NCBI GenBank assembly: GCA_029238515.1 | Contig: JAQWFW010000027.1 | Coordinates: 1 to 64,000, forward strand | Source of the DNA: Flavobacteriaceae bacterium | GTDB taxonomy: Bacteria; Bacteroidota; Bacteroidia; Flavobacteriales; Flavobacteriaceae | Length of the DNA stretch: 64,000 nucleotides | Reading direction: 5' to 3' | Part shown: in pieces, positions 1 through 64,000 of the stretch | Numbering within the stretch: position 1 is the first letter of the stretch | How the letters are laid out: each line of letters starts with the position of its first letter | The notes under the pieces: generated by a model | The model's database searches: none | What the model saw: the letters and a program-made list of their open reading frames with translations, nothing else | Told to the model about the DNA's origin: nothing | Program-made: the position numbers and the translations under genes

Positions 1-687
1 CCGTACTCTTTTGTGGTATGTATTATCTGAGGCACGTTTTTTTGGATATTTTATTTGGTGGGTAGAGTATTTCTTCTGCTCCAAATTTGTTAAAATCTCT
101 TCAGGATTATTCCCTAGATCTATTCCAATATCATTAACAAGTACCAATTCGCCATCATCAGTAATTTTGGCATAAAGGGATAATTCTGTGTACGCAGGAC
201 CTCTTTTAACCAATGCTCCACCAGAATTATTACAAACACCTCCAACAATAGAAGCACCAATGCATGAAGAGCCAATTACAGAGTGTGGTTCTCTACCATA
301 GGGCTCTAATAGATTCTCTAATCCAAATAAAGTACTTCCAGACAACCCAATAATTTGCTGTCCTTCATTGATGACGTGTATACCATTGACACGCATTGTA
401 TTGATGATTACTATTGGCCTGTCATAATCATACCCGTAAGGCGTAGATCCACCTGTAAGTCCTGTATTAGCTGCTTGCATAATGACGATAAGATCATGTG
501 AAACACAAACCTCTAAAAGCTTCCAAATTTCCAATAAGGTAGCTGGTTTAGCAACAGCCAAGGCCTCACCTTCTCCGTATCGCCAGCCCTTAGAATACCT
601 TTTTTTGTTCCAATTTGCTGTTAGGATGTATTTCGCACCAGAAATATTTTTTAAATCTTGAATGATGTTATACTTCATTTGAGTCAT
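1..687 (-). CDS. dld: Quinone-dependent D-lactate dehydrogenase, N-terminal part (truncated by window edge)
   Basis: Reverse-strand translation by eye gives MTQMKYNIIQDLKNISGAKYILTANWNKKRYSKGWRYGEGEALAVAKPATLLEIWKLLEVCVSHDLIVIMQAANTGLTGGSTPYGYDYDRP...GREPHSVIGSSCIGASIVGGVCNNSGGALVKRGPAYTELSLYAKI, closely resembling E. coli Dld. Absent from the ORF track because no stop lies in the window. Confidence 0.9.
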   Translation of the reverse strand, partial: MTQMKYNIIQDLKNISGAKYILTANWNKKRYSKGWRYGEGEALAVAKPATLLEIWKLLEVCVSHDLIVIMQAANTGLTGGSTPYGYDYDRPIVIINTMRVNGIHVINEGQQIIGLSGSTLFGLENLLEPYGREPHSVIGSSCIGASIVGGVCNNSGGALVKRGPAYTELSLYAKITDDGELVLVNDIGIDLGNNPEEILTNLEQKKYSTHQIKYPKKRASDNTYHKRVR

Positions 688-840
688 TTTACAGCCGATA
701 AAAAGATTTTTTTTGGAATGATTTACAATTCTTAAAGATATGAAATTTGAAGAACCTACTTTATATTACACGAATTAAAAAGATTGGTATGTTTTTTGTT
801 TCAAGTGTTTATCTTTACTGTCATTAACCAGTGCACCTAT

Positions 841-1491
841 ATGCAACGATTTTTAATTTATATTTTTTTTTTTATTGGGTTACAATTATGTAATGCGCAA
901 CCTGAAACAGCTCGAAAAACATTGCGGATTAAGGCAAAAGAAATAGGAAAGATCGATGAAAACTCATCATCTATACTAGAACTTTCACCCATAAGAGGAT
1001 TAACAACGAAGGATGTAAAAATAACAATGGGCATCCCTCCCATTGATGGTTTTTCGAAAAAAGAACGAAGTATTTCAGCTCATCGAGATGTGGTGGATCC
1101 CACATGGGAAATCAAACAAAAGTTTAGTGAAAATCAGAAAGATGTATCTAAATATGGAAAAGATTATTATTTGGGCAACATAAAAACAAAATCAAAATAC
1201 ATACGCATCGTATGTCGTGACCATGAGTATGAAGATGGTGACCGTATTAAATTGATGCTCAATAAAGTTGTACTTCACCCTAATATTGTTCTTAGAAATT
1301 CGGGCTATGTGATGGATATAGAACTGGACGAGGGGCTAAATTCTATACAGTTTTATGCCTTAAATGAAGGGACTTCTAGTCCCAATACTGCAGAACTTAA
1401 AGTTTATGACGAAAATGGAAGCATTATTGGCTCCGGACAATGGTTATTGACCACGGGTTATAAAGCCAATTTGATGGTATTACTACAATAA
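841..1491 (+). CDS. Secreted hypothetical protein
   Basis: ORF 784..1491; a signal peptide MQRFLIYIFFFIGLQLCNAQ begins at the internal ATG at 841. Confidence 0.7.
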   Translation: MQRFLIYIFFFIGLQLCNAQPETARKTLRIKAKEIGKIDENSSSILELSPIRGLTTKDVKITMGIPPIDGFSKKERSISAHRDVVDPTWEIKQKFSENQKDVSKYGKDYYLGNIKTKSKYIRIVCRDHEYEDGDRIKLMLNKVVLHPNIVLRNSGYVMDIELDEGLNSIQFYALNEGTSSPNTAELKVYDENGSIIGSGQWLLTTGYKANLMVLLQ

Positions 1492-1573
1492 AAAATAACT
1501 AATATCAACAACGCTTAAAAACTAAATATTGGAAAATTAGGGCTTGATCTATTTTCATTTTTTAAGTTAATTT

Positions 1574-1601
1574 TTTTAATTTTAATTAATTAAAATTAAA
1601 A
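1574..1601. repeat. Perfect 28-bp AT-only palindrome TTTTAATTTTAATTAATTAAAATTAAAA
   Basis: Left 14 nt are the exact reverse complement of the right 14 nt. Confidence 0.85.
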
Positions 1602-1690
1602 TTATCAAAGATAATTTAATTTTTGGATGGTTTTTTGGATATAAAGCACAATATATTTAAATTTACACTTTAACTTTAAAAATTTAATCA

Positions 1691-2515
1691 ATGAAAAAAA
1701 TTACTTTTAAATTACTTTTGCTTTTGTTCGGCATTACAGCTCATTCACAAACCACATTGTGGTCAACTGATTGTGAAGATTATGGTACTGCAGATTACTC
1801 TGTGGTGGATTTAGATGGCGATGGAAATGGTTTTTCACCAATAGATTATGGACCTGTGGGTGGACCAACAGATTTTAAATTTTTCTCGGAATCGTGGAGT
1901 ACAACGACATTTTTAGCTCTAACTCCTGACAATTGGCTCTTTAGCCCCGAAGTGACTTTTGCTAATGATACCGAAAGTGTCACTATTTCTGCGGACGTTT
2001 TTGCGCAAGACACAAGTTGGCCAGCTGAAAAATTTTCTATTGGGTTGTATGATTTTGTTTCAGATACACAATATGACTTTCACACTGAAGTATTGACTTC
2101 AGCTGATAATCAAGAATCTCCAAAAACTGTTTCGATAACAATTGGAAGTTCGGTTACTGATTTTTCAGGATTAACATTAAGAATGTTTGTGAGACATTTT
2201 GATTGCTCTGATAATTTTAGATTTATTGTAGATAATATGTCTGTATCTACTAGTTCATCAGCTGGTATTGAAGATTACGAAGCTAAAGCGTTTAAAGCGT
2301 TCCCCAACCCTGTAGCGGATATGCTTACAATTCAAGGGAATTTACCAATCGATCAAGTGGAAGTATTTAACCAACTTGGCCAAAGAGTTCTTACAGTAAG
2401 GGAAAATGCTTTACAAAACAACCAGATTGACTTAAGTCGTTTAAACGCTGGTATTTATTTTGTAGAAATTACTTCTGAAACGAAAACTGAAACTTTACGA
2501 GTTGTTAAGAAATAA
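1691..2515 (+). CDS. Secreted choice-of-anchor J-like protein with T9SS type A C-terminal sorting domain
   Basis: Signal peptide; DCEDYG...FSPEVTF choice-of-anchor J-like region; C-terminal FKAFPNPVADMLTIQG...LSRLNAGIYFVEI...VVKK sorting domain. Confidence 0.85.
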   Translation: MKKITFKLLLLLFGITAHSQTTLWSTDCEDYGTADYSVVDLDGDGNGFSPIDYGPVGGPTDFKFFSESWSTTTFLALTPDNWLFSPEVTFANDTESVTISADVFAQDTSWPAEKFSIGLYDFVSDTQYDFHTEVLTSADNQESPKTVSITIGSSVTDFSGLTLRMFVRHFDCSDNFRFIVDNMSVSTSSSAGIEDYEAKAFKAFPNPVADMLTIQGNLPIDQVEVFNQLGQRVLTVRENALQNNQIDLSRLNAGIYFVEITSETKTETLRVVKK

Positions 2516-2538
2516 CTTTTTAGTTGAATAAAATTAAA

Positions 2539-2566
2539 AGCACCACAAAATTGTGGTGCTTTTTTT
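2539..2566. terminator. Rho-independent terminator between convergent genes
   Basis: AGCACCAC-AAAATT-GTGGTGCT followed by a T run. Confidence 0.85.
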
Positions 2567-2577
2567 GTTAAAAAGAT

Positions 2578-3966
2578 TTATTTCCCAATACAAAAATTAG
2601 CAAATATATTCCCCAAAAGGTCGTCCGTAGAAATCTCGCCTGTAATACGCCCAAAGTGATAAAGCGCCTCTCGGATGTCTATGGCCAAAAGATCGCCAGA
2701 AAGTCCTGTTTGCAACCCTTCTTGAACTTTTTGAATATTAGTTAATGCTTCACCTAAAGCATCATAATGGCGTGCATTGGTGATGATGGTGTCGTTGTTG
2801 CGGAGTTGTCCACCATGCACAAGATCCAAAAGCTGAGTTTTGAGTGCTTCTACCCCCTCGCCTGTTTTGGCACTCATGTGTAATGGTTCAAGTTCAGAAA
2901 AGACTTTGGATACCAATGCTTTGTCTGCTAAATCCATTTTATTCAGCACCACAAGCGCTTCTTTTTCAGGGTATTGTGCTTTGGTATATGCAACAGAAGA
3001 CAATACATCGGCAGCATTAGATTTTGAAATTACGGAAGCATCAATCAATTGAATAATAACTTGCGATTGCGCCATTTTTGTAAAGGTTTTTTCAATTCCG
3101 ATAGCTTCTACAGTATCATCGGTTTGACGAATTCCTGCAGTATCAATAAAACGGAATTTTATACCTTCAATGATGAGTTCGTCTTCAATAGCATCACGCG
3201 TCGTTCCGGCTATATTACTCACAATGGCTTTGTCTTCGTTTAAAAGTGCGTTGAGTAACGTAGATTTTCCAACATTAGGCGCACCAACAATAGAAATAGG
3301 CACTCCATTTTTGATGACATTTCCTGTCGAAAAAGAATCAATAAGGTATTTTAAAACCTTTACAATGCGTTGCAATAAATCTTCAAATTGTTGCCGGTCG
3401 GCAAAAGCGACATCTTCTTCTGAAAAGTCCAGTTCTAGCTCAATCAATGAAGCAAAATTGAGTAACTCTTGACGTAAGGTTTTAATTTCAGAACTAAACC
3501 CACCGCGCATTTGTTGCAAAGCGATTTGGTGCGCTGCTGCACTGTCACTCGCAATCAAATCGGCAACCGCTTCGGCCTGACTCAAATCCATTTTTCCATT
3601 GAGAAATGCACGTAAGGTAAACTCCCCTGCTTCAGCAGCACGGCACCCTTTTCGGATGAATAATTGCATGATTTCTTGTTGTATGTAACTACTGCCATGA
3701 CACGAAATTTCGACGACATCCTCACCTGTATACGATTGAGGATTTTTAAAAATACTCACTAATACTTCATCCAGAACTCGATCACCATCGACAATATGTC
3801 CCAAATGCACCGTATGGGTTGGTTGGTTTAAAAGGTCTTTGTTGTGAATGGATCTGAACAGTGTATTAGAAATACTTAAGGCATCTGGGCCAGAAACACG
3901 AAGTACAGCGATTGCACCAGCTCCAGAAGCGGTGGCAAGGGCTATGATGGTATCGTGGTGCGTCAT
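2578..3966 (-). CDS. mnmE: tRNA uridine-5-carboxymethylaminomethyl(34) synthesis GTPase MnmE
   Basis: GAPNVGKSTLLNALL, DTAGIR, C-terminal FCIGK; likely start at the internal ATG MTHHDTIIALATASGAGAIAVLRVSG. Confidence 0.95.
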   Translation of the reverse strand: MTHHDTIIALATASGAGAIAVLRVSGPDALSISNTLFRSIHNKDLLNQPTHTVHLGHIVDGDRVLDEVLVSIFKNPQSYTGEDVVEISCHGSSYIQQEIMQLFIRKGCRAAEAGEFTLRAFLNGKMDLSQAEAVADLIASDSAAAHQIALQQMRGGFSSEIKTLRQELLNFASLIELELDFSEEDVAFADRQQFEDLLQRIVKVLKYLIDSFSTGNVIKNGVPISIVGAPNVGKSTLLNALLNEDKAIVSNIAGTTRDAIEDELIIEGIKFRFIDTAGIRQTDDTVEAIGIEKTFTKMAQSQVIIQLIDASVISKSNAADVLSSVAYTKAQYPEKEALVVLNKMDLADKALVSKVFSELEPLHMSAKTGEGVEALKTQLLDLVHGGQLRNNDTIITNARHYDALGEALTNIQKVQEGLQTGLSGDLLAIDIREALYHFGRITGEISTDDLLGNIFANFCIGK

Positions 3967-4029
3967 GCAAAAAACTTTTGACAAAAATATTAATATTCTA
4001 TCAAACCAAAGGAGTATTGAAATTTAATT

Positions 4030-4037
4030 TATTTTTG
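4030..4037 (+). promoter_or_regulatory. Bacteroidota -7 element (TATTTTTG)
   Basis: Matches TANNTTTG, upstream of the ATG at 4054. Confidence 0.45.
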
Positions 4038-4053
4038 CAAAAAAACTATAACA

Positions 4054-5196
4054 ATGAATTTACGTCATTTATTTATATCATTTATCATTTTAGGATTTTC
4101 TTATGGGTGTAAATCATCTGAAAACTCAGACAAAACATACACAATAAATGTTCAAGCTGATGGTGTCTACGATGGTATTCGTGCTTATCTCAATCGAAAT
4201 GAGAATGGCAAAAATGTAACGGCCACAGATACCGCTATAGCCATCAACGGTTCGTTCTTGTTTAAAGGCGATTTTGAAGCACATGAAATGCGTTCTTTGA
4301 GTATTGATGGCATTAGAGGTCAAGCATTTTTTGTTTTGGAATCAGGAGAGACAAACATTGTAGCCTACAAAGACAGTATTCAGCAATCGAAGGTAACTGG
4401 TGGACACAATAATGATGCTTTTAACGCTTATAAATCTGGTTATGAACGTATTACAAATAAATTGAATGGCTTAAGAAAAGAGTTCTCTGCAGCAAGAGAG
4501 AATCCAGAGTTGATGAAACAACTGCAAAGCCAGAACAATGCACTTCGTGAAGAAATGAAAAATTATGGATTTACATTTTTAAAAGAATATCCAAACTCAG
4601 ATTTTTCATTGATGCTTTTAGAACTTGTTACAGCGCAAAAATCATTTGATGTAGCAGCAGCAAAAGATGTTTTGGCTTTGATGAGTGAAGAATTGCTTAG
4701 CAAGCCCAGTAATTCAAACAAAGTACTTAAAATTCAGCAGAAAATAGATGCAGCTGAAGCGGTAAGTTCCATTGCTATTGGTGCATTGGCACCAGATTTT
4801 ACAGCACCAAATCCAGAGGGTAAATCCATAACAATGAACGCTATTAAAGGAAAAATAACCATCATCGATTTTTGGGCGTCTTGGTGTAGACCTTGTCGTG
4901 TGGAAAATCCGACGTATGTGCGTCTTTATGAGGAATACCACGATAAAGGATTAGAAATTATCAGTGTTTCCTTGGACCGTCAAAACCAAAAACAACGCTG
5001 GATAGATGCCATTGAAAAAGACAAACTCACTTGGTATAATGTGTCCAATTTGAAATTTTGGAACGATCCTGTTGCTAAACTTTACAATATTACTTCGATT
5101 CCTGCCGCATTTATTGTCGATGAGCAAGGGGTCATTATTGCAGAGCGTTTACGTGGCCCAGCACTTGAAGCAAAAATTGCTGAGCTTCTAGATTAA
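4054..5196 (+). CDS. TlpA-family thiol-disulfide oxidoreductase lipoprotein with N-terminal DUF4369-like domain
   Basis: Lipobox SYGC; thioredoxin motif WASWCRPCRVENP. Confidence 0.88.
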   Translation: MNLRHLFISFIILGFSYGCKSSENSDKTYTINVQADGVYDGIRAYLNRNENGKNVTATDTAIAINGSFLFKGDFEAHEMRSLSIDGIRGQAFFVLESGETNIVAYKDSIQQSKVTGGHNNDAFNAYKSGYERITNKLNGLRKEFSAARENPELMKQLQSQNNALREEMKNYGFTFLKEYPNSDFSLMLLELVTAQKSFDVAAAKDVLALMSEELLSKPSNSNKVLKIQQKIDAAEAVSSIAIGALAPDFTAPNPEGKSITMNAIKGKITIIDFWASWCRPCRVENPTYVRLYEEYHDKGLEIISVSLDRQNQKQRWIDAIEKDKLTWYNVSNLKFWNDPVAKLYNITSIPAAFIVDEQGVIIAERLRGPALEAKIAELLD

Positions 5197-5834
5197 AGCT
5201 TGTTGTTGTATTTCAAATAAAGCAACCAAGCAATAGGTGCGGCTAGTAAAAGAACAGCCCACAAGTGTATTTCGAGTACCCATGGTGCAACAACAATTGT
5301 TAGGGCATAGCCACCAATTGCTCCGCCAAAATGTGCATCATGACCTATGTTTCCAAGTCTTGTTTTCATGCCATAAATAGAAAAGAGCAAATACCCTACT
5401 CCTACGACATAAAATGGAATAGGAATCGGAATAAAATACAAATACATACTCATTCCGGGATTAAGCAATATAGCCGCATACACAATACCAGTAACAGCAC
5501 CACTTGCCCCAACAGCACTGTAGTTTGGTTGGTTTTTATTAAAATAAAAAGACAACAGATTTCCAGACAATAAACCAATGAGGTAAATTAAATAGAAATT
5601 AAACACCCCCAATTCCATAATAATGATGTCTGCAAAAAAATAAAGCGTTATCATATTGAACGCGAAATGTTTCCAATCGACATGCAAAAAGCCAGAACTA
5701 ATCCAACGTTTTGTTTCTCCACGTTGCAATGCTCCAACATTAAATTTATACTGCTCAAAAAAAGAATAATCACGAAAACCGCGCATAGAAATCAAAAGAT
5801 TGGCCGCAATAATGATAAGGGTGTGGATGTTCAT
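5193..5834 (-). CDS. Rhomboid-family intramembrane serine protease
   Basis: GASGAVTG active-site serine motif, HDAHFGGAIGG histidine motif, multiple TM helices. Confidence 0.9.
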   Translation of the reverse strand: MNIHTLIIIAANLLISMRGFRDYSFFEQYKFNVGALQRGETKRWISSGFLHVDWKHFAFNMITLYFFADIIIMELGVFNFYLIYLIGLLSGNLLSFYFNKNQPNYSAVGASGAVTGIVYAAILLNPGMSMYLYFIPIPIPFYVVGVGYLLFSIYGMKTRLGNIGHDAHFGGAIGGYALTIVVAPWVLEIHLWAVLLLAAPIAWLLYLKYNNKL

Positions 5835-5866
5835 AAAGTAAAGTTATAAAATCAGACAAAATAAAT

Positions 5867-5874
5867 TATCTTTG
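5867..5874 (+). promoter_or_regulatory. Bacteroidota -7 element (TATCTTTG)
   Basis: Matches TANNTTTG, 23 nt before the ATG at 5898. Confidence 0.5.
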
Positions 5875-5897
5875 TGGCGTAAATTTAAGACTAATTT

Positions 5898-6770
5898 ATG
5901 CAACTATTGGCCTTTGTGCTCATCTATCCCTTGTTGTGGTTTATATCCATTCTGCCTTTTCGTTTGTTGTATGCAGTTTCCGATCTACTGTTTGTAGTGC
6001 TCTATCATATTGCAGGTTACCGCAAAAAAACAGTGATTGAAAATTTAAAGCTTGTTTTTCCTGAAAAAACAGAAGCAGAACGCAAACGTATCACCAAAAG
6101 ATTTTATCATCACTTGTGTGACATGATTTTAGAATCCATCAAATCAATGTCCATCAGTCTCGAGGATATGAAAGCACGGTACAAATTCACCAATATTGAA
6201 CTGGTAAAAGAATTTGAAAAGCAAAATAAAAGTATTGTTTTGATGTGCGCCCACTATGGAAGTTGGGAATGGATTTTTATCATTCAAACTTATGTGAAGT
6301 ACCGTGGATATGCGATTTATAAGCGATTGAATAACAAGTATTTTGATAAGCTTGTTCGGGGCATAAGAGCACGGTATAACAGTTATTTGGTCACTACAAA
6401 AGAAACCATCCCTACCCTAACCGAAAACATGAAGAATGGCGTTTTGACCATGAATGGATTTGTGTCCGATCAAACGCCAAAAAAAGAAAAAGCTTTTCAT
6501 TGGAACACCTTTATGGGTATTGAAGTTCCTATTCATACCGGTGCAGAAATGTTGGCCAAAAAATTGGATATGCCTGTTCTGTTTTTCTCTGTAAAACGCA
6601 TCAAGCGTGGATTCTATGAAACAACTTTTCAAACTTTGGCCGAACAACCAAAGGCATTTAAAGATTATGAAATTACCGATGCGTTTATGAAATTGGTGGA
6701 GCAACAAATCCATGAAGCCCCTGAATACTATTTATGGACACATAAGCGTTGGAAACACCGTAGAGTTTAG
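5898..6770 (+). CDS. LpxL/HtrB-family lysophospholipid (lipid A) acyltransferase
   Basis: N-terminal TM region, CAHYGSWEW (H-x4-[W/E] type motif), FVSDQTPKKEKAFHWNTFMG. Confidence 0.85.
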   Translation: MQLLAFVLIYPLLWFISILPFRLLYAVSDLLFVVLYHIAGYRKKTVIENLKLVFPEKTEAERKRITKRFYHHLCDMILESIKSMSISLEDMKARYKFTNIELVKEFEKQNKSIVLMCAHYGSWEWIFIIQTYVKYRGYAIYKRLNNKYFDKLVRGIRARYNSYLVTTKETIPTLTENMKNGVLTMNGFVSDQTPKKEKAFHWNTFMGIEVPIHTGAEMLAKKLDMPVLFFSVKRIKRGFYETTFQTLAEQPKAFKDYEITDAFMKLVEQQIHEAPEYYLWTHKRWKHRRV

Positions 6771-6774
6771 GAGG

Positions 6775-7150
6775 TTATTTAGCTGTTCTTAGTGTTTTTT
6801 CAAGTTGTCGCCCTTTGGCCAATTCATCAATAAGCTTTTCTAGTTGTCGACAGCGTTTATAGACGTCAAACTCCTCCGCGATGTCTTCAATACGATAGCC
6901 ACAAACAACGCCTTTAATCAAATGCGCATTGGGGTTAATTTTTGCCTTTTCAAAAAACGTTTTATAGGTTACTTTTTTATCAATAAGTGTTTGTAAAGTC
7001 CCTTCATCAAAACCAGTAAACCATTCTAAAACATGATGAAATTCTTCTTTAGTTCTACCATTTTTTTCCAATCTATTGAGGTATAATGGATGCAAAGACC
7101 ATTTGGGCCACCTTTTCGTTTTTTTCTGGTGTAACTTTCGTGTTTTTTTT
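6775..7150 (-). pseudogene. DUF2200-family protein, frameshifted
   Basis: C-terminal frame (HPLYLNRLEKNGRTKEEFHHVLEWFTGFDEGTLQ...LIKGVVCGYRIEDI...IDELAKGRQLEKTLR) is DUF2200. The N-terminal motif KVTPEKNEKVAQMVFAS lies in another frame (end of ORF 7073..7444). No ATG start is evident. Confidence 0.75.
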
Positions 7151-7304
7151 ATCGGATTGGTAACGGTTTTGGCTATGATTTCGTTGCGTGGTCGAGCCGT
7201 TTAGAAAATAGGTCAACGAAATACACGATTTAACGCGCGTGATTCTCCAAAAAAGCCGTAAAAAGCAATGAATTATAGCCGTTGTTGTGTTTAGTTGTTT
7301 TTTT

Positions 7305-7490
7305 ATGTCCGAAGCGGATTTGCATAATAACAAAATCAATGTTCTTAGATTATTAAATAATAATTCTATAGAGGATTGTATTTCGGTTTTAGAAAACGCC
7401 ATAGAAGATTTAAAAAAAATCGGTTTAGCAAGTCTTTTAAACATTAGTGACGAATGTTACGATTTATTGGAAAAAGATATTCCTAATTAG
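7305..7490 (+). CDS. Short hypothetical protein
   Basis: ORF 7287..7490 (MSEADLHNNKINVLRLLNNNSIEDCISVLENAIEDLKKIGL...) with plausible helical composition; no family recognised. Confidence 0.35.
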   Translation: MSEADLHNNKINVLRLLNNNSIEDCISVLENAIEDLKKIGLASLLNISDECYDLLEKDIPN

Positions 7491-7560
7491 GAATATTGTT
7501 TATGTCGTGCTGAATTTTAAGTCTAGATAAAACGTCAGTCAAATCTTTTTCTATTATTGT

Positions 7561-7815
7561 TTAGTTATCCGATATTATAACTTTAACGAACCAATTATTT
7601 CCTTGTTCAAGTTTCAAGTCATTCTCTACAAAATAATCTTTATTGTTCATATAACGAGACATATTTATAGGTGTTCGTTTTGTGGTCTCTGGAACTGCTT
7701 TAAGTTCCGTTATTTTAAACTCCTTTCCTTCTTTTCTGTATGGAAAATATGGTTTGTTTTTTAAGTAGTCAAACTCCGTAACAAGTTTTTCTGCTTTTGA
7801 TTTTGAGTAATTCAT
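7561..7815 (-). CDS. Short hypothetical protein
   Basis: ORF of 84 aa; no family recognised. Confidence 0.45.
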   Translation of the reverse strand: MNYSKSKAEKLVTEFDYLKNKPYFPYRKEGKEFKITELKAVPETTKRTPINMSRYMNNKDYFVENDLKLEQGNNWFVKVIISDN

Positions 7816-7900
7816 ATTATATGTTATTTCTTGTTTTTAATTTATATACATAACTCCACCTTTTATCATCAGGTTTTATCCTGTCAAAAAACGCCAATAA

Positions 7901-8302
7901 TTAAGGAAATCCGTTTGTGAACTTTACTAATAAATCGCCTGAATTAAGTTTTTGATAATGCCATGAATACGGAAAACTCTCGGTCAGAATAAGTCTTGAT
8001 AGTCTTTTGTCAGTTTCTTTCATTGCTGGAACTAGGGATGCGTATGTATTTCCTAAAATTACAATAGGAATTCCAACAATAGAAACAAGTATTCTAAGAA
8101 TAGGTGCTTTTTCATAAACATACGATAACCCTACTAATGGATATAAGAACAATAATGACCATACCAAGTTTAACGGGTACACCAATAATCCAAAAGTTAT
8201 ACTTATTAAAATCCCAAGAACAAACTTTGTCACAATTTGAACTGGAATAACAACTATACTTATAAGTCCTAAAATTATTTCTAATATTCTGTTTGTTATC
8301 AT
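7901..8302 (-). CDS. Hypothetical membrane protein
   Basis: 133 aa with several hydrophobic segments. Confidence 0.55.
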   Translation of the reverse strand: MITNRILEIILGLISIVVIPVQIVTKFVLGILISITFGLLVYPLNLVWSLLFLYPLVGLSYVYEKAPILRILVSIVGIPIVILGNTYASLVPAMKETDKRLSRLILTESFPYSWHYQKLNSGDLLVKFTNGFP

Positions 8303-8382
8303 TTTCTTTTCCCTCTCATTCTATATTACTTCCACACAGTAGTTGTTTTAATTAAACACAACTATATAAATATACGCAATGC

Positions 8383-8553
8383 TTATATCCAATCTTTATA
8401 AGGTTCGTATATCATTTTTAGGGATGTTTTGCTATACTCTTGTAAATCAATACAATAGCTTGTTTTTTTGGCGTATATTAATTTTCCAAAAGCTAAGCTT
8501 TTAAACTTCCCTGTTGTATTGGACACATAAAAATCTAAAAAGTCACATTTTTT
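8383..8553 (-). pseudogene. Possible gene remnant: open frame without an N-terminal start
   Basis: Reverse frame reads KCDFLDFYVSNTTGKFKSLAFGKLIYAKKTSYCIDLQEYSKTSLKMIYEPYKDWI-stop, protein-like in composition, bounded upstream by a stop. Confidence 0.35.
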
Positions 8554-8585
8554 TTAAGAAAAATTCAAAAAATGTAAAAGAATGT

Positions 8586-9968
8586 TTAGGACAGGGCTTT
8601 TAATTCAGCAATAAAGCGGTCTGCCAATTCATCGGCTTGTTGTTGTGAGGGGGCTTCTGTATAAATTCTAATGATGGGTTCTGTGTTGCTTTTACGAAGG
8701 TGTACCCACGAGTCTGCAAAGTCAATTTTTACGCCATCCACTGTAGTTAAGGGTTCATGAGCGTAGTTGTTTTCCATAGATTGTAATAGTCCATTAACAT
8801 CAATGGTGGGATTCAAATCTATTTTCTTTTTACTCATAAAGTACAAAGGATAAGTTTTTTTGAGCGCCGATACTGATAGTTGTTTTTCGGCCAATAAACT
8901 CAAAAACAATGCAATCCCAACCAAAGCATCACGTCCGTAATGAGCTTCTGGCAAAATAATTCCACCATTGCCTTCTCCACCTATTACGGCCTTGTTGGCT
9001 TTCATAGCATGCACCACATTCACTTCCCCTACTGCACTAGCGGTATAAGTTCCGTCGTGTTTTTCAGTAACATCGCGAAGGGCTCGCGTAGAACTGAGGT
9101 TACTCACTGTATTGCCTTTGTTCTGACTCAAAACAAAATCTGCACAAGCAACCAAAGTGTATTCTTCCCCAAACAACTCCCCTTGTTCGTCCATAAAGGC
9201 CAAACGATCTACATCAGGATCTACAGCAATACCAAAATCAGCACCAGTTTGTACTACTTTTTCAGACAAATCCGTCAAATGGGCTTTAAGTGGCTCTGGA
9301 TTGTGCGGAAAATGCCCATCCGGAGTGCAATGCAATTTAATGGGTTCTACACCCAAACGCTCGAGCAATAGTGGTACAGCAATACCTCCAGTTGAATTGA
9401 CCCCATCGACAACAACTTTAAATTTGCAAGATTTTATAGCTTCAACATCGACATAATCAAGAGCTAAAACTTCATCAATGTGTAGATCAAAATAAGCGTC
9501 ATTAACCGTTATTTTCCCCAAATCATCTACACCAGCGAAGTTTACTTCCTCACTTTCCGCTAAATCCAATACGCGCTGACTATGTGTAGCATTCAAAAAT
9601 TCGCCATTGCTATCGAGCAATTTTAAAGCATTCCACTGTTTTGGATTGTGGCTTGCGGTGAGGATAATACCGCCATCGGCATGCTCCATTGGTACGGCGA
9701 TTTCGACAGTTGGCGTAGTCGAAAGTCCCAAATTTACCACATCTATCCCCATACCTACTAATGTGTTCATCACAAGACTTTGAATCATTTCACCAGAAAT
9801 TCGCGCATCTCTCCCAATTACGACACGATAGTTTGATTTGTCGCGTTGCGCTTTGACCCACATGCCATAGGCCGCAGCAAATTTTACTGCGTCTATAGGA
9901 GTTAAGTTATCTGAAACAGAACCGCCAATGGTACCACGTATTCCTGAAATGGATTTGATTAAAGTCAT
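8586..9968 (-). CDS. glmM: Phosphoglucosamine mutase
   Basis: MTLIKSISGIRGTIGG, TASHNPKQWNALK phosphoserine loop, DPDVDRLAFMD, KSNTEPIIRIYTEA. Confidence 0.93.
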   Translation of the reverse strand: MTLIKSISGIRGTIGGSVSDNLTPIDAVKFAAAYGMWVKAQRDKSNYRVVIGRDARISGEMIQSLVMNTLVGMGIDVVNLGLSTTPTVEIAVPMEHADGGIILTASHNPKQWNALKLLDSNGEFLNATHSQRVLDLAESEEVNFAGVDDLGKITVNDAYFDLHIDEVLALDYVDVEAIKSCKFKVVVDGVNSTGGIAVPLLLERLGVEPIKLHCTPDGHFPHNPEPLKAHLTDLSEKVVQTGADFGIAVDPDVDRLAFMDEQGELFGEEYTLVACADFVLSQNKGNTVSNLSSTRALRDVTEKHDGTYTASAVGEVNVVHAMKANKAVIGGEGNGGIILPEAHYGRDALVGIALFLSLLAEKQLSVSALKKTYPLYFMSKKKIDLNPTIDVNGLLQSMENNYAHEPLTTVDGVKIDFADSWVHLRKSNTEPIIRIYTEAPSQQQADELADRFIAELKALS

Positions 9969-10026
9969 GAAAAATAAGTTTTTACAAATATAAGATTTCA
10001 ATTCTAGTTTTGTGAAATAGTATTCA

Positions 10027-10034
10027 TAATTTTG
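10027..10034 (+). promoter_or_regulatory. Bacteroidota -7 element (TAATTTTG)
   Basis: Matches TANNTTTG; only 4 nt separate it from the ATG at 10039. Confidence 0.4.
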
Positions 10035-10038
10035 GGGT

Positions 10039-10623
10039 ATGAATTACCTCGCACATCTTTATCTTTCTGGCTCAAATGAGCATGTTTTGGTAGGTAATTT
10101 TATAGCCGATAGTATCAAAGGTTCAACATACAAAGACTATCCCTCCGATATTCAACGTGGTGTATTGTTGCATCGGCAAATAGACACACATACCGACAGC
10201 CATCCCAATTTTAGAACAAGTACCAAACGATTACACAAAAATTATGGCCATTATTCATGAGTTATTGTCGATATTTTTTTTGATCACTTTTTGGCTAAAA
10301 ATTGGAGTCATTATACTCCAATTCCATTAGCAACATATGCGCAGCAGTGTTATGCTATTTTAAACAAAAACAGCTCTATTTTCCTGTAAAAGCGCAGTAT
10401 ATGTTGCCTTATATGATCAAAGGGAATTGGTTGTTGAGTTACGCCTCAAAAGAAGGTATTTCTAGAGTATTAAATGGAATGAACAGACGTACCAATGGGC
10501 GTTCTGGTATGCACAAAGCAATTTTTTGAATTGGAACAGTATTATTCAGAATTTGAGCATGATTTTAAACTTGTTTTTGGGGATTTAAAACAGATGAGTC
10601 ATTCGTTTCTTGAACAAGGTTAA
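10039..10623 (+). pseudogene. acpH: ACP phosphodiesterase (AcpH/DUF479) with one nonsense and two frameshift lesions
   Basis: MNYLAHLYLSGSNEHVLVGNFIADSIKG...LHRQIDTHTDSHPNF...HYS-TGA-VIVDIFFDHFLAKNWSHYTPIPLATYAQQ...(shift)...PVKAQYMLPYMIKGNWLLSYASKEGISRVLNGMNRRT...(shift)...LEQYYSEFEHDFKLVFGDLKQMSHSFLEQG. Confidence 0.88.
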
Positions 10624-12725
10624 CTAATGTAATTCCAAATGTTTTTGTACTTCCCCATTTGGATGTATGTAGTATTGATGGGCAGATGCTTTGGCAAGCT
10701 CAGTTTTGGATCTTCTTTAAGTATTTTTTTTGCCCACGAACGCGCCAAAGACAATAGAGTTTTATCTTGAACAATATTGGCAATTTTTAGACGTAAAACA
10801 CCACTTTGTTGTGTTCCCATGATATCGCCAGGACCACGGAGTTTTAGGTCGACTTCGGCAATTTCGAAGCCATCTGAAGATCGAACCATGGTTTCCATTC
10901 GCGTTTTGCTGTCATTTCCGAGTTTGTGACTTGTCATCAAAATACAATAACTCTGCTCTGCACCACGTCCAACTCGGCCCCGCAATTGGTGCAATTGTGA
11001 CAATCCAAAACGCTCTGCACTTTCGATAACCATCACAGATGCATTAGGTACATTCACACCAACTTCTATCACTGTTGTAGCAACCATTATTTGTGTTTCT
11101 CCTTTGATGAAGCGCTGCATTTCAAACTCTTTATCTGCAGCTTTCATCTGTCCATGAACAATCGATATTTGATAATCTGGAACGGGAAACTCTCGTGCAA
11201 TACTTTCATAACCATCCATTAAATCTTTGAAATCGAGTTTTTGACTTTCTTTAATCAAAGGATAAACGATATAAATTTGACGTCCCTTGGCAATTTCATC
11301 ACGTAAAAAGCGAAAAACTTTCAATCGGTTACTATCAAAGCGATGAACTGTTTTTATAGGTTTACGCCCTGGTGGAAGTTCATCAATTACAGAAATATCT
11401 AAATCGCCATAAACAGACATGGCGAGCGTTCTTGGAATGGGTGTTGCAGTCATCACAAGTACATGAGGTGGTGATGTATTTTTATGCCACAACTTACTAC
11501 GCTGAGCGACACCAAAACGATGTTGTTCGTCAATAATTGCTAATCCTAAATTTTTGAATTGTACTTTATCTTCCAATACTGCATGTGTACCTACCAAAAT
11601 ATGAAGTGTTCCATCTTCCAAACCTGCATGTATTTCTTTTCGTGCCGCTATTTTCGATGAACCAGTGAGCAATAAAATACTAATGCCAACAGCGTCACAG
11701 AGTGGTTTTAGTCCGTTGTAATGCTGTGTTGCCAATATTTCGGTTGGCGCCATTAATGTGGCTTGAAATTCATTGTCAATAGCAATGAGCATAGACAAAA
11801 AGGCGACTATTGTTTTACCAGAACCGACATCCCCTTGCAACAAACGATTCATTTGTGCATTACTCCCCATATCGGTGCGAATTTCTTTCACAACACGCTT
11901 CTGAGCTTCAGTAAGATTGAATGGAAGATGATGCTGATAAAAGTCATTGAAATAAGAACCTACTTTTTCAAAAGGAAATCCTTTTATTTTGGATTTATGG
12001 ATCAAATTTTTGTACACCAATTGGAGTTGAATGAAAAAGAGTTCCTCAAATTTTAGCCGAAATTGAGCACGCGCTAATAGCTTTTGACTTTTAGGAAAAT
12101 GAATATTCAAAAGCGCATCTTTTTTTGAAATTATTGCGTTCTCCTCTATTAATTCTTCCGAAAGGGATTCTGTAAAGGCATTTCCAACATGGAGAAACAA
12201 ATGCTCCATGAGTTTGCATACAGCGCGGTTAGAAACACCTCGATTGTACAATTTTTCAGTGGAAGGATAAATGGGTTGAATGGCGGTGCTTAAACTTTTA
12301 TCAAAATCGGTTTTCAATTCCATGTCCGGATGTGCAATATTGAACACTCCATTGAAGAAATTAATTTTTCCAAAAACCACATAATCTATATGTAATTTTA
12401 GACGTTCTCGAATCCATTTTTGACCTCGAAACCAAACAAGATCGATCTTGCCTGTTTCATCTCTAAAAGTTGCCACAAGACGTTTACCTCTCTTTTGCCC
12501 TACTTCTTTAATTTCTGTGATTTGACCAACAATTTGTACTTCAGCATTGTTGCGTTGCAAAGCATTGATTTTGTAAAATTGTGTACGATCGATGTATCGA
12601 TTTGGAAACAAATGAATTAAATCTTGAAAGGTTTGAATCCCTAATTCTGAGCGCAACAAAGTCGCCCTGTTGGGACCTACGCCTTTGAGATAATCAATTG
12701 GTGTTTGCAAAACATCCTGAGCCAT
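10620..12725 (-). CDS. recG: ATP-dependent DNA helicase RecG
   Basis: GDVGSGKTIVAFLSM, DEQHRFGVAQR, TATPIPRTLAM, ESAERFGLSQLHQLRGRVGRG. Confidence 0.95.
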   Translation of the reverse strand: MAQDVLQTPIDYLKGVGPNRATLLRSELGIQTFQDLIHLFPNRYIDRTQFYKINALQRNNAEVQIVGQITEIKEVGQKRGKRLVATFRDETGKIDLVWFRGQKWIRERLKLHIDYVVFGKINFFNGVFNIAHPDMELKTDFDKSLSTAIQPIYPSTEKLYNRGVSNRAVCKLMEHLFLHVGNAFTESLSEELIEENAIISKKDALLNIHFPKSQKLLARAQFRLKFEELFFIQLQLVYKNLIHKSKIKGFPFEKVGSYFNDFYQHHLPFNLTEAQKRVVKEIRTDMGSNAQMNRLLQGDVGSGKTIVAFLSMLIAIDNEFQATLMAPTEILATQHYNGLKPLCDAVGISILLLTGSSKIAARKEIHAGLEDGTLHILVGTHAVLEDKVQFKNLGLAIIDEQHRFGVAQRSKLWHKNTSPPHVLVMTATPIPRTLAMSVYGDLDISVIDELPPGRKPIKTVHRFDSNRLKVFRFLRDEIAKGRQIYIVYPLIKESQKLDFKDLMDGYESIAREFPVPDYQISIVHGQMKAADKEFEMQRFIKGETQIMVATTVIEVGVNVPNASVMVIESAERFGLSQLHQLRGRVGRGAEQSYCILMTSHKLGNDSKTRMETMVRSSDGFEIAEVDLKLRGPGDIMGTQQSGVLRLKIANIVQDKTLLSLARSWAKKILKEDPKLSLPKHLPINTTYIQMGKYKNIWNYIS

Positions 12726-12732
12726 GGTGTGC

Positions 12733-13254
12733 CTAATTTAGCAAAAGTCCTACTTCTTCTCTCAGTAAAGCCAAAGCCATTTGCGGAGAAACTTTTGCTT
12801 GGGAAAGGGATTCGAAAAGTGGTGCGCTCATATCCTGAGCAGATTTTATGTCTTTGGATACTTTAAAAAATCGTATCTGTTGGATGCTGTTGTTTTTGGC
12901 CGCAGTAATCATACGCCAACAAGATTCAGAAACATATATCTGTTGAGACAAATTGTGTTCGTATTCTTGCTCAATGGTTTTAATTAACAATTCCTTGTAT
13001 GCCTCTGGTTGAGGCGCAATTGGTGGTACACGTTGTAACAAATGATATGCACTCATGCGTTCCAAAAACAACGTTAAACGCTCAAAAGCTTGAAGACGAA
13101 CAGGTAAAGTTTCTTTTTTATGCATCTGATGCAGCAAAAAATCACGTCTGTTATTTTCATTTGTTACATGCTCTCTAAAAAATAAAAATGCCACAGCACC
13201 TGTAACCAGTGCAGGAATACAATAGACTAACAATCCTAAAAAATCTTCGCTCAT
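12733..13254 (-). CDS. Conserved hypothetical protein with N-terminal TM helix
   Basis: 173-aa ORF with one TM helix then a soluble domain; recG neighbour. Confidence 0.7.
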   Translation of the reverse strand: MSEDFLGLLVYCIPALVTGAVAFLFFREHVTNENNRRDFLLHQMHKKETLPVRLQAFERLTLFLERMSAYHLLQRVPPIAPQPEAYKELLIKTIEQEYEHNLSQQIYVSESCWRMITAAKNNSIQQIRFFKVSKDIKSAQDMSAPLFESLSQAKVSPQMALALLREEVGLLLN

Positions 13255-13440
13255 TATAATAAATTATTTATGAGCACTAATTTAAGAATTTCAGCTCAAT
13301 AACGACAGAATTGATAGAATAGAAAAAAAAGTCATTAAAATTCAATTTGTACTACAGCAGAATTGTTTATAATTATTCGTTAAACTCAGTTCGAAAAAGG
13401 ATTACATTACTTAATTTCACAGTTCTAATTTTTTTTTGAT

Positions 13441-15765
13441 TTGAAAACCTATTTAGAACAACTAAACGATGCACAATTGGCACCAACTTTACAGATGGAT
13501 GGCCCCATGATTGTCATTGCTGGTGCGGGCTCAGGAAAAACAAGAGTTTTGACTTTTCGTATTGCATATTTAATGAGTAAAGGAGTCGATCCATTCAACA
13601 TCTTAGCCCTTACTTTTACCAATAAAGCCGCTCGTGAAATGAAATCAAGAATTGCATCAATTGTTGGCGATAGTGAGGCCAAAAATTTATGGATGGGTAC
13701 ATTTCACTCCGTTTTTGCCAAAATCTTGCGGTTTGAAGCCGATAAATTAGGATACCCCTCCAATTTTACGATTTATGATACTCAAGACTCTCAACGGCTT
13801 ATATCCTCCATCATCAAAGAAATGAAGTTGGATAAAGATGTCTACAAATACAAACAAATCCACTCGCGCATATCTTCATACAAAAACAGTTTAATAACTG
13901 TTCGTGCGTACTTCCAGAACCCAGAACTAGTTGAAGCTGACACCATGGCAAAACGCCCTAAACTTGGCGAGATTTATAAAGAATATGTCGACCGTTGTTT
14001 CAAGGCAGGTGCGATGGATTTTGATGATTTGCTACTTAAAACCAACGAATTGCTCACCCGTTTTCCTGATGTATTAGCAAAATATCAAAATCGTTTTAGA
14101 TACATTTTAGTTGATGAGTATCAAGACACAAACCACTCTCAATACCTTATTGTACGTGCACTTTCAGACCGTTTTCAAAACATTTGTGTGGTAGGAGACG
14201 ATGCACAAAGTATTTACGCATTTCGAGGGGCAAATATCAACAACATTTTGAATTTTCAAAAAGACTACGACGATGTTAAAATCTATCGCTTGGAACAAAA
14301 TTACCGTTCTACAAAAAATATTGTCAATGCTGCAAATTCCATTATAGACAAGAATCAAACAAAATTGGATAAAGTGGTATGGACAGCTAATAACGAGGGA
14401 AATAAAATTGTTGTAAATCGATCACTAACAGATGGCGATGAGGGGCGATATGTCGCTAGTTCTATTTTTGAAAACAAAATGGAAAATCAGGCCAAAGATG
14501 CTGATTTTGCTGTACTCTACAGAACTAATGCACAGTCACGAGCCATTGAAGATGCGCTTAGAAAACGCGGAATACCTTACCGTATCTATGGTGGATTATC
14601 GTTTTATCAGCGTAAAGAAATTAAAGATGTATTGGCCTATTTACGCTTAATTATCAACCCTGCAGATGAGGAGGCACTCAAGCGCGTGATTAATTTTCCA
14701 GGACGAGGCATCGGACAAACAACTATTGACCGACTCATTGTCGCTGCAAATGCTGCAAACACTACAATTTTTGATATTCTGAAGCATGTACAATCCATTC
14801 AAATCAATTTGAATGCAGGTACGAAAACTAAACTTTCAAACTTTTGTACGATGATTGAAAGTTTTCAGGTCATGAACCAAAACGCCAATGCTTTTGAACT
14901 CGCCGAACATGTCTGTAGGGTCAGTGGACTTATAAAAGAATTTAAAAAAGATGGTACTCCAGAAGGCATCACCCGGATGGAAAATGTGGAAGAACTCCTC
15001 AATGGTATTAAAGATTTTGTGGAAGGTCAGCGCGAATTGGCAGATTCTACTGGGGCATTGGCAGAATTTTTGGAAGATGTTGCCTTAGCTACGGATTTGG
15101 ATAATGAACAAACAGGGGATGAAGATAAAGTAGCGCTGATGACCATTCATTTGGCTAAAGGATTAGAATTTCCATATGTCTATATTGTGGGGCTAGAAGA
15201 AGATTTATTTCCAAGCGCAATGAGTATGAACACAAGAAGCGAACTAGAAGAAGAACGACGTTTGTTTTATGTCGCTGTTACGCGCGCAGAAAAGCAAGTA
15301 TACCTTACTTATGCCCTCTCGCGCTACAGATGGGGAAAACTTATTGATGCTGAACCCAGTCGTTTTATTAAAGAAATTGATGAGCAATATTTAGAAATAA
15401 CCACTCCAAAAGAAGAACGTCGTTTCAACCCAATGCTCAGTGCAGATATTTTTGGAGATGTCCCACAATCCCAAGTACGCTACAAAAAACCATCATTTTC
15501 TAAGCCAAAACCCAAGAAAAAACCAATCCAACCGCCAAGAGTTACCCCAAAAAATTTAAAGAAAATCTCAAACACTAACAACAATACTAATCTGTTTGAT
15601 AGTAAATTGGCTGTAGGAAATATTGTTAACCATCAACGTTTTGGTACTGGAGAAGTAGTGAAAATTGAAGGCAAAGGAGCAGATTTAAAGGCAGAGATTA
15701 ATTTCTCAACAGCAGGAATAAAAAAATTACTTTTGAGGTTTGCAAAACTTGAAATCATCTCTTAA
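13441..15765 (+). CDS. uvrD: UvrD/PcrA-type superfamily 1 DNA helicase (TTG start)
   Basis: GAGSGKTRVLTFRI, VDEYQDTN, VVGDDAQSIYAFRGA, TIHLAKGLEF, YVAVTRAEK. Confidence 0.93.
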   Translation: MKTYLEQLNDAQLAPTLQMDGPMIVIAGAGSGKTRVLTFRIAYLMSKGVDPFNILALTFTNKAAREMKSRIASIVGDSEAKNLWMGTFHSVFAKILRFEADKLGYPSNFTIYDTQDSQRLISSIIKEMKLDKDVYKYKQIHSRISSYKNSLITVRAYFQNPELVEADTMAKRPKLGEIYKEYVDRCFKAGAMDFDDLLLKTNELLTRFPDVLAKYQNRFRYILVDEYQDTNHSQYLIVRALSDRFQNICVVGDDAQSIYAFRGANINNILNFQKDYDDVKIYRLEQNYRSTKNIVNAANSIIDKNQTKLDKVVWTANNEGNKIVVNRSLTDGDEGRYVASSIFENKMENQAKDADFAVLYRTNAQSRAIEDALRKRGIPYRIYGGLSFYQRKEIKDVLAYLRLIINPADEEALKRVINFPGRGIGQTTIDRLIVAANAANTTIFDILKHVQSIQINLNAGTKTKLSNFCTMIESFQVMNQNANAFELAEHVCRVSGLIKEFKKDGTPEGITRMENVEELLNGIKDFVEGQRELADSTGALAEFLEDVALATDLDNEQTGDEDKVALMTIHLAKGLEFPYVYIVGLEEDLFPSAMSMNTRSELEEERRLFYVAVTRAEKQVYLTYALSRYRWGKLIDAEPSRFIKEIDEQYLEITTPKEERRFNPMLSADIFGDVPQSQVRYKKPSFSKPKPKKKPIQPPRVTPKNLKKISNTNNNTNLFDSKLAVGNIVNHQRFGTGEVVKIEGKGADLKAEINFSTAGIKKLLLRFAKLEIIS

Positions 15766-15767
15766 AA

Positions 15768-16388
15768 ATGGCGGAATTATTAAAATTATATTCTGAAAAT
15801 CCTCACCCTAGAACTCTAGACAAGGTGGTTGATGTGCTCAAACGAGGAGGATTAATCATCTATCCTACCGACACCGTTTATGCTTTGGGATGCGATGTAA
15901 AAAACACCAAGGCCATGGAGCGTATTGCCCGAATCAAAGGAATAAAGTTGGAACGTGCTCAATTTTCGTTCATATGCCATAATTTGAGTCATTTAAGTGA
16001 TTATACAGCGCAGTTAGATGCATCAACATTTAAACTCGTCAAACGTTATTTTCCAGGGCCATATACGTTTATTTTGCCAAGTAACAAAGCATTGCCTCAC
16101 CCCTTTAAAAAACGAAAAACAGTAGGGATTAGAGTTCCTGATCATCCTATTGCATTAGAGCTTGTAAGACGTCTTGGAAACCCAATTGTATCTACCTCTA
16201 TTCATGATGAAGATGACATTGTTGAATACACCACTGATCCTGAACTTATTTATGAAAAATGGCAAAAAAACGCCGATATTGTTATTGATAATGGATTTGG
16301 CGGAAACATCGCTTCTACAGTCATCGATTTGACACAAAATCCTCCAGTGCTTGTTCGTGAAGGAAAAGGCCAGATAGATTTCTTATAA
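15768..16388 (+). CDS. L-threonylcarbamoyladenylate synthase (Sua5/YciO/YrdC)
   Basis: GGLIIYPTDTVYALGCD, KRYFPGPYTFIL, VGIRVPDHPIAL. Confidence 0.92.
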   Translation: MAELLKLYSENPHPRTLDKVVDVLKRGGLIIYPTDTVYALGCDVKNTKAMERIARIKGIKLERAQFSFICHNLSHLSDYTAQLDASTFKLVKRYFPGPYTFILPSNKALPHPFKKRKTVGIRVPDHPIALELVRRLGNPIVSTSIHDEDDIVEYTTDPELIYEKWQKNADIVIDNGFGGNIASTVIDLTQNPPVLVREGKGQIDFL

Positions 16389-16389
16389 A

Positions 16390-19236
16390 ATGAGTAAAAA
16401 ACTGAACAAAACATTTGAAGAATACATTGAGGTCAAAGGTGCTCGTGCACACAACTTAAAAAATATTGATGTCAGTATTCCAAGAGATCAACTTGTTGTG
16501 ATTACTGGGTTGTCGGGCAGTGGAAAATCCTCATTGGCTTTCGATACAATTTATGCCGAAGGGCAACGCCGTTATATAGAAACCTTTTCTGCATATGCAC
16601 GACAATTTTTGGGCACACTAGAACGTCCAGACGTCGATAAAATAGATGGACTCTCCCCTGTAATAGCAATCGAACAAAAAACAACAAGTAAGTCTCCACG
16701 ATCAACTGTTGGGACCATTACCGAAGTTTATGATTTCTTAAGGTTATTGTATGCACGTGCTGCCGATGCTTACAGTTACAATACCAATGAAAAGATGGTA
16801 AGTTACAGTCAGACGCAAATAAAAGAACTTATTGGAATAGCATTCAAAGGAAAGCGAATTTCAGTACTAGCACCAGTTGTTCGATCAAGAAAAGGGCACT
16901 ATAGAGAACTCTTCGAACAGATCGCAAAACAAGGGTTTGTAAAAGTCAGAGTTGATGGTGAAATTTTAGACATTAAACCAGGAATGCGTCTCGATCGTTA
17001 TAAAACCCACGACATCGAAATTGTAATTGATCGATTGAAAATTGATGACAAAACTATGGCATCAAAGCGTCTTGACGAAACCATTGCAACCGCAATGGAT
17101 CATGGAGACAAAATGTTGATGGTTTTTGAACATGAAGAAAAAGCATTACGCTATTTCAGTAGTGATTTGATGTGCCCCACTTCAGGGATTTCATACCCAA
17201 ATCCTGAACCCAATAATTTTTCCTTTAACTCGCCCAAAGGAGCATGTCCAGCATGCAATGGCATTGGAAGTTTGTATAAAGTCAATCCGCAAAAAATAAT
17301 TCCTAATCCAAAATTATCAATTAAAAATGGTGGTCTGGCACCTCAAGGTCCTCAAAAAAATTCTTGGATTTTCAAGCAATTAGAATTGATCGCACAACGC
17401 TTTAAATTCAGTCTTTCTGATCCGATAGAGAAAATTCCAAAAAAAGCTCTTGATTTAATTTTATTCGGTGGAAAAGAACAGTTTTCTGTCAATAGTAAAA
17501 CGCTGGGAGTATCGCGCGATTATGCTATTGATTTTGATGGTATTGCCAACTTTTTGGAGCACCAATACAACACTACTGATTCGAGTTCTATTAAACGTTG
17601 GGCAAAAGGATATATGGATAAAATTGAATGTCCATCTTGTGCAGGGTCACGTTTGAAAAAAGAAGTGCTTTATTTTAAAATCAACAACAAAAATATTGCT
17701 GATTTAGCAGCTTTAGACATCAATGAATTGGCACAATGGTTCAAAGATTTACCACAACATCTTTCTGAAAAGCAATTGCAAATTGGACGTGAAATTATTA
17801 AGGAAATTAGCACACGTTTACAGTTTTTGTTAGATGTTGGTCTGGACTATTTGGCCTTAAATAGAAGTTCAAAATCGCTTTCAGGTGGTGAGGCACAACG
17901 CATCCGATTAGCTACACAAATAGGTTCAGAACTGGTTGGCGTTCTATATATCTTAGATGAACCCAGCATTGGTTTGCATCAGAGAGATAACCAAAAACTA
18001 ATTCAGTCTCTAATGGCATTGCGTGATGTTGGAAATTCTGTTCTAGTGGTAGAACATGACAAAGACATGATTGAACAAGCCGATCATATTATCGACATTG
18101 GACCTAAAGCAGGTAAGTTTGGTGGTGAGATTATCAGTCAGGGCAATCCAACTCATTTACATAAAGCCAACACCATTACAGCCCAATATTTACGCAACGA
18201 AAAAACAATTGAAGTTCCAAAAAAGCGCCGAAAAGGCAATGGTAAATTTATTGAACTAAAAGGGTGTACTGGAAATAATTTAAAAAATGTTTCCATCAAA
18301 ATTCCATTAGGAAAGATGGTAGGAATTACTGGTGTTTCGGGTAGTGGAAAATCTTCTCTTATCAATGAGACCTTATACCCTATTTTGAACAACCATTATT
18401 TTAATGGCGTAAAAGAGCCACTTCCATACAAAGCGATCAAGGGCTTGGAGCATTTAGATAAAGTCATCGATATTAATCAATCGCCTATTGGTAGAACGCC
18501 GCGCAGTAATCCAGCAACCTATACAGGTGTTTTTGGTGAAATTAGAGCATTATTTTCCAAAATCCCAGAGGCGATGATTCGCGGATACAAACCTGGCCGA
18601 TTTAGTTTTAATGTCGCTGGTGGACGTTGCGAAACTTGCAAAGGTGGTGGATTACGGCTTATCGAAATGAATTTTCTACCTGATGTTTATGTCGCCTGTG
18701 AATCGTGTATGGGAAAACGTTTCAACAGAGAGACTTTAGAAATTCGCTACAAAGGAAAATCCATCATTGATGTGTTAAATATGACGATCAATGAAGGCGT
18801 TAGCTTTTTTGAACACATTCCAAAAATTTACAGAAAACTGAAAACCATTAAAGACGTCGGTCTTGGTTATATAACACTTGGGCAACAAAGCACAACGCTT
18901 TCTGGGGGTGAAGCACAACGCATAAAACTTGCCTCTGAATTGAGCAAACGCGACACTGGAAACACAATTTATATTCTTGATGAACCCACAACAGGGTTAC
19001 ACTTCGAAGACATTCGTGTGCTTTTGGAAGTACTACAAAAACTAGTCGCTAAAGGAAATACAGTACTCACAATCGAACACAATTTAGATGTTATCAAAGT
19101 TGTAGACCACATCATTGATGTTGGATTAGAAGGTGGTAAAGGCGGTGGAACAATAATTGCTGAAGGCACACCAGAACAAATCGTAAAAAACAAAACAAGT
19201 TATACGGCCAAATATTTAAAAAAAGAACTACTTTAG
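16390..19236 (+). CDS. uvrA: Excinuclease ABC subunit UvrA
   Basis: GLSGSGKSSLAFDTIYAEGQRRY, CPACNGIG, SLSGGEAQRIRLA, CETCKGGG, ILDEPTTGLHFEDI. Confidence 0.97.
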   Translation: MSKKLNKTFEEYIEVKGARAHNLKNIDVSIPRDQLVVITGLSGSGKSSLAFDTIYAEGQRRYIETFSAYARQFLGTLERPDVDKIDGLSPVIAIEQKTTSKSPRSTVGTITEVYDFLRLLYARAADAYSYNTNEKMVSYSQTQIKELIGIAFKGKRISVLAPVVRSRKGHYRELFEQIAKQGFVKVRVDGEILDIKPGMRLDRYKTHDIEIVIDRLKIDDKTMASKRLDETIATAMDHGDKMLMVFEHEEKALRYFSSDLMCPTSGISYPNPEPNNFSFNSPKGACPACNGIGSLYKVNPQKIIPNPKLSIKNGGLAPQGPQKNSWIFKQLELIAQRFKFSLSDPIEKIPKKALDLILFGGKEQFSVNSKTLGVSRDYAIDFDGIANFLEHQYNTTDSSSIKRWAKGYMDKIECPSCAGSRLKKEVLYFKINNKNIADLAALDINELAQWFKDLPQHLSEKQLQIGREIIKEISTRLQFLLDVGLDYLALNRSSKSLSGGEAQRIRLATQIGSELVGVLYILDEPSIGLHQRDNQKLIQSLMALRDVGNSVLVVEHDKDMIEQADHIIDIGPKAGKFGGEIISQGNPTHLHKANTITAQYLRNEKTIEVPKKRRKGNGKFIELKGCTGNNLKNVSIKIPLGKMVGITGVSGSGKSSLINETLYPILNNHYFNGVKEPLPYKAIKGLEHLDKVIDINQSPIGRTPRSNPATYTGVFGEIRALFSKIPEAMIRGYKPGRFSFNVAGGRCETCKGGGLRLIEMNFLPDVYVACESCMGKRFNRETLEIRYKGKSIIDVLNMTINEGVSFFEHIPKIYRKLKTIKDVGLGYITLGQQSTTLSGGEAQRIKLASELSKRDTGNTIYILDEPTTGLHFEDIRVLLEVLQKLVAKGNTVLTIEHNLDVIKVVDHIIDVGLEGGKGGGTIIAEGTPEQIVKNKTSYTAKYLKKELL

Positions 19237-19256
19237 TAGGTCGAAACAAATAAAAT

Positions 19257-19943
19257 ATGAAACTTCAACAACATAAAAGCTGGAACGAAATCAAAACCAA
19301 CGACTCTTGGGCCATTTTTAAAATTATGGGTGAGTTTGTCAATGGGTTTGAAAGAATGAGTAAAATTGGCCCTTGTGTTTCTATCTTTGGGTCTGCGCGC
19401 ACCAAAACAGATGATAAATATTACCAATTGGCGGTAGATACTGCTAAAGCTATTGTGCAATCTGGCTATGGCGTCATAACCGGTGGAGGACCTGGAATTA
19501 TGGAAGCTGGAAACAAAGGTGCAAATTTGGCCGAAGGAACATCTGTGGGATTAAATATAGACCTGCCGTTTGAGCAACACGACAACCCTTACATTGATAG
19601 CGATAAAAGTCTAGATTTTGATTATTTCTTTGTACGAAAAGTCATGTTTGTCAAATACTCACAGGGTTTTGTAGTGATGCCCGGCGGTTTTGGAACCCTT
19701 GACGAACTCTTTGAAGCCATCACATTGATTCAAACCAACAAAATAGAAAAATTCCCCATCATCCTTGTAGGGTCTTCTTTTTGGGGTGGATTGGTCGATT
19801 GGATCAAACAAACCTTACGCGACGAGTACAAAACAATCAGTCCTGAGGATTTAGACTTAATACACACGGTTGACACACCAGAAGAGGTTACAGCCATTTT
19901 AGACACGTTTTACAAACAATATCAACTTAGCCCAAACTTCTAA
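19257..19943 (+). CDS. LOG-family/TIGR00730 Rossmann-fold protein
   Basis: GGGPGIMEAGNKGA and MPGGFGTLDELFEAIT (PGGxGTxxE). Confidence 0.92.
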   Translation: MKLQQHKSWNEIKTNDSWAIFKIMGEFVNGFERMSKIGPCVSIFGSARTKTDDKYYQLAVDTAKAIVQSGYGVITGGGPGIMEAGNKGANLAEGTSVGLNIDLPFEQHDNPYIDSDKSLDFDYFFVRKVMFVKYSQGFVVMPGGFGTLDELFEAITLIQTNKIEKFPIILVGSSFWGGLVDWIKQTLRDEYKTISPEDLDLIHTVDTPEEVTAILDTFYKQYQLSPNF

Positions 19944-19987
19944 TTGTCATCAGCGCGTTAAAATCAATAAAAGTACATCTTATTTCA

Positions 19988-22807
19988 TTGTCCCTATCTC
20001 TTGTTTTAGGTGGCATTCATCTTGGCTATGGACAACATCAGGCCAAAATTGATGCAGAACTACATACAGATACGCATCAGATTCATGTCAAACACAACTT
20101 AGTTTTTAATAATGCTTTTGAGCGCCCAATCAATGCACTTTATCTAACGGATTGGGTATCAAGTTACAGCAGTCCTACCACTCCACTAGTAAAGAAATTT
20201 CTTAATGAATTTGACACCAATTTGTACATCGCAAAGCCAAAACATCGCGGATACACAAAAATTAGTAGCATCAAAAGTTTAGAGCATGGCGATTTAATAT
20301 TTTATCACTTAAAAAACCAAGAAGATATTCTTAAAATTGAGCTTAAAACACCATTACTTCCTAATGAATCCATCACCCTAGACATGGAGTACATGCTAAA
20401 AATTCAAAGTGATCGATTCACCGATTATGGTGTGGATAAAAAAGGAAATTATGCCCTCGATACTTGGTATTTAACACCAGCTGTATTTGATGGAAAAAAC
20501 TGGAAATTATACAGCAATCAAAATTTGGATGACTTATATGCACCGGCAGTTGACACGCAATTAAACATCACTATCCCTGATACGTATTATTTGAACTCTG
20601 CATTGAATAAAGTAAGGACCGTAAAAAACAATGGCTCTAAAGTGATACAACTGGAAGGATTGGGAGTTAAGGACGCAAAAATATTCATTACTTCTGAGCC
20701 ATTCGAATCTTATGCTTTGGATAATTTGACAGTGGTAACTAATGCGAAGAATAAAAAAATTGAGGAGAAAAAAGAAAAAGAATATTTAGAAAAAATTACG
20801 GATTTTTTAAATCAAAATGTCGGCCCATATCCAAAAGAAAAACTTCTGCTTTCATCTATTGAATTAAAGAAAAATACGCTTTATGGCTTAACTTTTTTGC
20901 CAGATTTTTTATCTCCTTTTACGAATGAATTTAAACACGAAATTACACTAGCCGAAAACATCATAAAAAAATACCTCGATCAAGTTTTGGTGCTAGATAC
21001 TAGAAAAGAATATTGGCTGAAAAGTGGTTTCGAATTGCTTTTGTTGATGCAATACATCGATACCTACTACCCCAACCAAAAACTTTTAGGAAAATTTGCA
21101 AATATTTGGGGGGTTAGAAGTTTCAATTTTTCTAAATTAAAGTACACAGAACAATACCGTCTCACCTACTACCAAATGATACGAACAGGTCGTGATCAAG
21201 CGCTAAATTCCAAAAGAGAAGAATTGATTAATTTCAATCAATTGCATGCAGCAAAATTTAAAGCAGGCATAAGTCTGATGTACCTTATGGCTTATTTGGA
21301 AGAAGAAAATACGCTGAATTGGATTCAAGAATTTGTAAACTTAAAACAATTTCAACCCACATCTACAGCTGAATTTAAATCCTATTTATCTCAAAAAACA
21401 AATCGAAATATTGATTGGTTTTTTGATGATTTTGTAACTCAACCTTTGAGTTCAGATTATAAATTTGGGGAAATTTCTAGAGATGAAGATTCTATTCGTT
21501 TCATTATTAAAAACCTTAAAAAAGGAAAATTCCCCGTCACTTTATCGACCCTAAAAAATGGAGAGGTATTGAGCACAGAATGGCTGGAAGGTTTTACTAA
21601 AAAACAAAAAAAATCAGTTGCGAACAACGGCGCAGATCAGCTTGTGCTGAATTATAACCATACAGCTCCAGAATTTAACAGGCGCAACAATTGGAAGCGC
21701 ATCGACAAAACTGGGCTATTCAACAAGCCTCTACAACTACGTTTTTTGAGAGATGTTGAAGATCCATCAAAAACACAAATCTATGCTATTCCTATAGCCG
21801 AATTCCAAAATATTTATGATGGTTTAAAACTGGGAATAAACTTCAACAATAGAGGGATTTTGGCAAAACCTTTTCTTTACGGAATTGCTCCTGTTTATGG
21901 GACAGAATCCAAAACAATTACAGGTTTTGCAAAGGTAATATTCAATATTTTTCACGAAAATACTGCCTTGTACAAAACCATGTTTGGGCTTACAGTAGAC
22001 CGCTCGAGTTTTGATTATGGCGCGTTCATTACAAAAATTCAACCCTATATTCAGTTTCAGTTTCGTGAGCCAAACAATTTGCGCTCAAATGCATTGAAAA
22101 AATTAACATTTCGATATTTCAGTATCCAAAAAGATGAATCTAGAAGTGTGTTAGACGAAAACACTATTCCACCTTACAATGTATTGAATTTGCGGTATTT
22201 AAGCTTAGATAACAGCATCAATAAATTCAATAAATGGATGGTCGATTTACAGTTTTCTAATGATTTTGGAAAACTAAATACGAGTTATGAAATTAGGAAA
22301 AGAACACCTAAAGACCGCCACTATAATTTGAGGTTATTTGCGGGTGCATTTTTATACAACTCCTTGCCAATTGATGAAAATAATTTCAATTTTGCATTGG
22401 ATCGACCAACAGATTATCTTTTTGAATACAACTACATTGGGCAATCGGAATCTTCGGGAATTCTAGCACAACAATTGGTTACTGCAGATGGTGGTTTTAA
22501 GTCCAAAATCGATCCTGGTTTTGCTAATCAATGGCTAACAACACTAAATGGAAGCGCTTCTATTTGGCGCTATGTTCAAGCATTTGGGGACGTTGGACTC
22601 ATAAAAAACAAGGGGGGAGATGTGTTTTTTGCATACGATACTGGTTTTCGTGTGGATTTAATCACAGATTATTTTGAAGTTTATTTTCCTATGTACTCTA
22701 ACCGCGGTTGGGAAATCAATCAGTCTAATTATGCACAACGAATCCGTTTTGTATTCACTACAGACTTTTCTGCCCTTGCAAGTTTATTTACTAGAAAATG
22801 GTTCTAG
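19988..22807 (+). CDS. M1-aminopeptidase-like secreted/outer-membrane-associated protein; start codon uncertain
   Basis: ORF track begins at TTG inside a signal-peptide-like stretch (SLSLVLGGIHLGYGQ); M1-like N-terminal beta region. No clear HExxH zinc motif seen. Confidence 0.6.
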   Translation: MSLSLVLGGIHLGYGQHQAKIDAELHTDTHQIHVKHNLVFNNAFERPINALYLTDWVSSYSSPTTPLVKKFLNEFDTNLYIAKPKHRGYTKISSIKSLEHGDLIFYHLKNQEDILKIELKTPLLPNESITLDMEYMLKIQSDRFTDYGVDKKGNYALDTWYLTPAVFDGKNWKLYSNQNLDDLYAPAVDTQLNITIPDTYYLNSALNKVRTVKNNGSKVIQLEGLGVKDAKIFITSEPFESYALDNLTVVTNAKNKKIEEKKEKEYLEKITDFLNQNVGPYPKEKLLLSSIELKKNTLYGLTFLPDFLSPFTNEFKHEITLAENIIKKYLDQVLVLDTRKEYWLKSGFELLLLMQYIDTYYPNQKLLGKFANIWGVRSFNFSKLKYTEQYRLTYYQMIRTGRDQALNSKREELINFNQLHAAKFKAGISLMYLMAYLEEENTLNWIQEFVNLKQFQPTSTAEFKSYLSQKTNRNIDWFFDDFVTQPLSSDYKFGEISRDEDSIRFIIKNLKKGKFPVTLSTLKNGEVLSTEWLEGFTKKQKKSVANNGADQLVLNYNHTAPEFNRRNNWKRIDKTGLFNKPLQLRFLRDVEDPSKTQIYAIPIAEFQNIYDGLKLGINFNNRGILAKPFLYGIAPVYGTESKTITGFAKVIFNIFHENTALYKTMFGLTVDRSSFDYGAFITKIQPYIQFQFREPNNLRSNALKKLTFRYFSIQKDESRSVLDENTIPPYNVLNLRYLSLDNSINKFNKWMVDLQFSNDFGKLNTSYEIRKRTPKDRHYNLRLFAGAFLYNSLPIDENNFNFALDRPTDYLFEYNYIGQSESSGILAQQLVTADGGFKSKIDPGFANQWLTTLNGSASIWRYVQAFGDVGLIKNKGGDVFFAYDTGFRVDLITDYFEVYFPMYSNRGWEINQSNYAQRIRFVFTTDFSALASLFTRKWF

Positions 22808-22939
22808 TATTTAAATATTTTTTAAAGGAAATTCGATTTTATTGAAAATAGTTCATGTAAAGTTATTATAACAGTAATTTCTTTTCGAATTATTCAATTG
22901 TTTCACTTTTTGAAGGTTGATTCATATCCTTATATTTCC

Positions 22940-22947
22940 TATATTTG
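22940..22947 (+). promoter_or_regulatory. Bacteroidota promoter -7 (TATATTTG) with a TTG 20 nt upstream
   Basis: TANNTTTG match with TTG at 22917-22919. Confidence 0.5.
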
Positions 22948-22969
22948 CAAAAAAATTTAACCACAACCA

Positions 22970-25381
22970 ATGTCCACCAAAAACGAGCTCACTAAGAACA
23001 TAACTTTTGAAGAGTTTCGCTCTGAAATATTGAAGGACTATGAAATAGCCGTTACAAGCCGAGAATGCAGCTTATTGGGGCGACGTGAAGTACTCACAGG
23101 AAAAGCAAAATTTGGTATTTTTGGCGATGGGAAAGAGCTCCCTCAATTAGCTTGGTCCAAAGCATTTAAAAATGGTGATTTCCGATCTGGATATTACCGC
23201 GATCAAACATTCATGATGGCGATTGGTTCTTTAACTGTAGAACAGTTTTTTGCCGGATTGTATGCCCATACCGATATCGACTTCGATCCAATGAGTGCCG
23301 GACGTCAGATGGGTGGTCACTTTGTTACTCATTCTTTGGATGAAAATTACAATTGGAAAAATTTAACAGAACAAAAAAACTCTAGTTCTGATATTTCGCC
23401 AACAGCCGCACAAATGCCTCGATTGTTGGGTTTAGCACAAGCATCTAAGGTGTACAAAAATTTAAGTGGTTTCGACACTCAAAAGTTTTCGAATGAAGGT
23501 AAAGAAGTTGCTTGGGGAACAATAGGTAATGCTAGTACTAGTGAAGGGTTATTTTTTGAAACTATAAATGCTGCGGGGGTTTTACAAGTTCCAATGGTGA
23601 TTAGTGTTTGGGATGATGATTACGGTATTTCTGTACATGCAAAACACCAAACAACCAAAGAAAATATATCTAAAATCCTCAGTGGATTTCAAAGAGATGA
23701 AAATGACAAGGGCTATGAAATTCTAAATGTAAAAGGTTGGGATTATGTAGAACTCATAAATACCTATGAAAAAGCTGGGCAAATTGCGCGAGAGGAACAT
23801 GTTCCAGTACTGATTCATGTGAATGAACTTACACAACCGCAGGGACACTCTACTTCAGGTTCGCACGAACGCTACAAAGAACCCAAACGTTTACAATGGG
23901 AACGCGCCCATGATTGCAATACAAAATTCAAGAACTGGATTGTTACCAATAACATTGCTACAGAAGATGAATTGTTTGATCTAGAGAAGCAAATAAAGAC
24001 CAAAGTCAAAGAAGGAAAAATAAAAGCTTGGAATAACTTTCTGAACCCCATTAAATCTGAACGAACAACCGTTATTGATTTAATTCGTGCTGCAGCTGTG
24101 CAGTCACCACAAAAAGTATTCATTGAAAAAGAGGTCTCAAATTTAGAAGCTCTTAAAGAACCCATGCGCAAAGACGTTTTGGGTGTGTCGCGAAGCATTT
24201 TAAAATACCTCATTAATGATGATTCTTCCGAAAAACAAGCGCTGATTTCTTGGATTAATGAATATACTAAAAACACACAAATAAAATACAGCAGTTTACT
24301 GTACAGTGAGTCCCCAAAAAGACCCGAAAATATTGAAGCCATTACACCAACATATGATACTAATTCAGAGTTTGTCGATGGCCGTATTATTTTACGAGAT
24401 AACTTTGATAAAATTTTTGCAAAACATCCTGATGTGCTTATTTTCGGTCAAGATTCAGGAGCTATAGGGGATGTAAATCAAGGATTGGAAGGGCTACAAG
24501 AAAAATATGGAGAAACACGTATTGCAGATGTTGGAATCCGTGAAGCCACGATCATAGGGCAAGGGATTGGAATGGCCTTACGTGGACTTCGTCCAATTGC
24601 TGAAATTCAATACTTAGATTATATCCTTTATGCACTTCAAACCATAAGTGATGATCTTGCTACCCTTCACTACAGAACTTTAGGAAAACAAAAAGCACCA
24701 ATGATCATCAGAACAAGAGGACATCGATTGGAAGGTATCTGGCATTCTGGATCTCCAATGGGTAGTATTTTAGGGCTGATTAGAGGGGTCAATGTACTTG
24801 TTCCTAGAAACATGACAAAAGCTGCTGGATTTTATAATACTTTATTAGAAAGTGATCAACCTGCGCTAGTTGTTGAATGCCTTAACGGATATCGATTGAA
24901 AGAGAAAAAACCCAACAATTTAGGGGTGTTCAAAACAAAAATTGGCGAAATCGAAAACATTAAAGACGGAAATGATCTTACAATAGTTTCTTATGGTTCA
25001 ACTCTACGTATCGTCGAACAAACAGCACGAGAACTTTTAGAAGTTGGCATCGATGTAGAAGTTATAGACGTTCAGTCTCTAATTCCTTTTGATTTAAACC
25101 AAGACATTGTAAAAAGTATTGCAAAAACAAACCGACTACTCATTGTAGACGAGGATGTTCCTGGCGGTGCATCGGCTTATATTTTGACCGAAATCTTAAA
25201 ACAAGAAAACGCCTACGAGCTTTTGGATAGCAAACCTGAAACTTTAACTGCTCAACCCCACCGTCCTGCCTACGGATCTGATGGTGACTACTTTAGCAAA
25301 CCTTCAAAAGAAGATGTTTTTGAAGCGGCATACGAAATTATGCATGAAGCCGACCCAAACACATACCCCAAACTTCGTTAG
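22970..25381 (+). CDS. Fused alpha/beta E1 component of branched-chain 2-oxoacid dehydrogenase
   Basis: N-terminal E1-alpha-like (FGDGKELPQLAWSKAFKNGDFRSGYYRDQTFMMA) and C-terminal transketolase beta half (VLIFGQDSGAIGDVNQGLEGLQEKYGETRIADVGIREATIIGQGIGMAL). Confidence 0.9.
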   Translation: MSTKNELTKNITFEEFRSEILKDYEIAVTSRECSLLGRREVLTGKAKFGIFGDGKELPQLAWSKAFKNGDFRSGYYRDQTFMMAIGSLTVEQFFAGLYAHTDIDFDPMSAGRQMGGHFVTHSLDENYNWKNLTEQKNSSSDISPTAAQMPRLLGLAQASKVYKNLSGFDTQKFSNEGKEVAWGTIGNASTSEGLFFETINAAGVLQVPMVISVWDDDYGISVHAKHQTTKENISKILSGFQRDENDKGYEILNVKGWDYVELINTYEKAGQIAREEHVPVLIHVNELTQPQGHSTSGSHERYKEPKRLQWERAHDCNTKFKNWIVTNNIATEDELFDLEKQIKTKVKEGKIKAWNNFLNPIKSERTTVIDLIRAAAVQSPQKVFIEKEVSNLEALKEPMRKDVLGVSRSILKYLINDDSSEKQALISWINEYTKNTQIKYSSLLYSESPKRPENIEAITPTYDTNSEFVDGRIILRDNFDKIFAKHPDVLIFGQDSGAIGDVNQGLEGLQEKYGETRIADVGIREATIIGQGIGMALRGLRPIAEIQYLDYILYALQTISDDLATLHYRTLGKQKAPMIIRTRGHRLEGIWHSGSPMGSILGLIRGVNVLVPRNMTKAAGFYNTLLESDQPALVVECLNGYRLKEKKPNNLGVFKTKIGEIENIKDGNDLTIVSYGSTLRIVEQTARELLEVGIDVEVIDVQSLIPFDLNQDIVKSIAKTNRLLIVDEDVPGGASAYILTEILKQENAYELLDSKPETLTAQPHRPAYGSDGDYFSKPSKEDVFEAAYEIMHEADPNTYPKLR

Positions 25382-25452
25382 TATTGTTCTGGTTGCACAA
25401 AACGCCCAAAAATTGTAATATTACAGTATAAATCAAAAAGGTTTTTGCTTTA

Positions 25453-26940
25453 ATGAAACAACAAGACAACCATTCCTCAGATCCCAAACATGTGCATATT
25501 GTAGAAAATCAAGAACTTTCTATTGGTGAGGCACTCATTCCAGTCATAGCATTGGTATTGATGTTATTTTATAATGTATTTTTTGTCTTTGGTGATGATG
25601 CACTAAGCGGAAGCAATCAGTTTATTCTCTTGCTTGGCGCTGCTGTTGCCGCGGTTGTTGGATTTTTCAATAAAGTAAGCTACCGTCAAATGATAGACGA
25701 AGTCGCCGAGAATTTAAAAACCACAACTGGTGCTTTACTCATCTTACTCATGGTGGGGGCTCTAGCAGGAACTTGGCTTGTGAGTGGTATAATTCCGACC
25801 ATGATTTATTATGGCCTTCAGATTTTAAATCCAACATTTTTTCTAGTAGCGTGTGTACTTATTTGTGCTGTAATTTCTATTGCAACAGGTAGCAGCTGGA
25901 CTACTAGTGCAACAGTAGGTATAGCACTTATTGGAATAGGTGAAACGCTAGGTATTTCTTTGGGAATGACCGCCGGTGCTGTGCTTTCTGGCGCATATTT
26001 TGGCGATAAAATGTCACCTCTTAGCGATACCACAAACCTTGCACCTGCAATGGCTGGTGGCGATTTGTTTGAGCACATCAAATACATGACCATTACTACA
26101 GTACCAACCTTTGTTGTTACATTAATTTTATTTTTGATTATTGGTCTAAATCTTGATGTTTCAGGAACCCCCGATATTTCAGATAAGCTAAAAGCTATTA
26201 GCAATGCATTTCATATTTCCCCGCTCCTCTTTATTGTTCCCTTGATTGTTATTGTTTTAATTATCAAAAAAACACCACCATTAGTAGCTTTACTTCTGGG
26301 AACACTTTTAGCTGCAATTGCAGCAATTATTGCACAACCACATATTTTGATGCAAATTGCTGGAGTAGAAACCCTTGACTTTAAATCCGCATACAAAGGC
26401 GTCATGCAAGCCATGACTGTAGATACCGCCGTGGAAACTTCAAGTGTCGAACTTAACGATTTATTTTCTTCAGGTGGCATGAGCGGTATGCTCGGAACCA
26501 TTTGGCTCATCATTTGTGCTATGGTTTTTGGTGGCGTGATGGATGCTATCGGTGCGCTATCGCGTATTAGTAAAGCTTTGTTGAATTTGGCGTCTACAAC
26601 CTTTGGACTTTTTGCCAGTACTGTCGCCAGTTGTTTGGCACTGAATGTAACAGCATCAGATCAGTACCTTGCATTGGTCGTACCAGGAAAAATGTTTAAA
26701 AAAGCATACAAAGACAAAGGATTGGCTCCTGAAAACTTAAGCCGTACCCTTGAAGACTCAGGGACAGTAACTTCGGTCTTGGTTCCTTGGAATACATGTG
26801 GTGCTTATCAAAGCGGAGTATTAGGTGTTTCTGTGGCCGATTATTTCCTCTACGCATTTTTCAATTGGATCAGTCCATTCATGACACTACTGGTCGCTGG
26901 ATTTTCAATTAAAATCAAACAGCTTAAAGCTAAAAGTTAG
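25453..26940 (+). CDS. nhaC: Na+/H+ antiporter NhaC family
   Basis: SGAYFGDKMSPLSDTTNLAPAMAGGDLFEHIKYM, polytopic membrane protein. Confidence 0.9.
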   Translation: MKQQDNHSSDPKHVHIVENQELSIGEALIPVIALVLMLFYNVFFVFGDDALSGSNQFILLLGAAVAAVVGFFNKVSYRQMIDEVAENLKTTTGALLILLMVGALAGTWLVSGIIPTMIYYGLQILNPTFFLVACVLICAVISIATGSSWTTSATVGIALIGIGETLGISLGMTAGAVLSGAYFGDKMSPLSDTTNLAPAMAGGDLFEHIKYMTITTVPTFVVTLILFLIIGLNLDVSGTPDISDKLKAISNAFHISPLLFIVPLIVIVLIIKKTPPLVALLLGTLLAAIAAIIAQPHILMQIAGVETLDFKSAYKGVMQAMTVDTAVETSSVELNDLFSSGGMSGMLGTIWLIICAMVFGGVMDAIGALSRISKALLNLASTTFGLFASTVASCLALNVTASDQYLALVVPGKMFKKAYKDKGLAPENLSRTLEDSGTVTSVLVPWNTCGAYQSGVLGVSVADYFLYAFFNWISPFMTLLVAGFSIKIKQLKAKS

Positions 26941-26985
26941 GCCAACAATTTGGATAACTTTAACTTATAGTAAGATAAAAAATTA

Positions 26986-26993
26986 TAATTTTG
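26986..26993 (+). promoter_or_regulatory. Bacteroidota -7 element (TAATTTTG)
   Basis: TANNTTTG match upstream of the peroxiredoxin ATG (27064). Confidence 0.4.
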
Positions 26994-27063
26994 TATCTGC
27001 AATATTGCCTCAGATCAAGGTTATATTTGTATCAATTATTATTTAATCTTAAAATTTAAAATT

Positions 27064-27702
27064 ATGTCATTTGTAGGAAAAAAATTTCCAAATTTAGCTG
27101 TAGACGCCATGAACGAAATGGGCGATACATTTAAAGTTAATGTTTTGGAAGAAGCCGTTAATAATAAAAAGAAAGTTGTTTTGTTTTGGTATCCAAAAGA
27201 TTTCACTTTTGTTTGCCCAACAGAATTACACGCTTTTGAAGCGGCTAAAGCAGAATTTGAAAAAAGAAATTGTATTGTGATTGGTGCATCATGTGATACC
27301 CCAGAAGTACATTTTGCATGGCTTTCTACGTCAAAAGACAACGGAGGAATTGAAGGCGTTACCTACCCTATTCTTGCCGATTCTAACCGCAACCTTTCAT
27401 CTACGCTTGGAATTTTGGACATTACCAATGAACAATACAACGAAGAAACTGGTGTGGTCACTGTAGAAGGAGATAACGTCACGTATCGAGCAACATACAT
27501 CATTGACGAAGAAGGAACTGTAGTACACGAAAGTGTAAATCATATGCCATTGGGACGTAATGTCGCAGAATTTATTCGTTTGGTAGATGCCTATACACAT
27601 GTACAAGAAAAAGGTGAGGTTTGCCCAGCAAACTGGGAAGAAGGTAAAGATGCCATGCAAGCCAATGCCAAAAGTACAGCCCAATATTTATCATCACACT
27701 AA
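27064..27702 (+). CDS. 2-Cys peroxiredoxin (AhpC/TSA)
   Basis: KDFTFVCPTEL peroxidatic Cys; GEVCPANW resolving Cys. Confidence 0.95.
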   Translation: MSFVGKKFPNLAVDAMNEMGDTFKVNVLEEAVNNKKKVVLFWYPKDFTFVCPTELHAFEAAKAEFEKRNCIVIGASCDTPEVHFAWLSTSKDNGGIEGVTYPILADSNRNLSSTLGILDITNEQYNEETGVVTVEGDNVTYRATYIIDEEGTVVHESVNHMPLGRNVAEFIRLVDAYTHVQEKGEVCPANWEEGKDAMQANAKSTAQYLSSH

Positions 27703-27714
27703 AATCATAACGCT

Positions 27715-28026
27715 ATGCAAGAACTCACGCAAGATAATTTAAAAACTGTAGTCTCGGAACACGATACTGTAGTAGTGCAGTATTCTGCCACTTGGTGTGG
27801 TAATTGCCGCATTATGAAACCTAAAGTGAAAAAATTGGCTGCTGAGCATCCAAACATCAACTTTGTTATTGTTGATGCCGAAAAATTCCCAGAAAGCCGG
27901 AGTTTGGCTAAAGTCGACAACTTGCCCACCTTTGCAACGTTCAAAGGAGGTGCATTCGTAAATCAGGTGCAGACCAATAAATTTGACGTCCTAAAAACCC
28001 TTGTCGATGAAGTTGCCAGTCATTAA
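27715..28026 (+). CDS. Thioredoxin-family protein
   Basis: YSATWCGNCRIMKPKVKKLA; DNLPTFATFKGG. Confidence 0.9.
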   Translation: MQELTQDNLKTVVSEHDTVVVQYSATWCGNCRIMKPKVKKLAAEHPNINFVIVDAEKFPESRSLAKVDNLPTFATFKGGAFVNQVQTNKFDVLKTLVDEVASH

Positions 28027-28264
28027 GCATTTAAACAAATTCATCCAAGACAATGATGAAGATTATATCATTGAAACTCTGGAAACTTTGGAACACCTCA
28101 CGGAAGTTCCAAGTTTAAAAGATGAAGAATTAGATGTGCTTGGCGAGCTGATTTCTAATATGTACGGCGCATTGGAAGTGCATAAAATGATCAAATCTGG
28201 TACTCCAGAAAAAGAAGCGCTCAATGCGTTTATGAAACGGGTATTGGGATCTATTGATAGCTAA
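28007..28264 (+). CDS. Small conserved protein (DUF6952-like)
   Basis: MKLPVIKHLNKFIQDNDEDYIIETLETLEHLTEVPSLKDEELDVLGELISNMYGALEVHKM; overlaps the end of the thioredoxin gene. Confidence 0.75.
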   Translation: MKLPVIKHLNKFIQDNDEDYIIETLETLEHLTEVPSLKDEELDVLGELISNMYGALEVHKMIKSGTPEKEALNAFMKRVLGSIDS

Positions 28265-28286
28265 CATTTTTAATTGCAATGATTCA

Positions 28287-28313
28287 AGCCCACGCTTTGC
28301 GTGGGTTTTTTTG
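28287..28313 (+). terminator. Rho-independent terminator
   Basis: AGCCCACGC-TTT-GCGTGGGTTTTTTTG. Confidence 0.88.
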
Positions 28314-28358
28314 TTCAAAACAAATTTTAAAACTCTTAAAGAAAAAGTTATTAATTTG

Positions 28359-28366
28359 TATTTTTG
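28359..28366 (+). promoter_or_regulatory. Bacteroidota -7 element (TATTTTTG)
   Basis: TANNTTTG match between the terminator and the FtsK ATG at 28387. Confidence 0.45.
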
Positions 28367-28386
28367 TTTTTAACCACAAAAAACAT

Positions 28387-30747
28387 ATGACCAGAACATC
28401 GGCCAAAAAAAATAAAAAACCTATCCTTCCAGAAATTACTCTAACCAATCCGCAACGGCTTGTTTTAGGGAGTTTTTTGGTCATTTTTGGGGTGTTGGTT
28501 TTTATTGCTATCCTCTCCTACTTTTTTACTGGAGAAAGTGATCAAAGCACACTCAATGAGTTTACGAGCAGAGCAGTACCAACCAAAAATTGGCTCAGTA
28601 AAATTGGTGCCTGGGTTAGTCATTTGTTGGTCTATAATGGGTTTGGTATAGCTTCTTTTCTATTTTCTGGATTATTAGTGCTATCTGGCATTACGGTCCT
28701 GATGAATACATCCAAACAACGTTTGTTTCGCCATTGGGTATGGGGTGTTTTGGGCATAATTTGGGCGTCCATCACTTTTGGATATGCTTTCCAATATTTG
28801 CCCAACCTAGGAGGAACTGTTGGGTATCAACTTAATTTATTTCTTCAAGATTACATCGGAAAAATTGGTACTGCTCTACTCCTGCTGTTTGGGTTTATAT
28901 GTTATATCGCCATCAGATTTAAAACCACCCCACAACAGATTGCAAAATTGTTTTCAGTCCAAAAAAAGCCCAAAACAGAAGCACCCTCTGTTGATGAATC
29001 CGTACAACACACGTTTGATGAAAATAAGGACGAAACCACTGAAGATAAAACAACATCTTCTGCTTTTGAAGTGCCCTTGAAAAATTTGGAACCAACGATT
29101 CAAAATCATTCCAACATTACCAAAGATGAAGATTCAGCTGAATCCGCTAAAGAACCAGAGGTAAAAATGGAAGTCACTATCGCAGAAGAAGAAGTCTCAG
29201 AAACCGATAATTTGGCTGCAAAACTCGTTGAAGATTTTGGTGAAGTCGATCCTACTTTGGAGTTGTCCAAGTTTGTATTTCCATCTTTAGAATTACTAAA
29301 AAAATACGATTCAGAGGGTATTACAATCGATCAAGAAGAACTTGAAGACAATAAAAATAAAATTGTAGAAACACTAAACAATTATAAAATTGGCATTAGC
29401 AGTATCAAAGCTACAGTAGGGCCTACTGTAACGCTTTATGAAATCATTCCAGACGCTGGTATTCGAATTTCAAAAATCAAAAATTTGGAGGATGATATCG
29501 CCCTTTCACTTTCAGCTTTAGGTATTCGTATTATTGCTCCGATCCCTGGACGTGGAACTATTGGTATTGAAGTGCCAAACAAAAATGCAACCATCGTTTC
29601 GATGAATTCAGTTGTGGCTTCACAAAAATTTCAAAAATCTGAAATGGAGTTGCCTATCGCTTTGGGGAAAACAATCAGCAATGAAACTTTTGTAGTGGAT
29701 TTGGCCAAAATGCCACATTTGCTCATGGCTGGTGCTACAGGTCAAGGTAAATCGGTAGGACTTAATGCTGTACTCATCTCGTTGCTTTACAAAAAACACC
29801 CTGCAGAAGTTAAGTTCGTCCTTGTTGATCCCAAAAAAGTTGAATTGACCTTATTCAACAAAATAGAACGTCATTATTTGGCTAAACTTCCAGATTCTGA
29901 AGATGCCATCATTACAGATAATACCAAGGTCATCAATACTTTAAATTCTTTATGTATTGAAATGGATAATCGCTACGATTTATTAAAATCTGCGTTTTGT
30001 CGAAACATTAAAGAATACAATACCAAATTCAAAGCCCGAAAATTGAATCCCAACGACGGACATAAGTTTTTACCATACATCGTTTTGGTGGTTGATGAAT
30101 TTGCAGATTTGATCATGACTGCAGGTAAAGAAGTTGAAACGCCAATTGCACGTTTGGCACAGCTAGCTCGAGCCATCGGAATACATTTAATCATCGCAAC
30201 GCAACGTCCATCGGTCAATGTCATCACAGGAATCATCAAAGCCAACTTCCCTGCCCGTATTGCCTTTAGAGTGACTTCAAAAATTGATTCGAGAACCATT
30301 TTGGATAGCTCAGGTGCCGATCAATTGATTGGTCGTGGAGATATGCTCTACACACAAGGTAACGATTTGGTGCGTATACAATGTGCCTTTGTAGATACCC
30401 CAGAAGTAGAGCGTCTAACCGATTTTATTGGCTCACAAAAGGCCTATGCAAGTGCATACATCCTTCCAGAGTACATTAGCGAAGAATCTGGCACAAGTCT
30501 TGATATTGATATAAACGACAGAGATAAACTGTTTCGTGAAGCTGCTGAAGTGATTGTAACAGCACAACAAGGTTCGGCTTCTTTATTGCAACGAAAATTG
30601 AAATTGGGATACAACCGCGCTGGACGTCTTATAGATCAGTTGGAAGCAGCAGGAATTGTAGGTCCTTTTGAAGGCAGTAAAGCACGACAAGTTTTGGTTT
30701 CTGATTTAGTTGCATTAAACCAATTATTAGACAATGAAGTTTCTTAA
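28387..30747 (+). CDS. ftsK: DNA translocase FtsK/SpoIIIE
   Basis: N-terminal TM helices, GATGQGKSVGLNAVLISLLYKKHPAEVKFVLVDPKKVEL, C-terminal gamma winged helix (RKLKLGYNRAGRLIDQLEAAGIVGPFEGSKARQVL). The longer ORF (28279) would cross the terminator. Confidence 0.94.
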   Translation: MTRTSAKKNKKPILPEITLTNPQRLVLGSFLVIFGVLVFIAILSYFFTGESDQSTLNEFTSRAVPTKNWLSKIGAWVSHLLVYNGFGIASFLFSGLLVLSGITVLMNTSKQRLFRHWVWGVLGIIWASITFGYAFQYLPNLGGTVGYQLNLFLQDYIGKIGTALLLLFGFICYIAIRFKTTPQQIAKLFSVQKKPKTEAPSVDESVQHTFDENKDETTEDKTTSSAFEVPLKNLEPTIQNHSNITKDEDSAESAKEPEVKMEVTIAEEEVSETDNLAAKLVEDFGEVDPTLELSKFVFPSLELLKKYDSEGITIDQEELEDNKNKIVETLNNYKIGISSIKATVGPTVTLYEIIPDAGIRISKIKNLEDDIALSLSALGIRIIAPIPGRGTIGIEVPNKNATIVSMNSVVASQKFQKSEMELPIALGKTISNETFVVDLAKMPHLLMAGATGQGKSVGLNAVLISLLYKKHPAEVKFVLVDPKKVELTLFNKIERHYLAKLPDSEDAIITDNTKVINTLNSLCIEMDNRYDLLKSAFCRNIKEYNTKFKARKLNPNDGHKFLPYIVLVVDEFADLIMTAGKEVETPIARLAQLARAIGIHLIIATQRPSVNVITGIIKANFPARIAFRVTSKIDSRTILDSSGADQLIGRGDMLYTQGNDLVRIQCAFVDTPEVERLTDFIGSQKAYASAYILPEYISEESGTSLDIDINDRDKLFREAAEVIVTAQQGSASLLQRKLKLGYNRAGRLIDQLEAAGIVGPFEGSKARQVLVSDLVALNQLLDNEVS

Positions 30748-31387
30748 AAAACCATTTTTATTTTTCACGCTCATCGCTTTTGGCACAGGCATCGCACAAA
30801 TAAAAGACCCCAAAGCAAAGCAATGGCTGAACGAGGTAAACGAAAAAGTGAATACTTATAAAAATATTCAAATTTCCTTTAAGTATGTTTTAGAAAATGA
30901 AGCTGAAAACATTAGTCAGGAAACCAAAGGGAAAGTAACCCTTGAAGGTGACAAATACGTGCTAAACATCTTGGGTATTCAACGAATTTTTGATGGAAAA
31001 ACGCTTTATACCATCAGTCCTGAAGATGAAGAAGTAACAATTTCAACTGAAAATCCAGACGAAGAAAACACCATAGCGCCGAGCAAATTACTTTCATTTT
31101 TCGAATCGGGCTACAACTATAAACTCGATATTGTTCAAGACAAATTTGGTCGAAAAATTCAGTACATAAAACTTTCGCCCATAGATTCAAATTCCGAAAT
31201 TAAGCATGCCTTATTAGGGATAGATGCCAAAACAAAACACATTTACAATCTTATCGAAATTGGAAATAATGGTACCAAAACAACCCTTACCGTATTGGAA
31301 TTTGAAACCAACACCCCCCTTTCTCAATCTTTTTTTAACTTTGATGCCTCAAGGTACAGCGATTATTATATCAATAATTTAGACTAA
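30734..31387 (+). CDS. LolA-like outer-membrane lipoprotein carrier
   Basis: Signal peptide; ISFKYVLENEAENISQETKGKVTLEGDKYVLNILG...IFDGKTLYTISPEDEEV. Confidence 0.85.
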   Translation: MKFLKKPFLFFTLIAFGTGIAQIKDPKAKQWLNEVNEKVNTYKNIQISFKYVLENEAENISQETKGKVTLEGDKYVLNILGIQRIFDGKTLYTISPEDEEVTISTENPDEENTIAPSKLLSFFESGYNYKLDIVQDKFGRKIQYIKLSPIDSNSEIKHALLGIDAKTKHIYNLIEIGNNGTKTTLTVLEFETNTPLSQSFFNFDASRYSDYYINNLD

Positions 31388-31395
31388 GGCCAAAA

Positions 31396-33378
31396 TTGAA
31401 AATACTAGACCGCTACATACTATCCACCTATTTAAAATCATTTTTTAGTGTCTTTACCATATTGATGCTAATTTTCTTGTTGCAGTCTGTTTGGGTATAC
31501 ATAGCAGAACTCGCAGGAAAAGATTTAGAGTTCGATGTGATTCTTAAGTTTTTAATTTTTGTCTCGCCTCGAATTGTTGTACTGGTATTGCCACTGACCA
31601 TTTTGTTGGTTTCCATCATGGTTTTTGGAAATTTTTCTGAAAACTATGAGTTTGCAGCCATGAAATCAACAGGAATATCTTTGCAACGCGCCATGAAAAG
31701 CTTGAGCATTTTTATTGTTTTTTTATCTGTTGTAAGTTTTTTCTTTGCCAACAATGTTATTCCACTGGCTGAGTATAATTTTTTCAATCTTCGGCGCAAC
31801 ATTTCAAGAGTAAAACCTGCTATGATTGTTGCAGAAGGTCAGTTCAATCAACTTCAAGATATTAATATTAAAGTTGCTAAAAAGAGTGGAGAAAATGGTA
31901 AATTTTTAGAAGATGTGATCATTCATCAAAAAAAGGGAAATTCATCTGGGAATTACACTGTTATTAAGTCCAAAACAGGTGAGTTTTACAGTGATGAGAG
32001 CTCAGATCTTATCCAGCTTATTCTTTATGATGGGAATTATTATGATGAAATTCAACCTGCAAATTATCAAAAGCGAACAAAAAATAGACCTCAAGTTAAA
32101 AGTACTTTTGAACGCTATGTCATCAATATTGATATTTCTAAATTTAATGATGTTGATTTTGAACAAAAGGATGCTTCAGCACGATTCAATATGCTGGGTG
32201 TAAATGAACTAAATACAACAATAGACTCCTTATACACCACACAACAAAAATCAATTGATGCATTTTCTAAATCGATGCTATCACGCTCCCATCAAAACAA
32301 TTTGAATCTAAATTATAACATTGAACAAAACGATTCACTTGCAGAAATACCAGAAAATATTGTTGATCTATTCAATAAAAGGAAAGCTATTCAGTTGTAT
32401 GATTTAGCAATTGCATCTGTAAATTCTGCACAAGACGATATCAAAGTAAAAACAAAATCTTTTTCCATTTCAACCACACACATCAACAAACACATTATTG
32501 CACTACACGACAAATTTGCACTAGGGCTAATGTGTATCATTCTATTTTTTGTTGGTGCGCCGTTGGGTGCCCTCATCAGAAAAGGCGGAATTGGATTACC
32601 ATTAGTAATTGCGATTTTGATTTTCTTGACCTATCATTTTATCAGCATATTTGCAAAAAACAGTTCAGAGGACAACAGTTTAAATCCAATTTTTGCAACA
32701 TGGCTTGCAGGAATCATCATGTTGCCATTTAGTATCTATCTCACAAGTAGAGCGACAAAAGATAGAGCATTAATGGATTTAGATGCAATCTTAATCCCTA
32801 TTAAAAAACGTTTGGTAAAAACAAGCTTAATCGTTGAGGATAATACCACCGAACAAACTGTTGAAACGCAAAACATTCAGCATTTTGAAAATGAAAAACT
32901 CATAGATCTGATAAAAAATTATAGATACTATGGACTGACTTTGGCGCACAAAACTGATGCCCTGAATCTTCTAAAGGAAAGAGGGATTACTGAGCTAGAG
33001 CTAAAGCTAACAGGAAATTTAAGCAACGAAACTTATGAGTCCGGAGTACGTCATATGGAAGATTATCATGAAAATGCAACCGTCGCTTATTTCGCACATC
33101 TTTTGGTTTTAATTCTTGGAATTGGTGGCTTTATTTTAAATAATAACGGTGCCGCTACTGTAGGTTCTATAATGATTGCTTTGGCACTTATTGCATTGGT
33201 TTTATTTATAATCGTATTCCCAAAAGTTTTGAAAAATCAGGCCGCATTCTACAAGCTGTTGAAAAAGAAATTCATGGCCCATAATGTTGTTTTTATTGTT
33301 TTGGGGCTTCCCCTATTTTTTCTTTACCGATTGTATTTCAACAAAAAAATGAATGAAGATTTAACTAAAATTTCATAA
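31396..33378 (+). CDS. LptF/LptG-family (YjgP/YjgQ) LPS export permease (TTG start)
   Basis: MKILDRYILSTYLKSFFSVFTILMLIFLLQSVW; GLMCIILFFVGAPLGALIRKGGIGLPLVIAI. Confidence 0.9.
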   Translation: MKILDRYILSTYLKSFFSVFTILMLIFLLQSVWVYIAELAGKDLEFDVILKFLIFVSPRIVVLVLPLTILLVSIMVFGNFSENYEFAAMKSTGISLQRAMKSLSIFIVFLSVVSFFFANNVIPLAEYNFFNLRRNISRVKPAMIVAEGQFNQLQDINIKVAKKSGENGKFLEDVIIHQKKGNSSGNYTVIKSKTGEFYSDESSDLIQLILYDGNYYDEIQPANYQKRTKNRPQVKSTFERYVINIDISKFNDVDFEQKDASARFNMLGVNELNTTIDSLYTTQQKSIDAFSKSMLSRSHQNNLNLNYNIEQNDSLAEIPENIVDLFNKRKAIQLYDLAIASVNSAQDDIKVKTKSFSISTTHINKHIIALHDKFALGLMCIILFFVGAPLGALIRKGGIGLPLVIAILIFLTYHFISIFAKNSSEDNSLNPIFATWLAGIIMLPFSIYLTSRATKDRALMDLDAILIPIKKRLVKTSLIVEDNTTEQTVETQNIQHFENEKLIDLIKNYRYYGLTLAHKTDALNLLKERGITELELKLTGNLSNETYESGVRHMEDYHENATVAYFAHLLVLILGIGGFILNNNGAATVGSIMIALALIALVLFIIVFPKVLKNQAAFYKLLKKKFMAHNVVFIVLGLPLFFLYRLYFNKKMNEDLTKIS

Positions 33379-33396
33379 GTTTTGGTAGCGTTCTCC

Positions 33397-33404
33397 TATC
33401 TTTG
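33397..33404 (+). promoter_or_regulatory. Bacteroidota -7 element (TATCTTTG)
   Basis: TANNTTTG match 13 nt before the ATG at 33418. Confidence 0.5.
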
Positions 33405-33417
33405 CAAAAAATAATTC

Positions 33418-34566
33418 ATGGCAACACAAAAATCAACTTTAGAACAAAAACTCAACACCATAAAAGAAGCTATTGAAGACATCAAAGCGGGCAAAGTGGT
33501 CGTTGTGGTAGATGATGAACACCGTGAGAATGAAGGTGATTTTATTGCTGCTGCCGAAGCGGTAACACCCGAAATGATCAATTTTATGGCAACTCATGGC
33601 CGTGGACTTATATGTGCCCCTTTGACCGAAACACGCTGTACAGCATTAGAATTGAACATGATGGTTCAAAACAATACGGTATTACACCACACACAGTTCA
33701 CGGTTTCTGTAGATTTGATTGGTCATGGATGTACAACAGGAATTTCAGTATCGGATCGCGCCAAAACCATAAAAGCGTTGGTAAATGAAGATACTAAACC
33801 TCATGATCTTGGTCGTCCAGGGCATATTTTTCCCCTAAAAGCAAAAAATGGTGGGGTTTTAAGAAGAACTGGACACACAGAAGCAGCAGTAGATTTGGCA
33901 CGATTGGCAGGATTTAATCCCGCTGGAATTCTTGTTGAAATTTTGAATGAAGACGGCACTATGGCGCGACTGCCAGAGCTGAAAGAGGTGGCTAAAAAAT
34001 TTGATTTAAAAATCATTTCTATTGAAGATCTTGTGGCCTACCGTATGCAATACGACTCGTTAATTGCCAAAAAACATGATTTTCAAATTGAAACCCGTTT
34101 TGGTAGTTTTAGACTAAGGTCTTACCAACAAACCACAAATGATGCCGTGCATATTGCCCTTACCAAAGGCCAATGGACTTCGGATGAAACAATCCCTACC
34201 CGTATGAATTCGACATTGGTCAACAATGATATTTTGGGTACACTCACCAATAATGCAGATAAAAAATTGGACGAAATGTTCCGCGTTATAAATAATGAAG
34301 GAAAAGGCGCTATTATTTTTATCAATCAAAATTCGAGTCCACAAAAAACACTTAAACGCCTAAATATTTTAAAAGATATTCAAAAAAGTGGTGAAGTTGC
34401 AAAAGCACCAAATATTAGTATGGATGAGAAAGATTTTGGGATTGGCGCACAAATTTTACATGACCTAGACATTCAAAAATTAAATTTAATATCCAACAGC
34501 AAACAAAAAAAGCGCGTTGGAATGATTGGGTATGGTCTAGAAATTATTGATTATATCAACTACTAA
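33418..34566 (+). CDS. ribB: 3,4-dihydroxy-2-butanone-4-phosphate synthase fused to a degenerate GTP cyclohydrolase II-like domain
   Basis: VVVVDDEHRENEGDFIAAAE, HTQFTVSVD, RPGHIFPLKAKNGGVLRRTGHTEAAVDLARLAG; the C-terminal region retains RibA-like segments but lacks the Cys residues. Confidence 0.93.
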   Translation: MATQKSTLEQKLNTIKEAIEDIKAGKVVVVVDDEHRENEGDFIAAAEAVTPEMINFMATHGRGLICAPLTETRCTALELNMMVQNNTVLHHTQFTVSVDLIGHGCTTGISVSDRAKTIKALVNEDTKPHDLGRPGHIFPLKAKNGGVLRRTGHTEAAVDLARLAGFNPAGILVEILNEDGTMARLPELKEVAKKFDLKIISIEDLVAYRMQYDSLIAKKHDFQIETRFGSFRLRSYQQTTNDAVHIALTKGQWTSDETIPTRMNSTLVNNDILGTLTNNADKKLDEMFRVINNEGKGAIIFINQNSSPQKTLKRLNILKDIQKSGEVAKAPNISMDEKDFGIGAQILHDLDIQKLNLISNSKQKKRVGMIGYGLEIIDYINY

Positions 34567-35759
34567 CCACACACCTTTTTTATGCACTCCGCCATTGTTT
34601 TGGCTCTGTTGCGCACTTCTTCTTCCGACCATGACAGTTTAATCAAACACGATATGTTACGTCCTATGTAATGATCGGATTTAGAAAAGTCTTTGTCTTT
34701 TAGATAGCTCAATCCATTTTTTATTTCTTGGCACAATGGATATAATGATTTTTGTTCTTTAAGATGTTCCCACTTACGGATATAGTGCCAATTGTTGTCG
34801 TAATAATGAAAACATACATCAATACCGTTAGTTTTAAATTCTTTACTCACAGCTCTGGCAGTTTCCAAATCGTCCAAAAAGAAGTTTAAAAACGCATAAC
34901 TTTCCTCCCCACCCTCTGGAACAGTCCGAAAGATAACCGATGAAAGGGGTTCTAATTCTTGTCTTATTATGGAATAATGCTTTTTTTGGAGCGCCAAAAA
35001 CTCATCGATACGTCTAAATTGTGCCAGGCCAACTGCTGCATTGAGTTCAGAAATCCGAAAATTGTAGCCCAAATAGGGATGTTCCTCTACCCCACGGTCA
35101 GAACCGATATGGTCATGTCCATGATCGCTAAAATGATCGAGACGTTGTGCATAATCATCATTATTTGTGATGACTCCTCCACCTTCGCCACAAGTGACGG
35201 TTTTGACAAAATCAAAAGAAAAACAACCCAAATCTCCAACAGTCCCCAGTGCTTTGCCTTTGTATGTACCGCCAATAGCTTGGCAAGCATCTTCAATCAA
35301 CAACAAGTTGTGTTCATTACAAATGGCGCTTAGTGCATCAAGATTGGCCATACTACCGCACATATGTACAGGCATAATGGCCTTAGTTTTTGGGGTAATT
35401 GCAGCTTTTACAGCTTCAATATCAAGTGTTAGAGTGTCGTCAATATCCACAACCACAGGGGTTGCACCCATCATCATGATGGCTTCAAAACTAGCAACAA
35501 AAGTAAAACTAGGCATTATGACTTCATCTCCAGTACCCACACCAGCAACAGCGAGCGCTATGCTCACCGCAGCAGTACCATTACTTACTAATTGTGCATG
35601 TTGAACCGTAAAACGCTTTTTAATGGCTAACTCTAAGTCTTTTGCTTTCCAATGCCCTTTTCTTAAGCCATCAAAGCCATAACGCATCAAAACACCGGAG
35701 TCCAAGACATCGTGGACTTCTTTGCGTTCGGCATCGCCAAATAATTCAAATCCAGGCAT
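34563..35759 (-). CDS. DegT/DnrJ/EryC1/StrS-family PLP-dependent aminotransferase
   Basis: GTAAVSIALAVAGVGTGDEVIMPSFTFVAS, EDACQAIGGTYKGKALGTVGDLGCFSFDFVKTVTCGEGGGVIT. Confidence 0.9.
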   Translation of the reverse strand: MPGFELFGDAERKEVHDVLDSGVLMRYGFDGLRKGHWKAKDLELAIKKRFTVQHAQLVSNGTAAVSIALAVAGVGTGDEVIMPSFTFVASFEAIMMMGATPVVVDIDDTLTLDIEAVKAAITPKTKAIMPVHMCGSMANLDALSAICNEHNLLLIEDACQAIGGTYKGKALGTVGDLGCFSFDFVKTVTCGEGGGVITNNDDYAQRLDHFSDHGHDHIGSDRGVEEHPYLGYNFRISELNAAVGLAQFRRIDEFLALQKKHYSIIRQELEPLSSVIFRTVPEGGEESYAFLNFFLDDLETARAVSKEFKTNGIDVCFHYYDNNWHYIRKWEHLKEQKSLYPLCQEIKNGLSYLKDKDFSKSDHYIGRNISCLIKLSWSEEEVRNRAKTMAECIKKVCG

Positions 35760-35761
35760 AA

Positions 35762-36394
35762 TTAAGAGATTTCGGTTACAGATTCAGATAGGGCTTTACG
35801 TACTTTTTTCATTGTTGCAAACGGATCGTCTTCTGCTCTGTAGCCCATAGGCATAAGTAGTACAGATTTTAATCCTTTCGCTTTTAAATCAAAATAATCG
35901 TCAATTTTTTGAGGTTCAAATCCTTCCATAGGACAAGCATCAATTTTAAGGTCGGCACAAACCACCAATAGATTGCCCATCGCTAAATAAGCTTGTTTGG
36001 CACCCCAAAGCTGTACTTCTTCAGGCGTTTTGGTGCTAAAACTTTCTATAATGTGTGTTCTAAAAGGAGCCAAAATTTCATCTGGTGTCTCACGAATGGC
36101 TTTGATGCGCTCAAAATAGTCTACTACATAATTGGCATCTAAAGCGGTTTTTACACAAAAAATGGCAACATGTGAGGCCTGTTCCACTTGCAACTGATTC
36201 ATAGCCATGGGTACTAGTTCCTTTTGAATGGCCTTGTTGTGCACCAACAAAAGCTCAACGGGCTGCAAACCATAGGACGAAGCCGAAAGATTAAACCCTT
36301 CTTTTATTTTTTCTAAATCTGATGATGAAATAGCTTTATTGGTATCAAATTTTTTGGTGGCGTAGCGCCATTTAAGGGCGTCAAGTAGACTCAT
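35762..36394 (-). CDS. NAD(P)H-dependent nitroreductase-family oxidoreductase
   Basis: MSLLDALKWRYATKKFDTNKAISSSDLEKIKEGFNLSASSYGLQPVELLLV; C-terminal GYRAEDDPFATMKKVRK. Confidence 0.9.
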   Translation of the reverse strand: MSLLDALKWRYATKKFDTNKAISSSDLEKIKEGFNLSASSYGLQPVELLLVHNKAIQKELVPMAMNQLQVEQASHVAIFCVKTALDANYVVDYFERIKAIRETPDEILAPFRTHIIESFSTKTPEEVQLWGAKQAYLAMGNLLVVCADLKIDACPMEGFEPQKIDDYFDLKAKGLKSVLLMPMGYRAEDDPFATMKKVRKALSESVTEIS

Positions 36395-36536
36395 AAATTA
36401 AGTTTTGAACAAAAATAGGGAATTTATAAAAGATGAGGACTTAATGAAATTTTAAAATTTATTAAAAAACCAATGAAATAAATCAACAAACTATTTGAAA
36501 AGAACATAAAAGCCACTTATATTTGCACTCGCATAA

Positions 36537-36621
36537 GGAGAAATGGCAGAGTGGTCGAATGCGGCAGTCTTGAAAACTGTTGAGGGTCACACCTCCGGGG
36601 GTTCGAATCCCTCTTTCTCCG
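36537..36621 (+). tRNA. tRNA-Ser (anticodon UGA)
   Basis: Acceptor GGAGAAA/TTTCTCC, anticodon stem-loop GCAGT-CTTGAAA-ACTGT, long variable arm, GGTTCGAATCC T-arm. Confidence 0.95.
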
Positions 36622-36626
36622 CAAAA

Positions 36627-36658
36627 GAAAACCAAGTTAAAAATTACTTGGTTTTTTT
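36627..36658 (+). terminator. Rho-independent terminator downstream of tRNA-Ser
   Basis: AAACCAAGT...ACTTGGTTT followed by a T run. Confidence 0.82.
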
Positions 36659-36723
36659 GTATAAATAATTCTCTTAACCCATAATCCCTCTCCAAAACGA
36701 CTAAATATTCGTATTTTAGAGTT

Positions 36724-37623
36724 ATGAACTGGAACAATGCCTTACGGGATTTTGAACATTATTTAAACATTGAACGCGGTCTATCGAAACATACCGTGAT
36801 CAGCTACCGTATGGATGTACAAAAATTGATTGTTTTTTTGGAAACAAACAAAAAATCTATCAGTCCCATAGACATTGACTTCGAAACGGTACAAGTTTTT
36901 TTGTACGAGTTAGCCAAAAGAGTTAATGCTCGTACACAATCGCGAGTTATATCTGGCTTAAGGAGCTTTTTCGATTATCTTATTTTTGAAAACTACCGCA
37001 CCACAAACCCTTTAGAACAAATTGAAGCGCCCAAAATTGGCCGTAAACTTCCAGACACACTATCCGTAAAAGAAATTGACAAGATTGTAGCAGCCATAGA
37101 TTTGAGTCATCCTTTGGGAGAGCGCAACAAGGCTATTATCGAAACCTTGTACAGTTGTGGTTTGCGTGTGAGCGAGCTCACACATTTGAGACTGTCCGAT
37201 TTATTTTTCGATGAAGGGTTTATAAAAGTCACCGGGAAAGGCAACAAGCAACGGTTTGTGCCTATTGGTAAAGACACCCAAAAGATTATCAATTTATACC
37301 GTCACCACGCCAGAACCTTGCTTAATATTGACCCTCAGCACATGGATACACTTTTTTTGAATCAACGAGGAAAACAACTCACACGGGCTATGATTTTTAC
37401 GATTGTTAAAACATTCACACAAAAAGCTGGTATTGAAAAATCGATTTCTCCCCACACCTTTCGCCATTCTTTTGCCACTCACCTTTTAGAAAATGGCGCC
37501 GATTTACGCGCAATTCAAGTTATGCTTGGTCATGAAAGCATTACTACAACAGAAATTTATATGCACATCGATAAAAGCCATTTAAAACAAGTAATGACCT
37601 CTTTTCATCCGCGTCGGACATAA
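36724..37623 (+). CDS. xerD: Tyrosine recombinase XerD/XerC
   Basis: LYSCGLRVSELTHLRLSDL, HTFRHSFATHLLENGADLRAIQVMLGHESITTTEIYMH. Confidence 0.92.
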   Translation: MNWNNALRDFEHYLNIERGLSKHTVISYRMDVQKLIVFLETNKKSISPIDIDFETVQVFLYELAKRVNARTQSRVISGLRSFFDYLIFENYRTTNPLEQIEAPKIGRKLPDTLSVKEIDKIVAAIDLSHPLGERNKAIIETLYSCGLRVSELTHLRLSDLFFDEGFIKVTGKGNKQRFVPIGKDTQKIINLYRHHARTLLNIDPQHMDTLFLNQRGKQLTRAMIFTIVKTFTQKAGIEKSISPHTFRHSFATHLLENGADLRAIQVMLGHESITTTEIYMHIDKSHLKQVMTSFHPRRT

Positions 37624-37625
37624 AA

Positions 37626-37648
37626 AAAGCAGTTTAAAAAACTGCTTT
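37626..37648. terminator. Bidirectional hairpin terminator
   Basis: AAAGCAGTTT-AAA-AAACTGCTTTT between convergent xerD and rny. Confidence 0.8.
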
Positions 37649-37669
37649 TCATCCTTTTTTTTACTTCTA

Positions 37670-39247
37670 TTATTTCGCAATATTTACAGCTCGTGTTTCT
37701 CGAATAACGGTAACTTTTACTTGTCCTGGATAGGTCATATCCGTTTGAATTTTTTGTGAAATTTCAAAAGACAATCGGCTTGCGTTGTTGTCGTCTACTT
37801 TTTCGCTTTCAACAATCACTCTCAATTCTCGTCCAGCTTGAATAGCATAGGCCTTTTGAACTCCTTTGAAATTGAATGCTATTTGTTCCAAATCTTTTAG
37901 ACGTTGTATATAGGAGTCCAATACTTGACGTCTAGCTCCAGGTCTTGCTCCAGAAATTGCATCACACACTTGAACAATTGGTGAGAGTAGAAATTTCATT
38001 TCAATTTCATCGTGGTGTGCACCAATAGCATTGCATACTTCTTCTTTTTCACCATATTTTTCGGCCCATTGCATACCCAAAATAGCATGAGGAGTTTCCA
38101 TATCAACCTCAGAATCAGGAACTTTACCGATATCGTGCAATAGCCCTGCTCGTTTGGCCAATTTTGGATTGATCCCCAACTCTGCGGCCATAACGCCACA
38201 AAGTTTGGCGACTTCTCTAGAGTGCTGCAATAAGTTTTGACCGTAAGAAGAACGGTATTTCATTTTTCCGACTGTTTTAATCAACTCAGGGTGCAAACCA
38301 TGAATACCCAAATCGATAACGGTGCGCTTTCCGACTTCAATAATTTCTTGTCCAATTTGTTTTTCTGTTTTACGGACAACTTCTTCAATTCGTGCTGGAT
38401 GAATTCGCCCATCTGTTACGAGCTTGTGTAAAGACAGTCGAGCAATTTCACGACGTACTGAGTCAAAGCACGAAAGAATGATGGCTTCTGGTGTATCGTC
38501 TACAATGATTTCTACGCCAGTAGCTGCTTCAAGTGCTCTAATGTTTCGTCCTTCACGGCCAATAATACGCCCTTTCATGTCGTCCGATTCGATATTGAAA
38601 ACAGAAACACAGTTGTCTACGGCTTCTTCAGTACCAATACGTTGAATGGTATTGATGATGATTTTTTTGGCATCTTGTTCCGCTGTAAGTTTAGCTTCTT
38701 CCATTTTGTCTTGCACATAGGCCATCACGTCATTTTTGGCTTCAGATTTTAGAGATTCTACCAATTGTGCTTTGGCATCTTCCGCGGAAAGACCAGAAAT
38801 AACTTCCAGTTGTTGCACTTGGCTTTTATGCATTTTGTCTAACTCCTCTTGGCGCTTGTCCAAAACCAAAAGACGTTGGTCATAATCCTTCTTTTTGGAC
38901 TCCAACTCTTGACTCAGTTTTTTGTTTTTAGACAATTCAGAAGATACTTGAGATTCTTTATCTCTTATGCGTTTTTCGGCTTCAGTCATTTTTTTATCTC
39001 TCGATAAAATTACTTTTTCATGCTCAGATTTTAACTCTAAAAAGCGTTCTTTGGCTTGAAATATTTTGTTTTTTTTGATGCTCTCTCCTTCTGACTTTGC
39101 TTTAGAAATAATATCACTTGCGGTGCGCTTTGCATTTTTTGTGATTTGAGTGGCATTATTTTTTTCTCTTATTTTGGAAATGATCAGACCTACGACAAGC
39201 CCCAATACTGCGGCTCCAGAAGCGATCAATATGATGTTTTGATCCAT
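37670..39247 (-). CDS. rny: Ribonuclease Y
   Basis: N-terminal TM helix, coiled coil, KH domain [36 protein letters not shown] domain LLHDIGK. Confidence 0.95.
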
Positions 39248-39265
39248 TATTTGTGGTTTTAATTA

Positions 39266-39433
39266 AAAAAAAAGCCTGTAAAGATCTGGGTTTTGTATAA
39301 ACTCCTTTTAAACAGGATTTAGAGCTGAAAAGCTGATCAAGGGTCTGCGACAAGGCAGCATGCTTTTACAACTTAAACGGACTCCATTTATAGAATTCTC
39401 GTTGAGTTTATCAAAAAATTGACCAATACAGGC
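39266..39433 (-). ncRNA. ssrS: Candidate 6S RNA (long nested rod-like RNA between zapA and rny)
   Basis: Nested pairings: 39274-39280 with 39427-39433 (GCCTGTA/TACAGGC); 39297-39304 with 39404-39411 (ATAAACTC/GAGTTTAT); 39328-39333 with 39362-39367 (AAAAGC/GCTTTT); 39345-39348 with 39355-39358 (CTGC/GCAG). Poly-U follows the closing stem on the minus strand. zapA-ssrS synteny is known from other bacteria. Confidence 0.75.
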
Positions 39434-39450
39434 AGTATGTACTTTGTATT

Positions 39451-39753
39451 TTAAAGAACGTTGGCGTCTAAGTGTTGGTCTAGTCGCTGATCTAAATCAA
39501 TCAGACGTTGCTCGAGGACTTCACTTAAACTGTTTTTATTTATTTTCGTTTGTTCCGTTTCAGCGGCAAATTGCAAGGCACACATGGCCAAAACGTCTTG
39601 CTTGTCTTGAACGGAATAGCTTTGTTCAAATTTCTTTACGGTTGCATCAATCTTCTGAGCAGCTAAACGCAAACCTTCTTCTTGGCTTGGCGCTATTGTC
39701 AAGGGATAAACCCGATTGGCAATAGATAATTTAATTTTTAGTTGCTCACTCAT
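39451..39753 (-). CDS. zapA: Cell division protein ZapA
   Basis: MSEQLKIKLSIANRVYPLTIAPSQEEGLRLAAQKIDATVKKFEQSYSVQDKQDVLAMCALQFA. Confidence 0.9.
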   Translation of the reverse strand: MSEQLKIKLSIANRVYPLTIAPSQEEGLRLAAQKIDATVKKFEQSYSVQDKQDVLAMCALQFAAETEQTKINKNSLSEVLEQRLIDLDQRLDQHLDANVL

Positions 39754-39763
39754 GAGTTATTAT

Positions 39764-40054
39764 TTAGTCCGATAAACTAGCAATGCAATCGTTTATCTCT
39801 TTGATCAAAGCATTTATTTTGAGCTTTGAAGCTCGTTTATCTTCGTTACTGCCTAGCATTGAACTTGCAATTTTTAAAGAATCAAACTCTGTCTGCTTCT
39901 CTTGAAGCAATTGCAATTGATTCTTGTTTTGGGATTTTAATTCTTGTATTTCCCTTTTCAGAGCACTATTTTCGTCTTTCAAAGATCCAAACTGGTTCAG
40001 TATCTTGTCTATTTTAACTTCTAGTGTTTGGACGATTGTTTCGATTTTGCTCAT
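39764..40054 (-). CDS. Small coiled-coil protein (ZapB-like position)
   Basis: 96-aa heptad-rich ORF directly upstream of zapA. Confidence 0.75.
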   Translation of the reverse strand: MSKIETIVQTLEVKIDKILNQFGSLKDENSALKREIQELKSQNKNQLQLLQEKQTEFDSLKIASSMLGSNEDKRASKLKINALIKEINDCIASLSD

Positions 40055-40197
40055 CTACAATTTCAATACCTTTTCCACAAATTTAACATTCCATATCTAA
40101 AATCGCAATTTCTGTGCCGATATTTTAAAAATAATTTAACCAAACTAAATGCTTTGCTTTTTGTTTTCAATTCTATACTTTAGCTAAAGATCATGTT

Positions 40198-41883
40198 ATG
40201 AATATTTTTAAGCTTTTATGTTTTTTGTGCTCTATTTACACAATGGCACAAACCCCTTACCCACAAGAATACTTCCGTTCACCTTTGGATATACAACTGG
40301 TGCTTTCGGGAACATTTGCAGAACTTAGGTCCAATCATTTTCATTCAGGATTAGACATGAAAACCAATGGAAAACAAGGGCTTAAGATTTATACTGCAGC
40401 CATTGGTTATGTGAGCAGGATTAAAATTTCTAGATATGGGTATGGCAAAGCATTGTACATCACCCACCCCAACGGCTACACTTCAGTTTATGCCCACCTT
40501 CAAAAATTTTCTCCAAAAATTGAAGCTTTTGTCAAAAGCAAACAATACGAAAAAGAGCAATTTGAAATCGAACTGTTTCCAGATCCTAACGCGCTGCGCA
40601 TTGAAGCAGACGAAGTTGTAGCATTTTCTGGAAATACTGGGGGCTCATCTGGCCCGCATTTGCATTTTGAAATTCGTGACAAAAATTCTCGCCCCATAAA
40701 TCCAATGCTTTTTGGGATTGATATTAAAGATACCACGCCTCCAGAACTCTATCAACTTTATGTTTACCCCCTCTCTGATGATAGCCATATTGAAGGGCTT
40801 CATGAAAAGAAAAAAATACGGCTCATAAAACAGCCTAATGGGAATTACAAAGCCGAGACTATTGCGGCTTTTGGGACTATTGGTTTTGGTATTGTGGCCA
40901 ATGACCGTCAAGACTATGCATCGAACAAAAATGGCTTGTCAAAAATTGAAACCTTTTTCAACGGTAAAAAATCTATTGAAGTGGATTTTAAGCGGTTTTC
41001 GTTTAGCGAAACCAAACATATCAATCGTTTTATAGACTATGCGCATTATCGTTCGAAAAAGCAAAGAATTCAAAAATTATTCATTGAAAAAAACAACCCC
41101 TTGAGTCTGTTTTCTTTTCATGAACAAAACGGAGCTTTGAGTATAATTGATAGCACAAATTCCGCATACACAATTAAAATTCAAGATTTTAAAAACAATA
41201 AAACGACAGTTCAAGTTCCGATTTCTGGAATTTTTCAAGAAGTCTCCAAAAATGATTCAATCCCTTTAAGTTTCACTTATGTAAGTGCCTCAGAATCAAC
41301 GTTATTCGAAGATCAGTCCTTTAGTGTAGAAATCCCTGCCTATGCTTTATATGAAGATATTCCCCTCGATTTTAAAGTCAAAAACGATACATTAACAATT
41401 CACGAACCTAGTATTCCCCTAAAAAAATCAATGACCATAAAATTTGACGCAAGTCGCTTTGATTCAAACGATTTAACTCATCTTTTCATTGGAAGACTTT
41501 CGGCTTATGGAAGATTGTATTATACTTCTACAAAGCGAAAAGGTAGTACACTAACCGCACGTACAAAATATTTTGGCAGATACACCATTGGAAGAGATGA
41601 TAAAGGGCCAAAAATTTCTGCTGTAAATTTCAAAAATGGCAGTTGGCTTACCAAATATCGCTATCTAAAAGTGAAAATTTCTGACGATATTTCTGGAGTA
41701 AAAAACTTTCGTGCAACTGTGAATGGAAAGTGGATTTTAATGGATTACGATGCAAAAACTAACACACTGACGCATGACTTCAACGATAATGTAATCAATG
41801 ACATCAAAAATAATTTAAAGCTTATTGTCGTCGATAATGTTGGAAATAGTTCTAAATTTGAACTCACCTTTTACAGAAAATAA
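40198..41883 (+). CDS. M23-family metallopeptidase
   Basis: FAELRSNHFHSGLDMKT and SGPHLHFEIRD zinc motifs; signal peptide. Confidence 0.92.
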   Translation: MNIFKLLCFLCSIYTMAQTPYPQEYFRSPLDIQLVLSGTFAELRSNHFHSGLDMKTNGKQGLKIYTAAIGYVSRIKISRYGYGKALYITHPNGYTSVYAHLQKFSPKIEAFVKSKQYEKEQFEIELFPDPNALRIEADEVVAFSGNTGGSSGPHLHFEIRDKNSRPINPMLFGIDIKDTTPPELYQLYVYPLSDDSHIEGLHEKKKIRLIKQPNGNYKAETIAAFGTIGFGIVANDRQDYASNKNGLSKIETFFNGKKSIEVDFKRFSFSETKHINRFIDYAHYRSKKQRIQKLFIEKNNPLSLFSFHEQNGALSIIDSTNSAYTIKIQDFKNNKTTVQVPISGIFQEVSKNDSIPLSFTYVSASESTLFEDQSFSVEIPAYALYEDIPLDFKVKNDTLTIHEPSIPLKKSMTIKFDASRFDSNDLTHLFIGRLSAYGRLYYTSTKRKGSTLTARTKYFGRYTIGRDDKGPKISAVNFKNGSWLTKYRYLKVKISDDISGVKNFRATVNGKWILMDYDAKTNTLTHDFNDNVINDIKNNLKLIVVDNVGNSSKFELTFYRK

Positions 41884-41894
41884 ATCATTACATT

Positions 41895-44360
41895 TTGAAC
41901 ATAAGATATTTATACACTTCAATTTTTCTATTATTTATCGCTCAAATTCAAGTATTTGCACAAACCGCAACTCTGCGAGGTGTGTTGCTTGACGAAGAAA
42001 ACAAACCCATTGAAAATGCAACCATAAGAGCAAATAATTTAGGTACCATCTCTAACGTTAATGGATTTTACCTTTTAGAAATACCTTCAAATCAGAATGT
42101 AGAAGTCGAATTTTCTCATGTGAATCACAAATTTGTTCGCGCAGTATTCAAACTCAAAAACGGACAAGAATTTGAATTTAATCCTGTTTTAAAAACAGAC
42201 ATTGAACAAATTGAAAATGTCATTATAACTGGAACAAAACGTGCTGTTTTAGAAGGTGTAACCACCATTTCACCAAAAATTATTCGTACCATAAAAGGTG
42301 CACAACCAGGTGTTGAAAATCTTTTAAAAACATTACCTGGTGTTAATATTTCAAACGAATTGAGTACTCAATATTCTGTTCGTGGAGGGAATTTTGATGA
42401 AAATTTGGTTTATGTTAATGACATTGAGGTCTATCGTCCGTTTTTGGTACGATCAGGACAACAAGAAGGTTTGAGCTTTGTCAATACAGCAATGGTCGAA
42501 AATTTAGAATTTTCAGCTGGTGGGTTTCAAGCCAAGTATGGAGATAAACTTTCCTCTGTTTTGGACATTACTTATCGAAAACCTACCCGTTTCGGTATTC
42601 GTGCGGATTTAAGTCTTTTGGGCGGTAGTATTACTGCCGAAGGATCGAGCAAGGACCAAAAATTTTCGGCATTGGTTGGACTACGTTACAGAGATAACAG
42701 CTTGCTTGTAGATGCCAAAGAAACACAAACCAATTACGACCCTAAGTTTTTAGATGCACAGACCTACTTAACTTATCAAATGACTCCAAAATTTGAATTG
42801 AGTTTTTTAGGAAATATAACTTCTAACACATACAATTATGCACCAAAAACAAGACAAACAAACTTTGGTACGTTAGAAAACCCCATTGCACTATTGGTTT
42901 TTTATGAAGGCCAAGAGCAAGATGCCTATAGTACCTATTTTGGTGCATTAAAAGGTTCATATCAGGTTAATGATAACTTAAATTTAAAACTCATCACTTC
43001 TAGTTTTCATACCACCGAGCAAGAGTATTTTGATATTTTGGCGCAATACCGATTGGGGGAAGTCAACAGCAATATTGGGGACGAAAATTTAGGAGAAGTT
43101 GAATTTTCAGAAGGTATTGGAGGACAAATCAATCACGCTCGAAATGATTTAGATGCGCTAATCTCGACCGTTGAACATCGTGGAACTTACAAAAAGAATA
43201 AAGATCATTTTCAATGGTCTCTTAAATATACAAATGAAAATATCCGCGATCGAGTTGTTGAATGGGAAGTGATTGACTCAGCTGGATTTTCTATCAATCC
43301 ACCCAATTTAGATCAATTCGACAATCAACCTTACACACCTGACACAGGTCCTTTGGTACCCTTTCAAAACATTCGCGCAACAAACAATACAACCGTAGAA
43401 CGCTTACAAGCATTTGCGCAATGGAGCAAGCGCAGTACTTTGGGTGCAAATGAGGTGTTTTATAATTTTGGTGTACGTGCTCACCAATGGCGAGTTAGTG
43501 GTGAAAATATTGCAGTAAAACAACAAGTGGTTTTTAGTCCGAGAGCACAATTCAGTATCAAGCCAAACGGCAAAAAAGACATGCTTTTTAGATTGAGTGG
43601 TGGATTGTATTATCAGCCTCCATTCTTTCGAGAATTACGTGATGCGAATGGAACAGTAAACAGCAGTGTTGAAGCGCAAAAATCTGTTCATCTTGTTGCT
43701 GGTCACGAATACAGTTTTATGCTCTGGAAACGCCCATTTAAATTAGTTTCTGAAGTCTATTACAAAAATCTCTCTGATGTAAACCCATACACTGTTGAAA
43801 ATGTACGCATTCGATACGCAGCCAACAACAATGCTGAAGCGTATGCCTATGGATTGGATATGCGCTTAAACGGTGAATTTGTCCCTGGTACAGAATCGTG
43901 GTTTTCTTTTGGTTATCTCAAAACTGAAGAAGCTATTGGTGGGCGTGATTTTATTGCGCGACCAATGGATCAACGCTTGAAATTTGGAGTGCTTTTTCAA
44001 GATTATATTCCCAAATTACCAAATATGAAAATGTATTTAAATTTAGTATACAATACTGGAGTTCCTGGTGGATCACCAAGTTATGCCGATGTCTACAGTT
44101 ATCAAAATCGATTACCAGACTATAAACGTGCCGATATTGGTATGTCTTATGTCGTTGTCGATGCGAAAAATAAAGCAAATAATGGGTGGAAAAAACGCTT
44201 TAAAGAATTATCCGTTGGTATGGAAATATTTAATCTCTTTGATGTTCAAAACTCAATCACAAATACATGGGTGCGCGATGTCTACTCAAAACGCCAATAT
44301 TCTATTCCAAACTACCTAACACCAAGAGTGTTTAATATTAGATTGGACATGCGCTTTTAG
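41895..44360 (+). CDS. TonB-dependent receptor with carboxypeptidase-like regulatory N-terminus (TTG start)
   Basis: LRGVLLDEENKPIENATIRANNLGTISNVNGFYLLEIP; plug GVENLLKTLPGVNISNELSTQYSVRGGNFDENLVYVNDIEVYRP; terminal Phe. Confidence 0.93.
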   Translation: MNIRYLYTSIFLLFIAQIQVFAQTATLRGVLLDEENKPIENATIRANNLGTISNVNGFYLLEIPSNQNVEVEFSHVNHKFVRAVFKLKNGQEFEFNPVLKTDIEQIENVIITGTKRAVLEGVTTISPKIIRTIKGAQPGVENLLKTLPGVNISNELSTQYSVRGGNFDENLVYVNDIEVYRPFLVRSGQQEGLSFVNTAMVENLEFSAGGFQAKYGDKLSSVLDITYRKPTRFGIRADLSLLGGSITAEGSSKDQKFSALVGLRYRDNSLLVDAKETQTNYDPKFLDAQTYLTYQMTPKFELSFLGNITSNTYNYAPKTRQTNFGTLENPIALLVFYEGQEQDAYSTYFGALKGSYQVNDNLNLKLITSSFHTTEQEYFDILAQYRLGEVNSNIGDENLGEVEFSEGIGGQINHARNDLDALISTVEHRGTYKKNKDHFQWSLKYTNENIRDRVVEWEVIDSAGFSINPPNLDQFDNQPYTPDTGPLVPFQNIRATNNTTVERLQAFAQWSKRSTLGANEVFYNFGVRAHQWRVSGENIAVKQQVVFSPRAQFSIKPNGKKDMLFRLSGGLYYQPPFFRELRDANGTVNSSVEAQKSVHLVAGHEYSFMLWKRPFKLVSEVYYKNLSDVNPYTVENVRIRYAANNNAEAYAYGLDMRLNGEFVPGTESWFSFGYLKTEEAIGGRDFIARPMDQRLKFGVLFQDYIPKLPNMKMYLNLVYNTGVPGGSPSYADVYSYQNRLPDYKRADIGMSYVVVDAKNKANNGWKKRFKELSVGMEIFNLFDVQNSITNTWVRDVYSKRQYSIPNYLTPRVFNIRLDMRF

Positions 44361-45508
44361 GCGGGTTCTAAAACAAGTTCTTTAAGTGTGTCGATAACTT
44401 CGTCTAGTTCTTCTTTTGTATTGAACGAACTAAATGAAAAGCGTATAGAGGGTTTTTGTAGATCATCTTTTGAAAGAATTTCTCGAAGCACGTGAGATCC
44501 TTTATCACTTCCACTTTGGCATGCACTTCCTTTGGAACAAGCAATTCCTTTTAAATCCAATTGAAACAAAAACAATGGTGCTTTTTCGGAAGAAACCGGA
44601 AGACATACATTGACCAAAGTATAGGTACTGTTTGAAGCATCGGCACAAACACCATTAAATTTAGTTCCAGGAATTTCTGTTTTTAAGCGTTGTATAAAAT
44701 GAGACTTCAATTCACTAATATATTGCTTTTCTGAATCTAAGTGTTCATAAGCAAGAGCCAAAGATTCATCCAATCCAACAATATCATGTAGACTTTCTGT
44801 ACCCGCACGACAACCACGCTCCTGAGCACCACCTGTTATGATGGATTGTAAACCCAATCCACTTCTTACAAATGCAAAGCCAATGCCTTTTGGACCATGA
44901 AATTTATGCGCACTTGCAGCTAAAAAATCAATTGGAATCTGAACCAAATCGAGAGGGTAATGCCCTACCGATTGCACTGTATCACTATGAAAAAGTGCTT
45001 GGTATTTTTTGCATAGATCTGCAACAAATTTTAAATCAAGTATCGTTCCAATTTCATTGTTGATATGCATCAATGAAACCAACGTTTTTTCAGAAGCATG
45101 CTCTAAAAGTTCTTCAAGATGCCTTAAATCGATAGTGCCATTGTCCAAAACTCGAACATAACTAACTTTAATTTTTTCTGAATCTTCCAAAGAAGTGATG
45201 GTATGACCAACAGCATGATGTTCTATACGAGATGAAATGATGTGCTTGACATCCAGATGACATACCGCAGAGCGCAATACTAGGTTATCGGCCTCTGTTC
45301 CACCTGCTGTAAATATAATTTCAGAAGATTTTACATTGAAATGAGCAGCAATACGCTTGCGGCATTGCTCCAATATAGATTTTGAAGATCGACCTACACT
45401 GTGTGTAGACGATGGATTTCCATAATTAGACTTTAAGACTGCAGCCATTTTATCCGCAACTTCATTGCGGACTTGTGTCGTGGCAGCATTATCTAAATAA
45501 ATAGGCAT
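44357..45508 (-). CDS. Cysteine desulfurase (NifS/IscS-like)
   Basis: MPIYLDNAATTQVR, FTAGGTEADNLVL, SAHKFHGPKGIGF, SKGSACQSGSDKGSHVL. Confidence 0.93.
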   Translation of the reverse strand: MPIYLDNAATTQVRNEVADKMAAVLKSNYGNPSSTHSVGRSSKSILEQCRKRIAAHFNVKSSEIIFTAGGTEADNLVLRSAVCHLDVKHIISSRIEHHAVGHTITSLEDSEKIKVSYVRVLDNGTIDLRHLEELLEHASEKTLVSLMHINNEIGTILDLKFVADLCKKYQALFHSDTVQSVGHYPLDLVQIPIDFLAASAHKFHGPKGIGFAFVRSGLGLQSIITGGAQERGCRAGTESLHDIVGLDESLALAYEHLDSEKQYISELKSHFIQRLKTEIPGTKFNGVCADASNSTYTLVNVCLPVSSEKAPLFLFQLDLKGIACSKGSACQSGSDKGSHVLREILSKDDLQKPSIRFSFSSFNTKEELDEVIDTLKELVLEPA

Positions 45509-45587
45509 ATCAAAATAAAAAAAAGTTAAACAAAAATAATCAAATTAAATAATTGACAATAACATTACATTTATTTCTTAATTCTGT

Positions 45588-45595
45588 TATTTTTG
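45588..45595 (+). promoter_or_regulatory. Bacteroidota -7 element (TATTTTTG)
   Basis: TANNTTTG match 17 nt before the ATG at 45613. Confidence 0.45.
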
Positions 45596-45612
45596 TTATA
45601 AATAGTTAATTC

Positions 45613-46494
45613 ATGCGTAATTGGTTACAGTTTTTTTCGTTTTTATTTCTAATCACATCGTGTAATGATGGTGATGTAATTCAAGTACAGTTGGATTTTG
45701 ATAAAGATTTATCACTTTGCCAAATTCAAACGGCAGATCAAGGAGCGAGTTTAACCTCAAGTTTTTTGTTTTATGACACGCGCAATGATCCTTATCAATC
45801 CCTCACGCTTTTGATTCCTAGAACAACCGCTACAGAAGCAATGTTTGAGCCTACTGAATATGGAGCAACACAAACACTCAGTATCAATGGTAGTAGTGTT
45901 CAATTTCATTACAGATCATACAATGGCGATCCTAATGCTTTAATTTGTGCAGTAATTCCTCCTGCAGGAGTTGCAGTTACTCAAGATTATGCTTCTACGG
46001 GCGGAACAGCTGAATTTGTATCCCTTTTTGAAGACGACGACGATGACGGTGTGCCAACAGCACTTGAATTTGATGGCGATACAGATGGTGATGGTATTCC
46101 GAATTATAAAGACAATGACGATGATGGTGACAATGTTCCCACCATCAACGAAAAACCAGACCCCAACAACGATGGAGATTTGGCTGACGCTCAAGATACT
46201 GATGGCGACTCCATCCCAGATTATTTAGATCAAGATGATGATGGAGATGGTACACTTACCATAAATGAGGACGAAAATGGCAACGGTAATTTATTTGATG
46301 ATATAGCTACTGGATCTTCCTTTGCACGTTTTTTGGATGAAAATTTTTCAAATTCTTACGCCGTTCAAACAACCAACACCAATCAATTTAAGCGTATTGT
46401 AACGATTACCGTCACACTAAATAACATTGATATTTCTATCCTTTCGGCAGATACATTAGAAATGGGCACCTACGAAACAATTATTTCCTACTAG
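45613..46494 (+). CDS. Lipoprotein with thrombospondin type-3-like Ca-binding Asp repeats
   Basis: Lipobox LITSC; DDDDDGVPTALEFDGDTDGDGIPNYKDNDDDGDNVPTINE...DTDGDSIPDYLDQDDDGDGT. Confidence 0.85.
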   Translation: MRNWLQFFSFLFLITSCNDGDVIQVQLDFDKDLSLCQIQTADQGASLTSSFLFYDTRNDPYQSLTLLIPRTTATEAMFEPTEYGATQTLSINGSSVQFHYRSYNGDPNALICAVIPPAGVAVTQDYASTGGTAEFVSLFEDDDDDGVPTALEFDGDTDGDGIPNYKDNDDDGDNVPTINEKPDPNNDGDLADAQDTDGDSIPDYLDQDDDGDGTLTINEDENGNGNLFDDIATGSSFARFLDENFSNSYAVQTTNTNQFKRIVTITVTLNNIDISILSADTLEMGTYETIISY

Positions 46495-47048
46495 GGCGTT
46501 TTTCGCTGATAAATATATACTTCTGTTGCACCGTGCCCATACTTTTGATAGTTTGCAGGGTAAAATTTTAAGTGATCATAACGCTTCAAAAGATACTCTA
46601 GTTCAAGTTTGAGTACCCCCTCACCTATACCGTGAATAAAAACCACACGTTGAATCCGCTTTGAAATTGCAAAATCCAATCGTTTTTTGGCAGTATCCAA
46701 TTGCAAATTAAGCATTTCATGATTTTGCATGCCTTTTGTAGATTTCACCAACTGATGAATATGCAAATCCACCTCCATATGTGGCTGTTGTCGTGATTTA
46801 GTTTTAATTTTTGGTGCTGATTTTCGCTTTTTCGATTCTTTTTCAGAGAGAATATGTTGCAAAGATTGTCCTTTGAACGACGAAGAGTGTAAAAGATTAT
46901 GATCCATTTTTACAAGCTCAGAAGCATCAAAGGTCATTTCGAAACCGGAAGTGGTTTCAATAGTAATAGCAGAACCCAAAATACCAACAATACGACCCGA
47001 AAGGTCATCATCTAGAACAGATACGTTATCGTTAATGCTAAACTTCAT
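46491..47048 (-). CDS. Smr-domain protein (MutS2 C-terminal-like)
   Basis: MEVDLHIHQL...VVFIHGIGEGVLKLELEYLLKRY. Confidence 0.88.
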   Translation of the reverse strand: MKFSINDNVSVLDDDLSGRIVGILGSAITIETTSGFEMTFDASELVKMDHNLLHSSSFKGQSLQHILSEKESKKRKSAPKIKTKSRQQPHMEVDLHIHQLVKSTKGMQNHEMLNLQLDTAKKRLDFAISKRIQRVVFIHGIGEGVLKLELEYLLKRYDHLKFYPANYQKYGHGATEVYIYQRKTP

Positions 47049-47251
47049 TCTTCCTCGTCATAAGATTGGACAGCATAAGGATCTATTTCTGGCTTATCAC
47101 CAACGCCCTTGGAAATCAAATACAAACCAACAACTAATAAAAAAAGACCTCCTATGGAAATAAAAACATTTGAAATAGGGTATAATTCAGTGTAAATTAA
47201 AATGAAGATACCGACAATAAAGGAGCCATATTTTAATGTGTTGCGTGTCAT
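47045..47251 (-). CDS. Small hypothetical membrane protein
   Basis: 68 aa, two TM segments, 4-nt overlap with the Smr gene. Confidence 0.7.
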   Translation of the reverse strand: MTRNTLKYGSFIVGIFILIYTELYPISNVFISIGGLFLLVVGLYLISKGVGDKPEIDPYAVQSYDEEE

Positions 47252-47369
47252 TTGAATGAAATCTTATTGCGTATAAAAATAAGACCTTTGGGTTAATTTA
47301 TATGATTAATAGGTTGTTTTTTTCAAAATAGATAAATTATTTATTATTTTAGACATCCAAAATATTTCT

Positions 47370-47654
47370 ATGGCTCTAGAACACTATATGCTCCCTTGTT
47401 TGAGCAAAACCCTTTTTGGTTTTGAGTGTATGGGTTGTGGACTTCAGCGTTCGCTTTTATTAGTTTTTAAGGGTCATTTTACAGACGCTTTTTGGATGTA
47501 CCCAGCCATATATCCACTTATTGTTTTGGGCGGTTTATTACTCTTAAGCCGATTTTATAAATTTAAATTTTATCAAAAAAGTATCAATGTGTTATCATTA
47601 ATTTCCATTGGTACAATCTTTACTAACTATATCATTAAACAATTCATTTTATGA
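47370..47654 (+). CDS. DUF2752 membrane protein
   Basis: LPCLSKTLFGFECMGCGLQRSLLLVFKGHFTDAFWMYPAIYPL. Confidence 0.88.
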   Translation: MALEHYMLPCLSKTLFGFECMGCGLQRSLLLVFKGHFTDAFWMYPAIYPLIVLGGLLLLSRFYKFKFYQKSINVLSLISIGTIFTNYIIKQFIL

Positions 47655-47974
47655 AAAAATCGTTGAATACTACGCTTATTTATGTGCTCAGTATTTTGGG
47701 TTTATTGTGCTGCTGCTTTGCGGGTTTTGGATTTTTACTTTCTGGACCTGCATATTTGATGGCCAATAAAAAACTCAAAGACGCTCAAGTGAACCCCGAC
47801 GATTACGAGGGGAATATCAATGCCATGGAAACTGCCAAAACAGTGGCATTAGTGATTCTGATCATCAACTTGCTCTATCTGGCGTACACTATTTATGCTG
47901 TATTAACAGGTGATTTTAGCGAAATGCAAGAAGAATGGCGCAAAATGATGGAAGAAATCAACCAAAACGCATAA
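47651..47974 (+). CDS. CCC-motif membrane protein
   Basis: ILGLLCCCFAGFGFLLSGPAYLMANKKLKD; ATGA overlap with the DUF2752 gene. Confidence 0.82.
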   Translation: MKKSLNTTLIYVLSILGLLCCCFAGFGFLLSGPAYLMANKKLKDAQVNPDDYEGNINAMETAKTVALVILIINLLYLAYTIYAVLTGDFSEMQEEWRKMMEEINQNA

Positions 47975-48003
47975 AAAGCGTTTTCGGTTGAAACGATCAT
48001 TAT

Positions 48004-50172
48004 TTAATATTTTAATGCTGAATCTTCTTGTATGGGCAACTCATCGTATCCCATATTAAACAAGGTAAATCCGAAAATATCGGCATATTGTTCTAGCGTT
48101 TTACTTACTGGAGTTCCCGCACCATGTCCAGCATCCGTTTCAATGCGTATTAGAGTTGGATTATTTCCAGATTGTTTGCTTTGCAGCTCTGCCGCAAACT
48201 TAAAACTATGTGCTGGCACCACCCGATCGTCATGATCGCCAGTAGTGACTAAAGTTGCCGGATAGTTTATTCCCGCTTTTACATTATGTACAGGTGAGTA
48301 ACCCTTGAGGTACTCAAACATTTCCTTGCTGTCTTGGGCCGTTCCATAGTCATAGGCCCATCCTGCACCAGCAGTAAATGTATGGTAACGTAACATATCC
48401 AGCACACCCACTGCAGGTAGTGCGACTTTCATCAAATCAGGACGTTGAGTCATTGTTGCACCTACAAGAAGTCCCCCATTGGATCCACCTCGAATAGCCA
48501 AAAAGTCACTTGAAGTATAGTTTTTAGAAATTAAATACTCAGCTGCATAAATAAAGTCATCAAACACATTTTGCTTTTTCATTTGTGTTCCAGCGTCGTG
48601 CCATTTTTTTCCATACTCGCCACCTCCACGAAGATTTGGAACGGCATAAATTCCACCCTGTTCAAGCCAAACTGCATTGGCTACACTAAAACTGGGATTT
48701 AGACTGATGTTAAACCCTCCATATCCGTATAATATAGTTGGATTTTTTCCATTGCGCTTTAATCCTTTCTTGTGAGTGATCATCATTGGAACTTTTGTCC
48801 CATCTTTTGAGGTATAAAAAACTTGTTTGCTTTGATAGTGATCAGCATTGAAATCTATTTCGGGCTGCCAGTATAGTTCGGACTCACCAGTTTCTACATC
48901 AAATGAGTAGATACTCGAGGGTGTTTTGTAGTTTGTAAATGAATAATAATCTATTTTTTCGTCTTTTTTACCACCAAAACCTCCTGCGTTTCCTAAGCCC
49001 GGAAGTTCGATTTTTCTAACAAAATTTCCGTCATAATCATATTGTTTAACTTGAGAAATGGCATCCACCATATATTCTGCGAAAAAATATCCGCCACCAG
49101 TAGAAGGACTCAAAACATGTTTTGTTTCCGGGATAAAATCAACCCAATGTTCTGGAGTTGGGTTACTGGCATCTACTGTTATAATTTTTTGATTGGGTGC
49201 ATCAAGATTGGTTACCAAATACAATTTTGACCCCACGTTATCGATGAGGTAGGTATCACTTTCGGTGTGGTCTAGTAGTGTAATAAATTTACTTTTGGGT
49301 TGTTTTAAATCCTTTAAAAATAGTTTATTCCCTGATGTTGAGATACTAGCACTTATCAAAAGATAATTGTTGTCCTCGGTAACACGAGCGCCAATGTAGC
49401 GGTGTTTTTCTGCTTTGGTTCCACCAAAAACCAAAAGATCCTTTTTTTGAGAAGTCCCCAATTTGTGGTAATATACCTTGTGCTGATCTGTTTTGGCCGA
49501 AAGCGCACTACCTTTAGGTTTATCATAACTCGAATAATAAAATCCTTCGTCTTTATACCAAGACATACCACTAAACTTGATGTCTAAAAGAGTGTCTCCA
49601 ATAATTTTCTTGGTTTCCACATCCATAGTTAAAATCTTTCGCCAATCGCTTCCACCCTCCGAAATACTATAGGCCAAAAGTGCGCCACTTTTTGAAAAAC
49701 TTACACTACCAAGTGAGATTGTACCATCTTCCTTGAAAGTATTAGGATCCAAAAATACTTCCGCTGTTGAAATATCCTTACCTGTTTTATAGCGGTACAG
49801 CACATATTGATTTTGTAATCCATCATTTTTATAGAAATAGGTGTATTTCCCTTCTTTGAAAGGAGAACCTAATTTTTCATAGTTCCAAAGTTGCTCAAGA
49901 CGCTTTTTGAGCTCGTTACGGTATGGAACATTGGCGAGGTAATCAAATGTAGTTTCGTTTTGAGTACGTACCCAAGCTTCAGTTTCTTCACTACGGTCGT
50001 CTTCTAACCATCGATAAGGGTCTTGTACCGCAGTATCAAAATAATGATCTACAGTATCAACTTGTTTTGTTTCTGGATATTGAACAGAGATGTTTCGATC
50101 TGTTTTTACATTTTTGGTACATGCCATAGCAGTAATCAGTAATAATAAATAAAGGGTTTTGTGTTGCATCAT
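48004..50172 (-). CDS. Prolyl oligopeptidase (S9A) lipoprotein
   Basis: [68 protein letters not shown]. Confidence 0.93.
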
Positions 50173-50243
50173 ATTAGGTTTTAGATAATGAATAAATTTG
50201 AGGGGGTGAATCTTTATATATTTTAAAACTTTTAGAGGAAAAT

Positions 50244-51524
50244 TTAAACCTCAAAGGACTTTAAAGTCTGAACGATGATACCAACGCATTCCAAAAGTTG
50301 ATCTTCGGTCATCACCAGCGGTGGTGCAAAACGAATAATATTACCATGAGTTGGTTTTGCCAACAACCCATTGTCTCTAAGTTTGAGGCAAATGTTGCAT
50401 GCGGTATCGCTGTCTTCTGTGTCGTTGATTACGATGGCATTTAAAAGGCCTTTACCACGCACTAGCTTTACAATAGAACTTGTGGCAATGTATTGATTCA
50501 ATTGCGCTCTAAAAAGCTTTCCAAGGCGATCAGCATTTTCAGTCAATTCGTCATCTTTTATCACTTCTAATGCTGCGACAGCTACAGCCGCCGCAATAGG
50601 ATTACCCCCAAAAGTACTTCCATGGGACCCTGGTGTTATAACATCCATAATAGAATTGTTGGCCAAAACCGCCGAAACAGGATACACACCACCACTCAAC
50701 GCTTTGCCCAAAATAAGAACATCAGGTTTTACGTCTGGGCTTTCAGAACAATCTTTTTGTGGACAACTACAGTTACCACAAGAAGCCAAAAGACGTCCAG
50801 TACGAGCAATACCCGTTTGAACTTCATCGGCAATAAACAAGACATTGTATTGTGCACACAATGCTTTGGTTTTGATTAAATAGTCTTCTGCAGGTACATA
50901 AACTCCTGCTTCACCTTGCATAGGTTCAACAAGGAACCCAGCAATGTCATCATGCGTTTTAAGAATATCTTCTAAAGCATCGACATCGTCATAAGGAATT
51001 TTGATAAATCCTTCTGTATATGGACCAAAATTTTTACGCGCTACAGGATCATTTGAAAAAGAAATAATAGTGGTCGTACGGCCATGAAAATTATTCTCGC
51101 ATACAATTATCTTACCTTTATTTTCAGGGATACCTTTCACTTCATAACCCCAACGTCTAGAGATTTTTAAAGCAGTTTCTACCGCTTCTGCACCGGTATT
51201 CATGGGCAACACTTTATCGTATCCAAAATAGGAAGTGATAAATTCTTCATAAGCTCCCAACTGATCGTTATGGAAAGCTCTAGATGTAAGTGTAAGTTTT
51301 TGAGCTTGCTCAATCATTGCATTTACAATTTTTGGATGGCAATGCCCTTGATTTACTGAGGAATAAGCAGAAAGAAAGTCATAATATTTTTTGCCTTCCA
51401 CGTCCCACACAAAAACACCTTCGCCCCTTTGAAGAACTACCGGAAGTGGATGATAGTTGTGGGCACCATATTTGTATTCTAATTCGATGGCTTCTTTTGA
51501 AGAAATTGCATTTAAAACAGACAT
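50244..51524 (-). CDS. rocD: Ornithine--oxo-acid transaminase
   Basis: [67 protein letters not shown]. Confidence 0.93.
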
Positions 51525-51736
51525 AATCAAAAAAATTAAAGATTCGGAAAAAACCATTCCTACTTAATTTGGAGAGAAATCATCCAGTCAAGTGCAAATT
51601 AATAAGATTTTTTTGTTTTCAAAAGAAAACAAGGTGTTATTAGGAGATTTTGAGAAATTATATGGCTAAAAGTGTGACTATTTCCAGAAATCTGTGTCTT
51701 ATACTAATGAAGTAACATATTAAAACAAAATATACT

Positions 51737-52427
51737 ATGGAAAAAGTTGTAGACTCATAAAAGAATTAGGCGCTAAAGTTTGGGATAGCTTTAGCTATTT
51801 CATGAACGAAATTGGGCAGTTTATACCCAAACTACTCGTGCATTACTGTTTTGGTTTATTGGCCGATTTATCGCACGACTACTGCGAAAATTAATCATCA
51901 AACTCGCAAAATTCATCAAACTTGATGTGATTGCCGACAAGGTAGAACTCGATCAAATGCTCGAGCAAATAGGCATTAAACATAAATTTTCAGAAATCAT
52001 TGGAAATATTATTTATTATGTGCTTTTGTTGGTGGTTCTACTCACGGTTTTTGATATTCTTGGGCTTGCTGTTGCCAAAGAACTCTTTGAAAAAGTTGTT
52101 GGGTTTATCCCCGATATTTTTATCTCTGTTATTCTCTTTGTCTTTGGTTTGTACCTCGCCAATTTCGTACGTGATTTCATCAACGGACGATTGAGCAACA
52201 TGAACATCGAACAAGCTTCCGTAATTGGATCTATTGCAAAATTTGGGATTTTACTCATTGTTTTTTCAATGATTTTATCGCAACTCAACATCGGAAACAA
52301 TTTGGTGTCCAAACTCACACAATATTTGTTTGCTGCCATTGGATTGGGCTTAGCTATTGCTATAGGCCTTGGTGGAAAAGACGCCGCAAAAGAACTCATT
52401 GATAGAGTGTTTAGACAAAAGAAATAA
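51737..52427 (+). pseudogene. MscS-family small TM channel-like protein; N-terminus frameshifted twice
   Basis: MEKVVDS(shift)IKELGAKVWDSFSYFMNEIGQFIPKLL(shift)ALLFWFIGRFIARLLRKLIIKLAKFIKLDVIADKVELDQMLEQIGI...; the ORF track keeps only 51927..52427. Confidence 0.75.
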
Positions 52428-52447
52428 TCACTAAAAACAAAGTTTTT

Positions 52448-52480
52448 AATGCTGTTCCATGGGGACAGCATTTTTTTTTA
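52448..52480 (+). terminator. Rho-independent terminator
   Basis: AATGCTGTTCC-ATG-GGGACAGCATT followed by a T run. Confidence 0.87.
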
Positions 52481-52483
52481 CAG

Positions 52484-52491
52484 TATTTTTG
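52484..52491 (+). promoter_or_regulatory. Bacteroidota -7 element (TATTTTTG)
   Basis: TANNTTTG match 5 nt before the rlmD ATG at 52497. Confidence 0.5.
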
Positions 52492-52496
52492 CAGGC

Positions 52497-53909
52497 ATGC
52501 GCAGAAAAAAAACAAAAAAAGAATTTTTTGAATTAGAAGTCTTTGATGCTGGAGCAAAAGGGAAAAGCTTGGCCAAAGCACCTGACGGAAAAATTATATT
52601 CTTGTCCAATGCTGTTCCTGGGGATGTAGTCGATGTACAAACATTCAAAAAAAGGAAGGGCTATTACGAAGGTAAAGCAACTAAATTTCATAAGTATTCT
52701 GAGCATAGAGTCGTACCAACTTGTGCGCACTTTGGGACTTGTGGGGGCTGCAAATGGCAACATATGAGCTATGAGCAACAGTTGTATTTCAAACAAAAAG
52801 AAGTCACTAACAATTTGCAGCGCATCGGTAAAGTTGAATTACCAGAGGTCACCCCTATCCATGGATGCGATACCCCCTATTTTTACAGAAATAAAATGGA
52901 ATTTTCGTTTAGCAACAACAGATGGCTTTCGCTTGAAGAAATCAAAGATAATGCTACTATCGAAAATAGAAACGCGCTCGGATTTCATATACCGGGCATG
53001 TGGGACAAAATCTTGGACATCGACAAGTGTTGGTTACAAGCCGATCCCTCAAATGCTATTCGCAACGAGCTTAAGGCCTTTGCGAACCGCAAAAATATCC
53101 CCTTCTTTGATCCAAAACAACAAAAAGGAGTACTGCGTACTCTTATGATTCGATCTAGCAGTAATGGTGAAATTATGGTCGTAGTTCAATTTTATTCGGC
53201 GACCAAAACGCAAATCAAAACTGTTCTAGATTTTCTTAAAACTTCATTTCCAGAAATTACATCATTACAATATGTCATCAATCCAAAAGGTAACGACACT
53301 ATTTATGATCAGGACGTTATTTGTTATCATGGACATCCATTTATAATGGAAGAAATGGAAGGGCTTCAGTTTAAAATTAATGCCAAATCGTTTTACCAAA
53401 CAAATTCTGAACAGGCGTATAATTTATACAAAATCACTCGAGATTTTACAGGATTAACGGGAAAAGAACTTGTTTATGATTTGTATACCGGTACAGGCAC
53501 TATAGCACAATTTGTAGCCGAAAAAGCCAAGAAAGTTGTTGGTGTGGAAGCGGTTCCAGACGCCATTAAAGCGGCCAAAGAAAATGCCTTACACAACAAC
53601 ATCAACAATGTTGAGTTCTTTGTTGGAGATATGAAAACAGTTTTTAATGATGCTTTTATACAAACGCATGGAATTCCTGATGTGATCATCACCGATCCTC
53701 CAAGAGATGGAATGCATAAAGATGTTGTACAACAAATTTTGAATATTTTACCCTCAAAAATAGTATACGTTAGTTGCAATAGTGCAACACAGGCGCGTGA
53801 TCTAGCTCTGATGGATGCACAATATAAGATTAGTAAAACACAAGCCGTTGATATGTTTCCACAAACACATCATGTAGAAAATGTTGTACTTTTGGAAAAA
53901 AGAATTTAA
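52497..53909 (+). CDS. rlmD: 23S rRNA (uracil(1939)-C(5))-methyltransferase RlmD/RumA family
   Basis: CAHFGTCGGCKWQHMSYEQQLYFKQ Fe-S cysteines; DLYTGTGTIAQF; DPPRDGMH; VYVSCN. The upstream extension (52449) crosses terminator and promoter. Confidence 0.92.
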   Translation: MRRKKTKKEFFELEVFDAGAKGKSLAKAPDGKIIFLSNAVPGDVVDVQTFKKRKGYYEGKATKFHKYSEHRVVPTCAHFGTCGGCKWQHMSYEQQLYFKQKEVTNNLQRIGKVELPEVTPIHGCDTPYFYRNKMEFSFSNNRWLSLEEIKDNATIENRNALGFHIPGMWDKILDIDKCWLQADPSNAIRNELKAFANRKNIPFFDPKQQKGVLRTLMIRSSSNGEIMVVVQFYSATKTQIKTVLDFLKTSFPEITSLQYVINPKGNDTIYDQDVICYHGHPFIMEEMEGLQFKINAKSFYQTNSEQAYNLYKITRDFTGLTGKELVYDLYTGTGTIAQFVAEKAKKVVGVEAVPDAIKAAKENALHNNINNVEFFVGDMKTVFNDAFIQTHGIPDVIITDPPRDGMHKDVVQQILNILPSKIVYVSCNSATQARDLALMDAQYKISKTQAVDMFPQTHHVENVVLLEKRI

Positions 53910-53916
53910 TTTTTTT

Positions 53917-54420
53917 ATGAAAAAAATAGCGCTTTTAGTTTGTCTTCTTTTATTTACTGCTTGTGAACCGGATGATGTTTGCAGCGAAAATACACAAACT
54001 ACATCTCGCCTTGTGATCGAATTTTTTGATATCGAAGATTTAGACAGTCCAAAAACAGTAGCTGGGCTGTTCGCCTCGGGTATTGATGCCGATGGAAATG
54101 AGGTGAATATTCTTGGAGAGAATGTCACTTCAAGGTCAAAAATTGAACTACCAATCAATGGCCCACAAAATCAAACACAATTCAAATTGTATAAAAATTA
54201 TGATATCGTCAATGATGTCGTCGAAGGAAATTCAGATATTATAACAGTTGCTTACACTACATCTTCCGTCTATGTTTCTCGTGCGTGCGGCTACAAAAAC
54301 GTGTATTCTATTCAGGGGTTTAGTATCGAAACGGATGCAGATCTTTGGATGATTAATGGCGAAATTGTCATCGATGAAGTTACTAACGAAAATGAAACCC
54401 ATGTCAAGATATTCCATTAG
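53917..54420 (+). CDS. DUF6452-family lipoprotein
   Basis: MKKIALLVCLLLFTACEPDDVCSENTQTTSRLVIEFFD. Confidence 0.82.
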   Translation: MKKIALLVCLLLFTACEPDDVCSENTQTTSRLVIEFFDIEDLDSPKTVAGLFASGIDADGNEVNILGENVTSRSKIELPINGPQNQTQFKLYKNYDIVNDVVEGNSDIITVAYTTSSVYVSRACGYKNVYSIQGFSIETDADLWMINGEIVIDEVTNENETHVKIFH

Positions 54421-55168
54421 TATACTTTGTCTTTTATTGACCGTTTCATCGTTGTTTGCACAAACGGATGAAGAACAACTAACGGCTACAATCAAAACCG
54501 ACAGCATTGGTTTTCAAGAAAAATATGGATTGCGTTTTGGTATCGATCTCAGTAGATTAGGACGAACTGCTTTTGAAACTGATTATTCTGGATTCGAAGT
54601 GAGTGCAGATTACCGCTTAGGACAACGCTTTTATGTGGCCGGTGAGCTTGGTTTTGAAGAAAAAGCAAACTCAAACAATTATCTTGAAACCAGTGCAAAA
54701 GGAAGCTATTTTAAAGCAGGTGTAGATTTCAATTTGTACAATAATTGGTTAGGAATGGAAAACCTAATCACTAGTGGACTGCGTGTGGGTATCTCGAGTT
54801 TTAGTCAAACAAGAGAACGCTTTACAATTTATGACACCAACAGTCAAACTTGGGGTGAACTTCAGAACTCCGAGCGTACAGAATTTTCAGATTTATCTGC
54901 AGTTTGGGCAGAATTGATTTTTGGGATAAAGACTGAAGTGTTCAACAATGTGTTTTTAGGGTTTAATGTGCAAGTCAAAACACGTTTGACAGAAAAAAGT
55001 CCGTCTAACTTTGAGAATATTTTTATTCCAGGATTTGGGCGTACTTACGACAGCAGTAAAGTAGGAACTGGGTTTAGTTACACCCTATCCTATCTTTTGC
55101 CTATTTACAAAAAAGCGCGATCTAAAAAAGATGCGGCTGTTGAAGAGGAAACAACAATTGAAGAATAA
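54401..55168 (+). CDS. DUF6048-family outer-membrane beta-barrel-like protein
   Basis: MSRYSISILCLLLTVSSLFAQ...KYGLRFGIDLSRLGRTAFETDYSGFEVSADYRLGQRFYVAGELGFEEK; overlaps the preceding gene. Confidence 0.82.
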   Translation: MSRYSISILCLLLTVSSLFAQTDEEQLTATIKTDSIGFQEKYGLRFGIDLSRLGRTAFETDYSGFEVSADYRLGQRFYVAGELGFEEKANSNNYLETSAKGSYFKAGVDFNLYNNWLGMENLITSGLRVGISSFSQTRERFTIYDTNSQTWGELQNSERTEFSDLSAVWAELIFGIKTEVFNNVFLGFNVQVKTRLTEKSPSNFENIFIPGFGRTYDSSKVGTGFSYTLSYLLPIYKKARSKKDAAVEEETTIEE

Positions 55169-55174
55169 ACATTA

Positions 55175-56866
55175 TCAACGCAAAAGCTTCTTATATTTGA
55201 TGCGCTTTGGCATCAAATCGCCTCCTAAGCGTTGGCGTTTGTTGGCTTCATATTCACTAAAGCTACCTTCATAAAAATATACTTCCGAATGGCCTTCAAA
55301 AGCTAATATATGAGTACATATTCGGTCTAAAAACCAACGGTCGTGACTGATGACTACAGCACAACCAGCAAAGTTTTCTAATCCTTCTTCCAATGCTCGT
55401 AATGTATTGACATCCAAATCATTGGTCGGCTCATCTAACAGCAAAACATTACCCTCTTCTTTGAGCGTCATGGCTAAATGCAAACGGTTGCGTTCGCCAC
55501 CAGAAAGCAGCTTGACTTTTTTGTTTTGCTCACTTCCAGAAAAATTAAAACGACTCAAATATGCGCGCGAATTGACTTGTCGTCCTCCCATCATGATGAG
55601 CTCCTGATTATCAGAAAAATTTTGCCAAATGGATTGCTCAGGATCGATATTGGAATGACTTTGATCCACGTAAGCGATTTTGGCTGTTTCTCCGACTTTG
55701 AATGCACCTTTATCGGCCGTTTCTTCGCCCATAATCATTCTAAAAATGGTGGTTTTACCAGCGCCGTTTGGACCAATTACACCAACAATTCCTGCTTGCG
55801 GCAAATTGAAGTTCAAATCATCATAGAGTAGTTTGTCACCATAAGCCTTGCTTAAACCTGTAGCTTCAATGACGTTTGTCCCTAAGCGTGGGCCATTAGG
55901 AATATAGATTTCTAACTTCTCGTCAAGCTGCTTTTGATCTTGATTGAGTAATTTATCGTAATTTTTTAAACGGGCCTTTTGCTTCGTTTGACGGCCTTTA
56001 GCACCTTGGCGCACCCATTCCAATTCTCGCTCCAAAGTTTTTTGGCGTTTAGAAGCCGTTTTGCTCTCTTGAGCTAAGCGTTTCGATTTTTGATCCAACC
56101 AAGAAGAATAATTTCCTTTCCAAGGAATACCCTCTCCTCGATCAAGTTCTAAAATCCAACCCGCGACATTATCCAAGAAATAGCGGTCGTGCGTCACGGC
56201 TATCACGGTGCCTTTGTATTGTGCCAAATGGTGTTCAAGCCAATGTACCGACTCGGCATCCAAATGGTTGGTGGGTTCATCCAAAAGCAACACATCGGGT
56301 TCTTGTAAAAGTAAGCGACATAGAGCCACTCTTCGACGCTCTCCACCAGAGAGAACGCCAATTTTTTGTGTGCCATCTGGCGTACGCAAAGCATCCATTG
56401 CAATTTCGAGTTTGGTGTCTAATTCCCATGCATTGGACGCGTCAATCTGGTCTTGTAGCTCGGCCTGACGGTTCATAAGTTTCTCCATGCGGTCGGCATC
56501 GGAATACACTTCTTCAAGACCAAACATATCGTTTATTTTGTTGTATTCGTCCAAAACAGCTACTGTCGCTGCAACACCCTCTTTTACGACTTCGAGAACT
56601 GTTTTCTCGTCGTCCAATTGGGGTTCTTGCTCGAGATATCCTACAGAATAATCCTGAGAAAAAACTACATCGCCTTGGTAGTTTTTGTCCACCCCAGCAA
56701 TAATTTTAAGCAAGGTTGATTTTCCAGAACCATTAAGCCCGAGAATTCCGATTTTGGCCCCATAGAAAAAACTAAGGTATATGTTTTTGAGCACAGGAGT
56801 ATTTGCACTTTGGAAGGTTTTGGTAACCCCCGTCATAGAGAATATTATTTTTTTATCATCACTCAT
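55175..56866 (-). CDS. ettA: Energy-dependent translational throttle protein EttA (ABC-F)
   Basis: GLNGSGKSTLLKIIAG, LLDEPTNHLDAESVHWLE, WVRQGAKGRQTKQKARL, GPNGAGKTTIFRMIMG. Confidence 0.94.
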   Translation of the reverse strand: MSDDKKIIFSMTGVTKTFQSANTPVLKNIYLSFFYGAKIGILGLNGSGKSTLLKIIAGVDKNYQGDVVFSQDYSVGYLEQEPQLDDEKTVLEVVKEGVAATVAVLDEYNKINDMFGLEEVYSDADRMEKLMNRQAELQDQIDASNAWELDTKLEIAMDALRTPDGTQKIGVLSGGERRRVALCRLLLQEPDVLLLDEPTNHLDAESVHWLEHHLAQYKGTVIAVTHDRYFLDNVAGWILELDRGEGIPWKGNYSSWLDQKSKRLAQESKTASKRQKTLERELEWVRQGAKGRQTKQKARLKNYDKLLNQDQKQLDEKLEIYIPNGPRLGTNVIEATGLSKAYGDKLLYDDLNFNLPQAGIVGVIGPNGAGKTTIFRMIMGEETADKGAFKVGETAKIAYVDQSHSNIDPEQSIWQNFSDNQELIMMGGRQVNSRAYLSRFNFSGSEQNKKVKLLSGGERNRLHLAMTLKEEGNVLLLDEPTNDLDVNTLRALEEGLENFAGCAVVISHDRWFLDRICTHILAFEGHSEVYFYEGSFSEYEANKRQRLGGDLMPKRIKYKKLLR

Positions 56867-57042
56867 TATACACGTCCTTTTAGTGCATTAAATACCCAAG
56901 CAATTGCAAAAAAACCAACACCCACGGCTGCAAATCCCCATCCTGCAATATCATTGTAACGAAAAGCGCCTAAACCGATGAGCGCTAAACCCACAAAAAT
57001 CATAATAAACGTAGCCCAAGCCAATACTGTATTTTTATTCAT
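56866..57042 (-). CDS. Small two-TM membrane protein (CAL67264-like), below the ORF-track length cutoff
   Basis: Reverse translation MNKNTVLAWATFIMIFVGLALIGLGAFRYNDIAGWGFAAVGVGFFAIAWVFNALKGRV-stop; stop overlaps the ettA start (TAATG). Confidence 0.82.
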   Translation of the reverse strand: MNKNTVLAWATFIMIFVGLALIGLGAFRYNDIAGWGFAAVGVGFFAIAWVFNALKGRV

Positions 57043-57291
57043 TTTTTTATTGTTCTCAATTGAAATCCAAATATCGTGAAATTTTGAAACTTATGATTTA
57101 AGTATTGAAGGAATTTTTATTGTTTATGATTTTAGATAAAAAAACAACGTTACAACATCAATTTACGTCCTGAATTTAAACTTTATAAAAATAAAGTGCC
57201 AAAAAATGTGACTTTTTGAAAAAATGTGTGTCAAACTGGTTAGGTAGTAGTTTGTAAATAAAATCCTAGATTTTAATACCAATTAATAATA

Positions 57292-57890
57292 ATGCGACAA
57301 ATCATAATTTCGGTAAAACCGTTCCTGAAAATTGTATTGCCATTTCTTATGGTTTCCAGTTGCGGAAAATACAAATTATTACGACAATACGGCTTGAAAC
57401 CTGCTACAATTAAAGTTAAAAATGATAAAGCATTTGTTGATGGTGTTTTGGGAAAAGTTTTTTTAACAAATTAAATAAAACATTGAAAAAACATCCAGAA
57501 ATCAAAACTCTTGTGTTAAATAATATTCCAGGGTCAATTAATGATGAATGGAACATGAAAGCTTGTCATTTGACTTACACCAAAGGACTGGAAACGGAAC
57601 TCCTTGAAAATTCAATTGTTGAGTCAGGAGGGACAGATTTGTTTGTCTCAGCAAAGAAGCTGCACATTGCAAAAGGAGCAAAAATTGGTGTTCACTCTTG
57701 GGATGGGGCAGAAAAACCTGCAATATCTTACCCAAAAACACATGATGAACACAAAATGTTTTTAGATTTATATCGTCAAGTTGAAATCGACACTGCATTT
57801 TATTGGTTTACATTGAAAGCTGCGCCACCACAAGAGATGCATTACATGACAGAAAAGGAAATAGAGTTTTATTTTGATCACAAGCTTTAA
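57292..57890 (+). pseudogene. COG3904-like (ClpP-fold) periplasmic lipoprotein with a frameshift in a T homopolymer
   Basis: MRQIIISVKPFLKIVLPFLMVSSCGKYKLLRQYGLKPATIKV...GVLGKVF(shift)NKLNKTLKKHPEIKTLVLNNIPGSINDEWN...IVESGGTDLFVSAKKLHIAKGAKIGVHSWDGAEK. Confidence 0.75.
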
Positions 57891-57918
57891 AGAACAATAA
57901 ATTTCAAAAACACATATC

Positions 57919-58449
57919 ATGAAAAAAACAATTCAGAATGATTTAACTCAAAAGTACAGCAAAGCAACCATTGCTACGCACTGGCTTACAGCTTTGTTGA
58001 TCTTAATTTTATTTCCTCTTGGGAAATACATGGAAAATATTGAAACATCAGAAAAAATGGGATTGATAACGATTCATGTTATCCTTGGCATTATTGTTTT
58101 TGTACTTACCATAGTACGAACGCGCTCTTTTTTCAAACACGAGAGACCTTCAAATTTAGAAACAGGATCAAAGTTCAATAATAAATTAACTGTGTGGATA
58201 CACAATGTATTCTATATTATTCTTTTTATTTTATCAATTTCTGGTTTAGCTGTTATGGTTTTAGGTGGTTATGCAGAAGCGTTGCAATCCAATACGCCAG
58301 AATTTATAAAAAACCGCAGTGAAATTGCCCCAATGAAAGTACATGGCATCACATCATTCATCATGATGGTTCTTTTAGTATTACACATTTTAGGTGTTTT
58401 GAAACACTACATTTTTACTAAAGAAAATACACTCAAAAGAATAAGCTAA
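57919..58449 (+). CDS. Cytochrome b561-like membrane protein
   Basis: KYSKATIATHWLTALLILILFPLGKYME...; four TM segments with conserved His (ATHW, MKVHGITSF, LHILGVLKHY). Confidence 0.85.
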   Translation: MKKTIQNDLTQKYSKATIATHWLTALLILILFPLGKYMENIETSEKMGLITIHVILGIIVFVLTIVRTRSFFKHERPSNLETGSKFNNKLTVWIHNVFYIILFILSISGLAVMVLGGYAEALQSNTPEFIKNRSEIAPMKVHGITSFIMMVLLVLHILGVLKHYIFTKENTLKRIS

Positions 58450-58490
58450 CCCCGCTTCTAATCTATTAAAAAATCAATAACCTACAACCC

Positions 58491-59039
58491 ATGAAACAGA
58501 TCAATTTTATAGCGCTTATGCTGGTTTTTGGTGCATGTATAAACAATACAGAAGACTACCAAAAACACTAAAAAAGTGAACTCATTACAGAAGGAAAACG
58601 CCTAGTTACAGTTTTTGGGTGTAATGATTGCCATTCACCCAAAAAGATGACAAAATCTGGTCCAGTTCCAGATGAAAGTCGTCTTCTATCTGGACATCCG
58701 ATGAATCCAAAAAATTCCATAGTTTATCCAAAACTAAACTCAAATGAGTGGATACTATTTAACACTAGTGGAACAAGTGCCATAGGCCCTTGGGGCACCT
58801 CATTTGCAGCAAATTTAACCCCTGATGAAACGGGAATTGGAAGTTGGACATTAGCACAATTTACCCGAGCAATGCGCGAGGGTAAATCTAAGGGGTTAGA
58901 AAATGGAAGACCACTCCTCCCTCCTATGCCAACAATAGGATACAAAGAGCTTACTGATAACGAGCTGAAAGCAATGATTCGATACTTAAAATCAATTCAA
59001 CCCATTGAAAATATTGTTCCAGCACCAATACTAAGGTAG
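58491..59039 (+). pseudogene. Secreted/lipoprotein c-type cytochrome interrupted by an in-frame TAA
   Basis: MKQINFIALMLVFGACINNTEDYQKH-TAA-KSELITEGKRLVTVFGCNDCHSPKKMTKSGPVPDESRLLSGHP...LPPMPTIGYKELTDNELKAMIRYLKSI; heme motif CNDCH at 58620-58634 in frame with the ATG. Confidence 0.85.
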
Positions 59040-59073
59040 CTGTAACCAAATAAACATCTCATATGTTTAAAAA

Positions 59074-59700
59074 ATGACAGAATTTAACCACTTATTTAAG
59101 GCCCTAAACATTGTTGAAGAAGATTTAAAAAAAGAACTTCTTGACGTTGGGGTTTTGCAGCATGTCCCAAAAGATTCTTTTATAGTCGAACAGCACAAGT
59201 ACATCAAATGGCTGGCGATGGTTATTTCGGGGAAAGTAAGGGTTTGGCAAGAAAGTGAAGACCGAGAAATTTTACTGTACTATGTCCAACCAGTTCAAAC
59301 CTGTGTTATGTCACTTTCGGCCAGCTTCGGAGACTGCAAAAGTGTTGTCAATGCCAAAACAGAAGAAGATACTACGCTGATTAAAATCCCTGTCCGTTTT
59401 GCTACTGAGTGGAGTTTTAAGTACAGATCATGGAACAAATTTACAACCCAATCATTCATACACAGTTATGAAGACCTTCTTCATGCGTACAAAAATCTGG
59501 CATTCAATAAAGTGGATGAACGCTTGATGAAATACATACAAACCGTAAGCACACAAAACAATACTCCTTTCATTAAACTATCGCACAGTCAGTTGGCAAA
59601 CGAAATAGGTACAACTCGAGAAGTTATATCCAAAACATTGAAACAATTTGAACATTCAGGGCTTGTAAAACTTAGTTTTAAACAAATTGAACTCCTTTAA
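59074..59700 (+). CDS. Crp/Fnr-family transcriptional regulator
   Basis: Cyclic-nucleotide-binding-like N-terminus (SFIVEQHKYIKWLAMVISGKVRV) and HTH LSHSQLANEIGTTREVISKTLKQFEHSGLVKLS. Confidence 0.9.
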   Translation: MTEFNHLFKALNIVEEDLKKELLDVGVLQHVPKDSFIVEQHKYIKWLAMVISGKVRVWQESEDREILLYYVQPVQTCVMSLSASFGDCKSVVNAKTEEDTTLIKIPVRFATEWSFKYRSWNKFTTQSFIHSYEDLLHAYKNLAFNKVDERLMKYIQTVSTQNNTPFIKLSHSQLANEIGTTREVISKTLKQFEHSGLVKLSFKQIELL

Positions 59701-59813
59701 AATAATATTTAAACTTTTTTTTGGGAGTTGTAACAAAAGGTACAGTTGCATACATCTATGTGCTGTTACATTTGTAATATAAATCAAATCTATAATAAAT
59801 AAAACCACAAAAA

Positions 59814-60983
59814 ATGAAACAAAAAAATTTTTCAACCATCGTTATTTTGTTTGTCCTACTCAGTTTTGGGTGTAGCACAAACACAGCTAAACAGGAAGTT
59901 ATGCAAGCCAGTAAATCATGGATTTCTAATTTCAACTCTGGAAATACCTCTGCAATTTCTAATGCATACACAGAGGACGTCATCATGGTAGCCAAACCTT
60001 TTGGAACATTCAAAGGACGGAAAGCCATCAGCGAATTTTGGACACCCTTTGTAAAATCTGGTGCTACCGATTTGAGATATTCAAACACAAAAATAGACAT
60101 GGTGAGCGACACAAAAGCCATTATATCTTCTGATTGGAGCATGAATGTTGGAAAAGGAATAATTACCAACGAAACTTGGGAGAAAATAGATGGAACATTG
60201 TTGCTCACAGAAGACCATTTCGAAGTCAAAGAACAATTCAATAACAATAAAAACAACGAACAAATGAACACAAAAGAAACTTATGTATTGGTACATTCGG
60301 CTTGGTTAGGCGGATGGCAATGGGAAAACGTAGCAAAAACCCTGAAAGACAATGGACACACAGTACTCACTCGTGACCTTCCAGGTCATGGTAACGACAA
60401 AACCCCACCAGCCGAAATAACAATGAAAGACTATGTACGTACACTTTCAAATATTCTCAAAAAGCAGGACAAACCTGTTATTTTGGTTGGGCATAGCTTT
60501 AATGGTATTACTGTTAGTCAAGTAGCAGAACTTCATCCAAAAAAAGTTAAAAAATTGGTCTATGTAACAGCATTTTTATTGCCCAATGGTGGTTCGTTCT
60601 TTAAAGGTGTTGAAGGCTCAAAAGCTGTAGAAAACTTTTACCTGTCTGAAGATAAATCTTATGCCTTAGTAAAAGAAGAAGAAATTCAAAATGCTTTTGC
60701 GCATGATATTCCAAAAGAAGCTTTTGATGGTGCAAAACCATACATTGTACCAGAACCAGCGGCACCACTCATGTATGAACTTGAAATTACGGATACCAAT
60801 TTTGGTAAAATTCCAAAATACTACGTAGAATGTACCGAAGACAGAGCCATCCCAATTGAGATACAAAGAGCAATGTACAAAGGTAAAGTGAAAAAATCGT
60901 ATTCCTTAAAATCTAGTCAAACCCCTAATTTCTCACAACCAGGAAAATTAGCAGATATCCTAATGGAAGTCATTGAGGACTAA
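59814..60983 (+). CDS. Lipoprotein fusion: SnoaL/DUF4440-like domain plus alpha/beta hydrolase
   Basis: Lipobox SFGC; ASKSWISNFNSGNTSAISNAYTEDVIMVAKPFGTFKGRKAISEFW; hydrolase YVLVHSAWLGGWQWENVAKTLKDNGHTVLTRDLPGHGNDKT...LVGHSFNGITVSQVAE...CTEDRAIPIEIQR. Confidence 0.87.
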   Translation: MKQKNFSTIVILFVLLSFGCSTNTAKQEVMQASKSWISNFNSGNTSAISNAYTEDVIMVAKPFGTFKGRKAISEFWTPFVKSGATDLRYSNTKIDMVSDTKAIISSDWSMNVGKGIITNETWEKIDGTLLLTEDHFEVKEQFNNNKNNEQMNTKETYVLVHSAWLGGWQWENVAKTLKDNGHTVLTRDLPGHGNDKTPPAEITMKDYVRTLSNILKKQDKPVILVGHSFNGITVSQVAELHPKKVKKLVYVTAFLLPNGGSFFKGVEGSKAVENFYLSEDKSYALVKEEEIQNAFAHDIPKEAFDGAKPYIVPEPAAPLMYELEITDTNFGKIPKYYVECTEDRAIPIEIQRAMYKGKVKKSYSLKSSQTPNFSQPGKLADILMEVIED

Positions 60984-61003
60984 TTCACTGTCATAGATTA
61001 AAT

Positions 61004-61034
61004 AAAATCTCGACCTACTTGGTTGGGATTTTTT
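61004..61034. terminator. Hairpin terminator between convergent genes
   Basis: AAAATCTCGACC-TACTT-GGTTGGGATTTT followed by T residues. Confidence 0.75.
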
Positions 61035-61755
61035 ATTCTAAAATAGGCACCTCAAGAAACAGCAACTGTGCATCATTTTCCGCAACCAGCTCAAAAGATG
61101 AAGTTTTCGAAATACCAACAGCATCTCGCTTTCCTAACTTTTTATTCAGTACAACTGAACTACCGTAAACCTGCAATATATAAACGCCGTGTGAATCGGA
61201 TTTTAAAGTATATTTGAATATATCACCTGTACTCAAATTGATTCTTGATATTTGCGCATCTTGATGAATCTTTAAACTATTTTCAAGCTTAAAATCATCT
61301 ATGGATTCTACTAAAACTTGTAAAACTCCGGATTCTGATAGTTCAAAATGCCGCTGATCATAGCGCGGCGTTACGCCTTGTTTATCTGGTAAAATCCAAG
61401 TTTGAAACAAGGTTAAATCTTCTATTGAAGATGCGTTCATTTCAGAATGAAAAACACCTGCTCCAGCCGACATAACTTGGACCTCACCTGCCTCTACTTT
61501 TAACCATTGTTCACTCATAGAATCTTTGTGCTTCAAAATCCCAGAAATAGGGATGGTAATAATTTCCATATTATCATGGGGATGTGTTCCAAAGCCCATA
61601 TTTGGAGCAATTCGGTCGTGATTCAAAACACGTAAAGCGCCAAAATTCATTTTTTGAGAATCATAAAATCGAGCAAAACTAAAAGAGTGGTTGGCCTTAA
61701 GCCAACCATGGTCAGCAAAACCTCTTGAAGAAGCAGGGTGAAAAATAATATCCAT
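61033..61755 (-). CDS. Pirin-family protein
   Basis: RGFADHGWLKANHSFSFARFYD, GFGTHPHDNMEIITIPISG, EVQVMSAGAGVFHSEMNAS. Confidence 0.93.
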   Translation of the reverse strand: MDIIFHPASSRGFADHGWLKANHSFSFARFYDSQKMNFGALRVLNHDRIAPNMGFGTHPHDNMEIITIPISGILKHKDSMSEQWLKVEAGEVQVMSAGAGVFHSEMNASSIEDLTLFQTWILPDKQGVTPRYDQRHFELSESGVLQVLVESIDDFKLENSLKIHQDAQISRINLSTGDIFKYTLKSDSHGVYILQVYGSSVVLNKKLGKRDAVGISKTSSFELVAENDAQLLFLEVPILE

Positions 61756-61831
61756 ATGAACTATTTTCTTCTTTAAGTGTGAAGAATTATAATTCTTCGT
61801 TAAACAAAATCTGTTAAGTAAAGATAATTCT

Positions 61832-61839
61832 TACTTTTG
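61832..61839 (+). promoter_or_regulatory. Bacteroidota -7 element (TACTTTTG)
   Basis: TANNTTTG match upstream of the carboxylase start. Confidence 0.45.
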
Positions 61840-61850
61840 TTGTAAAGATA

Positions 61851-63485
61851 ATGCACATGGACCTAAACTTCAATAAAAACGAAGACCAGAACAAATTATT
61901 AGTTTCCGACCTAAAAAAGCGCTTTGCAAAAGTCAAGCTAGGCGGTGGCAAAGCAAAAATTGAAAAACAACATGCCAAAGGGAAAATGACTGCTCGTGAA
62001 CGTGTTGATTATCTTTTAGACCCAAAATCAAAATCCATAGAAATTGGTGCTTTTGCAGGTGAAGGCATGTATGCCAAACACGGAGGTTGTCCATCTGCTG
62101 GTGTGGTTGTAAAAATGGGTTACATCGCCAAACGCCAATGTATTGTGGTAGCCAATGATGCTACAGTAAAAGCTGGAGCTTGGTTTCCCATCACAGCCAA
62201 AAAGAATTTACGAGCACAAGAAATTGCCATTGAAAACAAACTCCCTATCATATATCTAGTAGACTCTGCAGGGGTGTATTTGCCTATGCAAGACGAAATA
62301 TTTCCAGATAAAGAACACTTTGGACGTATCTTTAGAAATAATGCCATCATGAGCAGTATGGGTATTACTCAAATATCGGCTATAATGGGCAGTTGTGTTG
62401 CAGGTGGAGCATACCTCCCCATTATGAGTGATGAAGCTATAATAGTGGATAAAACAGCCAGTATTTTTCTAGCAGGAAGCTATTTAGTAAAAGCCGCCAT
62501 TGGCGAAAGCATTGATAACGAAACCCTTGGTGGAGCTACAACACATTGCGAAATTAGTGGTGTGACAGATTATAAAGCCAAAAATGATAAAGATGCTCTG
62601 GACAAAATCAAATCCATTATGGATAAAATTGGAGATGCAGAACATGCTGGATTCAACCGCGTAAAAGCCGCAAAACCAAAAGAAAATCCTGAAGATCTTT
62701 TTGGCATCCTACCCCGCTCGCGTGCCGACCAGTATGATACTTATGAAATCATCAAACGATTAGTGGATGATTCAGCATTTGAAGAATATAAAGCGGATTA
62801 TGGAAAAACCATCATCACTTGCTATGCGCGCATTGATGGTTGGGCTGTAGGAATTGTAGCCAATCAACGTAAGTTGGTCAAAACTAAAAAAGGAGAAATG
62901 CAATTTGGTGGTGTGATTTATAACGACAGTGCGGATAAAGCAACCCGATTTATTGCAAATTGTAATCAGAAAAAAATCCCTTTAGTGTTTTTACAAGATG
63001 TAACAGGATTTATGGTTGGCAGCAAAAGTGAGCATAGTGGTATCATTAAAGATGGTGCCAAAATGGTGAACGCTGTTAGCAACAGTGTTGTGCCAAAATT
63101 TACGATCATCACTGGAAATAGCTATGGAGCAGGGAATTATGCCATGTGCGGTAAGGCCTATGACCCTCGATTGATAGCCGCATGGCCTAGTGCCGAATTG
63201 GCAGTAATGAGCGGTAATAGTGCTTCTAAAGTGCTATTACAAATAGAAACAGCCGCATTAAAAAAACAAGGGAAGAAAATTACGGAACAACAAGAAGCCG
63301 AATTGCTTTCCAGCATCAAAGAAAAGTACGACGAACAAGTTTCTCCGTATTATGCTGCTGCACGTCTTTGGACTGATGGAGTCATCAATCCCTTGGAAAC
63401 ACGCACATGGATCAGTATGGGCATTGAAGCGGCCAATCATGCACCAATCGAAAAAGACTTTAACTTAGGAGTGATTCAGGTCTAA
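61851..63485 (+). CDS. Acyl-CoA carboxylase carboxyltransferase (beta) subunit
   Basis: KMTARERVDYLLDP, YLVDSAGVYLPMQDEIFPDKEHFGRIFRNNAIMSSMGITQISAIMGSCVAGGAYLPIMSDEAIIV, GNSYGAGNYAMCGKAYDPRLIAAWPSAELAVMSG. Confidence 0.93.
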   Translation: MHMDLNFNKNEDQNKLLVSDLKKRFAKVKLGGGKAKIEKQHAKGKMTARERVDYLLDPKSKSIEIGAFAGEGMYAKHGGCPSAGVVVKMGYIAKRQCIVVANDATVKAGAWFPITAKKNLRAQEIAIENKLPIIYLVDSAGVYLPMQDEIFPDKEHFGRIFRNNAIMSSMGITQISAIMGSCVAGGAYLPIMSDEAIIVDKTASIFLAGSYLVKAAIGESIDNETLGGATTHCEISGVTDYKAKNDKDALDKIKSIMDKIGDAEHAGFNRVKAAKPKENPEDLFGILPRSRADQYDTYEIIKRLVDDSAFEEYKADYGKTIITCYARIDGWAVGIVANQRKLVKTKKGEMQFGGVIYNDSADKATRFIANCNQKKIPLVFLQDVTGFMVGSKSEHSGIIKDGAKMVNAVSNSVVPKFTIITGNSYGAGNYAMCGKAYDPRLIAAWPSAELAVMSGNSASKVLLQIETAALKKQGKKITEQQEAELLSSIKEKYDEQVSPYYAAARLWTDGVINPLETRTWISMGIEAANHAPIEKDFNLGVIQV

Positions 63486-64000
63486 AGAATCAAGCGTTTT
63501 TTGACGTTGAATTTTTCCAGATTGGGTGACATGAAATTGAGGTATGAAAAAAATCTCTTTAGGCCTTTTAATGCCTTCAATACCGCTTAAATCTAAATCC
63601 AATTGTTTGGACTTACCTTCTACAATTAAAACTACTTTTTGACCCAAAATTTCATCTGGTAATGCAGTAATAAAAAAAGGTGCTTTTATCTGATTTTGGA
63701 GTTGTTTCTCTAATGTTTCGGGGTGTACTTTTACACCTCCAGAATTTATCACATGATCAAAGCGCCCCAACCACTTAAAGACTGTATCTGAAACAAGAGA
63801 AACCACATCATTAGTTTGTACAATTTTTGGGTTCAAATGAGGTGTGTTCACAGTTAGGCAAGCACGATCGTCTTGGGCGATAGAAATGTTTGGCAGAACT
63901 CTAAATACCGTTTCGCCTTCTGATAAATTTTTGGCAGCGATATGACTGACGGTTTCGGTCATACCAAAGGTTTCAAAAATCGAAGACTCATGCCCATTCA
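63465..64000 (-). CDS. menE: o-succinylbenzoate--CoA ligase (MenE-like), C-terminal part truncated by window edge
   Basis: Reverse frame continues to the window end: NGHESSIFETFGMTETVSHIA...KWLGRFDHVINSGGVKVHPETLEKQL...RPKEIFFIPQFHVTQSGKIQRQKT. Confidence 0.85.
   Translation of the reverse strand, partial: NGHESSIFETFGMTETVSHIAAKNLSEGETVFRVLPNISIAQDDRACLTVNTPHLNPKIVQTNDVVSLVSDTVFKWLGRFDHVINSGGVKVHPETLEKQLQNQIKAPFFITALPDEILGQKVVLIVEGKSKQLDLDLSGIEGIKRPKEIFFIPQFHVTQSGKIQRQKTLDSLDLNHS

Follow-up and report, generated by a model that had tools for sequence, protein, structure and literature searches.

Known 6S RNAs and the zapA–rny locus

Several described RNAs are close to the one analyzed here. 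The discoverers of the 6S-Flavo RNAs (Rfam RF01685) judged that these have the same function as 6S RNA (Weinberg et al., 2010; PMC2864571), and a 6S RNA is known to be transcribed in Flavobacterium psychrophilum (PMC9723704). In Bacteroides thetaiotaomicron, both the 6S RNA and its short product RNAs (pRNAs) have been seen (PMC7366714). The 6S RNAs of the general family 6S RNA/SsrS (RF00013; E. coli, B. subtilis) form a rod composed of a closing stem, a central bubble, and an apical arm, and the E. coli gene follows zapA (PMC7641849).

The analyzed window, i.e., the whole stretch of 64,000 nucleotides, comes from an uncultured marine flavobacterium, and the minus strand of its zapA–rny gap almost certainly encodes the 6S RNA of this organism. 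Judged by its sequence, this is a real and ordinary 6S RNA, known in kind and new in this genome. The rod architecture described above for RF00013 is found here too and, as in E. coli, the gene follows zapA; the downstream gene is rny here versus ygfA/fau in E. coli. The locus comprises the following features:

36724–37623, plus strand: xerD, convergent, beyond rny
37670–39247, minus strand: rny, ribonuclease Y, directly downstream of the RNA (RNase_Y, TIGR03319, 639.6 bits)
39266–39435, minus strand: predicted 6S RNA gene (6S-Flavo type), about 165–170 nt (171.8 bits with the full-length model R1)
39451–39753, minus strand: zapA, cell division protein, directly upstream of the RNA (ZapA, PF05164, E 1.5e-19)
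39764–40054, minus strand: short coiled-coil ORF before zapA (weak, sub-cut-off match to ZapB, PF06005, E 8.5e-4)

The original prediction had named zapA and rny correctly, and the gap between them is present as described, except that its length is 203 nt, not 204. ORFs similar to the coiled-coil ORF also precede zapA in L038, L046, and L075; the order zapB-like ORF, zapA, 6S RNA is the gammaproteobacterial one.

Identification with Rfam models

At curated cut-offs, the Rfam scan of the whole window reports only a tRNA. In a sensitive scan of positions 39200–39500, 6S-Flavo (RF01685) matches the minus strand at 39299–39407 with 81.7 bits (E 1.7e-14), covering the full model (positions 1–108 of 108), while the next best score among all Rfam families is 18.3 bits. 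The match is 3.3 bits short of the curated RF01685 gathering cut-off of 85 bits, which is a cataloguing threshold and not a biological feature. Three congeners pass this cut-off at the same locus (86.4, 85.2, and 85.1 bits). The slightly sub-threshold score is thus a trait of the lineage, in which other members exceed the cut-off only narrowly.

The general 6S model, RF00013, has no match at E ≤ 0.01 in the genome itself or in 295 other genomes of the class, although controls such as E. coli score positive. Since RF00013 models other branches, this miss is compatible with membership in the 6S functional class. Of the two Rfam models named in the original prediction, 6S-Flavo matches below its cut-off and the general one does not match. 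The 6S identity proposed there is supported by the full-model match to RF01685, the covarying rod, and the conserved gene position.

The genome (1.7 Mb, 91% complete) contains a single convincing copy; other RF01685 matches, all with E ~1 or worse, were rejected as candidates for a second one.

Fold and covariation of the rod

The predicted parts of the RNA are, from its 5′ to its 3′ end:

39427–39433, minus strand: closing stem, 5′ strand GCCUGUA, pairs with 39274–39280
39404–39416, minus strand: inner closing stem, 5′ strand UUUUGAUAAACUC, 96.4% of cells paired
39386–39403, minus strand: central bubble, 5′ strand, begins with AAC
39321–39385, minus strand: apical arm, helices GGAGU/GCUCU, AAGUU/AGCUU, AAG/CUU, and CUGC/GCAG plus loop
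39305–39320, minus strand: central bubble, 3′ strand AAAUCCUGUUUAAAAG, conserved, family form UAAACYUG...
39291–39304, minus strand: inner closing stem, 3′ strand GAGUUUAUACAAAA, in which GAGUUUAU and CAAAA pair and one A is bulged
39274–39280, minus strand: closing stem, 3′ strand UACAGGC, pairs with 39427–39433
39266–39273, minus strand: U-tract after the closing stem, conserved UUUUUU, probably a terminator

Compared with dinucleotide shuffles (n = 200), the minus strand at 39266–39433 is strongly stabilized (–45.8 kcal/mol vs. –29.96 ± 3.6 for shuffled sequences; z –4.40; 0/200 as stable); the plus strand of this region has a fold z-score of –2.48. Covariation was analyzed in the zapA–rny gaps of 54 family members, aligned by sequence with MAFFT, so that the structure did not shape the alignment. 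As drawn, the rod (closing stem of 7 pairs, inner closing stem of 13, apical helices of 5 + 5 + 3 + 4) is paired in 97.6% of 1989 cells over the 54 orthologous loci. An alignment of these spacers among relatives had been put forward as a check of the original prediction, and it reveals compensatory changes, with both sides altered, at 23 of the 37 pairs. None of the five measures used is reached by shuffles (0/500), and sliding the partner strand by 1–3 columns lowers pairing to 26–51%. In the outer closing stem, all seven pairs are formed in 54/54 sequences and six of the seven are changed on both sides; in the apical arm, 96.9–97.8% of cells are paired, with compensatory changes in 13 of 17 pairs.

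Three of the four helices originally drawn (GCCUGUA/UACAGGC, AUAAACUC/GAGUUUAU, and CUGC/GCAG) are present and conserved, and so are the large open region and the U-tract. The fourth, AAAAGC/GCUUUU, occurs in the single-sequence fold only (70.1% of cells paired vs. 68.4% in shuffles) and is rejected as a conserved helix: its strands are part of AAGUU/AGCUU and AAG/CUU, which together with GGAGU/GCUCU make up the conserved pairs of this region. A 3-bp hairpin, CCU/AGG, in the 3′ strand of the bubble was also considered; its pairs are formed in 43–53 of the 54 sequences with mostly one-sided variation, and it is not claimed.

The resulting unbranched rod with a closing stem, a large central bubble, and an apical arm has the architecture of the 6S class. 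The full-length match to RF01685 spans the apical arm and the two strands of the bubble and includes the bubble edge ACUCAAC; the family-wide orthologues occupy the same locus. Two differences are seen: in the source genus, the 3′ strand of the bubble is longer by one base (UAAAUCCUG for UAAACYUG), and the RF01685 model, with its 108 positions, lacks the two closing stems, which are well conserved here.

Central bubble and proposed mechanism

By analogy with the 6S RNA class, the rod would imitate an open promoter. In slowing growth, RNA polymerase carrying the housekeeping sigma factor (sigma-A) would bind the rod, dampening transcription; in recovery, the polymerase would transcribe a short pRNA, using the 5′ bubble strand as template and reading on into the closing stem, and this synthesis would unfold the rod, freeing the polymerase. 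From the same analogy we infer transcription, polymerase binding, growth-phase control, and the pRNA start.

The trinucleotide AAC at 39401–39403 is unpaired yet invariant (54/54). In E. coli 6S RNA, pRNA synthesis starts at the corresponding edge of the bubble, and the 5′ strand starting with AAC is proposed as the pRNA start region here. Since AAC is invariant at this edge, it weakly suggests a pRNA beginning with 5′-GUUGAGUUUAUC (proposed start GUUGAGUUUA). The expression and the pRNAs of the B. thetaiotaomicron 6S RNA, from the same phylum, support the mechanism outlined above (PMC7366714).

In about 20 of the 54 family sequences, the 3′ strand of the bubble contains TAAACTTG, which agrees with five of the six specified bases of TAnnTTTG, the –7 box of flavobacterial sigma-A (PMC9723704). 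This partial box was not found in the source genus. The match being partial, and absent in the source genus, promoter mimicry in the bubble is not claimed at the sequence level.

An RNA homologous to 6S-Flavo whose function has changed or been lost, so that it does not act on RNA polymerase here, would agree with the score under the curated cut-off and with the promoter mimicry not being evident by sequence. We consider it very unlikely, since this genome and its congeners retain every helix as well as the unpaired AAC of the bubble, and the rod persists even in strongly reduced genomes.

Position in the family and losses of rny

RF01685 has one match each in 148 of 151 genomes of the family, including 127/127 genomes of good quality, and within the genus the RNA is present in 11/11 congeners. 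In the family loci, it is located between zapA and rny, in gaps of mostly 180–260 nt; the differences in gap length are not divisible by three, which speaks against a coding sequence. The full-length model R1, built from the family, finds the RNA ~16–26 nt after the zapA match in 40/40 chosen named relatives (Psychroserpens, Lacinutrix, Winogradskyella, Aquimarina, and others).

A sigma-70 scan for a promoter ahead of the RNA yielded nothing above chance. The block GTTCTTTAAA recurs in the family ~20–30 nt upstream of the 6S closing stem, preceding (T/A)TACTGCC; in the window, this block and the final zapA codons overlap. It is a possible promoter or processing element.

Ten loci have no rny downstream, and the RNA is still found beside zapA there. 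Six of them belong to the same genus (L037–L039, L045–L047) and the others are from elsewhere in the family (L074, L075, L080, and L095). The nine genomes that hold these loci (MAGs, 73–90% complete) yielded no above-cut-off RNase Y match. Three of the loci (L038, L046, and L075) were inspected, and in each the convergent xerD is the next gene after the RNA, only tens of bases away. The rny gene was removed cleanly while the RNA stayed and, given the distribution of the rny-less loci, was probably lost more than once. Clean loss of RNase Y is probably recurrent in reduced marine flavobacteria, and the enzyme seems to be absent from the genomes concerned.

These loci bear on the possibility that the RNA is a cis-acting leader of rny (a 5′ UTR element), e.g., one through which RNase Y would regulate its own mRNA by feedback, as might be suggested by its location just ahead of rny in almost every family member. 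Since the RNA outlasts rny, it cannot serve rny control alone; a leader function is rendered extremely unlikely by the persistence of the RNA beside zapA in the ten rny-less loci, by the U-tract, which would terminate the RNA ahead of rny, and by the match to a family of trans-acting RNAs. Finally, a terminator or a repeat-derived hairpin without a function of its own, which would equally end in a stem and a U-tract, has negligible probability, being refuted by the covariation of a long rod with internal helices across the family, and the RNA is single-copy. The preferred reading is, hence, a 6S RNA.

6S-like RNAs in the class Bacteroidia

Of the 296 class genomes sampled, 15 have an RF01685 match, and 11 of these belong to the family. 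The zapA gene is upstream of rny in nearly all of the ~100 class genomes examined, and R1 reveals 6S-like rods in 22 of 97 class loci upstream of rny (E ≤ 0.01). Where measured, the clear R1 matches sit in gaps of at least 200 nt; in many other genomes the gap is shorter than 150 nt. The class-level rods share the bubble edge and have a closing stem CCCGCA/UGCGGG with a U-tract; their apical tip is often forked into two hairpins, and AAACUCAACA recurs at the bubble edge in most of these relatives. Rfam at its cut-offs finds nothing in 20 loci carrying such rods.

Of 246 class genomes, 92 contain a match to the class-level model R2. Among the matches compared with rny positions, 25 immediately precede rny and ~16 occur in other, varied neighborhoods. 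Both models give only approximate E-values, and the matches of R1 itself served to build R2; weak matches (E > 1e-7) are therefore provisional.

Among the class loci, 6S-like RNAs of ~200 nt are seen in the zapA–rny gaps of L113, L124, L127, L128, L139, L157, L160, L161, L166, L175, L183, L187, L189, L192, L193, L195, and others. A 6S-like match away from zapA and rny is seen in L060, L312–L321, L324–L328, L330, and L331; of these, L312 and L326 share one neighborhood, and L318 and L325 another (with a MarR-like gene downstream, by eye). A 2014 survey, as cited in PMC7366714, predicted 6S RNAs in the phylum; given such prior predictions, the class-wide copies are not claimed as first sightings.

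It is conceivable, if on the whole unlikely, that the order zapB-like ORF, zapA, 6S RNA reflects a linkage predating the split of Bacteroidota and Pseudomonadota and tying 6S RNA to cell division, and that most copies in Bacteroidia are larger, often forked, and invisible to both Rfam 6S models, many of them residing in the zapA–rny gap.

The analysis adds a 6S RNA missed by annotation at Rfam cut-offs, in a class where public models find almost no 6S RNAs outside one family. In Bacteroidia, the place after zapA and ahead of rny is a helpful pointer to 6S RNAs, and the relatives that repeatedly and cleanly lost rny but retained the RNA offer a natural experiment that separates the two. The interest of the locus lies in this class-wide position rule and in the losses of rny.
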